Origin: Neisseria cinerea
Lineage (GTDB): Bacteria > Pseudomonadota > Gammaproteobacteria > Burkholderiales > Neisseriaceae
Length of the DNA stretch: 64,000 bases
Reading direction: 5' to 3'
Assembly: GCF_900475315.1 (NCBI RefSeq)
Contig: NZ_LS483369.1
Coordinates: 682,001 to 746,000, forward strand
A program made the translations under genes and the position numbers. Shown here in pieces: positions 1 to 64,000 of this stretch. The notes beneath the pieces are model-generated. The model worked only from the letters and a program-made list of their open reading frames with translations. It ran no database searches and was not told the DNA's origin. Numbering within the stretch: position 1 is the stretch's first letter; the number at the start of each line of letters is the position of its first letter.

Positions 1-647
1 GTACCGCCTTCGGGAACGGGAATATCGAAACACCTACGTCCGATGCGTTCCGCACCTTCCCTTAATGCCTGCAGCGGCCGAATAACCCAAATCTGGTGCC
101 AAAACAGCATCAGCACAGACGACACCAGCGTCATCAACATAATTGCCCATTGAAAACGCCTGAGCCACCATGTGTTTTTTTCATTGGCATTTTCCAATGC
201 CTGCAAAAACAATTCGATGTTTCCGGCAAAGCGGTAGAGATCGACCTGAGTCGGACGCCGGTAGGACTGAAGCGGGGGGAGGATGTGTGCCTGCCAATCT
301 ATAATCAGCATGGATTGTATCAAATCATAAGCAAGAGGGGTGTCCGAAGGAATCAGCGGATGGATTGCATCGCTTTGCGAAATACGCTTCAGGCTTTTTT
401 CAAATTCGGCAACCTGATTGTCTATTTGGGAGCGGGGAGATCCTTCGCCGGCCATGTAGGCCAGACGGTATGCCTGCATCCTCAAGTTTCCGGCTTCTTC
501 AATGACTGAGGCGGCATTTTCCAGGCGTAAAGAGAGCATCAACGTTAACACGACGGACAATGCCGCCAATCCGACCCATAAACCGGTCAGAAGTTTCAGG
601 CGTAGGGAAAGGCTGATGCCGTCTGAAAATCGGGATGACAGTATCAT
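1..647 (-). CDS. narQ: Nitrate/nitrite sensor histidine kinase, N-terminal part (NarX/NarQ type), cut by window edge
   Basis: The 215 residues visible run from the start codon (complement of 645-647) off the left edge. A membrane segment at about residues 19-40 is followed by the sequence EEAGNLRMQAYRLA (50-63), which matches the P-box that senses nitrate/nitrite in NarX/NarQ. A second membrane segment lies at about 166-183 and the start of a HAMP linker (IRPLQALREGAERI) follows. The kinase core is outside the window. By family knowledge it would phosphorylate a NarL/NarP-type regulator. An uptake sequence lies inside the first codons (FSDG). NarX and NarQ cannot be told apart from this fragment; Neisseria has one such pair, usually named NarQ/NarP. 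Confidence 0.85.
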   Translation of the reverse strand, partial: MILSSRFSDGISLSLRLKLLTGLWVGLAALSVVLTLMLSLRLENAASVIEEAGNLRMQAYRLAYMAGEGSPRSQIDNQVAEFEKSLKRISQSDAIHPLIPSDTPLAYDLIQSMLIIDWQAHILPPLQSYRRPTQVDLYRFAGNIELFLQALENANEKNTWWLRRFQWAIMLMTLVSSVLMLFWHQIWVIRPLQALREGAERIGRRCFDIPVPEGG

Positions 648-658
648 GCTTTGAGAAA

Positions 659-674
659 ATTATTTTAAAATAAT
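659..674. promoter_or_regulatory. Perfect 16-bp palindrome upstream of narQ
   Basis: ATTATTTTAAAATAAT is its own reverse complement and lies 12 bases upstream of the narQ start codon. Its position suits an operator or an AT-rich promoter element. No regulator can be assigned from the sequence. Confidence 0.3.
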
Positions 675-853
675 GTCAACAATATCATTCTTTCGGATTA
701 GAGACAACTGCTCAGAAAGAATTGGTTAAGAAAAACTTAATCGTCATCGCTTCCAGTGTTAAATCAGGTTATGATAAAATTCAAATAATATGAATTTATT
801 AAATGTCTATATCAGACTTATTCTAAAAATATTGGGAACAACAAGCTGTAATC

Positions 854-1468
854 ATGAAAACCTTCAATTTTTCCAAAAGGACGCCCTTGGTAAAAACTTT
901 TGCACTGATATTGGCAGGCGGTCAGGCAAGCCGCATGGGGGGAGAAGACAAAGGGCTCGTACTTTTGGATGGCAAAGCGTTGATTGACCATGTCATCGAC
1001 AAAATCAGGCCCCAGGTCAGCCATATTGCTATCAGTACCAACCGGAATTTGGAAGAATATGCTCGAAGAAGCCCGCATATTTTTCCGGACGCACGGCAGT
1101 GGCAACATTTCGGCCCACTTTCGGCTTTGTGTACTGCCGCGAACGATTTACAGCTGGCAACGGCCGACTGGCTTCTGGTTGTGCCGTGCGACATGCCGTA
1201 TCTTCCGGATGATTTGGTGGCAAGGTTTGAAACCGTATCAAAGCGTACGCCGTTATGTAATGCATTTTATGTGGAAACACCGGTAACCATGCACTACAAC
1301 ATCATGTACATCCGCCCGCAGATTCTTCAAAGCGCGATTCCTTATTTATTTTCAGGGATGAAGACGCTTAGAAGCTGGTTGCAGCAACAAAGGGCGCGTT
1401 CGGTGAAATTTGAAGTCAACGAGCATTTCATCGATTTGAACACGCATACGGATTTGCATCCTCAGTAA
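854..1468 (+). CDS. mobA: Molybdenum cofactor guanylyltransferase MobA
   Basis: 204 residues. Transfers GMP from GTP to molybdopterin to make the guanine dinucleotide cofactor of enzymes such as nitrate or DMSO reductases. The N-terminal nucleotide-binding signature [15 protein letters not shown] is at residues 20-34, and the metal-binding region VVPCDMPYL is near 109-117; both are typical of the MobA family, and the length is normal. The ATG used gives about 13 residues ahead of the usual beta-strand; a TTG start near 887 is a possible alternative because no clear ribosome site precedes the ATG. It is divergent from the nitrate/nitrite sensor gene, but no functional link is shown. Confidence 0.92.
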
Positions 1469-1542
1469 ATAATAGTAATTCTTATTTATATTCTTACAAA
1501 AACATGAAATAATCGCATAAATCGATTTTATGTGGTTTTGTC

Positions 1543-2037
1543 ATGCGTTACCATTTTCCAATTTCCATCGATATGTACGATTTCTTGTCTGCCGGACGGT
1601 TTGATTATCTGGAAATCGGGCAGACTGCGGAAATGATATTGCAAATGTTTCCCGCCCCTGAGTGTGTACCCGAAGGGCTGCTGGTAAAAAAAGGCTGGAA
1701 CATTTGGCTCTACGGCAACATCGAACTGCATTTCTCCGACGACCGTTTGGTACAGATACGCGCAGACTTCGATTCTGAATTAGGTTTGCAGGGAGGGAGG
1801 TGGTTGAGCCTGAATACGTGGTTTTTAAACCGGCAGGAAAAATCTGATTTTCATTCCGTAATCGAGAAGCTGATAGGGCGGGGTATCGACTTTATCAAAT
1901 TGGATACGCCCACCGGCTTGGTTTTGCGTCTGCAAAGCGGAGTAGAGCTACTGTTTGAAAAATATGGTAAGCAACGCCTGGCCGCATTAAGCAAAGGCAA
2001 AACCGTACTACCCGACTGGGTATGTGCCATGGCTTAG
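1543..2037 (+). CDS. Conserved hypothetical protein
   Basis: 164 residues, soluble, no signal peptide or membrane segment. I do not recognise the family. The sequence is regular and acidic/aromatic, with an N-terminal MYDFLSAGRFDYLEIG stretch and a central WNIWLYGNIELHFSDDRL stretch suggestive of an alpha/beta fold. It stands alone between mobA and riboflavin synthase and is followed at once by a paired-uptake-sequence terminator. The base composition is like that of its neighbours, so there is no sign of recent transfer. Confidence 0.75.
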   Translation: MRYHFPISIDMYDFLSAGRFDYLEIGQTAEMILQMFPAPECVPEGLLVKKGWNIWLYGNIELHFSDDRLVQIRADFDSELGLQGGRWLSLNTWFLNRQEKSDFHSVIEKLIGRGIDFIKLDTPTGLVLRLQSGVELLFEKYGKQRLAALSKGKTVLPDWVCAMA

Positions 2038-2053
2038 GGCAAATAAGAAATCG

Positions 2054-2082
2054 ATGCCGTCTGAAATTCTTTCAGACGGCAT
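2054..2082 (+). terminator. Paired uptake-sequence terminator after the 1543-2037 gene
   Basis: ATGCCGTCTGAA is followed after five bases by TTCAGACGGCAT and then TTTTG. This forms a 12-bp hairpin, the usual neisserial uptake-sequence terminator. Confidence 0.8.
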
Positions 2083-2140
2083 TTTGTTTGGGGAAGTGTT
2101 ACAATTTCAGCCCTTGGAATTGATATAGGAAAATCGGAAT

Positions 2141-2761
2141 ATGTTTACCGGCATTGTTCAAGGCTTGGGCAAACTGATAAAAGTCCACCGTCCGTCGTCG
2201 GCATTTCACACTTATATTGTCGAGCTTCCGCAAGAGGCGGCAGAAAACCTGCAGCGCGGCGCATCGGTTGCCAATAACGGCTGCTGCCTGACCATTACCG
2301 AAATAGAAGGAAACCGCGTCAGCTTTGATTTAATGGCGGAGACATTGGTAAAAACCAATTTGGGACTACTGAAAGAAGGCGATTGCGTCAACATTGAGCG
2401 GGCGGCGCGTTTCGGCGACGAAATTGGCGGACACCTTATGAGTGGGCATATCATGACAACCGTGCGTATTGTCGAAATCGAACAGGACGGGTTTAACCGT
2501 ACGGTTTGGTTCGAGCTCCCGACCGCACTCAGTCCTTATATCCTGACCAAAGGATTTGTCGGTTTGGACGGTTGTAGCCTGACCGTCGGAGAAGTTGGAA
2601 AGACGCGTTTTTGCGTACATCTGATTCCGGAAACCTTGGAGCGGACGCTTTTCGGCAACAGGCAAACCGGCGACCAAGTCAATATTGAAATCGATCCGAA
2701 CACACAGGCAACCGTCGACACGGTCGAACGCCTGATGGCACAAAGATATGCTGAAAAATGA
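2141..2761 (+). CDS. ribE: Riboflavin synthase, alpha chain
   Basis: 206 residues. Makes riboflavin by dismutating two molecules of 6,7-dimethyl-8-ribityllumazine, the last step of riboflavin synthesis. The N-terminus [10 protein letters not shown] is diagnostic. Two tandem lumazine-binding barrels are visible, with related signatures VANNGCCLT (43-51) and VGLDGCSLT (140-148), and the GGHLMSGH linker is at 96-103. A good ribosome site (AGGAAAATCGG) precedes the ATG. The gene is also called ribC in some species. It is followed closely by an ATPase gene, which starts 7 bases after its stop. Confidence 0.95.
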
Positions 2762-2768
2762 GGCAGGT

Positions 2769-3632
2769 ATGGAATTAAACGAATTTCTTGACAAAGCCTA
2801 TTCCGTTTTACGGCGTTTGGATGCCGTACTTCCGCCGGAATCCGAACGTACGGATTGGAACGCGTTGGCATTCCGTTGGCAGAGTGCGGGTAAAAAAGGG
2901 GTTTTGGAGCACTTGCCCGCCCCTCATGTTTTCCCCTTGGCAAGGCTGGCGGGAGTCGGCCCGCAGACCAATTTGCTGGTACGCAATACCGAACAATTCA
3001 TTGCCGGCAGACCTGCAAACAACGTATTGATGAGCGGTGCACGAGGAACAGGCAAGTCATCACTCGTCAAAGCATTGCTGCACGAATACGCGGATAAGGG
3101 GTTGCGCCTGATCGAGGTCGATAAAAGCGATTTGGTCAGCCTGCCTTACCTGTTGACGCTTTTAAAAGAGCGTCCGGAAAAGTTTATCGTATTTTGCGAT
3201 GATTTGTCGTTTGAAAGCGGTGATGAAACATATAAGGCATTGAAAACTGCGTTAGACGGTGGTTTGTCGCAGCGTTGCGCCAACGTCTTAGTTTATGCGA
3301 CCTCCAACAGACGGCATCTGATGCCGGAGTACTTGGACGAGAATGCCGGTACGACGGGGATGCGGGGGGAAATCCATCAGAAAGAAGCGGTAGAAGAAAA
3401 AGTATCCCTATCGGACCGTTTCGGGTTGTGGCTCAGTTTTTATCCGTTCGATCAAAACGATTATCTGGCGGCAGTGCAAAATTGGCTGGAAGATTTTGGT
3501 GTGCCATATGATGAAACCGTAAGGATTGCGGCATTGCAGTGGGCGCAGATGAGGGGCAACCGTTCGGGACGTTCTGCCTGGCAGTTTGCATGCGACTGGG
3601 CGGGCAGACTGCCGGAACAACGGGTGCTGTAA
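2769..3632 (+). CDS. DUF815-family AAA-type ATPase
   Basis: 287 residues from the ATG at 2769, which has GAGGCAGG just upstream; an in-frame ATG at 2748 overlaps ribE and lacks a site. The Walker A motif GARGTGKSS is at residues 90-98, a Walker B-like FIVFCDDLSF at 139-148, and a sensor-1-like YATSNRRHL at 177-185. Together these match the DUF815 branch of AAA+ ATPases, whose role is not established. It probably shares a transcript with riboflavin synthase, with no functional link visible. Confidence 0.85.
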   Translation: MELNEFLDKAYSVLRRLDAVLPPESERTDWNALAFRWQSAGKKGVLEHLPAPHVFPLARLAGVGPQTNLLVRNTEQFIAGRPANNVLMSGARGTGKSSLVKALLHEYADKGLRLIEVDKSDLVSLPYLLTLLKERPEKFIVFCDDLSFESGDETYKALKTALDGGLSQRCANVLVYATSNRRHLMPEYLDENAGTTGMRGEIHQKEAVEEKVSLSDRFGLWLSFYPFDQNDYLAAVQNWLEDFGVPYDETVRIAALQWAQMRGNRSGRSAWQFACDWAGRLPEQRVL

Positions 3633-3643
3633 GTTTTTAGGAA

Positions 3644-4078
3644 TTATTTGAGACAGGAGGACAGCCACAGCTGCTGTTGTTGCGGTGTCAGGATATGGAA
3701 GAAGCGGTGTTGGATTTCCAATTCGTCCACCGCAAAATCCATGCTGGACAAATAGCGGTTTTCGACATAATCGCGTGCGTCTCCCCGATTAAACGAATAC
3801 GAAGAGATGATTCCGACAATGACTTGGCGGCGGCTGAGTTCTGAGCGGGTTCTTTTTATGCGTGCTTTGTCATTTGCAAGCTTGAAGGCGGCACGGATTT
3901 TACGCAATTCATTGTGCTGTTCCGGAGTGAGTCCGAGCCGGCGTATATCGCAGTTCGGTTGAAAATCGTTCAGAGAAATATAGGACGGTGCAGCATGGGA
4001 AATCTGGCAGGAAAGCAAGGCTATCCCTAGAAAAGAGGCAACGGGTTTGACAAAACGGCTGGTATCAGGCAGTGGCAC
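3644..4078 (-). CDS. Small periplasmic protein with Spy/CpxP-like LTxxQ motifs
   Basis: 144 residues. An N-terminal segment FLGIALLSCQISHAAPS looks like a signal peptide cleaved after the alanines, so the protein should be periplasmic. The mature part is helical and carries LTPEQHNELRKIR near residue 50 and LTPQQQQLWL near its end. Two LTxxQ boxes are the mark of the Spy/CpxP family of periplasmic chaperone/stress proteins. I infer membership from these motifs only. It is convergent with the ATPase gene and divergent from rpe. Confidence 0.65.
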   Translation of the reverse strand: MPLPDTSRFVKPVASFLGIALLSCQISHAAPSYISLNDFQPNCDIRRLGLTPEQHNELRKIRAAFKLANDKARIKRTRSELSRRQVIVGIISSYSFNRGDARDYVENRYLSSMDFAVDELEIQHRFFHILTPQQQQLWLSSCLK

Positions 4079-4237
4079 GGCTTTTTCTCTTGTTGGAAAT
4101 TTTAGGAAATATACTAGATTGACGTGTGAAAGATGGTATTATCGCGGTTAACTTTTGTTAATAATGCCGTCTGCGGCATGTTTTCAGGCATCCATAACGG
4201 CGGAATAAACCCCTAAAAGGATAGTGAAGGAAAAAAC

Positions 4238-4921
4238 ATGACTACTTACCGTATCGCACCCAGTATTTTGTCGGCTGATTTTGCACGCCTCGGGGAAGAG
4301 GTTGCGAATGTTATTTCGGCAGGTGCGGATTTGATTCATTTTGACGTGATGGACAACCATTATGTACCGAATCTGACCTTCGGCCCTATGGTTTGCGCGG
4401 CATTAAAACCGTATGCGTGTGTGCCGATTGATGTGCATTTGATGGTCGAACCCGTGGATGACCTGATCCAATCGTTTGCCAAAGCAGGGGCATCAATCAT
4501 TACTTTCCACCCTGAGGCAAGCCGGCATATCGACCGAAGTTTGAGCCTGATTCGTGATATGGGCTGTCAGGCCGGGCTGGTGTTGAATCCGGCAACGCCC
4601 GTGTATCTGTTGGAAAACGTACTGGACAGGCTGGACATGGTATTGCTGATGTCGGTCAACCCCGGATTCGGCGGACAAAGCTTCATCCCGCACACCCTTG
4701 AAAAAATCCGTCAAGTGCGGGCGATGCTGGATCGGTACGAAGCACAAAGCGGGCGGCACATCGCCATTGAAGTGGACGGCGGCATCAAAACCGACAATAT
4801 TGCCGCCGTTGCGGCGGCGGGCGCAGATACTTTTGTGGCTGGTTCCGCCATTTTTGGCAAGCCGGACTATAAAGCAGTGATTGATGCTATGAGGGTTGAA
4901 TTGGCAAAAGCGGCAAATTGA
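4238..4921 (+). CDS. rpe: Ribulose-phosphate 3-epimerase
   Basis: 227 residues. Interconverts ribulose 5-phosphate and xylulose 5-phosphate in the pentose phosphate pathway. TIM-barrel signatures are all present: [15 protein letters not shown] at the N-terminus, [17 protein letters not shown] near residues 35-51, [13 protein letters not shown] near 139, and [10 protein letters not shown] near 178, which carries the second catalytic aspartate. A strong ribosome site (GAAGGAAAAAAC) precedes the ATG. It has its own terminator, shared with the convergent ruvB. Confidence 0.96.
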
Positions 4922-4946
4922 ATCTTGCGCAATGATTGAAATAGAA

Positions 4947-4982
4947 ATGCCGTCTGAAACTTAACTCTGTTTCAGACGGCAT
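4947..4982. terminator. Bidirectional paired uptake-sequence terminator between rpe and ruvB
   Basis: ATGCCGTCTGAA and its complement TTCAGACGGCAT are separated by 12 bases and lie between two convergent genes. Confidence 0.8.
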
Positions 4983-4986
4983 TGCG

Positions 4987-6018
4987 TTATTTTTCGACCG
5001 CCAGTCCGAAATGAAGATAGGCGCGTTCGGTAGCCATTCTGCCGCGCGGGGTGCGTTGCAGGAAGCCTTGTTGGATAAGGTAAGGTTCGATAACGTCTTC
5101 GATGGTGTCCGTAGATTCGCCGATGGCGGCAGCAACGTTGTCAAGACCAACCGGGCCGCCGCTGAATTTATGCAGGATGGCTTCGAGGAATTTTCTGTCC
5201 ATAACATCCAAACCTTGTGCGTCCACATCCAGCATGCTTAAAGCGGCATCGGCGACGGTGGCATCGATGACGCCGTTGTTTTTCACATCGGCAAAATCGC
5301 GGACGCGGCGCAGCAGGCGGTTGGCGATGCGGGGCGTGCCGCGGCTGCGTTTGGCAACTTCCATCGCGCCTTCTTCACCCATGTCGAGTTGCAGTAATTG
5401 TGCGGAACGGCTAACGATGGTGGCAAGATCTTGATTTTGATAAAACTCCAAGCGGGCAACGATGCCGAAACGGTCGCGCAGAGGGTTGGTCAGCATACCT
5501 GCGCGGGTGGTTGCACCGACGAGCGTGAAGGGTGGAAGGTCGATTTTGACGGAACGCGCGGCAGGGCCTTCGCCTATCATGATATCGAGCTGGTAGTCTT
5601 CAAGCGCGGGGTAGAGGATTTCTTCGACAACAGGGCTGAGGCGGTGTATTTCATCGATGAACAATACGTCGTGCGGCTCGAGGTTGGTCAGAAGGGCGGC
5701 AAGGTCGCCGGCGCGTTCGAGGACGGGGCCGCTGGTTTGTCGCAGGTTGACGCCCAGCTCTTTGGCGATGATGTGCGCCAGTGTGGTTTTGCCCAGTCCG
5801 GGCGGACCGAAGAGCAGGGTGTGGTCTAGGGCTTCGCCGCGTTTTTTGGCGGCTTGGATGAAGATGGCGAGCTGTTCTTTGGCTTTATCTTGCCCGATAT
5901 AGTCGTCCAGCGTTTTAGGACGCAGGGCGCGTTCGAGCAGCTCTTCTTGCGAGGAGATGCTTTGGGCGGTAATGATGCGCTGGGGCTGGGCAGCGGTTAG
6001 GTTGTCGGTTTGCAGCAT
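4987..6018 (-). CDS. ruvB: Holliday junction branch migration DNA helicase RuvB
   Basis: 343 residues from the ATG complement at 6018; a longer frame to 6111 exists, but MLQTDNL is the family-like start. Motor subunit of the RuvABC resolvasome in recombination repair. Walker [10 protein letters not shown] is at 71-79, Walker [11 protein letters not shown] follows near 119, with sensor and arginine-finger stretches GATTRAG and RDRFG. The C-terminal winged helix ends [18 protein letters not shown]. ruvA and ruvC are not adjacent. The gene sits in a stretch with AG-type uptake sequences (see findings). Confidence 0.96.
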
Positions 6019-6039
6019 GGGTTTTCCGGTGGGTTCGGA

Positions 6040-6076
6040 GCCGTCTGAAAAGCAGTTTGCTGGTTTCAGACGGCCT
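6040..6076 (-). terminator. Uptake-sequence hairpin between the 6090-6398 gene and ruvB
   Basis: GCCGTCTGAA at 6040-6049 pairs with TTCAGACGGC at 6065-6074. The right arm reads AGGCCGTCTGAA on the minus strand, the AG dialect rather than the AT dialect common elsewhere in the window. Confidence 0.65.
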
Positions 6077-6089
6077 TTTTGAAAAAGGG

Positions 6090-6398
6090 TCAGCCGCGTG
6101 TTTCGCGCCAAACGAGGTAATCGCGCAGGGGCGGCATGGGTGGGTTGATGCAGTGGGGGCAGATGCCTGTGGTGTCTTCGTCGTCGCTGTCGATGTGATA
6201 GGCGTTGGGGTCGAAGCGGACTTGCTGCATTACCGCCTGAGCCAATGCCTGCGCTTGAACGACGTCGAAGGTGAATTTTTCGAGGATTTCGTTCAATAGG
6301 CGGATTTCGCCATCGCTAAATTCCGAGCTGTGTTTGAGAATGAGGCGTTGGTAATCTTCGTTGTTGATTTTAGATAATAAATCGGTTTGTAGGGTCAT
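6090..6398 (-). CDS. Conserved hypothetical protein with C-terminal CPHC motif
   Basis: 102 residues, acidic and probably helical. The C-terminal part has [20 protein letters not shown], a CxxC pair that could bind a metal, though only one pair is seen. No signal peptide or membrane segment. I do not recognise the family. It lies upstream of ruvB on the same strand, with a hairpin between them. Confidence 0.65.
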
Positions 6399-6517
6399 GA
6401 TTTTATATTGGGAACGGAATGGCTGAAGAGTGAATTATAGCGGATATGGCGGCGGCTGTTGCAAAGCTTGGATTGGGTATCGTCCTCAAAATTCTCAAAG
6501 TAGCCATATTGTACGTT

Positions 6518-7771
6518 TTAATGTTTTTCTGGCTTTTCTTGCTCCGTCCGAAACGCTTTTTGCAATGGGGTAATTTCTGTCAGTCGCGCCCGATCGATTT
6601 CTTCGGCGATAAGGTGCGCTTTTCCCTGCGCGCGGCATTCGGCGGCGATTTTGCCCGAATCCGTCTGATTGGCGGCTTTGAGCAGGGAGAGCCAGTGCGC
6701 GCGTTGCGGGTAGGGCGTGTGTTCGCGGTTCAGACGGCCTTGCGTGTCGGCAATGCAGACAGTTAAGGCGGCGGAGAAGCGTTCGGGTCGTCTGAAAGCG
6801 TCGGTTTTTTTCAAAACGTTCAGAATGGTTTGGCTTTTAAGCTGTCCGACTTGGTGGAAAATAATGTGCCAACGGCAGACCAGTTCGGCAAGCTCGGCGC
6901 AATGTTTCGGCGCACGCAGCCGCTGGTTGACTTCACGTACGGGTTCGACGCCGGCGAGGTCGTGTCCGTGGTGGCGCGGCAGGATGTCGGACGGTGTTTT
7001 GGCTTTGCCCAAATCGTGCAGCAGGGCGGCATAGCGTTCGGGCAGGCTCAAACCCATATCGGCAGCACGTTGTAGCGTCATCAGGGTATGGATGCCGCTG
7101 TCGATTTCGGGATGGTAGTCGGCGCGTTGCGGCACGCCGAAGAGGGCATCGACTTCGGGCAGCAAGACTTTGAGCGCGCCGCATTCGCGCAACACTTCAA
7201 TCATCCTACTGGGATTTTTCTCCATCAAGCCTTTCGCTAATTCCTGCCAGACGCGTTCGGCAACTAAAGCGTCCGCTTCGCCGTTTTCCACCATTTTCCG
7301 CATCAGCTTCATGGTTTCTTCGGCGATTTCAAATCCGTAGCGCGCGGCAAAGCGGGCAGTGCGCAGGATGCGGACGGGGTCTTCGTCAAAGGCGGGGGAG
7401 ACGTGGCGCAAAATGCCTGCCTTTAAATCCTGTTGTCCGCCGAAAGGGTCGATGATGAGGCCGTCTGAATCCTGCGCCATTGCGTTGATGGTCAGGTCGC
7501 GGCGCATCAAGTCCTGCTCCAGCGTAACGCCTTTGTCGGCGTGGAAACTGAAACCGGCATAGCCCTTGGCGGTTTTGCGCTCGGTACGGGCGAGGGCGTA
7601 TTCTTCGTGGGTTTTGGGATGAAGGAATACGGGAAAATCTTTGCCGACCGGCTGGAAGCCTTGCACCAGCATGGTTCGCGCGTCTGCGCCGACGACCACC
7701 CAATCGCGGTCTTTGACGGGCAAGCCCAAAAGATAATCGCGGACGGCGCCGCCGACGAGGTAAGTCTGCAT
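6518..7771 (-). CDS. cca: CCA tRNA nucleotidyltransferase (multifunctional CCA protein)
   Basis: 417 residues. Adds or repairs the CCA end of tRNAs. The N-terminal nucleotidyltransferase signature YLVGGAVRDYLLG is followed by the metal-binding pair in VKDRDWVVVG (D21, D23), and RRDLTINAMA lies near residue 90. A C-terminal HD phosphohydrolase domain is present (ALLHDLGKAKTP, then HHGHDLAG), the arrangement of the multifunctional enzyme of gamma- and betaproteobacteria. The length matches the family. It contains two AG-type uptake sequences in the coding region. Confidence 0.95.
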   Translation of the reverse strand: MQTYLVGGAVRDYLLGLPVKDRDWVVVGADARTMLVQGFQPVGKDFPVFLHPKTHEEYALARTERKTAKGYAGFSFHADKGVTLEQDLMRRDLTINAMAQDSDGLIIDPFGGQQDLKAGILRHVSPAFDEDPVRILRTARFAARYGFEIAEETMKLMRKMVENGEADALVAERVWQELAKGLMEKNPSRMIEVLRECGALKVLLPEVDALFGVPQRADYHPEIDSGIHTLMTLQRAADMGLSLPERYAALLHDLGKAKTPSDILPRHHGHDLAGVEPVREVNQRLRAPKHCAELAELVCRWHIIFHQVGQLKSQTILNVLKKTDAFRRPERFSAALTVCIADTQGRLNREHTPYPQRAHWLSLLKAANQTDSGKIAAECRAQGKAHLIAEEIDRARLTEITPLQKAFRTEQEKPEKH

Positions 7772-7798
7772 AAGCTTCCTATTTTAAAGTTATCAATA

Positions 7799-7827
7799 AT
7801 GCCGTCTGAAGAGGCTTCAGACGGCAT
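7799..7827. terminator. Paired uptake-sequence terminator between ybiT and cca
   Basis: ATGCCGTCTGAA and TTCAGACGGCA enclose five bases. It is placed to end ybiT transcription before cca. Confidence 0.75.
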
Positions 7828-7855
7828 TGTTTCAACCGGAGGGTATTTTGTGCGT

Positions 7856-9484
7856 TTATGCTACGCCTTTTTTCTCCAAGTAACTTTCGTAATCGCCCAA
7901 GTAGTGTTCGTAACGGCCTTTGCCATCCAATTCGATAATTTGGGTAGCCAATGAAGATACGAACTGACGGTCGTGCGATACGAAAATTAGCGTGCCGTTG
8001 TATTTTTCCAGCGCCATGTTCAAGGATTCGATACTTTCCATATCCATGTGGTTGGTCGGTTCATCCATGACCAAGACATTGGGTTTCAACAGCAACAGTT
8101 TGCCGTAAAGCATACGGCCTTTTTCGCCACCGGAGAGAACCTTCACTTTTTTCACGACATCGTTGCTGCCGAAGAGCAAGCGGCCCAAAGTGCCGCGGAT
8201 GACTTGTTCGTCATCGCCTTCCTGCCCCCATTGGCGCATCCATTCGCTCAGGTCCATATCGACGTCGAAGTCGTTTTCATGGTCTTGCGGGTAGTAGCCG
8301 ACGCTGGCTTTTTCCGCCCATTTGATGGTGCCTTCGTCCGGCAACAGGCCGTCTGAATATTCGGGGTTGTACGCGCCGGCCAAGAGTTTCAGCAAGGTAG
8401 ATTTACCTGCGCCGTTCGGGCCGATGATGGCGAGGCGCTGGCCTGCTTCAAGGATGAAGTTCAGGTTTTTAAACAACTGGGTTTCAAAACGTTTGGCCAG
8501 TTTTTCAACTTCCACAGCCTGACGATGCAATTTGGCTTTTTCGTCGGCTTCAAAACGGATATACGGGTTTTGACGGGTAGAGGGTTTGACTTCGACCATC
8601 TCCGATTTGATTTTGTCTGCCTGTTTCAGACGGCTGGTTGCCTGACGGGCTTTGGATTTGTTGGCAGAGAAGCGTGCGACGAACTCTTGCAGCTCTTGCA
8701 GTTTTTCTTTGGCTTTAGCATTGTCTTTCAGGGCACGCTCACGCGATTGGGCGGAAGCGAGCATGTAGTCGTCGTAGTTGCCCGGATAGATGGTGATGGT
8801 GTTGTAGTCCAAATCCGCCATGTGGGTGCAGACTTCGTTCAAAAAGTGACGGTCATGCGAAATAATAATCATGGTGGAGTCGTATTGGTTCAACACGCCT
8901 TCCAACCAGCGGATGGTATTGATGTCCAAGTTATTGGTCGGTTCGTCCAAGAGCAATACGTCTGGTTTGGAGAACAGGGCTTGTGCCAGCAATACGCGCA
9001 GTTTGAAGCCCGGGGCAACTTCTGCCATGGTTGCATTGTGCAAATCTTCGGAAATGCCCACGCCGCTCAACAGTTCGGCGGCGCGCGCTTCGGCGGTGTA
9101 GCCGTCGTATTCGGCGAACTTGGCTTCCAGTTCGGCGGCTTTCATGTAGTCGTCTTCGGTGGCTTCGGGATTGGCGTAAATCGCATCACGCTCGGTCATC
9201 GCCGCCCACATTTCGGTATGGCCCATCATCACCACGTCCAGTACGCGCATGTCTTCGTAGGCAAACTGGTCTTGGCGCAATTTACCCAAACGCACGCCGT
9301 TTTCAATTGCGACTTCACCGGCGGTCTGTTCCAAATCGCCGCCGAGGATTTTCATGAAGGTGGATTTGCCCGAACCGTTCGCGCCGATCAAGCCGTAGCG
9401 GTTGCCTTCGCCGAATTTTACGGATACGTTTTCAAACAGAGGCTTCGCGCCGAACTGCATGGTAATGCCGTTGGTAGAAATCAT
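7856..9484 (-). CDS. ybiT: ABC-F family ATPase, YbiT type
   Basis: 542 residues. ABC-F proteins are soluble twin-ATPase factors that act on the ribosome, not transporters. The first Walker A is GANGSGKST (34-42), with [11 protein letters not shown] as Walker B; its signature is degenerate (APGFKLRV), as in YbiT. The second half has GPNGAGKST, a canonical LSGGEKGRM and [10 protein letters not shown]. Between them lies the basic, helical linker with [14 protein letters not shown]. The N-terminus [20 protein letters not shown] identifies the YbiT branch rather than EttA. No membrane segments. Alternative names include Uup-like ATPase. Confidence 0.9.
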
Positions 9485-9634
9485 TATTGGTAAAACCTTA
9501 TATTGAACAATAGATTAAATTTGTTGAATTTTCAGATTGTAACATAATCCCCTTGCCGTCTGAAACAGACGGGCAAATTTTCAGACACTTATAGTAAAAT
9601 ATCCGTTTTATTATTTCAGGCAAAAGGTTTCCAA

Positions 9635-9988
9635 ATGATAGTCCTTCACGGCATCCCAAATTGCGATACGGTCAAAAAAGCCAAAAGCCGGCTTGCCGAA
9701 TATGGTATGGAATTTGAATTTCGGGATTTTAAAAAACAGGCGCCTTCCGAAGCGGAAATCTGCCTGTGGCTGGAGCAGGTACCTTTGGAGATACTGCTCA
9801 ACAAACGGGGAACCACATGGCGCAAACTTGATGCACTGATGCAGGAGGAAGCCCTGTCCTCAAAGGAAGGTGCGGTCAGGATAATGTCCGAAATGCCAAG
9901 CCTTATCAAACGTCCCGTACTGGAATACGGCGGAAAGGTTCATATCGGCTTCAGCGATGAATCTTATCGAGAGATATTCAAACGTTAA
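9635..9988 (+). CDS. ArsC/Spx/YffB-family thioredoxin-fold protein
   Basis: 117 residues. The start MIVLHGIPNCDTVKKAKSRL carries the single active-site cysteine (C10) and following lysines of the ArsC/Spx family. NKRGTTWRKLD and IKRPVLE, which hold the conserved arginine-proline region, follow in order. The YffB-type short proteins of this family have no proven arsenate reductase activity, so the substrate is uncertain. Probably glutathione- or thiol-linked. No arsenic genes are nearby. Confidence 0.85.
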   Translation: MIVLHGIPNCDTVKKAKSRLAEYGMEFEFRDFKKQAPSEAEICLWLEQVPLEILLNKRGTTWRKLDALMQEEALSSKEGAVRIMSEMPSLIKRPVLEYGGKVHIGFSDESYREIFKR

Positions 9989-10074
9989 TTAAGCCTTCGT
10001 GCAGACGCGTATAAAAACCGTTACAATACGGAATCTATATTTCCCAACCTCATTCCATATTCCGATCTGAAAAT

Positions 10075-11613
10075 ATGTTCCATTCCATCGAAAAATACAG
10101 AACACCCGCCCAAGTCTTATTAGGCCTGATTGCATTAACGTTTGTCGGCTTCGGCGTCAGCACGGTTTCGCACCCCGGTTCCGATTACATCGTCCAAGTC
10201 GGGGACGAAAAGATCAGCGATCATTCGATTAATACCGCCATGCAAAACGAACAGGCGGACGGCGGCAGCCCGTCACGCGATGCCGTATTCCAATCCCTGC
10301 TGCAACGCGCCTATCTGAAACAAGGTGCAAAACTGATGGGTATTTCCGTTTCCCAGGAACAAATCAAACAGATTATTGTAGACGATCCTAATTTTCACGA
10401 TGCAGGCGGGAAATTCAGCTATGCCCTTTTGAGCCAGTACCTTTCGCAACGCCATATGTCGGAAGACCAGTTCGTCGAGGAAATCCGTGACCAATTCGCA
10501 TTGCAGAATTTGGTAAACCTTGTTCAAAACGGTGTCTTGGTCAGCGATGCCCAGGCGGAGCAACTGGTCAAACTGACCCAGGTCAACCGTACCATCCGTT
10601 CGCATACTTTTAACCCCGACGAATTCATCGGACAAGTAAAAGCAGCCGATGCGGATTTACAGAAATTTTATAATGCAAACAAAAAAGACTACCTGCTTCC
10701 CCAAGCGGTCAAATTGGAATATGTCGCATTGAATCTGAAAGACTTTGCAGACAAACAGACCGTCAGCGAAACAGAAGTGAAAAATGCGTATGAAGAACGT
10801 ATGGCACGTCTGCCCGCAGAAGGGGAAAAACCTTCTTTCGAAAAGGAAAAAGCCGCTGTCGAGAATGAGTTGAAAATGAAAAAAGCGGTTGCCGACTTCA
10901 ATAAGGCGAAAGAAAAACTGGGCGATGATGCTTTCAATCATCCTTCTTCGCTTGCCGATGCAGCCAAAAACAGCGGTTTGAAAGTAGAAACCCAAGAAAC
11001 ATGGTTAAGCAGGCAGGATGCCCAAATGTCCGGACTGCCCGAAAATGTAATCAGCGCCATATTCAGTGATGACGTATTGAAGAAAAAACACAATTCCGAA
11101 GTATTGTCTATCAATAATGAAACCGCATGGGTCGTCCGCGCTAAAGAAGTACGCGAAGAAAAAACCTTACCGTTTGAAGAAGCTAAAGACGCGGTGCGTC
11201 AGGCTTATATCCGTACCGAAGCCGTCAAACTTGCCGAAGAAAGGGCAAAAGAAGTACTCGCCCAGCTGAACGGTGGTAAGGCCGCCGATGTAAAATGGTC
11301 TGAAGTATCCGTATTGGGGGCGCAGCAGGCAAGGCAGTCCATGCCGCCCGAATCTTATACGGAACTGCTGAAAGCAAAACCGGCAAACGGTAAACCAGCC
11401 TATGTCAGACTTACCGGCCTGCCGGCTCCCGTGATTGTCGAAGTACAGGCTGTAACACCGCCGGATGATATCGCCAACAGGCTGCCTTCTGCAAAACAGG
11501 CGTTGGCGCAGCAGCAGTCGGCCAATACCTTCGACTTGCTGATACGTTATTTCAACGGCAAAATCAAACAGACCAAAGGTGCCCAGTCTGTTGGCGGAAA
11601 TGACGGGCAGTAA
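10075..11613 (+). CDS. ppiD: PpiD-like periplasmic folding factor lacking a recognisable parvulin domain
   Basis: 512 residues. Single N-terminal membrane anchor at about residues 14-32 (VLLGLIALTFVGFGV), then a SurA/PpiD-type chaperone domain (SDHSINTAMQNEQADGG, FQSLLQRAYLKQGAKLMG). E. coli PpiD is about 623 residues. The PPIase (parvulin) block expected after LEYVALNLKDFADKQTVSETEVKNAY is missing: the chain passes within some ten residues to EKPSFEKEKAAVENEL, which aligns with the segment after the parvulin domain in E. coli. The C-terminal second half is retained. So it likely acts as a chaperone at the inner membrane, not as an isomerase. recR follows. Confidence 0.8.
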   Translation: MFHSIEKYRTPAQVLLGLIALTFVGFGVSTVSHPGSDYIVQVGDEKISDHSINTAMQNEQADGGSPSRDAVFQSLLQRAYLKQGAKLMGISVSQEQIKQIIVDDPNFHDAGGKFSYALLSQYLSQRHMSEDQFVEEIRDQFALQNLVNLVQNGVLVSDAQAEQLVKLTQVNRTIRSHTFNPDEFIGQVKAADADLQKFYNANKKDYLLPQAVKLEYVALNLKDFADKQTVSETEVKNAYEERMARLPAEGEKPSFEKEKAAVENELKMKKAVADFNKAKEKLGDDAFNHPSSLADAAKNSGLKVETQETWLSRQDAQMSGLPENVISAIFSDDVLKKKHNSEVLSINNETAWVVRAKEVREEKTLPFEEAKDAVRQAYIRTEAVKLAEERAKEVLAQLNGGKAADVKWSEVSVLGAQQARQSMPPESYTELLKAKPANGKPAYVRLTGLPAPVIVEVQAVTPPDDIANRLPSAKQALAQQQSANTFDLLIRYFNGKIKQTKGAQSVGGNDGQ

Positions 11614-11681
11614 TTTCCGGTTTTCTATATTCGATATAACGGTCGGAATATTCCGACCGTTTTCCCATGTGTCGAGGTATG

Positions 11682-12299
11682 ATGAATCCTAAAAAGCAAG
11701 ATGCCTTCCAAAGGCTGATCGGTGCGCTTAAAGTTTTGCCCAACGTCGGGCCGAAATCGGCACAACGGATAGCATATCACCTGCTTCAGCACAAGCGTAA
11801 GGAGGCTGAAGAACTGGTAGACGCCTTACAGACGGCATTAAGGCAGGTTGACCATTGCTCGATGTGCAATACATTTTGCGAAGGCGGATTATGCAGTATC
11901 TGTGCAGACCCATCACGCGACGTGCGGAAGCTGATGATTGTGCATATGCCTGCCGACGTATCCAATATGGAAGCGGCAAACTGTCATGACGGGCTTTACT
12001 TTGTTTTGATGGGGCAAATCAATACGGCACTGGGCATGGACGTATCGGCCATCGCATTGGATAAACTCGCCGAACGGCTGAAAAAAGAAGAAATCGAAGA
12101 AATCATTATTGCGACAGCCTTTACCGCGGAAGGTAATGCCACGGCATTTGTATTGTCGGAGTTTTTCAAAAAGCTACCTTATAAAATCAGCAGGTTGTCC
12201 CAAGGTATTCCTTTGGGCGGCGAATTGGAATATGTCGATGCGGGTACGCTGGCGCAGGCGGTGTACGAACGGCGGCTGATTAAAGAAGGCGAGTTGTAA
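11682..12299 (+). CDS. recR: Recombination protein RecR
   Basis: 205 residues from the ATG at 11682; tandem ATGs occur at 11679 and 11682 with GAGG just upstream, and a further in-frame ATG at 11667 is less likely. RecR works with RecF/RecO in loading RecA at gaps. The N-terminal helix-hairpin-helix LKVLPNVGPKSAQRIAYHLL, the four-cysteine zinc finger CSMCNTFCEGGLCSIC, the Toprim domain (IIIATAFTAEGNATA) and the C-terminal Walker-like ISRLSQGIPLGGELEYVD are all present. Length is normal. Confidence 0.95.
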   Translation: MNPKKQDAFQRLIGALKVLPNVGPKSAQRIAYHLLQHKRKEAEELVDALQTALRQVDHCSMCNTFCEGGLCSICADPSRDVRKLMIVHMPADVSNMEAANCHDGLYFVLMGQINTALGMDVSAIALDKLAERLKKEEIEEIIIATAFTAEGNATAFVLSEFFKKLPYKISRLSQGIPLGGELEYVDAGTLAQAVYERRLIKEGEL

Positions 12300-12315
12300 C
12301 CGGTACAAATGAAAA

Positions 12316-12341
12316 ATGCCGTCTGAACTTTCAGACGGCAT
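12316..12341. terminator. Paired uptake-sequence terminator after recR
   Basis: ATGCCGTCTGAA and TTCAGACGGCAT are separated by two bases and followed by TTTT. They lie between convergent recR and the small secreted-protein gene. Confidence 0.8.
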
Positions 12342-12356
12342 TTTTATCGGCTCGGT

Positions 12357-12635
12357 TTATTTGCAGCTCACCCCTTGGATCTGCAAGGCACCGCCGTTGC
12401 CAACCTTAAAGGAGCACTGTGTCGCGCTGCTGCCGGAAACGGTAATGCTGCCGCTGCCGCCGTTTAAGCTGACGGGTTCTTTAACCCCCATGCCCACGGC
12501 AGTTGCTGCCAGCTTTTGCACGTCTGCTTCGGAATAAGACGTATTGTTGGCATCAATTTTGATTTCTTTGGCATAGGCTGTTGTAGCGGCAAACACGCTG
12601 ATAGCAGCCAAAGCGGAGATTTTCCTGATATTCAT
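12357..12635 (-). CDS. Small secreted protein, unknown function
   Basis: 92 residues. A clear signal peptide (MNIRKISALAAISVFAATTAYA, cleavage after AYA) leaves a mature part of about 70 residues, glycine- and serine-rich (SLNGGSGSITVSGSSATQCSF), with two cysteines (in TQCSF and at VSCK) that could form a disulfide. I do not recognise the family. A Haemophilus-type uptake core lies about 100 bases upstream at 12733-12741. GAAGGAAAAC precedes the ATG as ribosome site. Confidence 0.7.
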   Translation of the reverse strand: MNIRKISALAAISVFAATTAYAKEIKIDANNTSYSEADVQKLAATAVGMGVKEPVSLNGGSGSITVSGSSATQCSFKVGNGGALQIQGVSCK

Positions 12636-12826
12636 TGTTTTCCTTCAAGAAAAGGGTTTGTTTCAAGGAAAGGATAGGGCAGTTCTAAGCATTGTGCAAG
12701 TGTTCTGCACGGTTTTACAGAATTTGCCAAAGACCGCACTTTCGTTTTCACAAGCTGACATTCGGACGCTGCCGGGGTTTTACGGTACAATAAACTTTCA
12801 TTTGCAGACATTTTAAGGTAGCAGTC

Positions 12827-14074
12827 ATGTTTTCTTTAGAGGCTTGGATAGGCTTGAGGTATCTCAGGGCGAAAAAGCGCAACGGCTTTATGTCGTTTAT
12901 CACGATGGTTTCGATTGCCGGAATCGCCTTGGGCGTAACCGCGTTGATTGTTGTCCTGTCGGTCATGAACGGCTTTCAGAAAGAAATACGCGGGCAGCTC
13001 CTGAATGTCGCTCCGCACGCCGAAATCGGCTATATCGACAATACGGATACGGATTGGCGCAATCTGCGCAAGTTTACTGAAAATCAGAAAGGCATCTTGG
13101 CGACTGCCCCCTATGTTTCTGATCAGGCGCTGCTGGCCAATGCGGGGGAAGTCAGGGGCGTTCAGATACGAGGGATTCTGCCGTCTGAAGAGCGCAAAGT
13201 CGTCGAATACGGCGACAAGATGCCTTCAGGCAAATTCGAAGATCTGATTCCGGGTCAGTTTGACATTATCCTCGGTGTCGGTTTGGCTGAGGCACTGGGT
13301 GTCGAAGTCGGCAATAAAGTGACCGTCATTACACCGGAGGGCAATGTTACGCCCGCCGGAGTCGTACCGAGGTTGAAACAGTTTAACGTGGTCGGGCTGG
13401 TTAAAACAGGTGTTTACGAGGTTGACAATTCATTGGCGATGACGCATATCCAAGATGCGCGCGTACTGTACCGTTTGGATAAGGAGGTTGCAGGGTTGCG
13501 GCTGAAACTCGCCGACCCGCAAAATGCCCCCGCATTGACGGCAAAGCTGATTCCGGAGGCTCAAAGGGACACGGTCTGGGTACGTGATTGGACGTTTAGC
13601 AACCGAAGCTATTTTGAGGCGGTCGAGTTGGAAAAACGGATGATGTTTATCATCCTGACGCTGATTATCGCCGTAGCGGCGTTTAACCTTGTCTCTTCGT
13701 TGGTGATGGCGGTTACGGAGAAGCAGGCGGACATCGCCATTTTGCGCACTTTGGGTCTTTCACCCTCGGGCGTAATGAAGATTTTTATGGTTCAGGGCGC
13801 ATTTTCCGGATTTTTCGGTACGCTGATAGGAGTAGTCTGCGGCGTGTTGTTGGGCTGGAATGTGGGAAGGATTGTTGCATTTTTTGAACGTTTGTTCGGT
13901 GTCCACCTCATCAATTCTCAGATTTATTTTATCGACTACCTGCCCAGCGATGTCGATATGGGCGATGTCGCTCTGATTGCCTGCATTTCCCTGGGTTTGT
14001 CTTTCGTAGCGACGCTGTACCCTAGCCGTCGTGCATCTAAAACCCAACCAGCGGAGGCATTGCGTTATGAGTGA
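12827..14074 (+). CDS. lolC: Lipoprotein-releasing ABC transporter, permease subunit (LolC/LolE/LolF)
   Basis: 415 residues. Inner-membrane part of the Lol machine that hands outer-membrane lipoproteins to LolA. The start [23 protein letters not shown] and the first membrane segment ([21 protein letters not shown], with the GxxLGVxALI pattern) are typical. A periplasmic domain follows, and three more membrane segments lie near the C-terminus (from [18 protein letters not shown] on), ending [17 protein letters not shown]. Only one permease gene is next to lolD, as expected for species that use a single LolF-type subunit. It overlaps lolD by 8 bases. Confidence 0.92.
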
Positions 14075-14762
14075 TTTGATTTTGAAATGCGAAGGCGTGG
14101 GCAAACGCTACCGTGACGGCAGTTTGGATGTTCAGGTGCTGCGCGGTCTGGATTTGGAAATACATGCCGGGGAAAGTACCGGAATCATCGGTTCTTCGGG
14201 CAGTGGCAAATCGACCCTGCTGCATATTTTGGGCGGTCTGGATATGCCGTCTGAAGGCAGGGTGCTGCTGATGAATGAGGATTTGCGTACATTAAGCCAG
14301 CGGCAACTGGGCAACTTACGCAACCGTTACCTTGGGTTTGTGTATCAGTTCCACCACCTTCTGCCGGAGTTTTCTGCACTGGAAAATGTGATGATGCCTT
14401 TGCTGATTGGCAAAAAAAACCGTGAAGAAGCTGCGGAGGCGGCGATGTCGATGCTCGAGAAGGTCGGACTGAAGCACCGTTCGGCGCACCGCGCGGGCGA
14501 ACTTTCAGGCGGTGAGCGGCAGCGTGCCGCCATTGCACGCGCCCTGGTTACCCAACCCAAATGCCTGCTTGCCGACGAACCGACCGGCAATCTCGACCGT
14601 GCGAACGCCAGGAATGTTTTGGATATGATGCTGGAACTGAAAACAGAATTGAAAACAGGTTTGGTTGTCGTTACACACGACGACGAACTCGCCGGCCGCT
14701 TCGAGCGCGTCATGGTCATGAAAGACGGCAGCCTGCATCCGAAACAGGGAGCAGGCGCCTGA
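14067..14762 (+). CDS. lolD: Lipoprotein-releasing ABC transporter, ATPase LolD
   Basis: 231 residues from the ATG at 14067, inside the end of lolC; a frame opening at 14031 is too far inside lolC. Walker [10 protein letters not shown] near residue 41, the Q-loop [21 protein letters not shown] typical of LolD, signature [15 protein letters not shown], and Walker [12 protein letters not shown]. Powers lipoprotein release with the permease upstream. A paired uptake-sequence terminator follows. Confidence 0.95.
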
Positions 14763-14779
14763 AAAGTGCAATACACCGT

Positions 14780-14811
14780 GCCGTCTGAAAAATCATGCTT
14801 TCAGACGGCAT
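14780..14811 (+). terminator. Paired uptake-sequence terminator after lolD
   Basis: GCCGTCTGAA at 14780-14789 pairs with TTCAGACGGC at 14800-14809. It sits just before recD. Confidence 0.7.
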
Positions 14812-14827
14812 TTGAATAAGGAATACG

Positions 14828-16576
14828 ATGGAACGGCAGACAGATGAATTTGCCCTGGCGGCTGCACAGGCGGCAATCCGTTTTTTGGAACACTATACCG
14901 ACTCCGGTGCTGAAGCCCTTTCTTCCTATATCGAACGGCTGTTTCAAGCATTGCAGAACGGTCATTCGTTTATCCGCTTGAAAAAAGGGGAGGCGTCCTT
15001 CCTTTCGACACTCAAGCCCGTAGTCGGGGAATCTGCCTCCCCTCTGATTTTGGAAGGGGAAAAACTGTTTTTGGGCAGGATGTGGCAGTTGGAATACGAT
15101 TTGGCTACCGAAATAAAACGTTTGGCGGCGGCCGGCACGTCCGCCCCCGACGTGGCAGGTGCGCGGCAAAACCTCGCAAAATGGTTTCAAGGAGTGGGAA
15201 GCGAAGGACAGCGCGATGCGGCTGCTCTAGCATTGCTGCAGTCTTTTATGGTGATTACCGGCGGCCCCGGTACGGGTAAGACGACGACGGTTGCCAAACT
15301 GTTGGCACTGATTTGCAGCGGGGACGGAGCCCTTCCCCATATCGCGCTTGCCGCTCCTACGGGTAAGGCTGCCGCGCATATGGCGCGTGCGCTGCACCGT
15401 GCAATCAACAGTTTTGACGCTCCGGACAACGTCCGCCGCCATCTGCTTAAATTGGAAGGGCAAACCGTCCACCGCCTGCTGAAGCTGCGCCCGCCTAAAA
15501 TGCAGCCTGCATTCAACCCTGTTTACCCGCTGCCGTTTGACGTATTGATTATCGATGAAGCTTCGATGCTGGATACGGTATTGATGCTTCAGCTTTTAAA
15601 GGCCGTTAAAACAGGGGCGCGCGTGATTCTGCTGGGCGATGAAAACCAGCTTCCGTCTGTCGGGGTCGGTGCCGTACTCTCCGTCCTGTCTCAAAAAACG
15701 CTCCTCGGCGGAGAAATATATAATAAGCTGGTTGAGTACCTGCCCGAACACGGTTTTCCCTTATGCAGAGATGTACCCGTCTTGGCACAAAATACCGCCC
15801 GTCTTTCCTTCAGCCACCGATTTGGCGACAACAGCGGCATCGGCTGCCTTTCCCGCTCGGTCGTATCGGGCGATGAGGCGCAGGCATGGGCTTTGTTCTC
15901 CCGGTTCGATAAAGAGCTGGAACATTCGGAATGCCGTCTGAACGCTCAGGTCGAAAGGTTGTACCGGACTCACAAAGGCTATTGGCAGGCGGTAGACGAA
16001 GGCAACATCGAATCCGCCTATGCGGGCATCTCGGATGCGGTGGTTCTGGCCGCATGGCGCCAAGATGCGGAAAACTTCAACGAAGCCTACTGCAATTATG
16101 TGCGCCGTAAAAGGAACATACCCGAACATCAGGTCTATTTCGCCGGAGAGCCGATTATGATCAGGCAAAACGACTACGCACTCGGGCTGTTCAACGGAGA
16201 CGTCGGGCTGATTATGGATGATGCCCAAAGACCGGGCAGCCTGTCCGCCTATTTTCCCGATACGGACGGGTTTAAAAAGGTTGCAGTCAGCTGCCTTCCG
16301 GATTTTGAACCCGCTTTCGCCATGACCGTCCATAAAAGCCAAGGTTCGGAGTATCGGGAAGTCTGGCTGCTGCCGCCATCTGCCGCACCTTCGAATGAAG
16401 AGGACGATGCGCTTTCCGGCTTGAGCAGGGAGCTGCTTTACACCGCCATTACCAGGGCAAAGGAAAAATTCGTATTCTTCGGCGGGGAAGAAACCTTCCG
16501 TCAGGCGGCGGCTACTGTCAAAGTCCGTCAGACGGCATTGGGCAATATGCTCAAACGGGTATTTTCACAAGGATAA
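14828..16576 (+). CDS. recD: Exodeoxyribonuclease V, alpha subunit RecD
   Basis: 582 residues. 5'-3' helicase subunit of RecBCD. Walker A VITGGPGTGKTTT near residue 144, LAAPTGKAAAHM (motif Ia), LIIDEASMLD (motif II), LLGDENQLPSVGVGAVL (motif III), and the C-terminal MTVHKSQGSEY and YTAITRAKEK motifs of superfamily 1. recB and recC are not adjacent, as is usual in Neisseria. The ATG follows AAGGAATACG. No defects seen. Confidence 0.93.
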   Translation: MERQTDEFALAAAQAAIRFLEHYTDSGAEALSSYIERLFQALQNGHSFIRLKKGEASFLSTLKPVVGESASPLILEGEKLFLGRMWQLEYDLATEIKRLAAAGTSAPDVAGARQNLAKWFQGVGSEGQRDAAALALLQSFMVITGGPGTGKTTTVAKLLALICSGDGALPHIALAAPTGKAAAHMARALHRAINSFDAPDNVRRHLLKLEGQTVHRLLKLRPPKMQPAFNPVYPLPFDVLIIDEASMLDTVLMLQLLKAVKTGARVILLGDENQLPSVGVGAVLSVLSQKTLLGGEIYNKLVEYLPEHGFPLCRDVPVLAQNTARLSFSHRFGDNSGIGCLSRSVVSGDEAQAWALFSRFDKELEHSECRLNAQVERLYRTHKGYWQAVDEGNIESAYAGISDAVVLAAWRQDAENFNEAYCNYVRRKRNIPEHQVYFAGEPIMIRQNDYALGLFNGDVGLIMDDAQRPGSLSAYFPDTDGFKKVAVSCLPDFEPAFAMTVHKSQGSEYREVWLLPPSAAPSNEEDDALSGLSRELLYTAITRAKEKFVFFGGEETFRQAAATVKVRQTALGNMLKRVFSQG

Positions 16577-16627
16577 TCTATCCGAATGCCGTGTCGGTTC
16601 TACAGGCTCTTTTATGGATGCCGAAGG

Positions 16628-16656
16628 AAAAGACCGCACAAATGTGCGGTCTTTTT
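16628..16656. terminator. Strong hairpin terminator between recD and a methyltransferase gene
   Basis: AAAGACCGCAC and GTGCGGTCTTT enclose AAAT and are followed by T residues. Convergent genes share it. The arms nearly match the Haemophilus uptake core (ATGTGCGGT against AAGTGCGGT). Confidence 0.8.
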
Positions 16657-17759
16657 CATGCCTTTTTCAAACGGTATAGGAAAGTGGTTTCCCTGTTTCG
16701 GGCAAAAGCAAGCGGATCGTCCGGATTTGCGGCTTTTTTGTGTTTTGGCTTGGTTTTCATAATATCGGTAATACGCAACCCCGCCCCTGCAAAGGCCTTC
16801 TCCAAAAAACCGAACGGGCGCAGGTGCAGATGTTCTGCAAGGTCGGAAATAATCAGGCGGATTTCGCCGCCTGGGTTCAAATGTTCCGGCGCATCCCTTA
16901 AAAATGCGGTCAACATCGCAGAATCAGGGTCATATAATGCGGATTCGATGGTTGAAGTAGGCTTGGCAGGAAGCCATGGCGGGTTACAGACAATCAAATC
17001 GGCACGCATATCGGGGAACATATCGGTTTCCCGTATCTCAACCTGTTTTTCCAAACCCAACCGGGCGATATTGGCTCGGGCGCATGTAACGGCCCTTGGA
17101 TTGGTGTCCGTACCGATGATGGAAGATATCCCTTGTTTTGCCAAGATAGCGGCAAGAACGCCAGAACCCGTTCCGATATCCAATGCCGTCTGAAACCCTG
17201 TTGACGGTGCTTGTGCGAGCAAATCGAGATATTCGCCGCGCAAAGGTGAGAATACGCCGAAGGGGACGTGTATCTGCCCGCCGATCTGGGAAACGGCAAC
17301 CCCCTTTTTATGCCATTCGTGCGCACCTATAAATCCAAGCAGCAGATTGAGCGGGAGAAAAAAAGGCTTGACGTTAGGCTTGCCGTACACATCCGACAGG
17401 GCAGCGTATATATCGGGCGCGCGTTTGTTATGCAATACGAAACCGGGGCCTACCTCAACGGCAAGCATATTCAGAATACGGCTCTGCTGCGCCTGCTTCA
17501 TACGGTGCGCGTGGAATAGGGAGGCAATATCGGCATCTGGATCGGCAGCAACAGGCTTGCGGACTTTTTTCTTTATCCCCAAAAGCACCTGCACCGCATT
17601 GTGGAAATCCCCCTGCCAAACGGTTGCCATATTCTGATAGGCGGCTTTCAAAACAGCGTCTGCGCCGCTTTCGCGGACATAAAGCCAGCCTTTTGGAGGC
17701 TTTTGCAAACTTTCGTTGCGCCATTCAAACCCACTGTCCGGAAAAATAAAATAAGACAT
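16656..17759 (-). CDS. Class I SAM-dependent methyltransferase (N-glutamine/N-adenine type)
   Basis: 367 residues. An unrecognised N-terminal half of about 190 residues precedes a Rossmann methyltransferase core: TALDIGTGSGVLAAILAKQG (SAM-binding motif I), IIGTDTNPRAV (motif II) and LIVCNPPWLP, whose NPPW is the catalytic tetrad of enzymes methylating planar nitrogens of glutamine, adenine or guanine. It resembles RsmC/PrmC-like proteins, but the target (rRNA, release factor or other) cannot be read from the sequence. Confidence 0.8.
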   Translation of the reverse strand: MSYFIFPDSGFEWRNESLQKPPKGWLYVRESGADAVLKAAYQNMATVWQGDFHNAVQVLLGIKKKVRKPVAADPDADIASLFHAHRMKQAQQSRILNMLAVEVGPGFVLHNKRAPDIYAALSDVYGKPNVKPFFLPLNLLLGFIGAHEWHKKGVAVSQIGGQIHVPFGVFSPLRGEYLDLLAQAPSTGFQTALDIGTGSGVLAAILAKQGISSIIGTDTNPRAVTCARANIARLGLEKQVEIRETDMFPDMRADLIVCNPPWLPAKPTSTIESALYDPDSAMLTAFLRDAPEHLNPGGEIRLIISDLAEHLHLRPFGFLEKAFAGAGLRITDIMKTKPKHKKAANPDDPLAFARNRETTFLYRLKKA

Positions 17760-17819
17760 GCCATACCTGCATAATGTTTAAAAAATAGGGAGCGGGCCGA
17801 AAAATACCGATCCGCCGGA

Positions 17820-17853
17820 ATGCCGTCTGAAACATTAAAACTTCAGACGGCAT
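17820..17853. terminator. Paired uptake sequences between the methyltransferase gene and lon
   Basis: ATGCCGTCTGAA and TTCAGACGGCAT enclose ten bases. They lie in the divergent intergenic region upstream of both genes, so they may act as uptake sites more than as a terminator. Confidence 0.6.
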
Positions 17854-17907
17854 TCTTGATATGTATATTTTATCCGAATATCAAACTTTATAAATAAACC
17901 GCGTATG

Positions 17908-17936
17908 CTTGAAATAATGCTTTCAACCCCAATTTA
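17908..17936 (+). promoter_or_regulatory. Heat-shock (sigma-32 type) promoter of lon
   Basis: CTTGAAA at 17908-17914, a 12-base spacer, then CCCCAATTT from 17927. This is close to the sigma-32 consensus CTTGAAA-N11-16-CCCCATNT and lies about 40 bases upstream of the lon start, in keeping with Lon as a heat-shock protease. Confidence 0.7.
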
Positions 17937-17975
17937 CGCGACAATCAACAATCTGTCAGACACAAGAGAGTATTC

Positions 17976-20438
17976 ATGACGCAGAAAGAAAAGAATTTTG
18001 AGGAATATGCTGCCTTGGCAACACTTCCTTTACGGGATGTCGTCGTTTATCCGCATATGGTTCTGCCGCTGTTTGTCGGCAGGGAGAAATCCATTGCCGC
18101 ACTGGAAAACGCCGTTTCCAATGAAGAGCCGGTTTTCCTGCTTGCACAAACCGATGCCGCAGTGGAAGCCCCTGTTGCCGCCGACCTGTACCAAACCGGT
18201 ACCGTCGCACAAGTTTTACAGGTATTAAAGCTGCCTGACGGTACGGTAAAGGTTTTGGTCGAAGGCCTGTGCCGCGGACAAGTTTTAACAATCGAAGACA
18301 CAGGCGGGCTATTTGTCTCCCACATAGAAACCGTTAAAGACAATGATTCGGAAAGCCATCCGGAGCTTGAAGCCGTTCGCCGTACCCTGTTGGCACAATT
18401 TGAACAATACGCCAAACTCAATAAGAAGATTCCGGCAGAAATCGTAAACAGTATCAACGGCATTTCCGACAACAGCCGTTTGGCGGATACAGTGGCCGCC
18501 CATCTGCAATTAAAGCTGGAGCAGCGTCAGCAAATCTTGGAAACTGCCGACGTTGTTGCCCGTATGGAGTTCTTATTGAGCTGCCTGGAATCCGAACTGG
18601 ACATCATGCAGGTCGAAAAACGCATCCGCGGCCGTGTGAAACGCCAGATGGAAAAATCCCAACGAGAGTATTACTTGAATGAGCAAGTGAAAGCGATTCA
18701 GAAAGAATTGGGTGAAGAAGACGAACGCGGCGAACTGGATGCGCTGGAAGCGAAAATCAAAGAAGCGGGCATGACCAAAGAGGCTGAAGAGAAATGTCTG
18801 TCTGAATTGAAAAAACTGAAAATGATGCCGCCGATGTCTGCGGAATCCACCGTAGTACGCAACTACATCGATACTTTGTTTGAGCTGCCGTGGAAGAAAA
18901 AATCCCGCGTCAGCAAAGATATTGCCAAAGCCGATTTGGTGTTAAACGCCGACCACTACGGTTTGGAAAAAGTCAAAGAGCGGATTTTAGAATACCTCGC
19001 CGTCCAAAAACGTATGGACAAGCTCAAAGGTCCGATTTTATGTTTGGTCGGCCCTCCGGGGGTGGGTAAAACCTCCTTGGGCGAATCCATCGCCAAAGCG
19101 ACAGGCCGACAATATGTCCGCATGGCTTTAGGCGGCGTGCGCGACGAAAGCGAAATCCGTGGTCACCGCCGCACCTATATTGGCTCTATGCCCGGCAAAA
19201 TCCTGCAAAACATGGCTAAAGCAGGCGTGAAGAATCCCCTGTTCCTGCTCGACGAAATCGACAAATTGGGCAGCGACTTCCGCGGCGACCCTGCCAGCGC
19301 GTTGCTTGAGGTGCTCGATCCTGAGCAAAACAACAAGTTTGCCGATCATTATGCCGAAGTGGATTACGACTTGAGCGATGTAATGTTTATTGCTACATCT
19401 AACAGTTTGAACATTCCGACTCCATTGCTCGACCGCATGGAAATCATCCGTTTGTCCGGCTATACCGAAGACGAAAAAATCAATATCGCCATGCAGTATC
19501 TCGTGCCTAAGCAAATGAAACGCAACGGCGTGAAAGAAGGCGAATTGCTCGTCGAGGAAAGCGCGGTACGCGATATTATCCGTTATTACACCCGTGAAGC
19601 CGGTGTGCGTTCGCTCGATCGTGAGATTGCCAAAATCTGTCGCAAGGTGGTGATGCAGATTACCTTGAGCGAAGATAAGAAGAGGTCGTCTGAAACCAAG
19701 AAAACCAGTAAAGCCAAGCCTAAGGCGGTTAAAGTTAATGAGAAAAACCTGCATGACTACTTGGGCGTACGCCGTTTCGATTACGGTGTTGCCGAAAGTG
19801 AAAACCGCATCGGACAGGTTACTGGTTTGGCTTGGACGGAAGTCGGCGGCGAATTGCTGACTGTCGAAGCCGTGGCGTTGCCGGGTAAAGGCGTGATCCA
19901 GTGTACCGGCCAGTTGGGCGATGTGATGAAGGAATCTGTATCCGCAGCATGGTCTGTTGTCCGTTCCCGTGCAGAATCAGTGGGTTTGGCTCCTGATTTT
20001 TACGAGAAAAAAGACATCCATGTTCACGTTCCCGAAGGTGCGACGCCGAAAGACGGTCCGAGCGCAGGTATCGCCATGACCTTGGCGATGGTGTCCGCCT
20101 TTACCAAAATTCCGGTGCGTGCCGATGTAGCGATGACAGGCGAAATCACCCTGCGTGGCGAAGTCTTGCCAATCGGCGGATTGAAGGAAAAACTGTTGGC
20201 TGCCTTGCGCGGCGGCATCAAACACGTCTTGATTCCGAAAGACAACGTCAAAGACTTGGAAGAAATCCCTGAAAACGTGAAAACCGGCCTGACCATCCAT
20301 CCGGTCAAATGGATAGACGAAGTATTGGCTTTAGGCTTGGAAACCCAACCCGAATCTTGGATTGGGCCTTCTGTTGCAGAAATAGTGAAAGAACCTGCTT
20401 CAAAAGCGAAGTCCCGAAGCAAGGCAACCAAGCACTGA
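17976..20438 (+). CDS. lon: ATP-dependent protease Lon
   Basis: 820 residues. Degrades misfolded and regulatory proteins in the cytoplasm. N-terminal LON domain from [20 protein letters not shown], a helical linker, the AAA+ module with Walker [10 protein letters not shown] and [11 protein letters not shown], and a C-terminal serine-lysine protease domain with [11 protein letters not shown] (nucleophile serine) and [15 protein letters not shown] (catalytic lysine). A lysine-rich insert ([19 protein letters not shown]) between the ATPase and protease parts contains an AG-type uptake sequence (19683-19694). The C-terminal tail is basic. A sigma-32-like promoter lies upstream. Confidence 0.96.
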
Positions 20439-20461
20439 CAGACGGAAAATGTGTTGTAAAA

Positions 20462-20514
20462 ATGCGGTTTCGTCCTGAGAGCCTGTAAAATAGGACGATT
20501 CCGTATTTTTTGCT
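20462..20514 (+). terminator. Hairpin terminator after lon
   Basis: TGCGGTTTCGTCCT pairs imperfectly with AGGACGATTCCGTA across a short loop and is followed by TTTTTT. Confidence 0.55.
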
Positions 20515-20543
20515 TGACACGGCATTTTCAGAATTGCTATAAA
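20514..20543 (+). promoter_or_regulatory. Sigma-70 promoter for the HU gene
   Basis: TTGACA at 20514-20519 and TATAAA at 20538-20543, with an 18-base spacer, about 80 bases upstream of the HU start. Confidence 0.65.
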
Positions 20544-20619
20544 GCGAAAGTTACTCAAGCAGTACAAACTCCCGAATATTCGGGCATTTCATCATTTTTT
20601 AGACAGGAAGGGACTGATT

Positions 20620-20889
20620 GTGAATAAGTCTGAATTGATCGAAGCGATTGCTCAAGAAGCCGGTATTTCTAAAGCTGCCGCGCAAAAAGCTTTAGATGCC
20701 ACTACCAATGCAGTAACCAACGCGCTGAAAAAAGGCGACACAGTTACTTTGGTCGGTTTCGGTACTTTCTACGTCGGCGAACGTGCCGAACGTCAAGGTC
20801 GCAATCCCAAAACCGGCGAACCTTTGACCATTGCTGCTGCCAAAACGCCTAAATTCCGCGCCGGCAAAGCTTTGAAAGACGCACTGTAA
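20620..20889 (+). CDS. hup: DNA-binding protein HU
   Basis: 89 residues. Nucleoid-associated, bends and compacts DNA. The start is GTG at 20620, preceded by GGAAGGGA; the reading [27 protein letters not shown] is standard. The DNA-clasp signature [20 protein letters not shown] is present. The length is full. It sits directly after lon, as hupB does in many proteobacteria, with its own promoter and terminator. Confidence 0.96.
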
Positions 20890-20902
20890 GCCGTTTTTTA
20901 TT

Positions 20903-20936
20903 AAAAAGCCGATTCTTTAAAGAATCGGCTTTTTTA
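20903..20936 (+). terminator. Rho-independent terminator after the HU gene
   Basis: AAAAAGCCGATTCTTT pairs with AAAGAATCGGCTTTTT and ends in a T run. Confidence 0.85.
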
Positions 20937-20946
20937 TCGCTCCACA

Positions 20947-21381
20947 TTATTCTGATTTCAAATCGGCAACACACTGCTTGTCACGTGCTTCAAAGGCATG
21001 GGCGCCACCAAGCAAATCAAGTTGTTCTTGCGCGCCAAGCTTGCCGAATGAATTAATCTGTTTTCCGTTTAATTTTTCCAAAGGCTGTTCCCACATACAT
21101 TTGCAGTAATCTGCTGCGAGGCGGGTATTGTTTGAATCTAAACCGCGGGCTTGCAAATCGTTTTGCCATTTTTCGGCAAACGGAATGTTTTTTACGCAGG
21201 ATTCAATAATTTTCTGCTTTGCCTGCGGTTTGGACATGGCGCATTGGGAGAGCAGGGCGGTCGCGGCGAGCAATGCCAAAATGACCCACGCCCAAATGCG
21301 GATGGTGCGGATTTTGGCTTTCGCTTTTTTACGCGCCGCAGCCTGCTCTTCGGCGGACATTTCGTTTTTCGGCTCAGTCAT
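20947..21381 (-). CDS. Single-pass membrane protein, unknown function
   Basis: 144 residues. A basic N-terminal tail (AAARKKAKAKIRTIR) is followed by one membrane helix (IWAWVILALLAATALLSQCAM, about 30-48). The outer part has three cysteines, including CKCMWEQPL. I do not recognise the family. The start codon overlaps the end of homoserine dehydrogenase by 8 bases, so the two are translated from one message, but no shared function is evident. Confidence 0.7.
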   Translation of the reverse strand: MTEPKNEMSAEEQAAARKKAKAKIRTIRIWAWVILALLAATALLSQCAMSKPQAKQKIIESCVKNIPFAEKWQNDLQARGLDSNNTRLAADYCKCMWEQPLEKLNGKQINSFGKLGAQEQLDLLGGAHAFEARDKQCVADLKSE

Positions 21382-22681
21382 GCAGGCTTTCCATGCGGAT
21401 CATGGTGATCGGTTTTTCCACGCAGCTTAATGCTTCGATGGCGGCAATCGCGCGCTTGATGTTTTTCTCGACCGTGCTGTGGGTCAGAATTACGATTTCG
21501 GCGGTAGTTTGATCAATCACGCCTTTTTGGATTAAGGCTTCGATGGACACGTTTTCTTTTGCCAACAGCGCGGCGATTTGCCCCAGCGTACCCGGTTCGT
21601 CTTTGGCTTGGACGCGCAGGTAGTAGCTGCTGGTGATTTCGTCCATAGGCAGGATGGTTTGCGCTTGGACTTGAGCAGGTTGGAATGCCAGATGTGGTAC
21701 GCGGTGACCGGTATCGGCTTCAATCAGGCGTGCGATGTCGATGATGTCGGCGACTACGGCGGAAGCGGTCGGTAATGCACCGGCACCTGCGCCGTAATAT
21801 AAGGTTTCGCCAACCATATCGGCGTTGACGCGCACGGCGTTCATCACGCCGTTGACGTTTGCCAAGAGGCGGCTTTCGGGAATCAGGGTCGGATGGACGC
21901 GCAATTCGATACCTTTTTCGGCTTTGCGGGTAATGCCCAGAAGTTTGATGCGGTAGCCGAATTCTTCGGCATATTTGATGTCGCGGCTGTCGAGTTTGCT
22001 GATGCCTTCGAGGTAGCAGGCGGAGAAGTTCATCGGCGTACCGAATGCCAGCGCACTCATGATGGTAATTTTATGGCCTGCGTCGTTGCCTTCGATGTCG
22101 AAGGTCGGGTCGGCTTCGGCGTAGCCCAATGCTTGCGCTTCTTTCAATACGTCGGCAAACGCGCTGCCTTTTTCGCGCATTTCGGAGAGGATGAAGTTGC
22201 TGGTGCCGTTGATGATGCCGGCGATGCTGCGGATGCGGTTGGCGGAGAGGCCTTCACGCAGGGCTTTGATGATTGGGATACCGCCCGCCACAGCTGCTTC
22301 AAATTGCACCATGACATTTTTTTCTTCCGCCAGCGGGAAGATTTCGTTGCCGTATTCGGCGAGCAGTTTTTTGTTGGCGGTAACGATGTGTTTGCCGTTT
22401 TCAATGGCTTTCAATACCGCATCTTTGGCGATGCCGGTACCGCCGAACAATTCGACGACGACATCGACGTCTTCACGCGCCACCAGTTCGAACGGGTCTT
22501 TGACAAAGGCTGCGGACGGGCAGATTTGGCGGGCTTTTTCTTCGCTCAAGTCGCATACGGCACTGATGCGCACTTCTCGTCCCAAACGGCGGCTGATTTC
22601 CGCCGCATTGTCTCGCAACACGGCAGCCGTACCGCCGCCGACCGTACCTAAACCTAAAAGACCGATGTTTACTGGCTTCAT
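21374..22681 (-). CDS. hom: Homoserine dehydrogenase
   Basis: 435 residues. Reduces aspartate semialdehyde to homoserine, on the path to threonine and methionine. The N-terminal NAD(P)-binding GLLGLGTVGGG, the catalytic region (GTSNFILSEMREKG, AQALGYAEADPTFDIEGNDA) and a C-terminal ACT regulatory domain (YYLRVQAKDEPGTLGQIAALL) are all seen, giving the monofunctional, feedback-regulated form. A short membrane-protein gene follows with an 8-base overlap. Confidence 0.96.
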   Translation of the reverse strand: MKPVNIGLLGLGTVGGGTAAVLRDNAAEISRRLGREVRISAVCDLSEEKARQICPSAAFVKDPFELVAREDVDVVVELFGGTGIAKDAVLKAIENGKHIVTANKKLLAEYGNEIFPLAEEKNVMVQFEAAVAGGIPIIKALREGLSANRIRSIAGIINGTSNFILSEMREKGSAFADVLKEAQALGYAEADPTFDIEGNDAGHKITIMSALAFGTPMNFSACYLEGISKLDSRDIKYAEEFGYRIKLLGITRKAEKGIELRVHPTLIPESRLLANVNGVMNAVRVNADMVGETLYYGAGAGALPTASAVVADIIDIARLIEADTGHRVPHLAFQPAQVQAQTILPMDEITSSYYLRVQAKDEPGTLGQIAALLAKENVSIEALIQKGVIDQTTAEIVILTHSTVEKNIKRAIAAIEALSCVEKPITMIRMESLHD

Positions 22682-22878
22682 TGTGTCTCCTTGTAAGCCG
22701 ACTGAAATGTAAATATTGAAAGACGAAAATATCCGCTGCCGATATAATTATGCCGCACTTTAAATCAAATGCCGTCTGAAATCAGCAGGCGAGGTCAGAT
22801 GAAATCCGCTAATCCTACATGAATTTGTCTGATTTTGCACCCCTCCTGATACAGATGAAGCGGCAACAGGATAAAAAA

Positions 22879-23250
22879 ATGTTATTTGAAGAAAATCCGA
22901 TAGACGAACATTTTGTAGAGTATGACCGCCGTACAGGTGAAATCCGGCTGTCCGGCAGACATTTCAATAAGCCTGTGCTGCTGCATAAGGATTCTGCCGG
23001 TCTCTCGAAATGGCAGTCATTGTCAGAATTGACTCCGGATAATCTGTTGTCTGATGTCAAAGCGGATGATTATCCGGAAATATTGATTATCGGGACTGGG
23101 GCGGTACAGAAGTTTATCCATCCCAAAATCATGGCGGATTTCTCTCAGATCGGAATCGGTGTGGAATGTATGAACACAGAATCGGCATGCAGGACATTGG
23201 CCTTTTTGCACTCGGAAGGGCGTAAAGCCTGGGCGTGGCTTCAACCGTAA
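22879..23250 (+). CDS. Mth938-like (DUF498) domain protein
   Basis: 123 residues from ATG 22879, chosen because AGGATAAAAAA lies just before it; the frame is open to an ATG at 22819. The order of motifs (FVEYDRRTGEIRLSGRHF, then EILIIGTGAVQKFIHPKIM, then GIGVECMNTESACRTLAFL) matches the Mth938/NDUFAF3-like fold. In mitochondria relatives assist complex I assembly; the bacterial role is not settled. Confidence 0.75.
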   Translation: MLFEENPIDEHFVEYDRRTGEIRLSGRHFNKPVLLHKDSAGLSKWQSLSELTPDNLLSDVKADDYPEILIIGTGAVQKFIHPKIMADFSQIGIGVECMNTESACRTLAFLHSEGRKAWAWLQP

Positions 23251-23326
23251 ATTTCCCGTTTCAGACGGCATCAGCACTTTCTTTCAGGTAAAATACGGCT
23301 CTTTTCCGTCCAATAATATTTCCGTC

Positions 23327-25246
23327 ATGATTGAAATCAAAAACCTCACCCTGCAACGCGGTTTGAAAATCCTGCTCGACAAAGCCAACGCTACCGTCAA
23401 TCCCGGTCAGCGCGTCGGTTTGATCGGTAAAAACGGTACGGGAAAATCCAGCCTGTTTGCCTTAATCAAGGGTGAAATCACTCAGGACGGCGGCGATATC
23501 TCGATTCCGAAAAATTGGCGGATTGCTTCCGTTTCCCAAGAAACGCCCGACTTGGACATCTCTTCATTGGACTACGTTTTGCAGGGCGATGCCGAGTTGC
23601 AGGCTTTTCAGACGGCATTAAGGCAGGCGGAAGCGCAAAATGACGGCATGAAACAGGCAGAATATCATGCCAAATTGGAAGAAATCGACGCTTATACCGC
23701 GCCGGCCCGCGCGGCAAAATTGTTGAACGGGCTGGGTTTTTCGCAAGAAGAACACAGCCGCCCCGTCAAATCCTTTTCCGGCGGCTGGCGTATGCGCCTG
23801 AACCTTGCACAAGCCCTGATTTGCCGCGCCGATTTGCTCTTGCTTGACGAACCGACCAACCACTTGGATTTGGAAACCGTCTTGTGGCTGGAAAACCACC
23901 TTGCTTCTTTACCTTGCACGCAAATCATCATTTCCCACGACCGCGACTTCCTCAATGCGGCCACCACCCAAACCATCGAATTGTCCCAGCAAAAACTCAC
24001 GCAATACGGTGGCAATTACGATTTTTACCAAAACGAACGCGCGCAACGTCTCGCGCAGCAACAAGCCGCCTATGTCAAACAGCAGGCTCAAATCAAACAT
24101 TTGCAATCCTTTATCGACCGCTTCAAAGCCAAAGCCACTAAAGCCGTTCAAGCGCAAAGCCGCATGAAGGCTTTGGCAAAGCTTGAACGCATCGCTCCCG
24201 CGCATCTGGACAGCGAGTTTTCCTTTGAGTTTTACAATCCCGACCTTCTGCCCAATCCTTTGTTAAAGCTGGAGCACGCTGATTTGGGTTACGAAGGCAA
24301 AACCGTTTTGCACGACATTACCCTGTCGCTGGAAAGCGGCGCACGTTACGGGCTATTGGGTGTCAACGGCAGCGGTAAATCTACGTTTATCAAAGCATTG
24401 GCGGGAAAAATCGATTTGCTCTCCGGCAGCATCGTCCGTTCCGAAAAACTCAATATCGGCTATTTTGCCCAACACCAACTCGACACCATCCGCGCCGACC
24501 AAAACCCTGTTTGGCATATTCAGCAGCTTTCTCCCGAAGTACGCGAACAAGAAATCCGAAATTTCCTCGGCGGCTTCAATTTTGTCGGCGATATGGCGTT
24601 ACAGAAAACCGAACCTTTTTCCGGCGGAGAAAAAGCCCGTCTTGCCCTTGCTATGATTATCTGGCAAAAGCCGAACCTGCTGCTGCTTGACGAGCCGACC
24701 AATCATTTGGACTTGGATATGCGCCACGCCTTGACGCTCGCTCTGCAAAGTTTCCAAGGTGCCTTAATCGTCGTGTCGCACGACCGCAGCCTGCTTGAAG
24801 CAACGACTGACAGCTTCCTCTTGATAGACAAAGGCCGTCTGAAAAACTTTGACGGCGATTTGAACGATTACCGCCAATGGCGCTTGGCACAGGAAAACGC
24901 CGCAACTGCGCCAGCCGCTTCCGCTCAATGCCAAAACCGCAAGGATACCAAGCGTATCGAAGCACAAATCCGTCAAGAAAAAGCCCGACGCAGTAAGCCG
25001 ATACAGCAGAAAATCGACAAAGCCGAAAAAGAAATGGCGCAGCTTTCCGAAATTCAGACGGCATGTGAAGCATTTTTAGCACAAGAAGAAGCTTACTTTG
25101 AGGCAAACAAAGAAAAATTGCAGGACACTCTATCCAATCTGGCAAAAGTCAAAACACAGCTTGCCCAAATCGAAGAAACTTGGCTGACTTGCCAAGAAGA
25201 ATTAGAACGGATTGAAACTGAAATCGGGATACAGTTCGCCGAGTGA
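23327..25246 (+). CDS. yheS: ABC-F family ATPase, YheS type
   Basis: 639 residues. Twin-ATPase ribosome-associated factor, no membrane segments. First half: Walker [38 protein letters not shown]. Linker with FIDRFKAKATKAVQAQSRMK. Second half: [34 protein letters not shown]. The C-terminal coiled coil (about 560-639, rich in K, E and Q) is typical of YheS. An AG-type uptake sequence lies within the coding region at 24832-24843. This is the second ABC-F gene of the window. Confidence 0.9.
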   Translation: MIEIKNLTLQRGLKILLDKANATVNPGQRVGLIGKNGTGKSSLFALIKGEITQDGGDISIPKNWRIASVSQETPDLDISSLDYVLQGDAELQAFQTALRQAEAQNDGMKQAEYHAKLEEIDAYTAPARAAKLLNGLGFSQEEHSRPVKSFSGGWRMRLNLAQALICRADLLLLDEPTNHLDLETVLWLENHLASLPCTQIIISHDRDFLNAATTQTIELSQQKLTQYGGNYDFYQNERAQRLAQQQAAYVKQQAQIKHLQSFIDRFKAKATKAVQAQSRMKALAKLERIAPAHLDSEFSFEFYNPDLLPNPLLKLEHADLGYEGKTVLHDITLSLESGARYGLLGVNGSGKSTFIKALAGKIDLLSGSIVRSEKLNIGYFAQHQLDTIRADQNPVWHIQQLSPEVREQEIRNFLGGFNFVGDMALQKTEPFSGGEKARLALAMIIWQKPNLLLLDEPTNHLDLDMRHALTLALQSFQGALIVVSHDRSLLEATTDSFLLIDKGRLKNFDGDLNDYRQWRLAQENAATAPAASAQCQNRKDTKRIEAQIRQEKARRSKPIQQKIDKAEKEMAQLSEIQTACEAFLAQEEAYFEANKEKLQDTLSNLAKVKTQLAQIEETWLTCQEELERIETEIGIQFAE

Positions 25247-25331
25247 TAAGGAAGCGCGGGTAGGGTGCTTATATTTGTCTGCCAAGAACGGTATAATTCG
25301 TGCTTTATCGTCGTCTTTTCACTTTACCAAC

Positions 25332-25667
25332 ATGAAAATTAGACTTTTCGTCGCCTTCATTTTCCTATCCTTTTCCGGTATGGCGACGCAAGCCTCCGTA
25401 TACAATTGCAGCTCAAATGGCAAAAGTGTATATACATCAGATCCATCAGGATCGTGTACCGGAGCAGACTTACCTAAAATCAGCAGCCACCAGGGAGGCG
25501 AATACCGTCTGAAAATAAAAAAACTCAGTCAAGAAACCCAAATACACGTTGAAAGTAAAAAGAAAAACAAAAAAACTGTTGGGAAAAAGAAAAAGAACGT
25601 GAGGACCGCTAACATCCCGAAGGAAAATCAAAAGAAAATAGATAAAAAGAGAAGTTCACCCAAATAA
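25332..25667 (+). CDS. Small secreted protein with DUF4124-like motif (copy 1)
   Basis: 111 residues from ATG 25332; an in-frame upstream ATG at 25212 lies inside yheS and is unlikely. Signal peptide MKIRLFVAFIFLSFSGMATQA, then VYNCSSNGKSVYTSDPSGSC (about 22-41), the cysteine- and tyrosine-containing pattern of the DUF4124 family. The rest is very lysine-rich (KKKNKKTVGKKKKN), suggesting contact with an acidic partner such as peptidoglycan, nucleic acid or membrane. It is AT-rich and is followed by a paralogue. Confidence 0.7.
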   Translation: MKIRLFVAFIFLSFSGMATQASVYNCSSNGKSVYTSDPSGSCTGADLPKISSHQGGEYRLKIKKLSQETQIHVESKKKNKKTVGKKKKNVRTANIPKENQKKIDKKRSSPK

Positions 25668-25721
25668 AAATGCCAAGAAATCCTTAAAAGTCAAAATTAT
25701 CATCTGAGTATCAAACACATT

Positions 25722-26225
25722 ATGAAATCAAAACTATCCTTAATCCTAATTAACCTTTCACTGATTTCGATGCCATTAAGTGCAGATGCAGCCAAAATTT
25801 ATACCTGCACAGCCGACGGAGAGACCATTTACACCACAAAACCGTCTAAAAGCTGCCACTCAGCCGACTTACCACCAATCGGAAGTTACAGCAGCGACCA
25901 TTATATTCCGTCCCATACACCTGTATCTTCCAACAGTGAACCTGTCGTCAAACATAAAGCACCGGTCAGAACAGTATCCAAGCCGACAAAACCTAATACG
26001 CCGCCGCCTCAACAAGCACCTGTAAACAACAGCAGACGCTCCATTCTCGAAGCAGAATTAAGCAATGAACGCAAAGCCCTAACCGAAGCCCAAAAAATGT
26101 TATCGCAAGCACGTTTGGCAAAAGGCGGCAACATCAACCACCAAGAAATAAATGCGTTACAAAGCAATGTATTGGACAGGCAGCAAAACATCCAAGCCCT
26201 GCAAAGGGAACTGGGGCGTATGTAG
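25722..26225 (+). CDS. Secreted protein with DUF4124-like motif and C-terminal coiled coil (copy 2)
   Basis: 167 residues. Signal peptide up to SADAA, then IYTCTADGETIYTTKPSKSC, which mirrors copy 1, ending SADLPPIGSY. A proline-rich linker (PTKPNTPPPQQAP) leads to a helical C-terminus (about 110-167, EAELSNERKALTEAQKMLSQ). The layout of envelope anchor motif, flexible linker and coiled coil suggests an envelope scaffold or assembly factor. The function is unknown. It sits 54 bases after copy 1 and is likely a tandem duplication that diverged. Confidence 0.7.
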   Translation: MKSKLSLILINLSLISMPLSADAAKIYTCTADGETIYTTKPSKSCHSADLPPIGSYSSDHYIPSHTPVSSNSEPVVKHKAPVRTVSKPTKPNTPPPQQAPVNNSRRSILEAELSNERKALTEAQKMLSQARLAKGGNINHQEINALQSNVLDRQQNIQALQRELGRM

Positions 26226-26229
26226 GCTG

Positions 26230-26358
26230 ATGAAGAATATGGCAAAATGTGCCCAAACCAAAGATAAAGGATTTTGTGCAATGTCCTTTGATGGTTCGGC
26301 TTCGGAAATTGAATTTTTAAACATTCCCGAAAACAATCCCAAAGACATAAAACAATAA
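26230..26358 (+). CDS. Possible 42-residue ORF, doubtful
   Basis: An open frame with ATG at 26230 encodes 42 residues with two cysteines and an acidic tail. No convincing ribosome site or homology is visible. It may be a remnant rather than a gene. Confidence 0.15.
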   Translation: MKNMAKCAQTKDKGFCAMSFDGSASEIEFLNIPENNPKDIKQ

Positions 26359-26381
26359 GGAGCATATGCTCAAATAGAGAG

Positions 26382-26426
26382 CCTTTGCAAAAATCTGTAT
26401 TATTAAATTACAGGTTTTTGAAAAGG
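26382..26426. repeat. Imperfect inverted repeat upstream of the phage-like regulator
   Basis: CCTTTGCAAAAATCTGTA (26382-26399) and its near-complement TACAGGTTTTTGAAAAGG (26409-26426) match at 16 of 18 positions across a 9-base loop. It ends 13 bases before the start codon of the next gene. It could be a regulatory hairpin or the trace of a mobile element end; CTTTGCAAAA recalls IS5-type ends in Neisseria, but this is only a resemblance. Confidence 0.5.
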
Positions 26427-26439
26427 CTTTGATTTTATT

Positions 26440-26769
26440 ATGCTTTCACAATCCCAATGGCTGGATGCCGTCAAAGGGCGGTTGCGGGTGCGTTCCGATT
26501 ACGCGCTTTCCAAAAGATGGGCGGTTACACCGTCCGAAGTGTCCCAATACCGGCGAAACCGTCTTAGGTTTCCTTTTGCCGTCGTCTTGGATATTGCCGA
26601 CGTGATGGATATAGATCCGATTGAAATTATTGCAGGTTTGGAATATAGACGGTGCAGAGAAATTGACAAGGAGCGCGTAAAAAGGGCGTATTTCAAAGCC
26701 CATTGCGCGCATTTCGTTTATCCGAACAATCCGGGCTTTTTCCACCGTAAAAAACGGTTCTTCAGCTAG
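26440..26769 (+). CDS. Phage-type HTH regulator (DUF3693-like) abutting dif
   Basis: 109 residues, basic. The central part SDYALSKRWAVTPSEVSQYRRNRLRFP reads as a helix-turn-helix, and VVLDIADVMDIDPIEIIAGLEYRR is the following segment seen in small phage-related regulators (DUF3693). Filamentous phages that integrate at dif often carry such a gene. Its TAG stop (26767-26769) lies across the first bases of the dif site. This suggests a remnant of an Xer-integrated element. Family assignment is from memory of the pattern, not from a search. Confidence 0.55.
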   Translation: MLSQSQWLDAVKGRLRVRSDYALSKRWAVTPSEVSQYRRNRLRFPFAVVLDIADVMDIDPIEIIAGLEYRRCREIDKERVKRAYFKAHCAHFVYPNNPGFFHRKKRFFS

Positions 26770-26795
26770 TTCGCATAATGTATATTATGTTAAAT
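26768..26795. other. dif: Chromosomal dif site (XerC/XerD recombination site)
   Basis: The 28-base sequence begins AGTTCGCATAA, has central TGTATA and ends TTATGTTAAAT. The two 11-base arms are the XerC- and XerD-binding half sites, nearly palindromic around a 6-base core. It differs from E. coli dif only in the first four bases and agrees with the neisserial dif as I remember it. XerCD resolve chromosome dimers here, so the site marks the replication terminus. No second copy is seen in the window. Confidence 0.9.
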
Positions 26796-26800
26796 TTATA

Positions 26801-27145
26801 ATGGGTCAAATAGATATTTTTACAACCCCATTCAAAACTCAGCCACTTAAAAATTTAATCAGAACAAATAAAAAAAGCAAACAAAAATATCCATCTTTCA
26901 AACTCATATTTTGTAATAACCTAGATAAGCAAGAGCATTTGTTTTTTACCTTGCAACAAACTACCTGCCTTGCCCTTAATACTAGGTACTTGAATTTTCA
27001 GCAAATGCAAGATGGGTTACGGTTTCCATTTGATTGCCGAACAGCATTAGGCTATTTCCTCGCCACCATAGGCTCCGGCTTGGTTATATTGCTGTTGCTG
27101 GCTACTTTGATTTTGGCGAGACAGGGACGGTTGTTGGTTAAATGA
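26801..27145 (+). CDS. Hypothetical protein with C-terminal membrane helix, next to dif
   Basis: 114 residues by the longest frame; internal starts are possible and the true start is unclear. The N-terminal half is basic and polar. A hydrophobic segment ALGYFLATIGSGLVILLLLATLIL (about 83-106) is followed by RQGRLLVK, so the C-terminus stays in the cytoplasm or acts as a tail anchor. Low GC in the first half. Position beside dif and the phage-like regulator suggests element-derived DNA, but I recognise no family. Confidence 0.4.
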   Translation: MGQIDIFTTPFKTQPLKNLIRTNKKSKQKYPSFKLIFCNNLDKQEHLFFTLQQTTCLALNTRYLNFQQMQDGLRFPFDCRTALGYFLATIGSGLVILLLLATLILARQGRLLVK

Positions 27146-27205
27146 AAAATCGTGCGATTTAAAGGCGTTATAAAACAGACATGGTTTCAGGTCGTCTGAA
27201 AGCCC

Positions 27206-27247
27206 AAAAGCAGCCTGCACTTTGAAAACAAGGTGCAGGCTGCTTGG
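27206..27247. terminator. Terminator built from a foreign uptake-sequence dialect
   Basis: AAGCAGCCTGCA (27208-27219) and its complement TGCAGGCTGCTT (27234-27245) form a hairpin just downstream of the metallo-beta-lactamase-fold gene. This is not the local dialect; it matches the AAGCAGCCTGCA form I know from Kingella. An AGGTCGTCTGAA uptake sequence lies 8 bases upstream at 27189-27200. Confidence 0.7.
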
Positions 27248-27263
27248 GGTAATGTGTCGTTTA

Positions 27264-28115
27264 TCAATCTAGTTTCAGGATTTCTCCGTCTTCCGGAACG
27301 TTCACGCGGCTTTCAATGCCTTGACCGCGTGTAAATTTACGCATATCGGCGCGGCTGACGGCGGTATGATTCACGGTATCCATGTGTACGGTGATGATTT
27401 TGGCTTTAGGCATGACTTGGCTGGCTTTTAATACATCAGCCGTCCCCATAATAATGCCGTCTGAAATGCCTGAAATCAGCGCGTAGCCCGCGTTCATAAT
27501 CAGATAATCGGGTTTGTAGCGGTTCAATGCTTTGTTTACATCTGCCGTCCACACAGTATCACCCATAATATAAGCGGTTTTATGTCCGCTGCTTTGGAAT
27601 ACCACACCCATTGCATCACCTAAGATTTCGGCTAGCTGCGGGTTGGCATACATGGCTTCGGTACCGTGTACGCCGCCGGTTTTGCTGATGGTTACGCCGT
27701 TGAAGACAGTGCTGCCGTTCAACACGCGTACATCAGTAAAACCTTGGCTGCGGATTTTTGCCGCGTCGGCTTGGTGCTGCACATATACGGGCAGGTTTTT
27801 CGGAATGGAACGTGCGGCGGTTTCGTCCCAATGGTCTTCGTGAGTATGGGTAACAATAACTGCATCCACACCGTCCAAAATTTTATTCACGCTCATCGGT
27901 AGCCCGACCAGCGGCATTTTGGCTTGGTTATTGAACGTGCCGGCAAAGCCGTTCATGGAATGCTTGGGGGCGAAAAACGGGTCAATCAAAAACGTCTGCC
28001 CCGCATATTCGACTTTGGCGGTAGCATTACGGATATGTTGGTATGAATCGTCTGCCCAAGCAGAAAAGGCTGTCGCGCCCAAAACAGTGGCAAGAATAAA
28101 TTGCTTGGATTTCAT
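27264..28115 (-). CDS. Periplasmic metallo-beta-lactamase-fold hydrolase
   Basis: 283 residues. A signal peptide (MKSKQFILATVLGATAFSAWA) predicts periplasmic export, unusual for this enzyme class. The zinc-binding motif THTHEDHWD (H-x-H-x-D-H) is intact, and later histidines occur in GGVHGTE and ITVHMD, with GDTVWTAD as the aspartate ligand region. The fold resembles UlaG/YfjB-like MBL hydrolases; the substrate cannot be told. It is divergent from a GlxA-type AraC regulator, which probably controls it. A terminator of foreign dialect follows it. Confidence 0.85.
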   Translation of the reverse strand: MKSKQFILATVLGATAFSAWADDSYQHIRNATAKVEYAGQTFLIDPFFAPKHSMNGFAGTFNNQAKMPLVGLPMSVNKILDGVDAVIVTHTHEDHWDETAARSIPKNLPVYVQHQADAAKIRSQGFTDVRVLNGSTVFNGVTISKTGGVHGTEAMYANPQLAEILGDAMGVVFQSSGHKTAYIMGDTVWTADVNKALNRYKPDYLIMNAGYALISGISDGIIMGTADVLKASQVMPKAKIITVHMDTVNHTAVSRADMRKFTRGQGIESRVNVPEDGEILKLD

Positions 28116-28212
28116 TATGTTGCTCCTTAAAAAATCATGGAGCGTATTTTAAGCAGCAGGTGTATCGGCTAAAATAGGCAATATTGCCAACAAACGCAAG
28201 GATAGTGCCAAA

Positions 28213-29199
28213 ATGTCGTCTGAAAACGAGCGTAACGAGTTTCGCCAAAATCAAACTGTTCCCAAAATCGTGCTATATGCTCAATCGGGCATGAATGATT
28301 TTGTCTTCAACATTCCCTTTTCTGTTTTTCAGACGACCTATCGGGACAATCCGCTCTTTGACCTGAAAATCTGTTCCGATGATAGCAAAGACGTCATCAC
28401 GGCACTGGGCGCAAGCATTCCCGTACATGGCGGATTGGATTTGACGGAAGAAGCCGACATCATTGTCATCGCAGGCTGGCGCAATATTGAAGAAGCCCCG
28501 ACACCCGAGTTGAGCGCACATTTACAGAAAGCAGTACAACGTGGTGCACATATCACTGCCCTATGTTACGGCACTTACGCCCTTGCCTACACAGGACTTT
28601 TAGACGGCAGAACCGCCGCCACCCACTGGCTTGCCGAAGACGACTTTGTCCGCCGTTTCCCTAAAATTCATCTGGATACCAACCGCCTATATGCGGAAGA
28701 CGGCAACTTTTTAACATCGGCAGGTGCGGCGGGCGGGCTGGATTGCTGCCTTTACCTCATCCGCAAAATCCACGGTGCAACCGTTGCCAACGACCTTGCC
28801 CGTACCTTGGTTACGGCACCACACCGCGAAGGCGGGCAGGCACAGTTTATCCACCGACCTGTCGAACGTCGTACCGCCGATGACAAAATCAATCACTTAT
28901 TGGACGAACTGCGCCAAAACCTTGCGACCCCATACCGCTTGGACGATTTGGCAAAAAAATTAGCCGTTTCCCGCCGTACCTTTATCCGCCATTTTTCTCA
29001 AGCCACAGGCATGAATTTCGGTGAGTGGCTCACAACAGAGCGGCTATGGCAGGTACAGGATTTATTGGAAAATACGGATTTGCCGATAGAACGCATCGCC
29101 GAACAAAGCGGCTTCGGCAGCGCGTCAAACCTACGTTTGCAGTTCAAAGCCAAGTTTAAAATCAATCCGAATGCCTGGCGGAAAGTATTTGGCAGATAG
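28213..29199 (+). CDS. AraC-family regulator with DJ-1/PfpI domain (GlxA type)
   Basis: 328 residues. N-terminal amidotransferase-like DJ-1/PfpI domain (about 15-190) with the nucleophile-elbow stretch THITALCYGTYALAYTG, cysteine present but catalysis not expected in GlxA-type regulators. C-terminal pair of AraC helix-turn-helices: LDDLAKKLAVSRRTFIRHFSQATG and IERIAEQSGFGSASNLRLQFKAKF. It is divergent from the MBL-fold gene across a 97-base gap. An AG-type uptake sequence (AGGTCGTCTGAA) lies at 28328-28339. The in-frame stretch after its stop stays open for 51 codons. Confidence 0.9.
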   Translation: MSSENERNEFRQNQTVPKIVLYAQSGMNDFVFNIPFSVFQTTYRDNPLFDLKICSDDSKDVITALGASIPVHGGLDLTEEADIIVIAGWRNIEEAPTPELSAHLQKAVQRGAHITALCYGTYALAYTGLLDGRTAATHWLAEDDFVRRFPKIHLDTNRLYAEDGNFLTSAGAAGGLDCCLYLIRKIHGATVANDLARTLVTAPHREGGQAQFIHRPVERRTADDKINHLLDELRQNLATPYRLDDLAKKLAVSRRTFIRHFSQATGMNFGEWLTTERLWQVQDLLENTDLPIERIAEQSGFGSASNLRLQFKAKFKINPNAWRKVFGR

Positions 29200-29349
29200 C
29201 TCGCGTTAGTCAATCCAAAACACTTGAGCAACGTTATTGGTTTTACACCGTTTCTTGCAAGGTTTAAAGAATTAGCCAAACAATCTTCCACTCAACAGAT
29301 TGACTGGTTCCATAAGTGCGGTTTAAGCAACTTAGCATTCAGACGGCAT

Positions 29350-30009
29350 TCATAGCTTCCAGTTTATCGGTTCGATACCGTGTTGACTCAAATAGCTGTT
29401 TGCCTGTGAAAAATGGTGGCAGCCGAAAAAACCGCGATATGCCGACAGAGGAGACGGATGCGGCGCGGTCAGTATCAAATGATTTTGACTGTCTATCAGT
29501 TTCCTTTTTTGTTGTGCATACCCACCCCACAGCATAAAGACAAGGTGCTTGCGGTGTGTCGCAAGCTGCCTGATAACGGTATCGGTAAAGCGTTCCCAGC
29601 CTAAAAGGGCGTGCGAATGCGCCTGTCCTGCACGCACCGTCAAAACCGTGTTCAGAAGCAATACGCCCTGCTCTGCCCACGCTGTCAGGCAGCCGTGTGC
29701 GGGAATGGAAAAACCGTTGATGTCGGTTTCCAACTCCTTGTAGATATTCAACAAAGACGGTGGTATGCGGATACCCTGCCTGACGGAAAATGCCAAACCG
29801 TGCGCCTGCCCTGCCCCATGATACGGGTCTTGTCCGAGAATAACGACTTTGACCCGGTCAAACGCTGTCAGGCGGAATGCGTTGAACACATCAGCCTCCG
29901 GCGGATAGATGATTTGTCCCGACAAACGTTCCTGCCTGACTGCATTTAAAATTTCCTGAAAATACGGTTGCCGTTTTTCGTTGCCCAGTGCATCGTGCCA
30001 AGTATCCAT
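29350..30009 (-). CDS. ung: Uracil-DNA glycosylase
   Basis: 219 residues. Removes uracil from DNA in base excision repair. [20 protein letters not shown] is the catalytic water-activating loop; [24 protein letters not shown] and the C-terminal [18 protein letters not shown] insertion loop complete the family 1 signature. Full length. It precedes the broken nfeD locus divergently. Confidence 0.96.
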
Positions 30010-30089
30010 ATCTGCCCTATCCTTTCAAATTCGGCTATACTGCTGATATCGCGTGATTTTGTCAAACGACGCGCTTTGTGGGGAAATGT

Positions 30090-30902
30090 ATGACTGTATG
30101 GTTTGTTGCTGCTGTTGCCGTCTTAATCATCGAATTATTGACGGGAACGGTTTATCTTCCTGAAACACCTTTTATCGTTTTCAGGTAGCCTTTATGATGA
30201 CGATTACGCTACCGCGTCGGTTGTTTTTAAAGTGCGGTCAGAAAAGTCAAAGAACCCAATATCACGCCAACCGCATTGGGCACAATCAAAATCCAGTCTT
30301 TTTTGGGTTCTTTACTCCAACCATATAAAACCCAAATCAAACAGGATACTGCCGCAAACAGAGGTTGCCACGGTTGCGCCTTTTCCCCTTCCAAATTAGC
30401 GATAATTTGGGGGATATAGGCGATGAATACAAAAATCCCGATTGCCGCGCCTATGCTTCCGATAAAAGCATTGAATTTTTTCTTGCTTATCATAGATAAG
30501 TATCCTTTCTCAAAAATTTTTATTGTACGGCCTTTAATATAGCGGAGCAATATTGCTATCGAACTGGTTGTCAGCGCAGCTTTGGCGGGTTCGGGCATTA
30601 TCTACGGACTGATCGGCAGCACGCCTGCCGCCGTCTTGACTGCCGCCTTACTTTCCGCGCTGGGTATTTGGTTCGTACACGCCAAAACCGCCGTTAGAAA
30701 AGTTGAAACGGATTCATATCAGGATTTGGATGCCGGACAATATGCCGAAATCCTCCGACACACAGGCGGCAACCGTTACGAAGTTTTTTATCGCGGTACG
30801 CACTGGCAGGCTCAAAATACGGGGCAAGAAGAGCTTGAACCGGGAACTCGCGCCCTAATCGTTCGCAAGGAAGGTAACCTTCTTATTATCACACATCCTT
30901 AA
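30090..30902 (+). pseudogene. nfeD: nfeD interrupted by a foreign insert
   Basis: The 5' piece (30090-30188) reads MTVWFVAAVAVLIIELLTG and on to VYL, then ends at a stop. The 3' piece, in frame from about 30561 to the stop at 30900-30902, reads LVVSAALAGSGIIYG onward with two membrane segments and the C-terminal OB-fold of NfeD (LDAGQYAEILRH to TRALIVRKEGNLLIITHP). Joined directly, the two give a normal NfeD. About 405 bases (near 30158-30563) separate them and carry the SemiSWEET gene in the opposite strand. NfeD normally pairs with the stomatin-like gene that follows. Confidence 0.8.
30227..30493 (-). CDS. SemiSWEET/PQ-loop sugar transporter inserted in nfeD
   Basis: 88 residues from the ATG complement at 30493 (AAAGGATACTTATCT before it). 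Three membrane helices: FIGSIGAAIGIFVFIAYI, WQPLFAAVSCLIWVLYGW and LIVPNAVGVILGSLTFLTAL, with the PQ motif in IAYIPQIIANL at the end of helix 1. This is the minimal SemiSWEET layout, a half-transporter that dimerises to carry small sugars. Its last codons overlap the sequence AAAGTGCGGTCA, the Haemophilus uptake signal, so it was probably acquired from Pasteurellaceae. Confidence 0.85.
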   Translation of the reverse strand: MISKKKFNAFIGSIGAAIGIFVFIAYIPQIIANLEGEKAQPWQPLFAAVSCLIWVLYGWSKEPKKDWILIVPNAVGVILGSLTFLTAL

Positions 30903-30916
30903 CATCAGGAGAAATC

Positions 30917-31864
30917 ATGGAATTTTTCATTATATTACTGGTAGCCGTCGTTGTTTTCGGATTTAAATCCTTTGTCGTTATTCCCCAACAGGAAGTCCAC
31001 GTTGTCGAAAGGCTCGGACGTTTCCATCGCGCCTTGACTGCCGGCCTCAATATCCTCATTCCCTTTATCGACCGCGTGGCCTACCGTCATTCGCTGAAAG
31101 AAATTCCCTTGGATGTCCCCAGCCAGGTCTGCATCACGCGCGACAATACGCAGCTGACTGTTGACGGTATCATCTATTTTCAAGTAACCGATCCCAAACT
31201 TGCCTCATACGGTTCGAGCAACTACATCATGGCAATTACCCAGCTTGCCCAAACGACGCTGCGTTCCGTTATCGGGCGTATGGAGTTGGACAAAACGTTT
31301 GAAGAACGCGACGAAATCAACAGTACCGTCGTCTCCGCCCTCGATGAAGCCGCCGGAGCTTGGGGTGTGAAAGTCCTCCGTTACGAAATCAAGGATTTGG
31401 TTCCGCCGCAAGAAATCCTTCGCTCAATGCAGGCGCAAATTACCGCCGAACGCGAAAAACGCGCCCGTATCGCTGAATCCGAAGGCCGTAAAATCGAACA
31501 AATCAACCTTGCCAGCGGTCAGCGCGAAGCCGAAATCCAACAATCCGAAGGCGAGGCTCAGGCTGCGGTCAATGCGTCAAATGCCGAGAAAATTGCCCGC
31601 ATCAACCGCGCCAAAGGTGAAGCGGAATCCTTGCGCCTTGTTGCCGAAGCCAATGCCGAAGCCATCCGTCAAATAGCCGCCGCCCTTCAAACACAAGGCG
31701 GCGCGGATGCGGTCAATCTGAAGATTGCGGAACAATACGTCGCCGCGTTCAACAATCTTGCCAAAGAAAGCAATACGCTGATTATGCCTGCCAATGTTGC
31801 CGACATTGGTAGCCTGATTTCGGCTGGGATGAAAATCCTCGACAAGGGTAAAACTTCCCAATAA
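30917..31864 (+). CDS. qmcA: Stomatin/prohibitin-like (SPFH/Band 7) membrane protein
   Basis: 315 residues. N-terminal membrane segment (FFIILLVAVVVFGFKSFVVI) followed by the SPFH domain (VVERLGRFHRALTAGLNILIPFIDR, ITRDNTQLTVDGIIYFQVTDP). Then a charged helical region rich in A, E and R (about 165-245) that makes oligomers, and a C-terminal hydrophobic stretch. Bacterial relatives (QmcA) pair with NfeD and organise membrane microdomains or proteases. Here the upstream nfeD is broken, so it may act alone. Confidence 0.9.
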   Translation: MEFFIILLVAVVVFGFKSFVVIPQQEVHVVERLGRFHRALTAGLNILIPFIDRVAYRHSLKEIPLDVPSQVCITRDNTQLTVDGIIYFQVTDPKLASYGSSNYIMAITQLAQTTLRSVIGRMELDKTFEERDEINSTVVSALDEAAGAWGVKVLRYEIKDLVPPQEILRSMQAQITAEREKRARIAESEGRKIEQINLASGQREAEIQQSEGEAQAAVNASNAEKIARINRAKGEAESLRLVAEANAEAIRQIAAALQTQGGADAVNLKIAEQYVAAFNNLAKESNTLIMPANVADIGSLISAGMKILDKGKTSQ

Positions 31865-31889
31865 ATATCCCAATCAATAGGTATGAAAA

Positions 31890-31927
31890 ATGCCGTCTGA
31901 ACCTTACGGGAAAGGTTCAGACGGCAT
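31890..31927. terminator. Paired uptake-sequence terminator after the stomatin-like gene
   Basis: ATGCCGTCTGAA and TTCAGACGGCAT enclose fourteen bases (CCTTACGGGAAAGG), and TTTTT follows. Confidence 0.8.
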
Positions 31928-32068
31928 TTTTATCTAAATCCAAAATCTCAAAAATATGTTTATCCCCATACCCTTATTTGATAACGGAAGCGGACTGCAG
32001 GTATCCATACTGCATTTTCGGATAAAAACAAAATATCCCCTTCGGAAACTTTATACTTCGTCAATGCC

Positions 32069-33139
32069 TTACCTGTTCCGATAAAAACTGCTGGCAAAAT
32101 ATTTCTGGACACCCTCACGCAGCAATACCAATGTTACGGCAGCCAAAGGCAATCCTGCCAACATTCCGACAAAGCCCATCAGTTGTCCGAATGCCATCAG
32201 GGAAAAGATAACCCAAAACGGCGACAGGCCGATACGGTCTCCCACGATTTTCGGCGTAATGAAAAAACTTTCGAGAAACTGGCCGACGGCAAAAACCGCC
32301 CAGACAGCTAAGATGCCGTTCCACGAAGCAAATTGGAGCAAGGCGGCAACGGTGGCAAGCAGTAATCCCGTAAACGCACCGAGATAAGGAACAAATACCA
32401 AAATACCGGCAACCATACCGATGGCAAATCCCGAATCCAGTCCGACCAGCATCAATCCCAAACCGTAAACCAAGCCCATAATCAGCATCACCAGGAGCTG
32501 ACCGCGTAAGAATTCGCCCAATACCTCGTTCAAATTACCTGTAATACGGGTATAAGTATCGGCAAAACGCCTCGGAACCAGTTTACTTATACCGCACGAC
32601 CACCGCTGCCAATCCAGCAGAAAATAGTAAAGCAGTAACGGCAGCAGCATCAGATTGCCGATACTGCTGACGATATTGCTGCTCTGCCTCATCAAAACGG
32701 GAAACCACGCCTTAAGCGTGTTGCTCAGCTCACCCGTATGCGCCTGAAGCCATGCGATAACGGATGCCTGATCGATTTCCACATAATTGCCCACAGTGTC
32801 TTTCAACAGCGGCAACAGCGTATTTTGCATAAAACCTGCAAGTTGGGGCAAACGGGATACCATGCTGTTGAACTGTCCGACCAGCATAGGGACAATAATC
32901 AAAAGCAGCGCCGCAAGCAGCAGCAAGGCAAAAACCATTACAGTCATTGAAGCAACGGCACGGTTGAAACCTTTTTTCTGCAACCATTCAACCAAAGGAT
33001 CCAACACATACGCCAACACTGCCGCAACCGCAAAGGGAGCCAGTGTATCGCCAAGTGCGAAAGCCAGCCATATCAAGACCGTAAGGAATACCACCGCACC
33101 AACCCAGGGTTTGATACTCTGCTTTTTTTTCTGATACAT
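32069..33139 (-). CDS. perM: AI-2E family transporter (PerM-like permease)
   Basis: 356 residues from the ATG complement at 33139 (MYQKKKQSIKPWVG); the frame stays open to 33232 but the longer form adds an unlikely leader. About eight membrane segments, starting AVVFLTVLIWLAFALGDTLAPFAVAAVLAYVLDP, with long loop (about 90-180) and the C-terminal ESFFITPKIVGDRIGLSPFWVIFS signature of the AI-2E/UPF0118 family. Family members export autoinducer-2 or act as Na+/H+ antiporters; the substrate is not evident. Confidence 0.88.
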   Translation of the reverse strand: MYQKKKQSIKPWVGAVVFLTVLIWLAFALGDTLAPFAVAAVLAYVLDPLVEWLQKKGFNRAVASMTVMVFALLLLAALLLIIVPMLVGQFNSMVSRLPQLAGFMQNTLLPLLKDTVGNYVEIDQASVIAWLQAHTGELSNTLKAWFPVLMRQSSNIVSSIGNLMLLPLLLYYFLLDWQRWSCGISKLVPRRFADTYTRITGNLNEVLGEFLRGQLLVMLIMGLVYGLGLMLVGLDSGFAIGMVAGILVFVPYLGAFTGLLLATVAALLQFASWNGILAVWAVFAVGQFLESFFITPKIVGDRIGLSPFWVIFSLMAFGQLMGFVGMLAGLPLAAVTLVLLREGVQKYFASSFYRNR

Positions 33140-33323
33140 AACGACCCGTCCGGAAACCATTTTCATCATTATTATAGCAGAACGGGTTATATAGCAGATA
33201 AAGCCCGTGCCGTTTCGATAGCCTGTTATCACGGTTTGGGCTAAAATACTACATTATCTGATGCAGTCCGATAAACAAAATCCCTGTTCAGACGGCATAC
33301 CGTACACAACAAGGCAGCACATC

Positions 33324-33599
33324 ATGACCGAACAAGAAAACAAAAAATCCCTCATTGAATTTCCCTGCACCTTCCCATTAAAAGTAATGGGGGCGGTTCA
33401 TCCCGAGTTCGAGCAAGCGCTTTTAGAAACCGTCCGCCTTCACGCCCCTGATACGCAGGCGCACCACATCACCACGCGGCCGAGCAGCAAAGGCAACTAT
33501 ACCGGCGCCACCGTACAAGTAAAGGTTGAAAACCAAGAACAACTTGACAATATCTACCGCGCGCTGACTTCGCACAAACTGGTCAAAGTGGTACTTTGA
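33324..33599 (+). CDS. ybeD: YbeD/DUF493 family protein
   Basis: 91 residues from ATG 33324. The family usually adjoins lipB, as here. [33 protein letters not shown] and the C-terminal [23 protein letters not shown] are typical. It has an ACT-like alpha/beta fold; a regulatory role in lipoate metabolism is suspected but not established. The stop codon is one base from the lipB start. Confidence 0.88.
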
Positions 33600-33600
33600 G

Positions 33601-34224
33601 ATGAAAATCATACATAAAGGTTTGGTTGAATATCTGCCGACTTTTGAGGCAATGAAAACTTTCAACGCTAACCGTACCGCCTCTACCGAAGATGAATTGT
33701 GGGTGGTAGAACATCCCCCCGTGTTCACACAGGGGCTAGCCGGCAAACCCGAACATCTGCTGATTAGGGACGACATCCCCGTTATCCAGATTGACCGGGG
33801 CGGACAGATTACCTATCACGGGCCCGGGCAATTGGTCGTATACACCATGATTGATTTCAAACGGCGTAAAACCAGTGTTAGAAACATCGTTTCCGCGCTT
33901 GAAAACAGCATCATCGCCACATTGGCGGAATACGGCATTGAAGCGGCGGCTGATCCGAAACGCCCCGGCGTTTATGTAGGAGAACGCAAAATCGCCTCGC
34001 TGGGGCTGCGTATCAAAGGAGGTTCCGTCTATCACGGCCTTGCGCTCAACGTCAATATGGATCTCTCGCCGTTTACCCATATCAACCCCTGCGGTTATGC
34101 CGGTATGGAAATGACGCAAATTGCCGACCTCGTCCACCCCTGCCCCACGCTGGACGAAGTTGCCGCCAAACTGACCACACATCTTAAAACACAACTCACA
34201 CCGAAAGCAGATAACAATGAGTGA
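33601..34224 (+). CDS. lipB: Octanoyl-[acyl-carrier-protein]-protein N-octanoyltransferase LipB
   Basis: 207 residues. Moves octanoate from ACP to lipoate-dependent enzymes. [22 protein letters not shown], then [21 protein letters not shown] (catalytic lysine/cysteine region), [19 protein letters not shown] with the lysine, and [13 protein letters not shown] with the active cysteine. It forms a tight unit ybeD-lipB-lipA, with lipB and lipA overlapping by 8 bases. Confidence 0.95.
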
Positions 34225-35200
34225 AATCAAAACCGACGATCCCAAACGCGGCATCAAACTCAAAGGCGCGGATAAAACCGCACGTATTCCGATTAAAGTT
34301 GTTCCATTGGAACAAAAATTGAAAAAGCCCGAATGGATCCGCGCCAAATTACCGGGCAAGAAATTCTTTGAAATCAAAAATATTCTTCGCGAACAAAAAA
34401 TGCATACCGTATGCGAAGAAGCATCTTGCCCCAATATCAGCGAATGCTTTACCAAGGGTACGGCCACATTCATGATCATGGGCGATATTTGTACCCGCCG
34501 CTGCCCGTTCTGCGACGTGGGACACGGCCGTCCGAATATGCTCGACCCCGACGAACCGAAAAACCTCGCAGAATCCGTCAAAGCCATGAACCTGCGTTAC
34601 GTCGTCATCACCTCGGTTGACCGCGACGACCTGCGTGACGGCGGTGCCCAACACTTCGCCGACTGCATCAAAGCCATCCGCGAAACCAGCCCGAATACCA
34701 AAATCGAAATCCTCGTTCCCGATTTCCGCGGCCGTCTGGACATCGCGCTGGAAATCTTGGCAGAAACGCCGCCTGACGTGATGAACCACAACTTGGAAAC
34801 CCATCCGAGCCTGTACAAAAAAGCCCGTCCGGGTGCCAACTATCAGCACTCCCTCGAGCTTCTGCGCCGCTACAAAGAAATGATGCCGCACATACCGACC
34901 AAATCCGGCATCATGGTCGGCTTGGGCGAAACAGACGAAGACGTGCGCGAAATCATGCGCGATATGCGTGCCAACAATATCGAGATGATTACCATCGGCC
35001 AATATCTGCAACCTTCAGACGGCCACTTGCCTGTCTTGCGCTACGTTACACCCGAACAATTCAAAATATTTGAAAAAGAAGCATACGAACTGGGCTTTAC
35101 CAATGCCGCTATCGGTGCGATGGTACGTTCCAGTTACCATGCCGACGAACAGGCGGCGGAAGCTCTGCGGGAAAGCCATGGCGGTTGCGGGCATCATTAA
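34217..35200 (+). CDS. lipA: Lipoyl synthase
   Basis: 327 residues. Radical-SAM enzyme that inserts two sulfurs into the protein-bound octanoyl chain. The auxiliary cluster motif [12 protein letters not shown] (near 74-85), and the radical-SAM triad [15 protein letters not shown] (near 93-107) are intact. The C-terminal [10 protein letters not shown] motif includes the essential serine. Full length. Confidence 0.96.
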
Positions 35201-35290
35201 CCCCAAAACACCGTTCCGAAGTAAAAAATAATTTCCTACGCTGCTGTCTGCCGCGTTGTTTGATGTAAACAACATCAACTTGAATTGTCC

Positions 35291-35319
35291 ATGCCGTCTG
35301 AAATCCCTTCAGACGGCAT
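35291..35319 (+). terminator. Paired uptake-sequence terminator after lipA
   Basis: ATGCCGTCTGAA and TTCAGACGGCAT enclose five bases. Confidence 0.8.
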
Positions 35320-35363
35320 GATTTATTCTCCGAATCCGATAATCTCAAAAGAATCTGTCAGTT

Positions 35364-35380
35364 AATGAGAACGATTCATT
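35364..35380. promoter_or_regulatory. Possible Fur box upstream of the bacterioferritin genes
   Basis: AATGAGAACGATTCATT has matching arms AATGA and TCATT and resembles degenerate Fur boxes (AATGA-type repeats). It lies about 200 bases before the predicted bfrA promoter, so direct repression at that promoter is doubtful. Iron regulation of bfr genes would make biological sense. Confidence 0.35.
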
Positions 35381-35573
35381 ATAAATTTTGATAAAAAACC
35401 GTGTTCTATTTGTTTTTTGCTATGGTTAATAAGTGTAAATGTTCTTTATTGATGAGATGGATTCTTAGTTTTAGAAGCAAAAAAAACCGATAAGAAACAG
35501 AGCATTGATTTGGAAAGCATCAGCAAAACCACCCTATCTCTTTTGATAATTGTTTGTATTTTAAATAGAAAAT

Positions 35574-35602
35574 TTGTCATATCAAAAACTTTTGCATACA
35601 AT
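35574..35602 (+). promoter_or_regulatory. Sigma-70 promoter for bfrA-bfrB
   Basis: TTGTCA at 35574-35579 and TACAAT at 35597-35602, spaced 17 bases, about 70 bases upstream of bfrA. Confidence 0.6.
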
Positions 35603-35674
35603 GCACGCATCCCGAATAGCGATACAGATGCTGTTCAGACATACCGAAAACCAAGTTACGGAAAGAGAGATATT

Positions 35675-36139
35675 ATGCAAGGCAATCAAGCAGTTTTAGA
35701 TTATATGAACGAATTGTTGTCCGGCGAGCTGGCGGCACGCGATCAATACTTCATCCACTCCCGCCTCTACTCCGAATGGGGCTACACCAAACTTTTTGAA
35801 CGTCTCAATCACGAGATGGAAGAAGAAACCACACACGCCGAAGACTTTATTCGACGCATCCTGATGCTGGGCGGTACGCCGAAAATGGTACGTGCCGAAC
35901 TAAATATCGGTACGGACGTGGTTTCCTGCCTCAAAGCCGACCTGCAAACCGAATATGAAGTACGCGATGCGTTGAAAAAAGGCATCAAACTGTGCGAAGA
36001 GGCTCAAGACTATGTTACCCGCGACCTGATGGTTGCCCAACTGAAAGATACCGAAGAAGACCACGCCCACTGGCTGGAACAGCAGCTTCGCCTGATCGAG
36101 TTGATTGGCGAAGGCAACTACTACCAAAGCCAACTGTAA
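35675..36139 (+). CDS. bfrA: Bacterioferritin A subunit
   Basis: 154 residues from ATG 35675; a longer frame upstream lacks support. Iron-storage ferritin-like 4-helix bundle. The diiron ferroxidase ligands are kept: E18, E51, H54, an E near 93, E127 and H130 (EEDH). The haem-binding methionine at position 52 of E. coli Bfr is replaced by threonine (EEETTHAED), so this is the ferroxidase subunit that does not bind haem by itself. It is followed 28 bases later by bfrB. Confidence 0.95.
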
Positions 36140-36167
36140 TCCGTATTCGGAATAAAAGGAGTCTGAT

Positions 36168-36641
36168 ATGAAAGGTGACCGCCTGGTTATCCGCGAGCTG
36201 AATAAAAATCTCGGCCTGCTACTGGTAACCATCAACCAATACTTTCTTCATGCCCGAATTCTGAAAAATTGGGGTTTTGAAGAATTAGGAGAACATTTCT
36301 TCAAACAATCAATCGTAGAAATGAAAGCTGCAGACGATTTGATCGAACGCATCCTCTTCCTTGAGGGATTGCCCAATTTGCAAGAGCTGGGCAAGCTGCT
36401 GATTGGTGAATCTACCGAAGAAATCATTGCCTGCGATTTGGAAAAAGAGAAAGAAAAACATGAGGCATTGATTGCGGCAATTTCCGTGGCTGAAGAGCAA
36501 CAGGATTATGTCAGCCGTGATTTGTTGGAAAAACAAAAAGATACCAACGAAGAACATATAGACTGGCTAGAAACCCAACAAGAGCTTATCGGCAAGATCG
36601 GCCTGCCCAACTACCTGCAAACAGCGGCGCAAGAGGACTAA
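36168..36641 (+). CDS. bfrB: Bacterioferritin B subunit
   Basis: 157 residues. Complements bfrA: Met52 (haem ligand, SIVEMKAAD) is present, but three ferroxidase ligands are changed: Glu18 to Leu, His54 to Ala, and Glu127 to Asn (KDTNEEH). This haem-binding, ferroxidase-less subunit fits the heteropolymeric bacterioferritins known from Neisseria and Pseudomonas. Both genes share one promoter, and a hairpin terminator follows. Confidence 0.95.
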   Translation: MKGDRLVIRELNKNLGLLLVTINQYFLHARILKNWGFEELGEHFFKQSIVEMKAADDLIERILFLEGLPNLQELGKLLIGESTEEIIACDLEKEKEKHEALIAAISVAEEQQDYVSRDLLEKQKDTNEEHIDWLETQQELIGKIGLPNYLQTAAQED

Positions 36642-36684
36642 AACACAAATTACTGCCAAATATAGCAGTTCTCTGCACCATCAG

Positions 36685-36718
36685 ACGGCATATCCGTATA
36701 AACGGATATGCCGTTTTT
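36685..36718 (+). terminator. Hairpin terminator after bfrB
   Basis: ACGGCATATCCG and CGGATATGCCGT enclose TATAAA and are followed by TTTTCT. A partial uptake sequence (TCAGACGGCAT) is built into the left arm. Confidence 0.75.
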
Positions 36719-36746
36719 CTTTACCGGATTGCGAATAAAATCGAAA

Positions 36747-36760
36747 TTGATTTGAATCAA
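36747..36760 (+). promoter_or_regulatory. Perfect FNR box with class II promoter layout
   Basis: TTGATTTGAATCAA matches the consensus TTGAT-N4-ATCAA without mismatch. A -10-like TAATAAT lies at 36782-36788, so the box centre falls near -41.5, the class II activation position. Confidence 0.75.
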
Positions 36761-36793
36761 TACGTGATAACAATTTTTGTTTAATAATACTGA

Positions 36794-36912
36794 TATGAAA
36801 TCTAGATTGGGTTGTTTGGTAGTTTACTGTTTTTTCAATCTATCTCGATTTTACCTCTTTCCTCTTGATGTGTGTGTGTTTGGGTGTGGCTGTCGCCACC
36901 CCTTTTTTTTAG
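36794..36912 (+). ncRNA. aniS: FNR-induced small regulatory RNA (AniS/FnrS type)
   Basis: The FNR-driven promoter upstream leads into about 115 bases without a reading frame. They end in a strong terminator hairpin, GGGTGTGGC with GCCACCCC around TGTC, and a run of eight T (36903-36910). This matches the oxygen-limitation sRNA AniS of meningococcus (FnrS in gonococcus), which lies next to an XRE gene and downstream of bfrB in that genome as I recall. The exact start is inferred from the promoter. Confidence 0.75.
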
Positions 36913-36979
36913 TTTTAACGTGAAGTAAAATCCGTAACAGCAAATTCTTAATCCTAATCATTTATCCGGAAATAACATC

Positions 36980-37297
36980 ATGAGCAATAAATTGATGCCG
37001 CCTTCAGAATTACCAAATAGCCAAGACTTACGGGCAGTATTGGCGTACAACATGCGGCTTTTCCGCGTGAACAAGGGCTGGTCTCAGGAAGAGCTGGCAC
37101 GCCAATGCGGTTTGGACAGAACTTATGTATCGGCTGTGGAACGCAAACGCTGGAACATTGCATTGTCGAATATTGAAAAGATGGCGATGGCTTTGGGCGT
37201 GGCGGCGTATCAGTTGCTGCTGCCGCCGCAGGAACTGTTGAATCTGATGACCCGTCTCCCCGATACCCGCCAAATGCCGTCTGAAACCGATATTTGA
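36980..37297 (+). CDS. XRE-family transcriptional regulator
   Basis: 105 residues. A standard helix-turn-helix: LRAVLAYNMRLFRVNKGWSQEELARQCGLDRTYVSAVERKRWN (about 17-60). The end PDTRQMPSETDI carries an uptake sequence. It sits downstream of the small RNA and 45 bases ahead of glnD. The target is unknown. Confidence 0.85.
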   Translation: MSNKLMPPSELPNSQDLRAVLAYNMRLFRVNKGWSQEELARQCGLDRTYVSAVERKRWNIALSNIEKMAMALGVAAYQLLLPPQELLNLMTRLPDTRQMPSETDI

Positions 37298-37342
37298 CCG
37301 TCAAACTATCTGTCCACCTCCCTGCCTACTCGAAAGAATAAA

Positions 37343-39901
37343 ATGTCTGCAAATTTGCCTTCAGTATTGGAAACCTTCCGGCAGCAGCGTGATGCCGCAC
37401 AAGAACATTATTTGAAAACCAACCGCGTGTCGGTATTTTTCAGAGAATATACGGCGGCAGTCGAAACCTTATTGGCGGCATTGTGGGTAGAACATTTTCA
37501 AAACAGTGCATTATGCCTGATGGCGGTAGGCGGTTTCGGTAGGAAGGAGCTGTATCCCTGTTCGGACGTGGATTTGGCAGTGGTTTCACCCAATCCGCTT
37601 TCAGACGGCATCCAAGAACAAATCGCCCGATTTGTTCAAACCCTGTGGGACTGCAAACTGATGCCCTCGGTCAAAAGCGGCAGCGTTGATGAACTATGTG
37701 AAAGCGTGCACAATGATATTACGGGGGACACGGCGTTTTTAGAGGCTAGGTTTTTGTTTGGCAACCGCCAGACAGCAGACGAGTTGACGGAAAAAATGAA
37801 CACGCAACGCAATGTAGCGGCGTTTATCGAAGCAAAATTGGTAGAGATGGAACACCGCCATGCCAAATCGCAAGGCTCAGGGGCGGTATTGGAACCAAAC
37901 ATCAAAAGCTGTCCCGGCGGTCTGCGCGACATCCACACCCTGCTTTGGATAGCGAAAGCGCAAGGCTTAGCGGCCAACCTGCCTGCGCTGGTCAAACAAG
38001 GCATTCTGACGCGCACTGAAGCCGGCATGCTTTCGCACGGCTACCGCCGCCTCGCCCACATCCGCATCCATCTGCATTTAAACGCGAAGCGCGCCGAAGA
38101 CCGCCTGCTGTTCGATTTGCAGCCGCAAGTCGCCGAAAGCATGGGTTATCAAGGCTTGAACCTCCGCCGTCAAAGTGAAGAACTGATGCGCGTGTTTTAC
38201 CGCGCGATTAAAACCGTTAAACAACTGAGCGGGATCCTCACGCCCATGCTGCAAAGCCGCGTTTCCTCCACCCCGTTGCGCGTTACCCTGCGGATTGACG
38301 ACGACTACATCCAAGTCAACAACCAAATCGCCGCTCGGCACACCGATATTTTTTTCAGACGACCCGAACACATTTTCAAAATCGTCGAAATCATGCAGCA
38401 GCGCAACGATATTACCGCGCTCGAACCGCGAACCCTGCGCGCATGGTGGGGCGCGACGCGCAAAATCAACCGCAGCTTCTACCAAAATCCCGAAAACCGC
38501 CGCCGTTTCGCCGGCTTTTTCCGCCGCGGCAACGGGCTGACCCAAACCCTGCGCTTTCTCAACCTCTACGGCGTGTTGGGTCGCTATCTGCCCGCGTGGG
38601 AAAAAATCGTCGGCCTGCTTCAACACGACTTGTTCCACATCTATCCTGTGGACGACCATATCCTCGCCGTCGTCCGCAACGTCCGCCGCCTTGCCCTAGA
38701 CATGCACAGCCACGAGCTGCCCTACGCCTCCGCGCTGATGCAGTCCTTTGAAAAACAAGACATCCTTTATCTTGCCGCCTTCTTCCATGACATCGCCAAA
38801 GGACGCGGCGGTGACCATGCCATACAAGGCATCACGGACGCGCGCCAATTTGCCGCCGACCACTTCCTGACCGAAGAAGAAAGCGACCTGCTCGCCTGGC
38901 TGGTCGAAAACCATCTTCTTATGTCCACCGTCGCCCAAAAAGAAGACATCCAAGACCCCGACGTACTCGATGCCTTCTGCAAACGCGTGCAAACCCACGA
39001 ACGCCTCAGCGCACTCTACCTTCTGACCATTTCCGACATACGCGGCACCAATCCCAAACTGTGGAACGCATGGCGCGCCAGCCTGTTGGAAAGCCTGTTC
39101 CATGCCGCCGGCCGCTACCTCGCAGGCAACGGTGGCAACCCGCACGCCCTCTTCGGCCGCCGCCAACAAGAAGCCGCCGACTTGCTCACCCGCGCCGCCG
39201 TCCCCGAAAAACAGCAGAAAAAACTATGGAACGCGCTCGGTTCCGCCTACTTTGCCCGCCATCAGTCCCGCGAAATCCTGTGGCACGCTGCAAACCTCGT
39301 ACACGACTTTGAAACCCCCATCGTCCGCAGCCGCATCCTGTTCAAAAGCGACAGCTTTCAAGTCATGGTCTTCATGCCCAACGGCCCGCGCCTGTTCGCC
39401 CGCCTCTGCCGCATCTTCAGCCGCCACGGCTTCGACATTCTCGCTGCCCGCGCCTTCATTACCGAACACGACTACATCCTCGACACCTTCATCGTGCAAA
39501 TCCCCTCACAACACGCCCCCGAAGACTACCCTGACATCCAAAGCGCGCTCGAAGCAGAACTCAACAGCTTTATCCACGGACACACCGTTGCCGAAACCCA
39601 AAGCCACAGCCGTCGCATCAGCCGCCGCAGCCGCTACATGCCAATCGCGCCAAGCATCACCATCACCCCCGAAGAAGACTATCCCGACTGGTACTCCGTC
39701 GAAATTACCGCAGTCAACCGCCCCTTCCTGCTCGCCGATATGGCGGAAGTCTTTTTCGCCCACAACGTCAGCCTGCGCTATGCCAAAATCTCCACGCTGG
39801 ATGAACGCGTCGAAGACAGTTTTACCGTTTTCAGCCCCGATCTGAAAAATCCGAAAATCCAATCTGCGTTGAAACAGGCTTTGTTGGAACAATTAACATG
39901 A
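37343..39901 (+). CDS. glnD: PII uridylyltransferase/uridylyl-removing enzyme GlnD
   Basis: 852 residues. Senses glutamine and adds or removes UMP on PII proteins. Nucleotidyltransferase motif [19 protein letters not shown] near residues 62-80, the HD hydrolase segment [17 protein letters not shown] near 470, and two C-terminal ACT domains ([40 protein letters not shown]). Full length and intact. Its first part contains an uptake sequence in coding frame (SDGIQEQ). Confidence 0.95.
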
Positions 39902-39972
39902 TTCCTCTTCCTTTTTCAGACGACATTAGCCCTTCTGTTTTCCAACTATTCTGAAACGGATAAATATTGTAA

Positions 39973-41511
<1,539 letters not shown>

Positions 41512-41531
41512 TTCAAGCACTCTTTATTAAA

Positions 41532-41570
41532 ATGCCGTCTGAAACCCAATTTTAAGGTTTCAGACGGCAT
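41532..41570. terminator. Bidirectional paired uptake-sequence terminator between guaB and rnr
   Basis: ATGCCGTCTGAA and TTCAGACGGCAT enclose fifteen bases, with A and T runs outside, between convergent genes. Confidence 0.8.
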
Positions 41571-41680
41571 TTTTAAATTTACCGAGAATAATAACCTATC
41601 CGATAAAACGGATAGGCCATAGAAAGATAGGCAACTGTGTCATGGCAGGCATGGCTTGGGATTTTTCTTAAACGCTTCTA

Positions 41681-44074
41681 CTACCCGCTCCGACCCGTAT
41701 TATTTGCCTTTCGTTTTTTTATTTTAATCGAAACCGATTTTTTTGCCTTTTTCTTCGGCAGCGCGGCAACAGACTTACCTCTTTCCTTTGCCTTGCAGTC
41801 TCGGGCTGCTTGTTTCTTTGCAACAGTTTTCGGCTTGCTTTGCCCAACCGCCTTTGCCAGCTTGGTATATTGGGATGATTTAATCTTCCTCCGCCTGCCC
41901 GTAACTCCTCCTGCAATCAAAATAAAATCGATTTTACTGGTATTCAAATCAGCACGGGCAACTTTAACGGTAACCCTATCCCCCATGTTGAAACGGATAC
42001 CGCTGCGTTCGCCTTCTATCGCCATGATTTCGGGGCGGAAGTTGAAATAGTCTTCGCCCAAATCACTGATGTGTACCAAGCCGTCAATGTGGATGCCGTC
42101 CAAGGTAACGAAGAGGCCGAAGTTGGTCATGCCGGAGATTTTGCCTTCGAATATTTCGCCGACTTTATCGCGCATATAATAGGTTTTCAGCCAGTTTTCC
42201 ACGTCGCGGCTGGCGTCGTCGGCACGGCGCTCACAGAACGAGGTATGCACGCCCAAAGCCTGCCAGCTTTTGTTTGGCGTGTAGGTCTGCTGGTTCAACA
42301 CGGCTTTGATGGCGCGGTGGACGGTCAGGTCGGGATAGCGGCGGATGGGGGAGGTGAAGTGGGCGTATGCTTCGTAGGCAAGGCCGAAGTGTCCGTCGCA
42401 ATGCGGTTCGTAAACTGCCTGCTGCATGGAGCGCAGCATCATGACTTGCAGCAATTCGGCATCGGGTCTGCCTTTGAATTGTTCGGCAAGCGCGGCATAG
42501 TCTTTCGGCGTCGGGTTGTCTCCACCGCCCAGTTGCAAACCCAATAAGCCGAGCTGCTCGCGCAGGGTAGCCAGTTTTTCGGGTGTCGGGCCCAAATGAT
42601 TGCGGAATAGTGCGACATGTTTGTTTTTCATCAAAAACTCTGCCGCGCAGACGTTCGCCGCCAACATACATTCTTCAATCAGCTTGTGGGCTTCATTACG
42701 GACAACGGGAACGATTTTTTCGATTTTACCGTTATCGTCGAAAAGCATTTGGGTTTCGATGCTGTCAAACTCCACCGCACCGCGTTCGAAGCGTTTTTTC
42801 TGAAGGATTTTGAAGAGTTTGTAGAGGGTGTCGATTTGAGCTTTGTGCGGATGGTCGAGGCCGTCTGAAATCCAATCCCAGACTTGATTGTAAGTCAGAC
42901 GGGCATGGGAACGCATAACCGCAGGGTAGAAGCGGTATTCTTTAATATTGCCCGCGTAAGTGATGACCATATCGCACACCATACACAAACGCTCGACATT
43001 AGGATTGAGCGAGCAGATGCCGTTGGACAGATTTTCCGGCAACATGGGAATCACGCGGCGCGGGAAGTAAACACTGGTGCTGCGTTCCTGAGCGTCCGTG
43101 TCGATAGCGTCATCGGGGCGGACATAATGGCTGACATCGGCAATTGCCACGACCAAACGGTAATTGCGTCCGATTTTTTCAGCAAACACGGCATCGTCAA
43201 AATCGCGCGCCGTTTCGCCGTCAATCGTTACTAAAGGCAAATCGCGCAAATCGACGCGGCCTTTCAAATCGCTTTTACGAACATGGTCGGGGATTTTTTT
43301 CGCGGCTTTGGCACACGCTTCGCTGAATTGGTGCGGCAAATGGTGTTTACGCACGGCGATTTCGATTTCCATGCCGCTGTCGGCATAATCGCCCAATACT
43401 TCAATGATTTTCGCCACGGCAGGGCGGTTTTGTTCGGGATAAGTCTCGATTTCGCCGACAATGACCTGACCGGATTCGGGTTTAAAATGCGCGACACTGT
43501 CGGGTTCCAAGACAATGCTTTGGTTCAGGCGTTTGTCTTCCGCTTCCAAAATCGCCACGCCGCGATCCATATAGAAACGACCGACCACTTTGCTTTGCGC
43601 ACGTTCGACAATATCCAAAACCGTACCTTCGCGGCGGCCTCTGCGGTCGATGCCGGCAGGGCGGACGGTAACAATGTCGCCGTGCATGATGCCGCGCATT
43701 TGGCGTTCGTATAAAACAAAATCGCCGTCTTTGGTGGGCGTGAGCGGTACGGCGAAGCCGAAACCGTCTTTGTATGCCTCGACACGGCATTTGACCAAAT
43801 CTAATTTGTCCGCCGCGCAGACCGCACCGCGACGGTTGATTAAAACCTGACCGTCCCGCGCCATCGCTTTCAGACGACGTTCGAAAAATTCGTACTCTTC
43901 TTCCTTAATCGACAATTCGCGTGCCAAAGCTTCAATCTTGGACGGTACGCCTTTACGTTCAAGCAGCTCGACAATCCATTCCCTACTTGGCAAGGGATAT
44001 TCATAACGCTGTTTCTCCCGACTCAAAAACGGGTCTTTTTCCCGTAAATTTAAATATTTAATATTTTTGTTCAT
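41681..44074 (-). CDS. rnr: Ribonuclease R
   Basis: 797 residues from the ATG complement at 44074 (MNKNIKYLNLREKDPF); an ATG at 44089 adds five residues but would overlap the tRNA promoter. 3'-5' exoribonuclease. N-terminal winged helix, cold-shock domain (RRGRREGTVLDIVERAQSKVVGRF), RNB catalytic centre (LPLVTIDGETARDFDDAVFAEK, with the aspartates), S1 domain (GKISGMTNFGLFVTLDGIHIDGLVHISDL), and a long basic tail (about 725-797, K/R-rich). The tail is a known helper of structured RNA degradation. One AG-type uptake sequence is in the gene. Confidence 0.95.
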   Translation of the reverse strand: MNKNIKYLNLREKDPFLSREKQRYEYPLPSREWIVELLERKGVPSKIEALARELSIKEEEYEFFERRLKAMARDGQVLINRRGAVCAADKLDLVKCRVEAYKDGFGFAVPLTPTKDGDFVLYERQMRGIMHGDIVTVRPAGIDRRGRREGTVLDIVERAQSKVVGRFYMDRGVAILEAEDKRLNQSIVLEPDSVAHFKPESGQVIVGEIETYPEQNRPAVAKIIEVLGDYADSGMEIEIAVRKHHLPHQFSEACAKAAKKIPDHVRKSDLKGRVDLRDLPLVTIDGETARDFDDAVFAEKIGRNYRLVVAIADVSHYVRPDDAIDTDAQERSTSVYFPRRVIPMLPENLSNGICSLNPNVERLCMVCDMVITYAGNIKEYRFYPAVMRSHARLTYNQVWDWISDGLDHPHKAQIDTLYKLFKILQKKRFERGAVEFDSIETQMLFDDNGKIEKIVPVVRNEAHKLIEECMLAANVCAAEFLMKNKHVALFRNHLGPTPEKLATLREQLGLLGLQLGGGDNPTPKDYAALAEQFKGRPDAELLQVMMLRSMQQAVYEPHCDGHFGLAYEAYAHFTSPIRRYPDLTVHRAIKAVLNQQTYTPNKSWQALGVHTSFCERRADDASRDVENWLKTYYMRDKVGEIFEGKISGMTNFGLFVTLDGIHIDGLVHISDLGEDYFNFRPEIMAIEGERSGIRFNMGDRVTVKVARADLNTSKIDFILIAGGVTGRRRKIKSSQYTKLAKAVGQSKPKTVAKKQAARDCKAKERGKSVAALPKKKAKKSVSIKIKKRKANNTGRSG

Positions 44075-44082
44075 TTTGACCG

Positions 44083-44110
44083 TTGACATTCTTTTTATGA
44101 CCTATATAAT
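44083..44110 (+). promoter_or_regulatory. Consensus sigma-70 promoter for the tRNA cluster
   Basis: TTGACA (44083-44088), a 16-base spacer and TATAAT (44105-44110). Both boxes are perfect. The promoter points toward the three tRNA genes. Confidence 0.8.
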
Positions 44111-44162
44111 AGCGACTTCTTTGCGGAAGGACACTGTACCGCAAAACAGTAAATAAAGCAAA

Positions 44163-44249
44163 GCCCAGGTGGCGGAATTGGTAGACGCGCTAGCTTCAGG
44201 TGCTAGTATCCTCACGGGTGTGGAAGTTCGAGTCTTCTCCTGGGCACCA
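44163..44249 (+). tRNA. tRNA-Leu (anticodon CAG), copy 1
   Basis: 87 bases. Acceptor GCCCAGG pairs with CCTGGGC, anticodon stem CTAGC/GCTAG encloses TTCAGGT (anticodon CAG), a long variable arm is present and CCA is encoded at the 3' end. Confidence 0.95.
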
Positions 44250-44281
44250 ATCATGCTTTGCTTTATTTAGATATTTATATT

Positions 44282-44368
44282 GCCCAGGTGGCGGAATTGG
44301 TAGACGCGCTAGCTTCAGGTGCTAGTATCCTCACGGGTGTGGAAGTTCGAGTCTTCTCCTGGGCACCA
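44282..44368 (+). tRNA. tRNA-Leu (anticodon CAG), copy 2
   Basis: Identical in sequence to the 44163 copy, 32 bases further on, with the same CCA end. A tandem duplication serving the frequent CUG codon. Confidence 0.95.
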
Positions 44369-44405
44369 ATAATAATTTATCCTGTTAAGGGTAAATTCCG
44401 CCATT

Positions 44406-44496
44406 AGAGAGGTGGATGAGTGGTTTAAGTCGCACGCCTGGAAAGCGTGTATACGTGAATAGCGTATCGAGGGTTCGAATCCCTTCCTCTCTGCCA
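44406..44496 (+). tRNA. tRNA-Ser (anticodon GGA)
   Basis: 91 bases. Acceptor AGAGAGG/CCTCTCT, anticodon stem CACGC/GCGTG around CTGGAAA (anticodon GGA), a long class II variable arm, and the 3' CCA encoded. Confidence 0.95.
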
Positions 44497-44534
44497 GTTA
44501 TACTTTAAAAAGTTTTATAAACTTTTTAAATAAG

Positions 44535-44569
44535 AAAAAAGCCCTATAAATATTTATGGGGCTTTTTTC
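44535..44569 (+). terminator. Terminator of the tRNA transcript
   Basis: AAAAAAGCCCTATAAA and TTTATGGGGCTTTTTT pair around a short loop and end in T residues. Confidence 0.85.
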
Positions 44570-44853
44570 TATCCAGCCTTAAAAACACTTTTCAACAGAT
44601 TTAAATCTTTTTTGTTTTTTGGTATTTTATTTGATATCAGACAACTAACGTATGAAATATACCTGTCGGCTATCATAAGTCAGGATTTCACCGTCAAGGC
44701 TGCTGCATTCGAACTAAACACCTCCCATTTTCGCCTACCTCTTCCATATAGCCAAACTGCTTCTCTGTACGCAAACACTATGTAACACATACAATTTCAG
44801 CACAAACATATCACTTCTTTTTTCATAATCCAGTATAGATGTTCTAAAAACAA

Positions 44854-44882
44854 ATGCCGTCTGAAACACTTTCAGACGGCAT
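44854..44882 (-). terminator. Paired uptake-sequence terminator after typA
   Basis: ATGCCGTCTGAA and TTCAGACGGCAT enclose five bases (ACACT), downstream of typA. Confidence 0.8.
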
Positions 44883-44900
44883 TAACTCATCATTTAAACA

Positions 44901-46712
44901 TCAATCCAGCTTTTTGAAATGACGGCGACGTTCCAATTCGCTCAAGTAACGCTTACGCAGACGGATGGATTGCGGCGTGATTTCTACCAGCTCGTCATCG
45001 TCGATAAACTCGACCGCACCTTCCAGCGTCAGTTTAATCGGCGTAGTCAGGCGCACCGCTTCGTCGGTGCCGCTGGCACGGACGTTGGTAAGTTTTTTAC
45101 CTTTGAGCGGATTGACGACCAAATCGTTTTCTCGGCTGTGGATACCGATAATCATGCCTTCGTAGATTTTATCGTTGGGTGATACGAACATACGGCCGCG
45201 GTCTTCAAGATTCCACAAGGCGTAAGCAACCGCCTCACCCTGCTCTTGGGACACCAGTACGCCGTTGTGGCGGCCGGGCATATCGGGTTTTACGGGCGCA
45301 TAGTCGTCGAACACGTGGCTCATCAGACCGACACCGCGCGTCAGAGTCATGAATTCGCCTTGGAAACCGATTAAGCCGCGTGCAGGAATATGGTATTCGA
45401 GGCGGGTACGGCCGTTACCGTCGCTTTCCATATTGGTCAGTTCGCCACGGCGGCGACCGAGCTCTTCCATTACCGCGCCTTGGTTGTCGTCGGGCACGTC
45501 CACGGTCAGGTTTTCATAAGGTTCGCATTTTTGACCGTCGATGTCGCGGTACACAACGCGCGGCTTGCCGACTGCCAGTTCATAGCCTTCGCGGCGCATG
45601 TTTTCCAGCAAAATAGTCAGGTGCAGTTCGCCGCGTCCGGATACGCGGAACACGTCGGCATCGGCGGTATCTTCCACGCGCAGGGCAACGTTGGTCAGCA
45701 ATTCTTTTTGCAGACGGTCGCGGATTTGGCGGCTGGTCACGAATTTGCCTTCGGTACCTGCGAGTGGGCTGGTGTTCACCATAAAGTCCATGGTCAGCGT
45801 CGGTTCGTCCACGCTCAACATCGGCAGACCTTTGGGGTTTTCTTTGTCGGTGATGGTTACGCCGATACCGATGTCTTCGATACCGGAAATAATCACGATG
45901 TCGCCGGCTTCGGCTTCTTCAAGCGGTATGCGTTCCAAACCTTTGAAACCCAACAGTTGGTTGATGCGACCTTGGGCGATTTGCTGCTCGTGGTTCATGA
46001 CGGCAACGACCTGACCGGGCTTGATACGTCCGTTCAAGATACGGCCGATGCCGAGGCGGCCAGTGTAGTTGTCGTAGTCGAGTTGGGAAATTTGCAGTTG
46101 CAGCGTTTCGTCCGCACTGCCGCTCGGTGCGGGCGTGTGTTTTAAGATGGTGTCGAACAACGGACGCATGTCGTTGCTCTCGTCGGTTTCTTCCAGTTTG
46201 GCGAAACCGGACAGGCCGGAAGCGTAGACAATCGGGAAGTCCAACTGCTCGTCGGTTGCTCCCAAGTTGTCGAAGAGTTCGAAAGTTTGGTCGATAACCC
46301 AGCTCGGACGGGCGGACGGTTTGTCGATTTTATTGATGACGACAATCGGTTTCAGTCCCAAAGCCAAGGCTTTTTTAGTTACAAAACGGGTTTGCGGCAT
46401 CGGACCTTCTTGCGCATCCACCAACAATACGACGCAGTCCACCATACCCAAAACGCGCTCCACTTCGCCGCCGAAGTCGGCGTGTCCCGGAGTGTCGACG
46501 ATGTTGATGTGGTAGCCTTCGTAATCGATGGCGGTGTTTTTGGCGAGGATGGTAATACCGCGTTCTTTTTCAATGTCGTTGCTGTCCATCACGCGCTCGT
46601 CAACCTGCTGGTTGGCGCGGAATGTGCCGGATTGGCGCAGCAGTTGGTCAACTAATGTGGTTTTGCCGTGGTCGACGTGGGCGATGATGGCAATGTTGCG
46701 AATTTGTTTCAT
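44901..46712 (-). CDS. typA: Ribosome-associated GTPase TypA/BipA
   Basis: 603 residues. Translation-factor GTPase acting in stress and cold adaptation. G1 [16 protein letters not shown]2 [10 protein letters not shown]3 [15 protein letters not shown]4 [13 protein letters not shown]-like domains III and V and the TypA-specific C-terminal domain with [15 protein letters not shown] follow. Full length. Confidence 0.96.
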
Positions 46713-46803
46713 GGTTAATATTTTTCAAAATCTAGAAAAGATAACTGTACATTGTACCATGATTTATTGAATGCCATTTAGAAAATGGCAGTGCTTTTAC
46801 CTT

Positions 46804-47709
46804 TCAGACGGCATTCTTATGCAGACTGGCCGTTATATCGTTTCTCAGCCACCTTGCTGTCGGGGCGATTTCCCCTGCCAGCAATCCGGTCTTGATGCCC
46901 GCCGATTCCATCATGACATCTGCCGCCGCACCGTGCAGCCAAACGCCGGCACACGCTGCTTCAAACAGTTTCAAGCCTTGCGCAAGCAAACTTCCGACTA
47001 TACCGCCCAACACATCTCCGCTTCCCGCCGTAGCCAGTCCGGCATTACCGCTATGGTTGATATAGATTTCCGTATCAGGTGCGGCAACCAGTGTTTTGTG
47101 TCCCTTTAAAACCACGGTTGCACCAAAAATTTCCCCTATTTTCCTTACTGCCGCCGTCCGATCTGCCTGAACCTGTACAACCGTCGTTCCAAGCAGGCGC
47201 GCGGCTTCGGCGGGATGCGGCGTTAAAATCAGGTTTTTACACCCCCGCGCCATGCTTCGGATTTCATCATTGACTGATAATATATTCAATGCATCCGCAT
47301 CCAAAAGCATCTGGCTGTCCGCATGTTCCGTTAAAATTCCGGCAAGCGTTCCGACCGCCGCCCTACCTGTACCCAATCCACAACCGACAACCCAGGCGTT
47401 TATATCCTGACGTTTGGCCAAACTATCTGCCGTATCCAGCATAATCTCGGGGAAACCGGCAATGACGGCAAAAGGCAGCGTATCCTGATTGAAACCTGCC
47501 CACACCTTACCGCAGCCGAGATACATCGCCGCGGATGCCGCCAATATGGGCGCGCCGCTCATACCCGTAGCCCCGCCGACAACCGCCAGCGTGCCGAAAA
47601 TGCCTTTATGGGCATCCTCAGACCGCACTTTGAAAGCCCGGGGAAACTGAGATGCCGTCTGAAGCATACGGCGGCGGCTTTCGCCTGAAATGCGGAAAAC
47701 GGAAAACAT
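46804..47709 (-). CDS. nnrD: ADP-dependent NAD(P)H-hydrate dehydratase
   Basis: 301 residues. Repairs hydrated NAD(P)H. The sugar-kinase-like fold is recognised by [40 protein letters not shown] and [24 protein letters not shown]. The epimerase (NnrE) half of YjeF is absent, so it is the separate dehydratase. A Haemophilus-type uptake core falls within the first codons (47622-47630). Confidence 0.9.
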
Positions 47710-47770
47710 TATCCCTCCAATCGGTTAAAATAAGGCTTGAAGAAACTGATTTTACCGCCGGAAACCGATT

Positions 47771-48427
47771 ATGAAAAACAAAACCAAAGTCTGGGACTTC
47801 CCCACCCGCCTTTTCCACTGGCTGCTTGCCTCATCCGTGCCCTTTATGTGGTATAGCGCAAAAGCCGGAGGCAGCCTGCTTCAATGGCACACGCGCATCG
47901 GGCTGCTTATCCTTTTCCTGCTCATATTCCGTATATGCTGGGGCATTTGGGGCAGCGATACCGCACGTTTTTCCCGTTTTGTCCGCGGATGGGCGGGTAT
48001 CAGGGAGTATATGAAAAACGGTATTCCCGAACACGTCCAACCCGGACACAACCCCTTGGGCGCACTGATGGTCGTTGCGCTTTTGGCCGCCGTCTCATTT
48101 CAAGTCGGCACCGGACTTTTTGCCGCCGATGAAAACACCTTCAGCACCAACGGCTACCTCAACCATTTGGTTTCTGAACATACAGGCAGCCTTATGAGGA
48201 AAATCCACCTCAACTTTTTCAACTTGCTCGCCGTTTTTTCCGCCATTCATATCGCCGCCGTCGCCGCGTACCGAGTGTTCAAAAAGAAAAATCTGGTTGT
48301 GCCGATGATTACAGGCTTCAAATATATCGAAGGCAAAACAGCCATACACTTTGCCGGCAAAGCCGCGCTTGCCGCTACATTATTGATTGCCGCACTTACC
48401 GTAGCTGCCGTTTTATTCCTTTCCTGA
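47771..48427 (+). CDS. Di-haem cytochrome b561-type membrane protein
   Basis: 218 residues. Four to five membrane helices. KVWDFPTRLFHWLLASSVPFMW, WHTRIGLLILFLLIFRICWGIWG, NPLGALMVVALLAAVSFQVGTGLF and HLNFFNLLAVFSAIHIAAVAAY carry the histidine ligands (RLFHW, LQWHTRIG, KIHLNFF and AIHIAA). It matches the cytochrome b561/Ni-Fe hydrogenase b subunit-like family that passes electrons between quinol and a periplasmic partner; the partner is unknown here. Confidence 0.85.
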   Translation: MKNKTKVWDFPTRLFHWLLASSVPFMWYSAKAGGSLLQWHTRIGLLILFLLIFRICWGIWGSDTARFSRFVRGWAGIREYMKNGIPEHVQPGHNPLGALMVVALLAAVSFQVGTGLFAADENTFSTNGYLNHLVSEHTGSLMRKIHLNFFNLLAVFSAIHIAAVAAYRVFKKKNLVVPMITGFKYIEGKTAIHFAGKAALAATLLIAALTVAAVLFLS

Positions 48428-48439
48428 AATTTGAACATT

Positions 48440-48475
48440 ATGCCGTCTGAAGCCTTTTCACCTTTCAGACGGCAT
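48440..48475 (+). terminator. Paired uptake-sequence terminator after the cytochrome b gene
   Basis: ATGCCGTCTGAA and TTCAGACGGCAT enclose twelve bases. Confidence 0.8.
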
Positions 48476-48648
48476 TTTGACAAATCCGTCACACATCCTG
48501 CTTGAGCGATACCGAATCTATTTGCAATTCCCACATATTAGCGATACTTGGTATAAAATGCTTCCTTTTCCCAATCCCAAAACACAGTACATAATGCCGT
48601 CTTAGCATCATCCATTTCTCTGACGGCATAAAAACAAGGAAATACACC

Positions 48649-50508
48649 ATGCCAGAATACCGCTCCAAAACCTCCACCCACGGCCGCAATATGGCGGGCG
48701 CGCGCGCATTGTGGCGCGCCACCGGCGTGATGGAAACCGACTTCGGCAAACCTATTATCGCCGTTGCCAACTCGTTCACCCAATTCGTGCCAGGCCATGT
48801 CCACCTGCACAACATGGGCCAACTGGTTGCCCGCGAAATTGAAAAAGCGGGCGCAATCGCCAAAGAATTCAACACCATCGCCATCGACGACGGCATCGCC
48901 ATGGGGCACAGCGGCATGTTGTACTCCCTGCCCAGCCGCGATCTGATTGCCGACTCCATCGAATACATGGTCAACGCCCACTGCGCCGACGCGTTGGTGT
49001 GCATTTCCAACTGCGACAAAATCACCCCCGGAATGCTGATTGCCGCCATGCGCCTGAACATCCCGACCATCTTCGTTTCCGGCGGTCCGATGGAAGCGGG
49101 CAAGGTCATCGGCGTGGCCAACATCCAGCCCGAACGCCGTTTGGACTTGATTGACGCCATGATTGAATCGGCGGACGACAATGTCAGCAACCAGCAAGTC
49201 GAAGAAGTCGAACAAAACGCCTGCCCGACCTGCGGCTCCTGCTCCGGCATGTTCACCGCCAACTCCATGAACTGTCTGACCGAAGCGCTTGGTTTGTCCC
49301 TGCCCGGCAACGGCTCCTACCTCGCCACCCATGCAGGTCGCAAAGAATTGTTCCTCGAAGCCGGCCGCATGATTGTCGAAATCACCAAACGCTATTACGA
49401 GCAAGACGACGAAACCGTACTCCCGCGCAGTATCGCCACCAAAAAAGCGTTTGAAAACGCCATGACCATGGACATCGCCATGGGCGGCTCCACCAACACC
49501 ATCCTGCACTTGCTCGCCGTCGCCAACGAAGCAGGCGTCGATTTCAAAATGGCCGACATCGACCGCTTAAGCCGCGTTGTGCCCTGCATCTGCAAAACCG
49601 CGCCAAACAATCACGACTACTATATGGAAGACGTACACCGCGCAGGCGGCATCTTCGCCATCCTGAAAGAGCTGGACAAAGCGGGCAAACTGCACACCGA
49701 CGTGTACACCATCCACGCGCCGACCCTGAAAGACGCGATCGAAAAATGGGACGTGACTAATCCCGAAAACACCCACGCCATCGAACGTTTCAAAGCCGCA
49801 CCGGGTGGCGTACGCACCACACAAGCGTTCTCGCAAAACCGCATGTGGAAAACCCTCGACCTCGACCGCGAAAAAGGCTGTATCCGTGATGTCGAACATG
49901 CCTACTCGCAAGACGGCGGCTTGGCAGTATTGTTCGGCAATATTGCCGAGCGCGGCTGCGTAGTGAAAACCGCAGGCGTGGACGAGAGCATCCTCAAATT
50001 CACCGGCCGCGCCCGCGTGTTTGAAAGCCAAGAAGACGCAGTAGAAGGCATTTTGGGCAACCAAATCGTCGCCGGCGACATCGTCATCATCCGCTACGAA
50101 GGCCCTAAAGGCGGCCCGGGCATGCAAGAAATGCTGTACCCGACTTCTTACCTGAAATCCAAGGGTTTGGGCAAAGCCTGCGCCCTGCTGACCGACGGCC
50201 GCTTCTCCGGCGGTACGTCCGGCCTGTCCATCGGCCACGCTTCGCCTGAAGCGGCAGAAGGCGGCGCCATCGGTTTGGTACACGAAGGCGACACCATCGA
50301 AATCGACATTCCAAACCGCAGCATCCGCCTTGTCATTTCCGATGAAGAGCTTGCCGCCCGCCGTACCGAAATGGAAGCGCGCGGCAGCAAAGCGTGGAAG
50401 CCGGAAAACCGCGATCGCTACGTCTCCGCAGCCCTGCGTGCCTACGGCGCGATGGCGACTTCGGCGGACAAAGGCGCGGTGCGCGACGTATCGCAAATCG
50501 AAAGATAA
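48649..50508 (+). CDS. ilvD: Dihydroxy-acid dehydratase
   Basis: 619 residues. Makes 2-oxo acids for valine and isoleucine. Iron-sulfur ligands lie in [12 protein letters not shown] and [24 protein letters not shown]. The C-terminal half includes [21 protein letters not shown]. Full length. Just upstream (48593-48635) lies a decayed uptake-sequence pair (GCCGTCTTAG and TCTGACGGCAT). Confidence 0.96.
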
Positions 50509-50558
50509 GCCCTTCCGAAACGCGCGGCAAATGCCGTCTGAACAGCAAAGGTCTGATT

Positions 50559-51749
50559 ATGGACAAATTTATCTGGGCGATGGCGGTATTTGCCGCGATT
50601 TTGGCTCTCGTTATCGGCGGCGGTTTTACTGCATTGGAATACCTCAAGCAATCTCCTTATACGGTAAAACAAGAGGCTCAGGACAAAATAACGGAAAACA
50701 CGCCCACTTCCCAAGTTACCGGAAAAATGACAGCTTCAGAGAGCGGAAAACCATCTGAAAATGCAGGTACGGAAAAAACCGCCGGGAGTGTTTCTATCAT
50801 CGGCGTCGGCGACATCATGCTCGGCAGTAATTATCCTGCCGCCTACTTACCCGATACCAATATCCTGAAAAATATTGAAACCATACTGCAAGATGCGGAC
50901 ATCACCGTCGGCAACCTTGAAGGCACTTTGTTTGACGAAGGTGGTACGCCGAAAAAATGTGCCGACCCAAAAATCTGCACCCTTTTCCGTATACCCTCTT
51001 CATACGGGCAATATCTTGCCGATGCCGGTTTCGATTATCTCAACCTTGCCAATGACCACATCAACGACTTTGGCGAACAAGGCATAACAGCAACCGCCAG
51101 CAACCTGGAAGAACTGAACATCAAATTTTCCGGTATCGAAAATAAATTTGAGACCGCCATACTGAAGAAAAACGGTGTGAAATACGGCTTCGTATCATTT
51201 GCCACAAGCACGGCCGCCGTCAAATTGAATGATTACGCAAAAGCCAAAAGACTAATTGCGCAAACTAAAGAAAAAACTGATATCGTCATCGTCATGTTTC
51301 ATGTCCGGACAGAAGGCAGGCAGGCAGAACACCTACCTTTCTCTACCGAAATATCTCATGGGGAAAACAGGGGAAATGTTGTCGAGTTTGCAAGGCTGGC
51401 TGTCGATTCCGGCGCGGATGTCGTATTCGGACAGGTGCCGTACGTAACACGCGCCGTCGAACTTTACAAAAACCGCTTTATCTCGTACGGCAGCGGCAGC
51501 CTTGCCGCCTACACTGCAACCGACAATGAAGGAATAGACAGCATTGCGCCCATTTTCAAGATTATCACGGACAAACAGGGCAAATTTATTTCCGGAACCA
51601 TCATCCCGATTACCCAAGCCGGCGACAAAACTCCCAAAATCGACCCTGAAAAAACCGTTATTGAGCGGATTATTTATCTGAATCGCAGTGATTTTCCCAA
51701 CGGGAACGGACTGGATGTCTCGCCCGACGGCAGCATCACCCGCCGGTAG
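50559..51749 (+). CDS. CapA-family (poly-gamma-glutamate synthesis-like) protein
   Basis: 396 residues from ATG 50559; a frame open to 50394 overlaps ilvD and is not used. N-terminal membrane anchor (FIWAMAVFAAILALVIGGGF), a low-complexity linker, then the metallophosphatase-like CapA domain starting SIIGVGDIMLGSNYPAAYLP, with NLEGTLFDEGG, LANDHINDFGEQG and the FHVRTEGRQAE region. Anchored in the inner membrane facing the periplasm. Actual substrate unknown; related proteins act on capsule or cell-wall polymers. Confidence 0.85.
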   Translation: MDKFIWAMAVFAAILALVIGGGFTALEYLKQSPYTVKQEAQDKITENTPTSQVTGKMTASESGKPSENAGTEKTAGSVSIIGVGDIMLGSNYPAAYLPDTNILKNIETILQDADITVGNLEGTLFDEGGTPKKCADPKICTLFRIPSSYGQYLADAGFDYLNLANDHINDFGEQGITATASNLEELNIKFSGIENKFETAILKKNGVKYGFVSFATSTAAVKLNDYAKAKRLIAQTKEKTDIVIVMFHVRTEGRQAEHLPFSTEISHGENRGNVVEFARLAVDSGADVVFGQVPYVTRAVELYKNRFISYGSGSLAAYTATDNEGIDSIAPIFKIITDKQGKFISGTIIPITQAGDKTPKIDPEKTVIERIIYLNRSDFPNGNGLDVSPDGSITRR

Positions 51750-51780
51750 AAAAGATACTCAAAATAATGTCCGAAAGAAA

Positions 51781-51816
51781 ATGCCGTCTGAAACCTTTCA
51801 ATGTTTCAGACGGCAT
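51781..51816. terminator. Bidirectional paired uptake-sequence terminator before bioB
   Basis: ATGCCGTCTGAA and TTCAGACGGCAT enclose twelve bases, between convergent capA-like and bioB. Confidence 0.8.
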
Positions 51817-51827
51817 TTTTGCAATCA

Positions 51828-52880
51828 TCAATAATCGACTTTAATCCGTGAGGCTTTTTCCACTTCGGCGACCTCGCCTTCCAGCTCAAACTGTAAGGGA
51901 TACAGGTTAAGCTTTTCCATCAGGATTCTATCGCCGTCCTCATCAGGATTGCCTGTGGTCAACAGCTTGTCGCCGTAAAAAATCGAGTTCGCACCTGCCA
52001 TGAAGCACATCGCCTGCATTGCTTCAGGCATATTGCTGCGCCCTGCCGAGAGGCGGACATAACTTTGCGGCATGGTAATCCGCGCTACGGCAATCGTACG
52101 GACAAATTCAGTCCAATCTAAATCTTCCGCATCAGCCAGCGGCGTGCCTTCCACTTTGACCAGCTGGTTAATCGGTACACTTTCGGGTTGCGGATCGAGG
52201 TTGGCTAGACTGGCAATCAGTCCTGCACGCTCGGCACGGGTTTCGTTCATGCCGACGATGCCGCCGCAGCAGATTTTCAAACCGGCGTTGCGGACTTTGC
52301 CCAAGGTATCCATACGGTCTTCATGTTTACGGGTATGGATGATGTCGTTATAGCGTTCCGGATCGGTATCAAGGTTGTGATTGTAATAATCCAAGCCTGC
52401 CTCTTTAAAGTCTTCCGCCATGCCGTCTTCGAGCATACCGAAGGTACCGCAGGTTTCCATGCCCAATCCCTTGACGGCTTTGATGATTGCGGAAACCGTC
52501 TCCACGTCTTTAGGTTTGGGACCGCGCCACGCCGCGCCCATACAAAACCGGCTTGCGCCGCGCGATTTGGCGATTTTGGCTTTTTCGACGATTTCATCCA
52601 CATCCATCATCTGCTCTTTGCCCAGATTGGTATTGTGGTGCGCCGATTGCGGACAGTAGGCGCAATCTTCGGGACAACCGCCGGTTTTGATCGACAACAA
52701 AGTGGAAAGCTGGATTTCTTGCGGATTAAAATTCGTTCTGTGAACCTCTGCCGCGCGATAGACCAAATCCAGAAAAGGAAGTTCGAAAAGTGCCTCTATA
52801 TCACATTTTTTCCAATAACGGGCAGTAGGATGCGGCTTGCGCTCAGTTTGGCGGCGTAAAGCAACCGGTGAAACAGTCAT
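51828..52880 (-). CDS. bioB: Biotin synthase
   Basis: 350 residues from the ATG complement at 52880 ([10 protein letters not shown]); the start at 52895 adds five. Radical-SAM enzyme turning dethiobiotin to biotin. [16 protein letters not shown] carries the CxxxCxxC triad. The second Fe-S cluster ligands lie in [18 protein letters not shown] and [13 protein letters not shown]. The C-terminal [18 protein letters not shown] is standard. It has no other bio genes next to it. Confidence 0.96.
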
Positions 52881-53042
52881 GGTGTGTTCTCTCATGTTTG
52901 ACAGTGTCGCAATGGCACTGCCGGCTTTACCGTCGGCGTAATGACGACGGCTGCGGGTTCATCATACTATTAGTACCTGCAAGTGTAGCGCGTTTGAAAA
53001 TACGGGGCAAACGGTTTTTATCCCTGCCTTGCATACGCAAAA

Positions 53043-53070
53043 ATGCCGTCTGAACGGTTTCAGACGGCAT
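53043..53070. terminator. Paired uptake-sequence terminator downstream of mpl
   Basis: ATGCCGTCTGAA and TTCAGACGGCAT enclose four bases (CGGT), with TTTT on its right side. Confidence 0.75.
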
Positions 53071-53083
53071 TTTTGCTTCCTGA

Positions 53084-54460
53084 CTATCTTAAAGCTTCCA
53101 GCAGCTTTCCGTGTATTCCGCCGAAACCGCCGTTGCTCATCACCAAAATATGGTCGCCTGCTTCGGTATGTTTCACAATTTCGGCGACGAAGGCATCGAA
53201 GTCTTTGCCGACATGCAGCTTGCCGCCCAAAGGCGCGAGGGCTTCGGCGACATCCCAGTCCACGCCGCCGGCGTAGCAGAACACTTGGTCGGCACCTTTG
53301 AGGCTTTCGGGTAAGGCGGCTTTCATCGTACCGAGTTTCATGGTGTTAGAACGCGGCTCCAGGACGGCGAGGATGCGTGTGTTTCCGACGCGCTGACGCA
53401 GGCCTTCTATGGTGGTTTCGATGGCGGTCGGATGATGGGCAAAATCGTCGTAAACGGTGATGCCGTTTACCGTGCCTTTGATTTCCATGCGGCGTTTGAC
53501 GTTTTTAAACGCGCTCAAGGCTTCGCAGGCGGTCTGAATATCAACGCCGGCATGACGTGCGGCGGCAATAACGGCGAGCGCGTTCATGCGGTTGTGTCCA
53601 CCCATCAAATCCCATGCGACGTGTCCGGCTTTTTTGCCGTCAAGCAACACGTCGAACGAACCGTCGGCATTGACTTCGCCGACCTGCCAGCCGTGTTCGG
53701 TGCCGAATTTTTCCACCGGCGTCCAACAGCCTTTGTCCAAAGTATCTTGCAGGCTTTGCTGCTGTCCGTTGCAGACGATTAAGCCTTCAGACGGCACTGT
53801 GCGTACGAGGTGGTGGAACTGAGTCTGTATCGCGCCTAAGTCGGCAAAGATGTCGGCGTGATCGAATTCCAGATTGTTCAACACGGCGGTACGCGGGCGG
53901 TAATGCACGAATTTGGAGCGTTTATCGAAAAAGGCAGTGTCGTATTCGTCGGCTTCGATGACGAAAAACGGTGATTTGCTGTTCGGGTCTTGACGCGGCG
54001 TTTGCGGCAGTCGGGCGGAAACGCTGAAGTTTTCCGGTACGCCGCCGATGAGGAAGCCCGGTGCGAGTCCGGCATATTCCAAGACCCATGCAAGCATGGA
54101 CGCGGTAGTCGTTTTGCCGTGCGTCCCCGCCACGCCGAGTACCCAATGATGATGCAACACGTTTTCCGACAGCCATTGCGGGCCGGAAATATAAGGCAGG
54201 CCGCGGTTCAAAATCGCTTCAACCACATCCATCCCGCGCTTGGCGACATTGCCGATAACGTAAACATCAGCTTTAAATTCGTCCAACTGCGCGGCATCGA
54301 AGCCTTCGTGCACGTCTATGCCCAAGGCTTCGAGCTGGGTGCTCATCGGCGGATACATCTTCGCGTCGCAACCGCTGACTTTGAACCCGGCTTCTTTGGC
54401 AATGGCGGCCACTCCGCCCATAAACGTGCCGCCGATACCAATAATGTGGATGTGTTTCAT
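53084..54460 (-). CDS. mpl: UDP-N-acetylmuramate:L-alanyl-gamma-D-glutamyl-meso-diaminopimelate ligase
   Basis: 458 residues. Recycles cell-wall tripeptide onto UDP-MurNAc. Mur-ligase layout: N-terminal HIHIIGIGGTFMGGVAAIAKEAG (UDP-binding), P-loop LGVAGTHGKTTTASMLAW, ADEYDTAFFDKRSKF and HNRMNALAVIAAARHAG, then DDFAHHPTAIETTIEGLR. The GTFMGG form of the first motif separates Mpl from MurC. Full length. Confidence 0.93.
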   Translation of the reverse strand: MKHIHIIGIGGTFMGGVAAIAKEAGFKVSGCDAKMYPPMSTQLEALGIDVHEGFDAAQLDEFKADVYVIGNVAKRGMDVVEAILNRGLPYISGPQWLSENVLHHHWVLGVAGTHGKTTTASMLAWVLEYAGLAPGFLIGGVPENFSVSARLPQTPRQDPNSKSPFFVIEADEYDTAFFDKRSKFVHYRPRTAVLNNLEFDHADIFADLGAIQTQFHHLVRTVPSEGLIVCNGQQQSLQDTLDKGCWTPVEKFGTEHGWQVGEVNADGSFDVLLDGKKAGHVAWDLMGGHNRMNALAVIAAARHAGVDIQTACEALSAFKNVKRRMEIKGTVNGITVYDDFAHHPTAIETTIEGLRQRVGNTRILAVLEPRSNTMKLGTMKAALPESLKGADQVFCYAGGVDWDVAEALAPLGGKLHVGKDFDAFVAEIVKHTEAGDHILVMSNGGFGGIHGKLLEALR

Positions 54461-54521
54461 CAGAGTTCCCTAATCGTTCAAATTCTATTGTTCAACGCCG
54501 TCATAGCTGATTCGGTTTCAA

Positions 54522-54827
54522 TCAATGCGTCTTTGCACCGGTATTCGAAGCATCCTTATGCGTATTCTCTTTCGGATTTTGGACGTGTTCGTCCTTCCTC
54601 ATATCCAAATTGTCATCAACCCCTGTGTTTTCCGCCCTGTCTTTTACTACCGGCCTAACCGAACTGTATACCTGATCACGCCCCAAACCCGCGTTGGTAC
54701 AATGTTTTCCCGGAGTTTGGCTGTAACTGGTTTTACCATTATGGCGGCACTCGTAAACATTTGCCGAAAATACGGTCTGAACCGCTGCAACAAGCAACAT
54801 ACTTCCAATCATTTTAGATACTCGCAT
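54522..54827 (-). CDS. Small secreted protein with DUF4124-like motif (copy 3)
   Basis: 101 residues. Signal peptide MRVSKMIGSMLLVAAVQTVFSA, then VYECRHNGKTSYSQTPGKHC, the same Y-x-C-x2-[ND]G-x3-Y-x4-P-x3-C pattern as the proteins at 25332 and 25722, and a charged, disordered tail. Function unknown. It shares the accessory character of its neighbours (lower GC). Confidence 0.65.
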   Translation of the reverse strand: MRVSKMIGSMLLVAAVQTVFSANVYECRHNGKTSYSQTPGKHCTNAGLGRDQVYSSVRPVVKDRAENTGVDDNLDMRKDEHVQNPKENTHKDASNTGAKTH

Positions 54828-54838
54828 ATTAACCTCCT

Positions 54839-55436
54839 TTATTGTTCTTCTTTAAAAAAAGGAATGTATTTCAATAGAACTTCATCTAATTCTTTCATTC
54901 CTTGCTCATAATTGAATGGGTATTCCCAATCATCTCCTACTTTGATTTCAGAAATGTCTTTAAACTTCCGCTTAAGAGCGGATACTTTGTCCATATCGTC
55001 ATCAATTTCCTGTTTACCAAATGGTATTTTTCGCTTTTCTAATATCAAATTATAATAACAAGATAAATTAAGCAATAGCCCCCAAGCACTATTTGCGATT
55101 ACGACTAATCTATGTTTTTCTCTGGTTAAGTAATCTGCGCCACTATCATAGATTGCTCTTGTCGGATCATAAAAAAATTCGCAATTTTTCATGGTGTCCT
55201 CACACTTTAACCAATTCACAATTTTATACCCACCGCTCATAAAACTAGCATTACATATTACAGATACCCAATAACGCCGTAAATCTTCCGTATTTACCAA
55301 CAAACGATCTATTTGGTTAATAGCTGTTTTGTTTTCTAGTAAACTTTAACCCATGGATTTCATAAAATTTTTTACCAAATTCTTTATTTGTTAAGATTCC
55401 ATTAACCCGATTTTGAGCAATATCTATCAAAACCAT
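54839..55436 (-). pseudogene. AT-rich unknown gene, apparently frameshifted near its start
   Basis: A 154-codon open frame ends at 54839 but its only start is a TTG at 55303. Upstream, another frame begins with ATG at 55436 (overlapping the end of the 55427 gene) and reads MVLIDIAQNRVNGILTNKEF until it stops near 55320. A one-base slip in a T4 run around 55327-55335 would join them into one protein of about 199 residues. The protein is rich in K, E and aromatic residues, with no signal or recognised domain. GC content is clearly below the neighbours, so it was probably imported. Immunity or toxin-related proteins often look like this, but nothing proves it. Confidence 0.5.
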
Positions 55437-55624
55437 TTCCACCACATCCAAAACAAACCCGCCGCCGCCACGGCATTAGACAATAAGATGAGTTTCCACT
55501 GACCTGTCTTATGCGGTACGGCCCTTCTCGGCTTCAAAACGCCGCCATAAAAAAACGGCGACAGCAGCATAGAAGCGATACATAAGAAAATCAATACGCC
55601 GTAATAGATTTTTTCAGACGGCAT
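55427..55624 (-). CDS. Two-helix membrane protein, unknown
   Basis: 65 residues with two membrane segments (VLIFLCIASMLLSPFFYG and LILLSNAVAAAGLFWMWWKWF) joined by a basic loop. The start codon lies inside an uptake sequence, so the protein begins MPSEK. It follows the RNA methyltransferase by 9 bases on the same strand. Confidence 0.65.
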   Translation of the reverse strand: MPSEKIYYGVLIFLCIASMLLSPFFYGGVLKPRRAVPHKTGQWKLILLSNAVAAAGLFWMWWKWF

Positions 55625-55633
55625 TTCTTTTCC

Positions 55634-56419
55634 TCAATACGCCGTTCGTTGGCGCATCTGTTCAAACAGGCAGATTGTCGCCGCCATCGCGACATTTAAA
55701 GACTCGGTTGCATCGTGCATCGGAATCCTGACACACTTGTCCGCCCTGTCTAAAACTGCTTTACCGACACCCGCGCCTTCGTTGCCAAACACCCAGGCTG
55801 TCGGCTTGCACAAATCTTCGCCATACAGAACCGCCTGCTTTTCCTCACGCAACGCGGTGGCAAACACACGGTCTTCATAGTGCGCCAACCATATTTCCAA
55901 ATCCGCCTGCGAATAAATGTCCAACAGGAAATGCGCGCCCATACCCGCGCGTAATACCTTGGGCGACCAAACATCCGCAGAACCCCTGCCCAAAACGACC
56001 GTACCTACCCCTGCCGCCGCCGCACTCCGTAAGACGGTGCCGACATTGCCCGGATCTTGCACGCCGTCCAAAACCACACAGTCGCCTTTGTCCGGCAAGG
56101 TTCCGCCCAATGGGATATCAATCAGTGCAAGTATATCGTCTGCACAACTCAAGCTGCTGATTTTTTTCAATATGCCGTCTGAAACGGAAAAAATCTTGTC
56201 TTCCGGCAAAACCGCCGTCAATTTACGGACTTCTTCAGACGGCATTTTAGCTTCGGGAATATATACCCCGACCGGCTTTCTGCCGGATTGCAGGAAAACC
56301 TGAAGCAGGTGGACGCCCTCCAAAACGGTTTGGGCATACTGCCGCCTGAACTTCCCCTGCGACAGCAGGCGCTGAAGATGCCTGATTTGTTCATTATTTG
56401 GCGAACTGATTTGCTTCAC
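55634..56419 (-). CDS. TrmH/SpoU-family RNA 2'-O-methyltransferase
   Basis: 261 residues. SPOUT fold with a trefoil knot: VVLDGVQDPGNVGTVLRSAAAAGV, then VFGNEGAGV and IPMHDATESLNVAMAATICLFEQ, the three conserved SpoU motifs. An N-terminal substrate-binding domain (NNEQIRHLQRLLSQGKFRR, residues 1-90) is typical of RlmB/TrmH-like 23S rRNA or tRNA enzymes. The exact target base cannot be read off. It contains several uptake sequences. Confidence 0.88.
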   Translation of the reverse strand: MKQISSPNNEQIRHLQRLLSQGKFRRQYAQTVLEGVHLLQVFLQSGRKPVGVYIPEAKMPSEEVRKLTAVLPEDKIFSVSDGILKKISSLSCADDILALIDIPLGGTLPDKGDCVVLDGVQDPGNVGTVLRSAAAAGVGTVVLGRGSADVWSPKVLRAGMGAHFLLDIYSQADLEIWLAHYEDRVFATALREEKQAVLYGEDLCKPTAWVFGNEGAGVGKAVLDRADKCVRIPMHDATESLNVAMAATICLFEQMRQRTAY

Positions 56420-56492
56420 TTTGCAGCCTTTTCAAGAATATATAATCGGATGGTATCCAATCGTCCACTAAGTAACAGCGATTACGATTCCA

Positions 56493-57830
56493 TCAAAATA
56501 AAACGGGAAAATCCGGATGTACGGGTAAAATGCCGTCTGAAACGGACAATCGGAAATCGGTACAGCAATTTGCCAACGCAAGAGGACGGTTTTCCCTGTC
56601 GGCCACAACCGGCCAAAACGTGCGCAAGGCGGGTAAAACCCGTTTTTCCTGAAGGATTTTCTTCATGTTTTTATGAATTCCGCCTATGGTCATGCTGTCC
56701 GACGGCAAAACCGGCCGTAAAATCCCGTCCTGCTCCAAAAGATGCTCAGGAAGCCCAAACGAGTGACGTTTTAAAACAAACCCCTGCCCCTTCAAGATTT
56801 CCCTTAAATTTCCGCTTATCTGCCTGTCTTTCAAAAATAATAGTTTATCCATTTTTTCCAATTGGAACACAAACAGCCTGCCTGCATAATGATGCAATTC
56901 GAAGCCTTGCAAGCTCCAACGTCCGGTTTTTGCCTCTGCCAAAACGCGGGCAATATCGGCAAGGGCATTCTGATTGGGTAAGGGAACCGCATTTTCCTTC
57001 AAAAAATACCGCAAAATATGGCTTCTCCGACGAGGAGAAAACGTCAGCCACCGAGCCGTATCGAAATAACCGGCCCCGCAAACCCAACGGCAGTCTTGAA
57101 CGACAACCTCGTCCAACAAAGCCAAATCTTCCTGCAAAACACGGATATTGTTCAACACATGACGGTCAAAATCAGGAATTCTTGCCGACAACTCAGGCAG
57201 AGCACTATGCCGGAACCAGTTCCGCAAATAACCTGTATCGGTATTGCTTTCATCCTCGATGTTCGACAAACCCTGTCTTTCCGCGTAATCCTGCAATTCT
57301 TGGCGCGAAAAAGGCAGCAAAGGCCGCCAGATTATGCCCCTCGTACCTAAAGGACGTACAGACGGCATGGAGGACAAAGCGCGCAATCCCCCACCGCGTG
57401 CCACGGCGAGCATAAAGGTTTCGATTTGGTCGTCCCGATGGTGTGCCAAAGCAAGAATGTCAAATTCTTTCTCCGAAAATACTGCATAACGCTTTTGCCT
57501 TGCCGCCGCTTCAATGCCCAAACCGTTTTTTTCCACACTGACCCTGACCGTTTCCAGCCTTACGCCCAGTGTATCGCAATAATTCCGGCAGAAATCCGCC
57601 CAAGCGTCAGCATGAGGACTCAAACCGTGGTGAATGTGCAAAGCCTCAGGAATAAAGCCGCCCTTTTTTCCGGCGCAAACAAGCAAGTGCAGTAAGACCA
57701 CAGAATCCAAACCGCCGCTTAATGCTACCGCAATTTTTTGCCCATCCACCCCTTGAGGGAAACAGTTTCTCAATTGCTGTTCAAAAACATCCAAGGTCAA
57801 CACAATTTTTTTCCGACAAAGAAAAAGCAA
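56493..57830 (-). CDS. tilS: tRNA(Ile)-lysidine synthase
   Basis: 445 residues. Converts C34 of tRNA-Ile(CAU) to lysidine; essential. N-type ATP pyrophosphatase P-loop ALSGGLDSVVLLHLL near residue 38, ALHIHHGLSPHADAWADFC, LALAHHRDDQIETFML and WRPLLPFSRQELQDYA complete the catalytic domain. The C-terminal domain is present. The first about ten residues (LFLCRKKIV) may not be translated; a GTG just after them is an alternative start. Confidence 0.92.
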   Translation of the reverse strand: MLFLCRKKIVLTLDVFEQQLRNCFPQGVDGQKIAVALSGGLDSVVLLHLLVCAGKKGGFIPEALHIHHGLSPHADAWADFCRNYCDTLGVRLETVRVSVEKNGLGIEAAARQKRYAVFSEKEFDILALAHHRDDQIETFMLAVARGGGLRALSSMPSVRPLGTRGIIWRPLLPFSRQELQDYAERQGLSNIEDESNTDTGYLRNWFRHSALPELSARIPDFDRHVLNNIRVLQEDLALLDEVVVQDCRWVCGAGYFDTARWLTFSPRRRSHILRYFLKENAVPLPNQNALADIARVLAEAKTGRWSLQGFELHHYAGRLFVFQLEKMDKLLFLKDRQISGNLREILKGQGFVLKRHSFGLPEHLLEQDGILRPVLPSDSMTIGGIHKNMKKILQEKRVLPALRTFWPVVADRENRPLALANCCTDFRLSVSDGILPVHPDFPVLF

Positions 57831-57870
57831 GCAGTTTCAAACAAACTGCTTGCCGCTGGTCCCATTTGAA

Positions 57871-58830
57871 TTATTGCTCAGAAAATTTGCCGTAAGCCAT
57901 GATGCGATCGAAACGGCGGGAAAGCAAATCGGAAATCGGCATACTTTGAGCATCATGCAACTGTTTTTCCAAAACAGTTTTGACATTTCCCATAGTCTGC
58001 CCGAAATCCCTATGCGCACCACCCAAAGGCTCTTTAACGATGGTATCGATAAGCCCCAATTTTTGCAGGCGGTCAGCGGTAATGCCCAAGGCCTGTGCCG
58101 CATCCGCCGCTTTTTCGGCAGTTTTCCATAAGATGGAAGCGCATCCCTCAGGGGAAATAACGGAATAAGTCGAATACTGCAGCATATTGACATAGTCGCC
58201 CACGGCAACCGCTAGCGCACCACCCGAGCCCCCTTCTCCGATGACCGTACACAAAACCGGAACGCGCAAGCGCGTCAGTTCGTACAAATTTTTACCGATA
58301 GCCTCGGACTGGCCGCGCTCTTCTGCGCCGATACCCGGATAAGCACCCGGCGTATCGATAAAGGTGATAACCGGTAAGCCGAATTTCTCCGCCGTTTTCA
58401 TCAGGCGCAAAGCCTTCCGATAACCCTCCGGACGGGGCATACCGAAATTACGGCGGATTTTTTCTTTAGTATCGCGCCCCTTCTGATGGCCTACCACTAC
58501 AACGCTCTGTCCGTTAAACCGTGCCAATCCGCCTACAATCGCATGGTCGTCGGCAAAATGACGATCTCCGTGCAGTTCTTCAAAATCGGTAAACAGTGCC
58601 TCAATGTAATCCAAAGTATAAGGACGCTGCGGATGCCGGGAAACCTGTGAAATTTGGGCAGGCGTAAGTTTGCTGAAAATAGACTTGGTTAAATCATCGC
58701 TTTTTTTCTGCAAACGGTGTATTTCATCCGAAATATCGACAGCGGATTCATCCTGAACAAAACGCAGTTCGTCGATTTTTCCGGTCAGTTCGGCTATAGG
58801 TTGTTCAAAATCCAAAAAAACAGGTTTCAT
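57871..58830 (-). CDS. accA: Acetyl-CoA carboxylase carboxyltransferase subunit alpha
   Basis: 319 residues. Half of the carboxyltransferase that makes malonyl-CoA for fatty acid synthesis. N-terminal coiled region, then [77 protein letters not shown] and [15 protein letters not shown]. Full length. The gene stands alone; accD is elsewhere. Confidence 0.97.
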
Positions 58831-58960
58831 AAAATGAAGCTCTCATCAACAGATTCTGCCGTTATCATACGCTATTTGCGCATATTACGCAGTTAATTTA
58901 TTGCCGCAGACCGTTTCCCGCCCACTATTTTCATATTCGGGAGTATGGGAAACAAAGGAT

Positions 58961-58976
58961 TAGTGTATATACACTA
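58961..58976. promoter_or_regulatory. Perfect 16-bp palindrome between accA and hslR
   Basis: TAGTGTATATACACTA is its own reverse complement and sits between divergent genes, about 60 bases upstream of hslR. Likely an operator. The regulator is unknown. Confidence 0.4.
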
Positions 58977-59037
58977 GTTATAAAGCTGCGTATCTTATGC
59001 TAAACTCAAAACAAATTCAATTGCTTCAAAAATCATA

Positions 59038-59439
59038 ATGAAAGACAACAATGATTCTTCCGCCATACGGCTGGACAAATGGCTTTGGGCCGCACGCTTT
59101 TTCAAAACCCGGTCGTTGGCACAAAAACACATCGAACTGGGCAGGGTTCAGGTAAACGGTTCAAAGGTTAAAAACAGCAAATCCGTCGGCATCGGCGATA
59201 TTATCGAGCTGACGCTTAATTCCCTACCCTATAAGATCGAAGTTAAAGGTTTGAACAATCAACGCCGTCCAGCACCGGAGGCGCGTTGCCTTTATGAAGA
59301 AGACCAGGCAACGGTAGACTTGAGGGAAAAACGCAGGCAGCTCGACGAATTCAGCCGTATCAACCACGTGTATCCCGACGGCAGGCCGACTAAGCGCAAC
59401 CGCCGCCAACTGGATAAAATGAAAAAAGGAAGCTGGTAG
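59038..59439 (+). CDS. hslR: S4-domain RNA-binding heat shock protein Hsp15
   Basis: 133 residues. S4 domain IRLDKWLWAARFFKTRSLAQKHIELGRVQVNG (about 8-39), then KVKNSKSVGIGDIIEL; a basic C-terminus (RRQLDKMKKGSW). Hsp15 helps rescue stalled 50S subunits carrying nascent chains. Confidence 0.9.
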   Translation: MKDNNDSSAIRLDKWLWAARFFKTRSLAQKHIELGRVQVNGSKVKNSKSVGIGDIIELTLNSLPYKIEVKGLNNQRRPAPEARCLYEEDQATVDLREKRRQLDEFSRINHVYPDGRPTKRNRRQLDKMKKGSW

Positions 59440-59492
59440 TCCGATTCCGTTTCCGGTGGCTGTCCGGATTTCAGACGGCAACAGTAAATAGT

Positions 59493-59690
59493 CTAACTTG
59501 CTTCGTTTATCCATGCCTGCTGTACGGCTTCAAGAATGCGTTCTCCGCAACGTGCCGGATCATCGTCGAATTCGGGAAGCGCCATAATCAAATCCCTCAA
59601 TTGGGTAAAGCGCAGGCTTTTGGGGTCGATATCTTCACCGTGAAGGTCGTAAAGGTCTTCAGCGATACGTTGTGTGTCTGTCCATTTCAT
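59493..59690 (-). CDS. iscX: Iron-sulfur assembly adaptor IscX
   Basis: 65 residues, acidic. MKWTDTQRIAEDLYDLHGEDIDPKSLRFTQLRDLI and LPEFDDDPARCGERILEAVQ are the family signature. Binds IscS and iron and regulates cluster assembly. fdx lies farther upstream on the same strand, separated by a gene of opposite direction. Confidence 0.93.
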   Translation of the reverse strand: MKWTDTQRIAEDLYDLHGEDIDPKSLRFTQLRDLIMALPEFDDDPARCGERILEAVQQAWINEAS

Positions 59691-59765
59691 ATTAATTCTC
59701 CTGTATTTCCCGGCCTTTCAACCGTATAGAATATGTTCCAATGCATACCTGCCAAGGATAGCCGA

Positions 59766-60359
59766 ATGAATAATGCCTTAACCGCCAAACTGTCCAAACT
59801 GGTTTATACCGCTCCGGACAATCCCGATTTCCTTTCCAAAATAGGGGAATTTGACCGTCTGGTCCTATTGGTCCGCAGACTGTATCAGATACTCGACGAA
59901 CAAAATACCCTTTCCCGGCTGACGCTTTGCATCCGCTGTCAAAACCAAAGGGGGCTTATTGTCCTAGACGGTGCACGGGCTGATCCCGATGCCGCAACAA
60001 TACGTATGAAGCGCTGGCATATTTATACCCAAATTGCCGAACGTATGGCAAACCGTTATGACCGGATTTCCGTAACAATTGAAAATGAGACTGCCAATCC
60101 CACCCAACTTGAACAATACTATCTGGATATTGCCGATAAAACTGTCGCTCTTTTTGGATTAAAGGAAGCAAAACTGCAGCAGCCAAAATATCCGGAAGAT
60201 AAAACACAGCCACAATCAATATTGAAAAAGCTATCCGAAAAGCCTGGTCAAAAACTGAGTATGATTAATACGAAAGCCAAAATAGAGCAATATGCGGCAA
60301 ATCAGACACAAATACCTCTGAAAATTGCCCGACAACGGTTTATCTACCGCCCAAACTAA
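59766..60359 (+). CDS. Conserved hypothetical protein
   Basis: 197 residues from ATG 59766, which has AAGGATAG upstream. Helical N-terminus (LTAKLSKLVYTAPDNPDFLSKIGEFDRLVLLVRRLYQIL), a central LCIRCQNQRGLIVLDGARADPDA and a basic C-terminal tail. No signal peptide, membrane segment or recognised domain. It lies between iscX and fdx in the opposite orientation, so a link to iron-sulfur assembly is not implied. Confidence 0.6.
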   Translation: MNNALTAKLSKLVYTAPDNPDFLSKIGEFDRLVLLVRRLYQILDEQNTLSRLTLCIRCQNQRGLIVLDGARADPDAATIRMKRWHIYTQIAERMANRYDRISVTIENETANPTQLEQYYLDIADKTVALFGLKEAKLQQPKYPEDKTQPQSILKKLSEKPGQKLSMINTKAKIEQYAANQTQIPLKIARQRFIYRPN

Positions 60360-60419
60360 ACTCCGGTTTACCCGTATCAAATACGGGATTACCCTTCTGC
60401 TCCGTCTTATGCATATCCG

Positions 60420-60453
60420 ATGCCGTCTGAACCGCATGATGTTTCAGACGGCA
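60420..60453. terminator. Paired uptake-sequence terminator before fdx
   Basis: ATGCCGTCTGAA and TTCAGACGGCAT enclose ten bases, between convergent genes. Confidence 0.8.
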
Positions 60454-60458
60454 TTGCG

Positions 60459-60800
60459 TCAATGGTCCTCTCGGGCATGATTGATAGTATATTTGGGAAT
60501 TTCCACGACCAAATCTTCATCTGAGACGACTGCCTGACAGCTTAAGCGTGAATCGGCTTCCAAACCCCATGCTTGGTCGAGCAGGTCTTCTTCCAATTCG
60601 GTCGGTTCTTCCAAACTGTCGAAACCTTTGCGGATGATGACATGGCAGGTGGTGCAGGCGCAGGATTTTTCGCAGGCGTGATCGACTTCGATGTCGTGGT
60701 CAAGCAGTACGTCAAGGACGGTTTGGCCTTCCGGTGCATCTTCGATAACTGCGCCTTCGGGGCATAATGTCGCGTGTGGGAGTACGGTAATTTTTGGCAT
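60459..60800 (-). CDS. fdx: Isc-type 2Fe-2S ferredoxin
   Basis: 113 residues. Electron donor in iron-sulfur cluster assembly. Cluster ligands C43, C49 and C52 lie in HACEKSCACTTCHV (an extra C47 is present) and C88 in LSCQAV. Neighbouring hscA and iscX are other members of the Isc system. Confidence 0.95.
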   Translation of the reverse strand: MPKITVLPHATLCPEGAVIEDAPEGQTVLDVLLDHDIEVDHACEKSCACTTCHVIIRKGFDSLEEPTELEEDLLDQAWGLEADSRLSCQAVVSDEDLVVEIPKYTINHAREDH

Positions 60801-60892
60801 TTTTATTGTCTCGTTTGTTTAAGAGTGGTTGTGGTTAACATGGTTTCAGACGACCTTGGTTATTCAATATTCAGACCATCTGAAAAATAGGT

Positions 60893-61255
60893 TCATAACA
60901 TGATGCCTTTACTTCTTAAATTTTCCAGACATTCATCTAGATAAGCATCATCATGTTCGGCATAAATCGGCGAAATAGATGCTTCAATCGCGTGCGAATA
61001 GTATGGGGCAACGGCTTTGCCGCGATATAGCGGATCTTTCCATAAAACATCCGGTTTGTAACCGCGCTTTTCCATCTCTTCCATAATCAACGCGTGATAC
61101 AGATAGAGTTTGTAGGGTGAATGGGTAAAAACGTAATTAACCGTCGCATGCGGCCTGCCCCAGCCCGCACCGCGTAAAGCGGCACATTCGCGATGCTGCC
61201 CTAAAAGTTGGGCGCGGGGGAGAATGGGGATAAGGGTTTGGTGCCAGAGTCGCAT
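60893..61255 (-). CDS. Putative pyrimidine-dimer DNA glycosylase/endonuclease V-like protein
   Basis: 120 residues. MRLWHQTLIPILPRAQLLGQHRE, then RGAGWGRPHATVNYVFTHSPYKLYLYHALIMEEM is a conserved small family that belongs, as I recall, to the T4 endonuclease V-like (Pyr_excise) group. Conserved histidine and arginine residues near the start agree with that fold. DNA activity is inferred only. It is inserted between hscA and fdx. Confidence 0.65.
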   Translation of the reverse strand: MRLWHQTLIPILPRAQLLGQHRECAALRGAGWGRPHATVNYVFTHSPYKLYLYHALIMEEMEKRGYKPDVLWKDPLYRGKAVAPYYSHAIEASISPIYAEHDDAYLDECLENLRSKGIML

Positions 61256-61333
61256 AAAAGAAATCGTTTCGGTTTTTGGATATTAGATAGACGACCTTTG
61301 TATCTTTCAAGGCCGTCTGAAACTGTTTAGGCA

Positions 61334-63196
61334 TCAAATATTATCAACGCTTTGTCCAGTCAGCGCACGTTGGATGTTGCGGTTCATACGCTTGGCGGCA
61401 AAGTTGTCGGTGCTGCGGCTGAGTTTGGCGACGGCGGAGCGGATGTCTTCGGCGTTGCCGTCTTTCAGACTGCCTTGCAAAGTGGCGATGTCTTGTTGAA
61501 TTTGTTGCAATTCTTCGGCTTCCAACAAGTCGCTATCTAATTCAAGGGCGGCGTTAACGGCGTCGGTCAGGCTTTCGGCTTCGACTACGGCTTCGGCGCG
61601 TGCGCGTGCGGCCATGTCTTCAGCGGCGTTGCTCATGCTGTCTTTGAGCATTTGGGTGATGGTGTCGTCGTCCAAGCCGTAGGAAGGTTTGACTTCGATT
61701 TGCGCCTGTACGCCGGTGCTTTGTTCTTGTGCGGAAACGGACAGCAAACCATCGGCATCAACTTGGAAGGTTACGCGGATACGCGCTGCGCCTGCAGCCA
61801 TGGGCGGAATGCCGCGCAGGGTGAATTTGGCAAGGCTGCGGCAGTCGGAAACGAGTTCGCGCTCGCCTTGTACGACGTGTATCGTCATGGCGGTTTGACC
61901 GTCTTTGAAGGTGGTAAAGTCCTGCGCACGCGCGGTGGGGATGGTGGAATTGCGCGGGATGATTTTTTCGGCGAGTCCGCCGTAGGTTTCCAAGCCGAGC
62001 GACAAGGGGGTAACGTCCAGCAGCAGCCATTCGCCGTCGGTTTTATTGCCGGCAAGGACGTTCGCCTGTATGGCGGCGCCGAGTGCGACCACTTCGTCGG
62101 GGTTGAGGTTGTTCAGCGGGGTTTGACCAAAGAAAGTGGCGACTGCTTGTTGGACGTGCAGCATACGGGTGGAGCCACCAACCATAATCACGCCCTTGAC
62201 ATCTGCCTTGGTTACGCCGGCATCCTTCAAAGCCTGTTTGACGGGCTCGATGGTTTTTTGTACCAGATTTTGGGTCAGGTTGTGAAACTCTTGGCGGGTA
62301 ATGACGGTATGGATTTTGCGGCCGTCTGAAAGCGTGGCTTCGACGACGGCTTCGGTTTGGCCAGTCAGTTGTTCTTTGGCGGTGCGGACAAGGGAAAGCA
62401 GAAGCTGGCTGTCTTGTTCGTTGAGTTTGGAAAGGTCGTTTTGTTCAAGCAGGTGGCAGAACAGGCGGTGGTCGAAATCATCGCCGCCCAATGCGCTGTT
62501 GCCGCCGGTGGCTTTGACTTCAAACAGGCCTTTAGTCAGTTGCAATACGGATACGTCGAATGTGCCGCCGCCCAAGTCGTAAACGACAAACGTGCCTTCT
62601 GAGGCGTTGTCCAGTCCGTAGGCGATTGCGGCGGCAGTCGGTTCGTTAAGGAGGCGCAAGACATTTAAGCCTGCCAGGCGTGCTGCATCTTTGGTGGCTT
62701 GGCGTTGGGCATCATCGAAATAGGCGGGCACGGTAATGACGGCACCGACCAAATCTCCACCCAATGTTTCTTCGGCACGCGATTTGAGGGCTTTGAGGAT
62801 TTCTGCCGACACTTCGATAGGCGTTTTGGCACCTTGACGCGTGTGCAATTCGATAACGCGTTGATTTTCACCGAAACGGTAAGGCAGATAATGAGCATCA
62901 CGATGCAGATCGGCAAATGTCCTCCCGATAAGCCGTTTGGCAGAGCTAATGGTGTTCAGCGGATCGGTTTTTTGTGCGGCAAGCGCAGCACGCCCTACTT
63001 CCGTTTCCCCATTTTCCGAATAACGGACAACGGAAGGCAGCGTAATGCGGCCGTTTTTATCAGGCAGGCAGACCGAACTTCCGCTGAGTACGGCGGCAAC
63101 CAGGCTGTTGGTCGTACCCAAGTCTATTCCTACTGCAAGGCGGCGCTGATGGGGAGCCGGGGACATGCCGGGTTCGGAAATCTGCAAAAGAGCCAT
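61334..63196 (-). CDS. hscA: Iron-sulfur cluster assembly chaperone HscA
   Basis: 620 residues. Hsp70-type chaperone dedicated to Isc[20 protein letters not shown] (about 21-39), [16 protein letters not shown] and [17 protein letters not shown] are the ATPase motifs; the substrate-binding domain begins after [17 protein letters not shown] and ends with a helical lid. Shorter lid and lack of the DnaK EEVD-like end fit HscA. One AG-type uptake sequence lies just downstream (61310-61321). Confidence 0.94.
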
Positions 63197-63367
63197 GATA
63201 TGTGTGCCTTTAAATATGATATTTATTGGGATGGGCAGCCATTTTAACAGATTTCGGACAGATAGTTGAGTGGTTTGCTAGGGAATGAAGCATCCGGTTT
63301 TAAAATTGCCCTTCCCTGCAAAATACCGATAAAATCCGCCTTTTACTTTCGCCTTAAGGAACACGCC

Positions 63368-64000
63368 GTGCAAGGACTCGACTATTGCCGTCAGAAAGCA
63401 GAAGAAAGCCACTCCAGTTTTTTGTCGGGCTTCCGTTTCCTGCCGCAGGAAAAACGGGATGCGATAACGGTTTTGTATGCCTTTTGCCGCGAATTGGATG
63501 ACGTGGCCGACGATTGCTCCGATCCGAATGTGGCGCAGGCAACGCTGAACTGGTGGCGCGGCGATTTAGACAGGGTTTTCTGCAGCATAATGCCAGAACA
63601 TCCGGTCAATCAGGCCTTGAGGCAAATAAAGGAAACGTTCGACCTGCCGAAATATGAATTAGAAGCATTAATCGACGGAATGCAGATGGATTTGGTTCAA
63701 GCCCGTTACGGCAGTTTTAAAGAATTGAAACTGTATTGCCACCGCGTCGCAGGCGTAGTCGGCTGTCTGATTGCCCGAATTTTAGGGTTTTCAGACAATC
63801 AAACACTGGAATACGCCGACAAGATGGGGCTTGCCTTACAATTGACAAACATTATCCGAGATGTCGGCGAAGACGCTCGTAATGGGCGGATTTACCTGCC
63901 AATGGAGGAAATGCAGCGGTTTGATGTCCCTGCAAGTGTGATTTTGCAGTGCCGGCCAACAGAAAATTTCACCGAATTGATGGCATTCCAAATAAAACGT
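63368..64000 (+). CDS. Squalene/phytoene synthase-family protein (HpnC/HpnD-like), cut by window edge
   Basis: 211 residues visible from GTG 63368 (TAAGGAACAC upstream). Head-to-head condensation enzyme family: FRFLPQEKRDAITVLYAFCRELDDVADD (first aspartate-rich motif), YCHRVAGVVGCL, and ALQLTNIIRDVGEDARNGR (second aspartate motif) are intact. Presqualene diphosphate synthesis for hopanoids or squalene is the likely job by family; this cannot be decided here. Confidence 0.85.
   Translation, partial: MQGLDYCRQKAEESHSSFLSGFRFLPQEKRDAITVLYAFCRELDDVADDCSDPNVAQATLNWWRGDLDRVFCSIMPEHPVNQALRQIKETFDLPKYELEALIDGMQMDLVQARYGSFKELKLYCHRVAGVVGCLIARILGFSDNQTLEYADKMGLALQLTNIIRDVGEDARNGRIYLPMEEMQRFDVPASVILQCRPTENFTELMAFQIKR

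Follow-up and report, generated by a model that had tools for sequence, protein, structure and literature searches.

How did a small transporter gene come to lie inside nfeD of this Neisseria cinerea genome, and from which kind of bacterium did it come? The window, i.e. the whole stretch of 64,000 nucleotides that was analysed, holds nfeD in two pieces, followed by the gene of a stomatin-like protein:

30090..30158, + strand: 5' remnant of nfeD, 23 codons, 100% identical to residues 1-23 of the NfeD of a close relative (G003)
30159..30563, - strand: 405-bp insert that splits nfeD and forms a self-contained SemiSWEET unit; five relatives match the flanks without the insert; GC 41%
30564..30902, + strand: 3' remnant of nfeD, an open frame with the C-terminal domain kept; Pfam NfeD 6.1e-8
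30917..31864, + strand: stomatin-like (SPFH, Band_7) gene; Pfam Band_7 6.5e-37, Band_7_C 1.8e-25

Comparison with five close relatives shows that nfeD is interrupted after codon 23: the match runs from the nfeD start at 30090 up to 30158 and is taken up again from 30564. All five (G003, G007, G052, G019 and G043; loci L019-L023) have an empty site in which GGTTTATCTT(T/C)TGGTTGTCAGC is uninterrupted. An earlier note on this DNA had stated that joining both pieces gives a normal NfeD, and the five relatives, which run through at the same base, bear this out; the start of the insert has to be moved from 30158, as given there, to 30159. In comparison with L021 the junction is ambiguous by one base (C at both 30159 and 30564). 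The junction comparison revealed no target duplication at the insert ends, and no terminal inverted repeat pair was found in the insert. A SemiSWEET-type gene has come in and interrupts nfeD. In the genome collections, which contain one genome per species, NfeD was matched in 39 of the 46 genomes of the genus, as one open frame in 38 of them and split in two in the window genome alone; the remaining seven gave no NfeD match. The insert is AT-rich (GC 41% versus 50% for the window), and equally AT-rich stretches of 405 bp make up 5.5% of those in the window. In the right nfeD flank the first 600 columns are 87.5-93% identical to the five relatives (means among the relatives 93.5-94.8%) and in the left flank columns 1000-1200 are 90.5-92% identical (mean among the relatives 94.5%). 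Mosaic import of these flanks was considered, and the lower identity is what an outgroup would give, so it was not counted as evidence. As for the view that nfeD is knocked out, the interruption stands and no NfeD other than the two fragments was found in the genome at E<=1e-5; the function of NfeD was presumably lost with it. The stomatin-like SPFH gene is the usual partner of nfeD, and its protein would thereby be left without that partner.

The insert carries the following elements of a gene:

30227..30493, - strand: SemiSWEET/PQ-loop transporter gene, 88 aa; Pfam MtN3_slv 1.6e-8
30503..30508, - strand: ribosome-binding-like AAAGGA, 9 nt before the ATG
30522..30550, - strand: weak promoter-like TTGCTC-17 nt-TACAAT, 8 of 12 consensus bases, by reading

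The minus-strand frame is intact from the ATG at 30493 to the stop at 30227 and passes the gathering score of Pfam MtN3_slv (PF03083; 34.9 versus 23.7 bits), in agreement with the claim of an 88-residue PQ-loop gene on the other strand with a ribosome site of its own. The gene is presumably expressed; a promoter scan at a threshold of 9/12 and a terminator scan found neither element in the insert. The protein shares with the SemiSWEET family (PF03083) its 88 aa, three predicted helices, the PQ motif and the aligned Trp/Asn, and lies far under the cut-off of NCBIfam SemiSWEET_2 (19.6 versus 80 bits), i.e. it is a member of the family and not of that subfamily. In the structural model, which is of moderate confidence (mean pLDDT 78.8), the helices span residues 4-35, 42-60 and 67-87. 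A fold search with this model gave no match at E<=0.001, with a pyruvate carrier in first place, SWEET 5cth at rank 4 and 4rng at rank 9, and sequence profiles matched the solved structures 5xpd (5.6e-8), 9kax (0.0023) and 4qnc (0.0062). In alignment A1 Gln29, Trp54 and Asn73 are present in 11 of 11 rows and Pro28 in 10 of 11; Trp54 and Asn73 have aligned counterparts, likewise Trp and Asn, in the solved chain 4qnc. According to PMC5972207, the pocket residues of LbSemiSWEET include Trp and Asn, and the substrates are glucose for LbSemiSWEET and sucrose for BjSemiSWEET. By analogy with other SemiSWEETs the product is probably a passive sugar carrier that works as a dimer. Comparison with the three nearest Neisseria copies gives a dN of 0.072-0.080 and a dS of 0.58-0.63, which indicates that the gene is under purifying selection. 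The genome also contains a second SemiSWEET, 44% identical, between carA- and carB-like frames (L015; frames named by eye). Second copies of this type (44-46% identical) follow a carA-like frame both here and in G011 (L015, L014), and the one of G006 (L012; L013 falls in the same set) lies between aceF- and lpdA-like frames. Three SemiSWEETs have been reported in N. elongata, and horizontal transfer of these genes in general has been proposed, in PMC5742349.

The closest proteins, 85-86% identical, are found at other loci of three Neisseria genomes (G006, G011 and G013), and in the tree the window protein groups with these three (96/91), inside a clade of oral bacteria. Genome contigs were also scanned with the protein and genera counted from titles: among the best 80 of 112 relatives there were 58 Streptococcus, 7 Veillonella and 15 others, namely two each of Saccharibacteria, Oribacterium, Gemella and Actinomyces and one each of Neisseria, Granulicatella, Parvimonas, Trueperella, Megasphaera, an unnamed Lachnospiraceae and Carnobacterium, the last on a 3.4-kb contig that could be contamination. 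Two Leptotrichia plasmids carry a SemiSWEET of the clade as well. Throughout N. elongata-type Neisseria, oral Bacillota, Saccharibacteria, Actinomycetota and the Leptotrichia plasmids these are single genes in unrelated contexts with 74-86% protein identity, and the window copy differs from them by its own upstream region and by a hairpin of DUS uptake words of the eik dialect.

At the DNA level 87 regions were compared, and pairs were listed among 28 of them (the 70 best, together with those of the window). Among the pairs listed, Saccharibacteria, Actinomycetota and Bacillota share units of 0.35-0.4 kb with 87-96% DNA identity in unrelated contexts, and the cross-phylum matches mostly begin 38-78 bp ahead of the ATG and end 45-99 bp beyond the stop; exceptions within this list are the Granulicatella pairs, which stop at the gene end, and an S. 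cristatus/Actinomyces pair, which starts at -12. The listed Saccharibacteria unit is 95.9% identical to that of S. australis (387 bp), 95.7% to Actinomyces (348 bp), 94.2% to Parvimonas (377 bp) and 87.5% to S. cristatus (359 bp). At Actinomyces locus L063 the GC content is 35% in the SemiSWEET gene and 58% and 52% in its flanks, and the gene has a nitrate-reductase gamma gene as neighbour, which argues against mere contamination. According to a 2018 survey, SemiSWEETs are seldom transferred between phyla (PMC5972207); for the oral clade, the cross-phylum identity of 87-96% contradicts this. Between ATG-17 and STOP+4 the window copy is 83.9-84.6% identical to its N. elongata-type counterparts, and over part of the gene it is 74-80% identical to those of oral Bacillota and others. 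It is therefore an older branch and not a recent copy of the Streptococcus type, and it seems to be the Neisseria line of a gene that circulates within the oral community. When plasmid DNA was searched with the insert, Leptotrichia wadei matched at 74% over 46% of the query, and two N. gonorrhoeae records aligned with the nfeD flank only; the 3' flank of the insert alone had no match in plasmid DNA, and the junction 21-mer was not found in viral contigs. The record NZ_CP119140.1 of N. gonorrhoeae, filed as a plasmid, is chromosome-sized (2.17 Mb).

The end of the insert that lies behind the gene contains two elements, the first of which had been overlooked by the earlier note:

30180..30191, - strand: exact AG-eikDUS AGGCTACCTGAA, an exact 12-mer with 8 copies in the whole genome
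30159..30191, - strand: paired-DUS hairpin whose second arm breaks off after TTTCAGG, where the insert ends (inverted repeat I5)

The AG-eikDUS 12-mer is given in PMC12061091, and PMC3630211 describes the eik dialect as abundant in Eikenella corrodens and N. shayeganii. It is expected 1.9e-5 times per insert, or about 8 times as often if all eight dialects are counted as tries. The uptake words of the window are mainly of the AT dialect (47 ATGCCGTCTGAA and 7 AGGCCGTCTGAA among 63 ten-mers); at 63 in 64 kb a whole genome would hold about 1,800, and 943 DUS are given for one N. cinerea strain in PMC3630211. In the 45 genomes searched the eikDUS occurs 2,836 times in G064 and 1,282 times in G065, versus 8 in the window genome, four of which fall within one kilobase; G070, G074, G077 and G097 have 86-171 copies, and G006, G013 and G011 have 82, 38 and 9. 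G064 and G065 were taken, by inference, as an eik-dialect genus. A paired-eikDUS hairpin of G064 is 94% identical over 34 bp to the last 34 bp of the insert, loop included, and the DUS pairs of G064 and G065 continue with TAGCCT where the insert stops after TTTCAGG; the fold of the hairpin region has a z of -1.99 over 77 nt. An exact eikDUS in a paired-DUS hairpin at the insert end points to a Neisseriaceae donor with an eik-type dialect. A SemiSWEET at E<=1e-20 was found in neither of the two eik-dialect genomes (G064, G065), and Eikenella is not needed as the last donor because G006 and G013 themselves carry 82 and 38 eikDUS. G074 has a near-identical hairpin loop beside a sim-type word, so other genera with non-AT dialects may also have been the donor. 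The whole insert, searched in 83 Neisseriaceae genomes, matched by its gene in three others, and neither the upstream 55 bp nor the full 3' flank had a match in other genomes of this set. PMC3630211 describes a similar case, in which mucDUS around folP mark the import of foreign-dialect DNA in an N. subflava strain; that import is a 7-kb region, and the one in the window is a single 405-bp insert that disrupts a gene. The same paper reports that in meningococcus eikDUS-tagged plasmid DNA gave no transformants, so uptake by a recipient with AT-DUS would need another tag or an intermediate. A foreign-dialect DUS can indicate the donor where the tree of an 88-residue gene cannot.

Another part of the genome provides a precedent for the entry of DNA of this dialect. 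The region at 937-938 kb (L132:1100-2100) contains four eikDUS together with copper-chaperone-like and MerR-like frames (named by eye), and is 98% identical to G006 and G011 over 1,001 bp. With G053 and G055 the identity is likewise 98%, over about 893 bp, and with G064 it is 92%, over 933 bp; the five nearest relatives match with 75-77% over about 228 bp plus a piece of 35 bp. From this pattern we conclude that eik-dialect DNA has entered the window lineage, and on its sequence the stretch is an import common to several Neisseria. Two of its carriers, G006 and G011, also have the closest SemiSWEETs; G013 has a close SemiSWEET and lacks the copper stretch (75% over 206 bp).

We consider it fairly probable that the unit came from a Neisseriaceae with the eik dialect, entered a Neisseria with AT-DUS and was joined into nfeD without a target duplication. 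The donor would be either a species akin to Eikenella or an oral Neisseria which had earlier acquired such DNA, and the DNA transferred would consist of an upstream region, the gene and half of a DUS-pair hairpin. With at most one base of overlap and no terminal repeats, the joining may have been an illegitimate, end-joining event during transformation, which would have severed nfeD after codon 23 and left the transporter gene intact. The incoming gene is a member of a SemiSWEET clade whose units of about 0.35-0.4 kb have spread from phylum to phylum in the mouth. It is known that the minimal mobile elements of Neisseria are exchanged by transformation without a mobility gene, between conserved genes. 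The unit in the window also lacks a mobility gene and lies instead inside a gene.

Other sources and other ways of arrival have to be weighed against this, above all the gain from Pasteurellaceae proposed by the earlier note, which was built on this element:

30229..30238, + strand: Haemophilus-type uptake word AAAGTGCGGT, spanning the last codons and the stop of the SemiSWEET gene

A direct arrival from Haemophilus or other Pasteurellaceae on their uptake signal is very improbable. Its case is that the 9-mer core AAGTGCGGT is present at 30230-30238 and the 12-mer AAAGTGCGGTCA at 30229-30240, with expectations of 0.002 and 3.6e-5 per insert (first-order model), and that four of the eight genome copies of AAAGTGCGGT fall within 55 kb around the insert (675-730 kb: window 12733, 30229 and 47622, genome 675427), spaced by 17-19 kb. 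Genome-wide, however, the eight copies compare with nine of the reversed control, which puts the word at background. Its nine core bases are the codons Thr-Ala-Leu, which the codon usage of nine window genes spells as this word about once in 94 (1.07%). In 26 of the 27 oral-clade relatives compared, the same place encodes Thr-Ser-Leu, Thr-Ala-Leu or, in Veillonella, Thr-Ser-Phe, with 2-5 of the 9 bases different from the word; Granulicatella ends differently. The AT-rich extended signal AAAGTGCGGTNRWWWW, which was said to be present, is matched in this genome only at 675421 and 1725289 and not at the insert, so that of this claim the core and AAAGTGCGGTCA hold. A class-wide protein search (369 genomes, evenly drawn) found the gene in its own genome alone at E<=1e-20 and contained one recognisable Pasteurellaceae, G350, known by its 768 matches to AAAGTGCGGTNRWWWW. 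In the 140 genomes of its family, homologues at E<=1e-8 occur in 17, the best is 40% identical, and seven that were placed in the tree form a clade of their own (98/99), which together with the background level of the word tells against a gain from there. The note had also named closest homologues within Neisseria in the same context as a sign against its view; the closest are indeed in Neisseria, in contexts that differ. A passage through Pasteurellaceae strains outside the 140 genomes may have occurred, and a neighbour from the Neisseria family is the more likely donor. A lone uptake word of 9-10 bases within a coding sequence is weak evidence of a Haemophilus donor.

Another possibility is that an insertion sequence or a site-specific recombinase put the unit in place, for example with the unit as passenger of an IS1595-type element, and some surroundings of other copies speak for this. 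In three Neisseria genomes (L002, L003, L004) the gene is directly followed by ACAAGGGGCT, which we take to resemble IS1016 ends, and in L003 an IS1595-type transposase gene lies upstream. In a prophage-type viral contig (L129:4300-5894) the unit occupies the place of the remainder of a portal gene (profile positions 2-135 of 321) and adjoins a ClpP-type gene, with a similar end, ACAAGGGGCTGT, after it. The copies in L068 and L070 have transposase genes nearby, and S. sanguinis and S. cristatus copies adjoin a tRNA-Thr gene. These neighbours vary between hosts, however, and the window insert has neither terminal inverted repeats nor a target duplication nor, by eye, a GGGGCT end, so that we hold this mechanism to be quite unlikely. 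An unlikely reading, though less so, is that nfeD is not fully knocked out and that its 3' remnant gives a working C-terminal domain from an internal start, possibly the TTG at 30582. Its 112 codons are free of stops and dN/dS is 0.13-0.25 against the five relatives (0.19-0.32 among themselves), but residues 1-23, a hydrophobic segment, are severed and an in-frame stop lies upstream at 30540-30542. The undecayed state of the remnant fits a still useful fragment, and a recent event accounts for it equally well. An assembly error or contamination is scarcely credible: no point in its support was found, the genome is a single 1.83-Mb contig with a completeness of 100%, both flanks are continuous with those of the relatives, and this version of the gene is in no other genome searched.

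Returning to the transfer from an eik-dialect Neisseriaceae, it may be one instance of something larger. A bare unit of upstream region, SemiSWEET and hairpin, about 0.35-0.4 kb long, could be a community-wide mobile gene of the human mouth, an idea that we offer tentatively and regard as rather doubtful. Such a unit would cross from one phylum to another although it encodes no mobility function, land in or beside unrelated genes (nfeD, lepA, portal) and pick up uptake words from its hosts, and its ends would thus keep a record of its travels. The evidence is at DNA level for three phyla and at protein level for Neisseria and the Leptotrichia plasmids as well. Where contexts were viewed, at 16 loci plus L129 and the Neisseria copies, broken genes were seen in three cases, nfeD, the portal gene and lepA. 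In Saccharibacteria (L049:1848-5413) the break in lepA falls between profile positions 275 and 304, where an intervening stretch of about 1.9 kb contains the SemiSWEET, a MazG-like gene and one further frame, and a second locus (L050) is 96% identical over 3.3 kb; the lepA start of L049 is also in another frame, and the SemiSWEET unit is therefore not the sole lesion of this gene. If the idea holds, the unit may be selfish, or it may serve as a sugar valve of broad use to bacteria living in shared saliva. In titles and abstracts on SemiSWEET in Neisseria, Streptococcus and Saccharibacteria, on oral horizontal transfer and on Neisseria nfeD/stomatin, neither the insertion nor the cross-phylum oral unit is reported.

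The tRNA-Thr neighbourhood in S. sanguinis and S. cristatus (L051, L052, L055, near 3265-3390) has a counterpart in other hosts. Actinomyces and Trueperella copies (L063, L065, L066) keep 11 bp (TGCCGATTGCA) of the tRNA-Thr end after the unit, and this sequence trace hints at an origin of these copies in Streptococcus.
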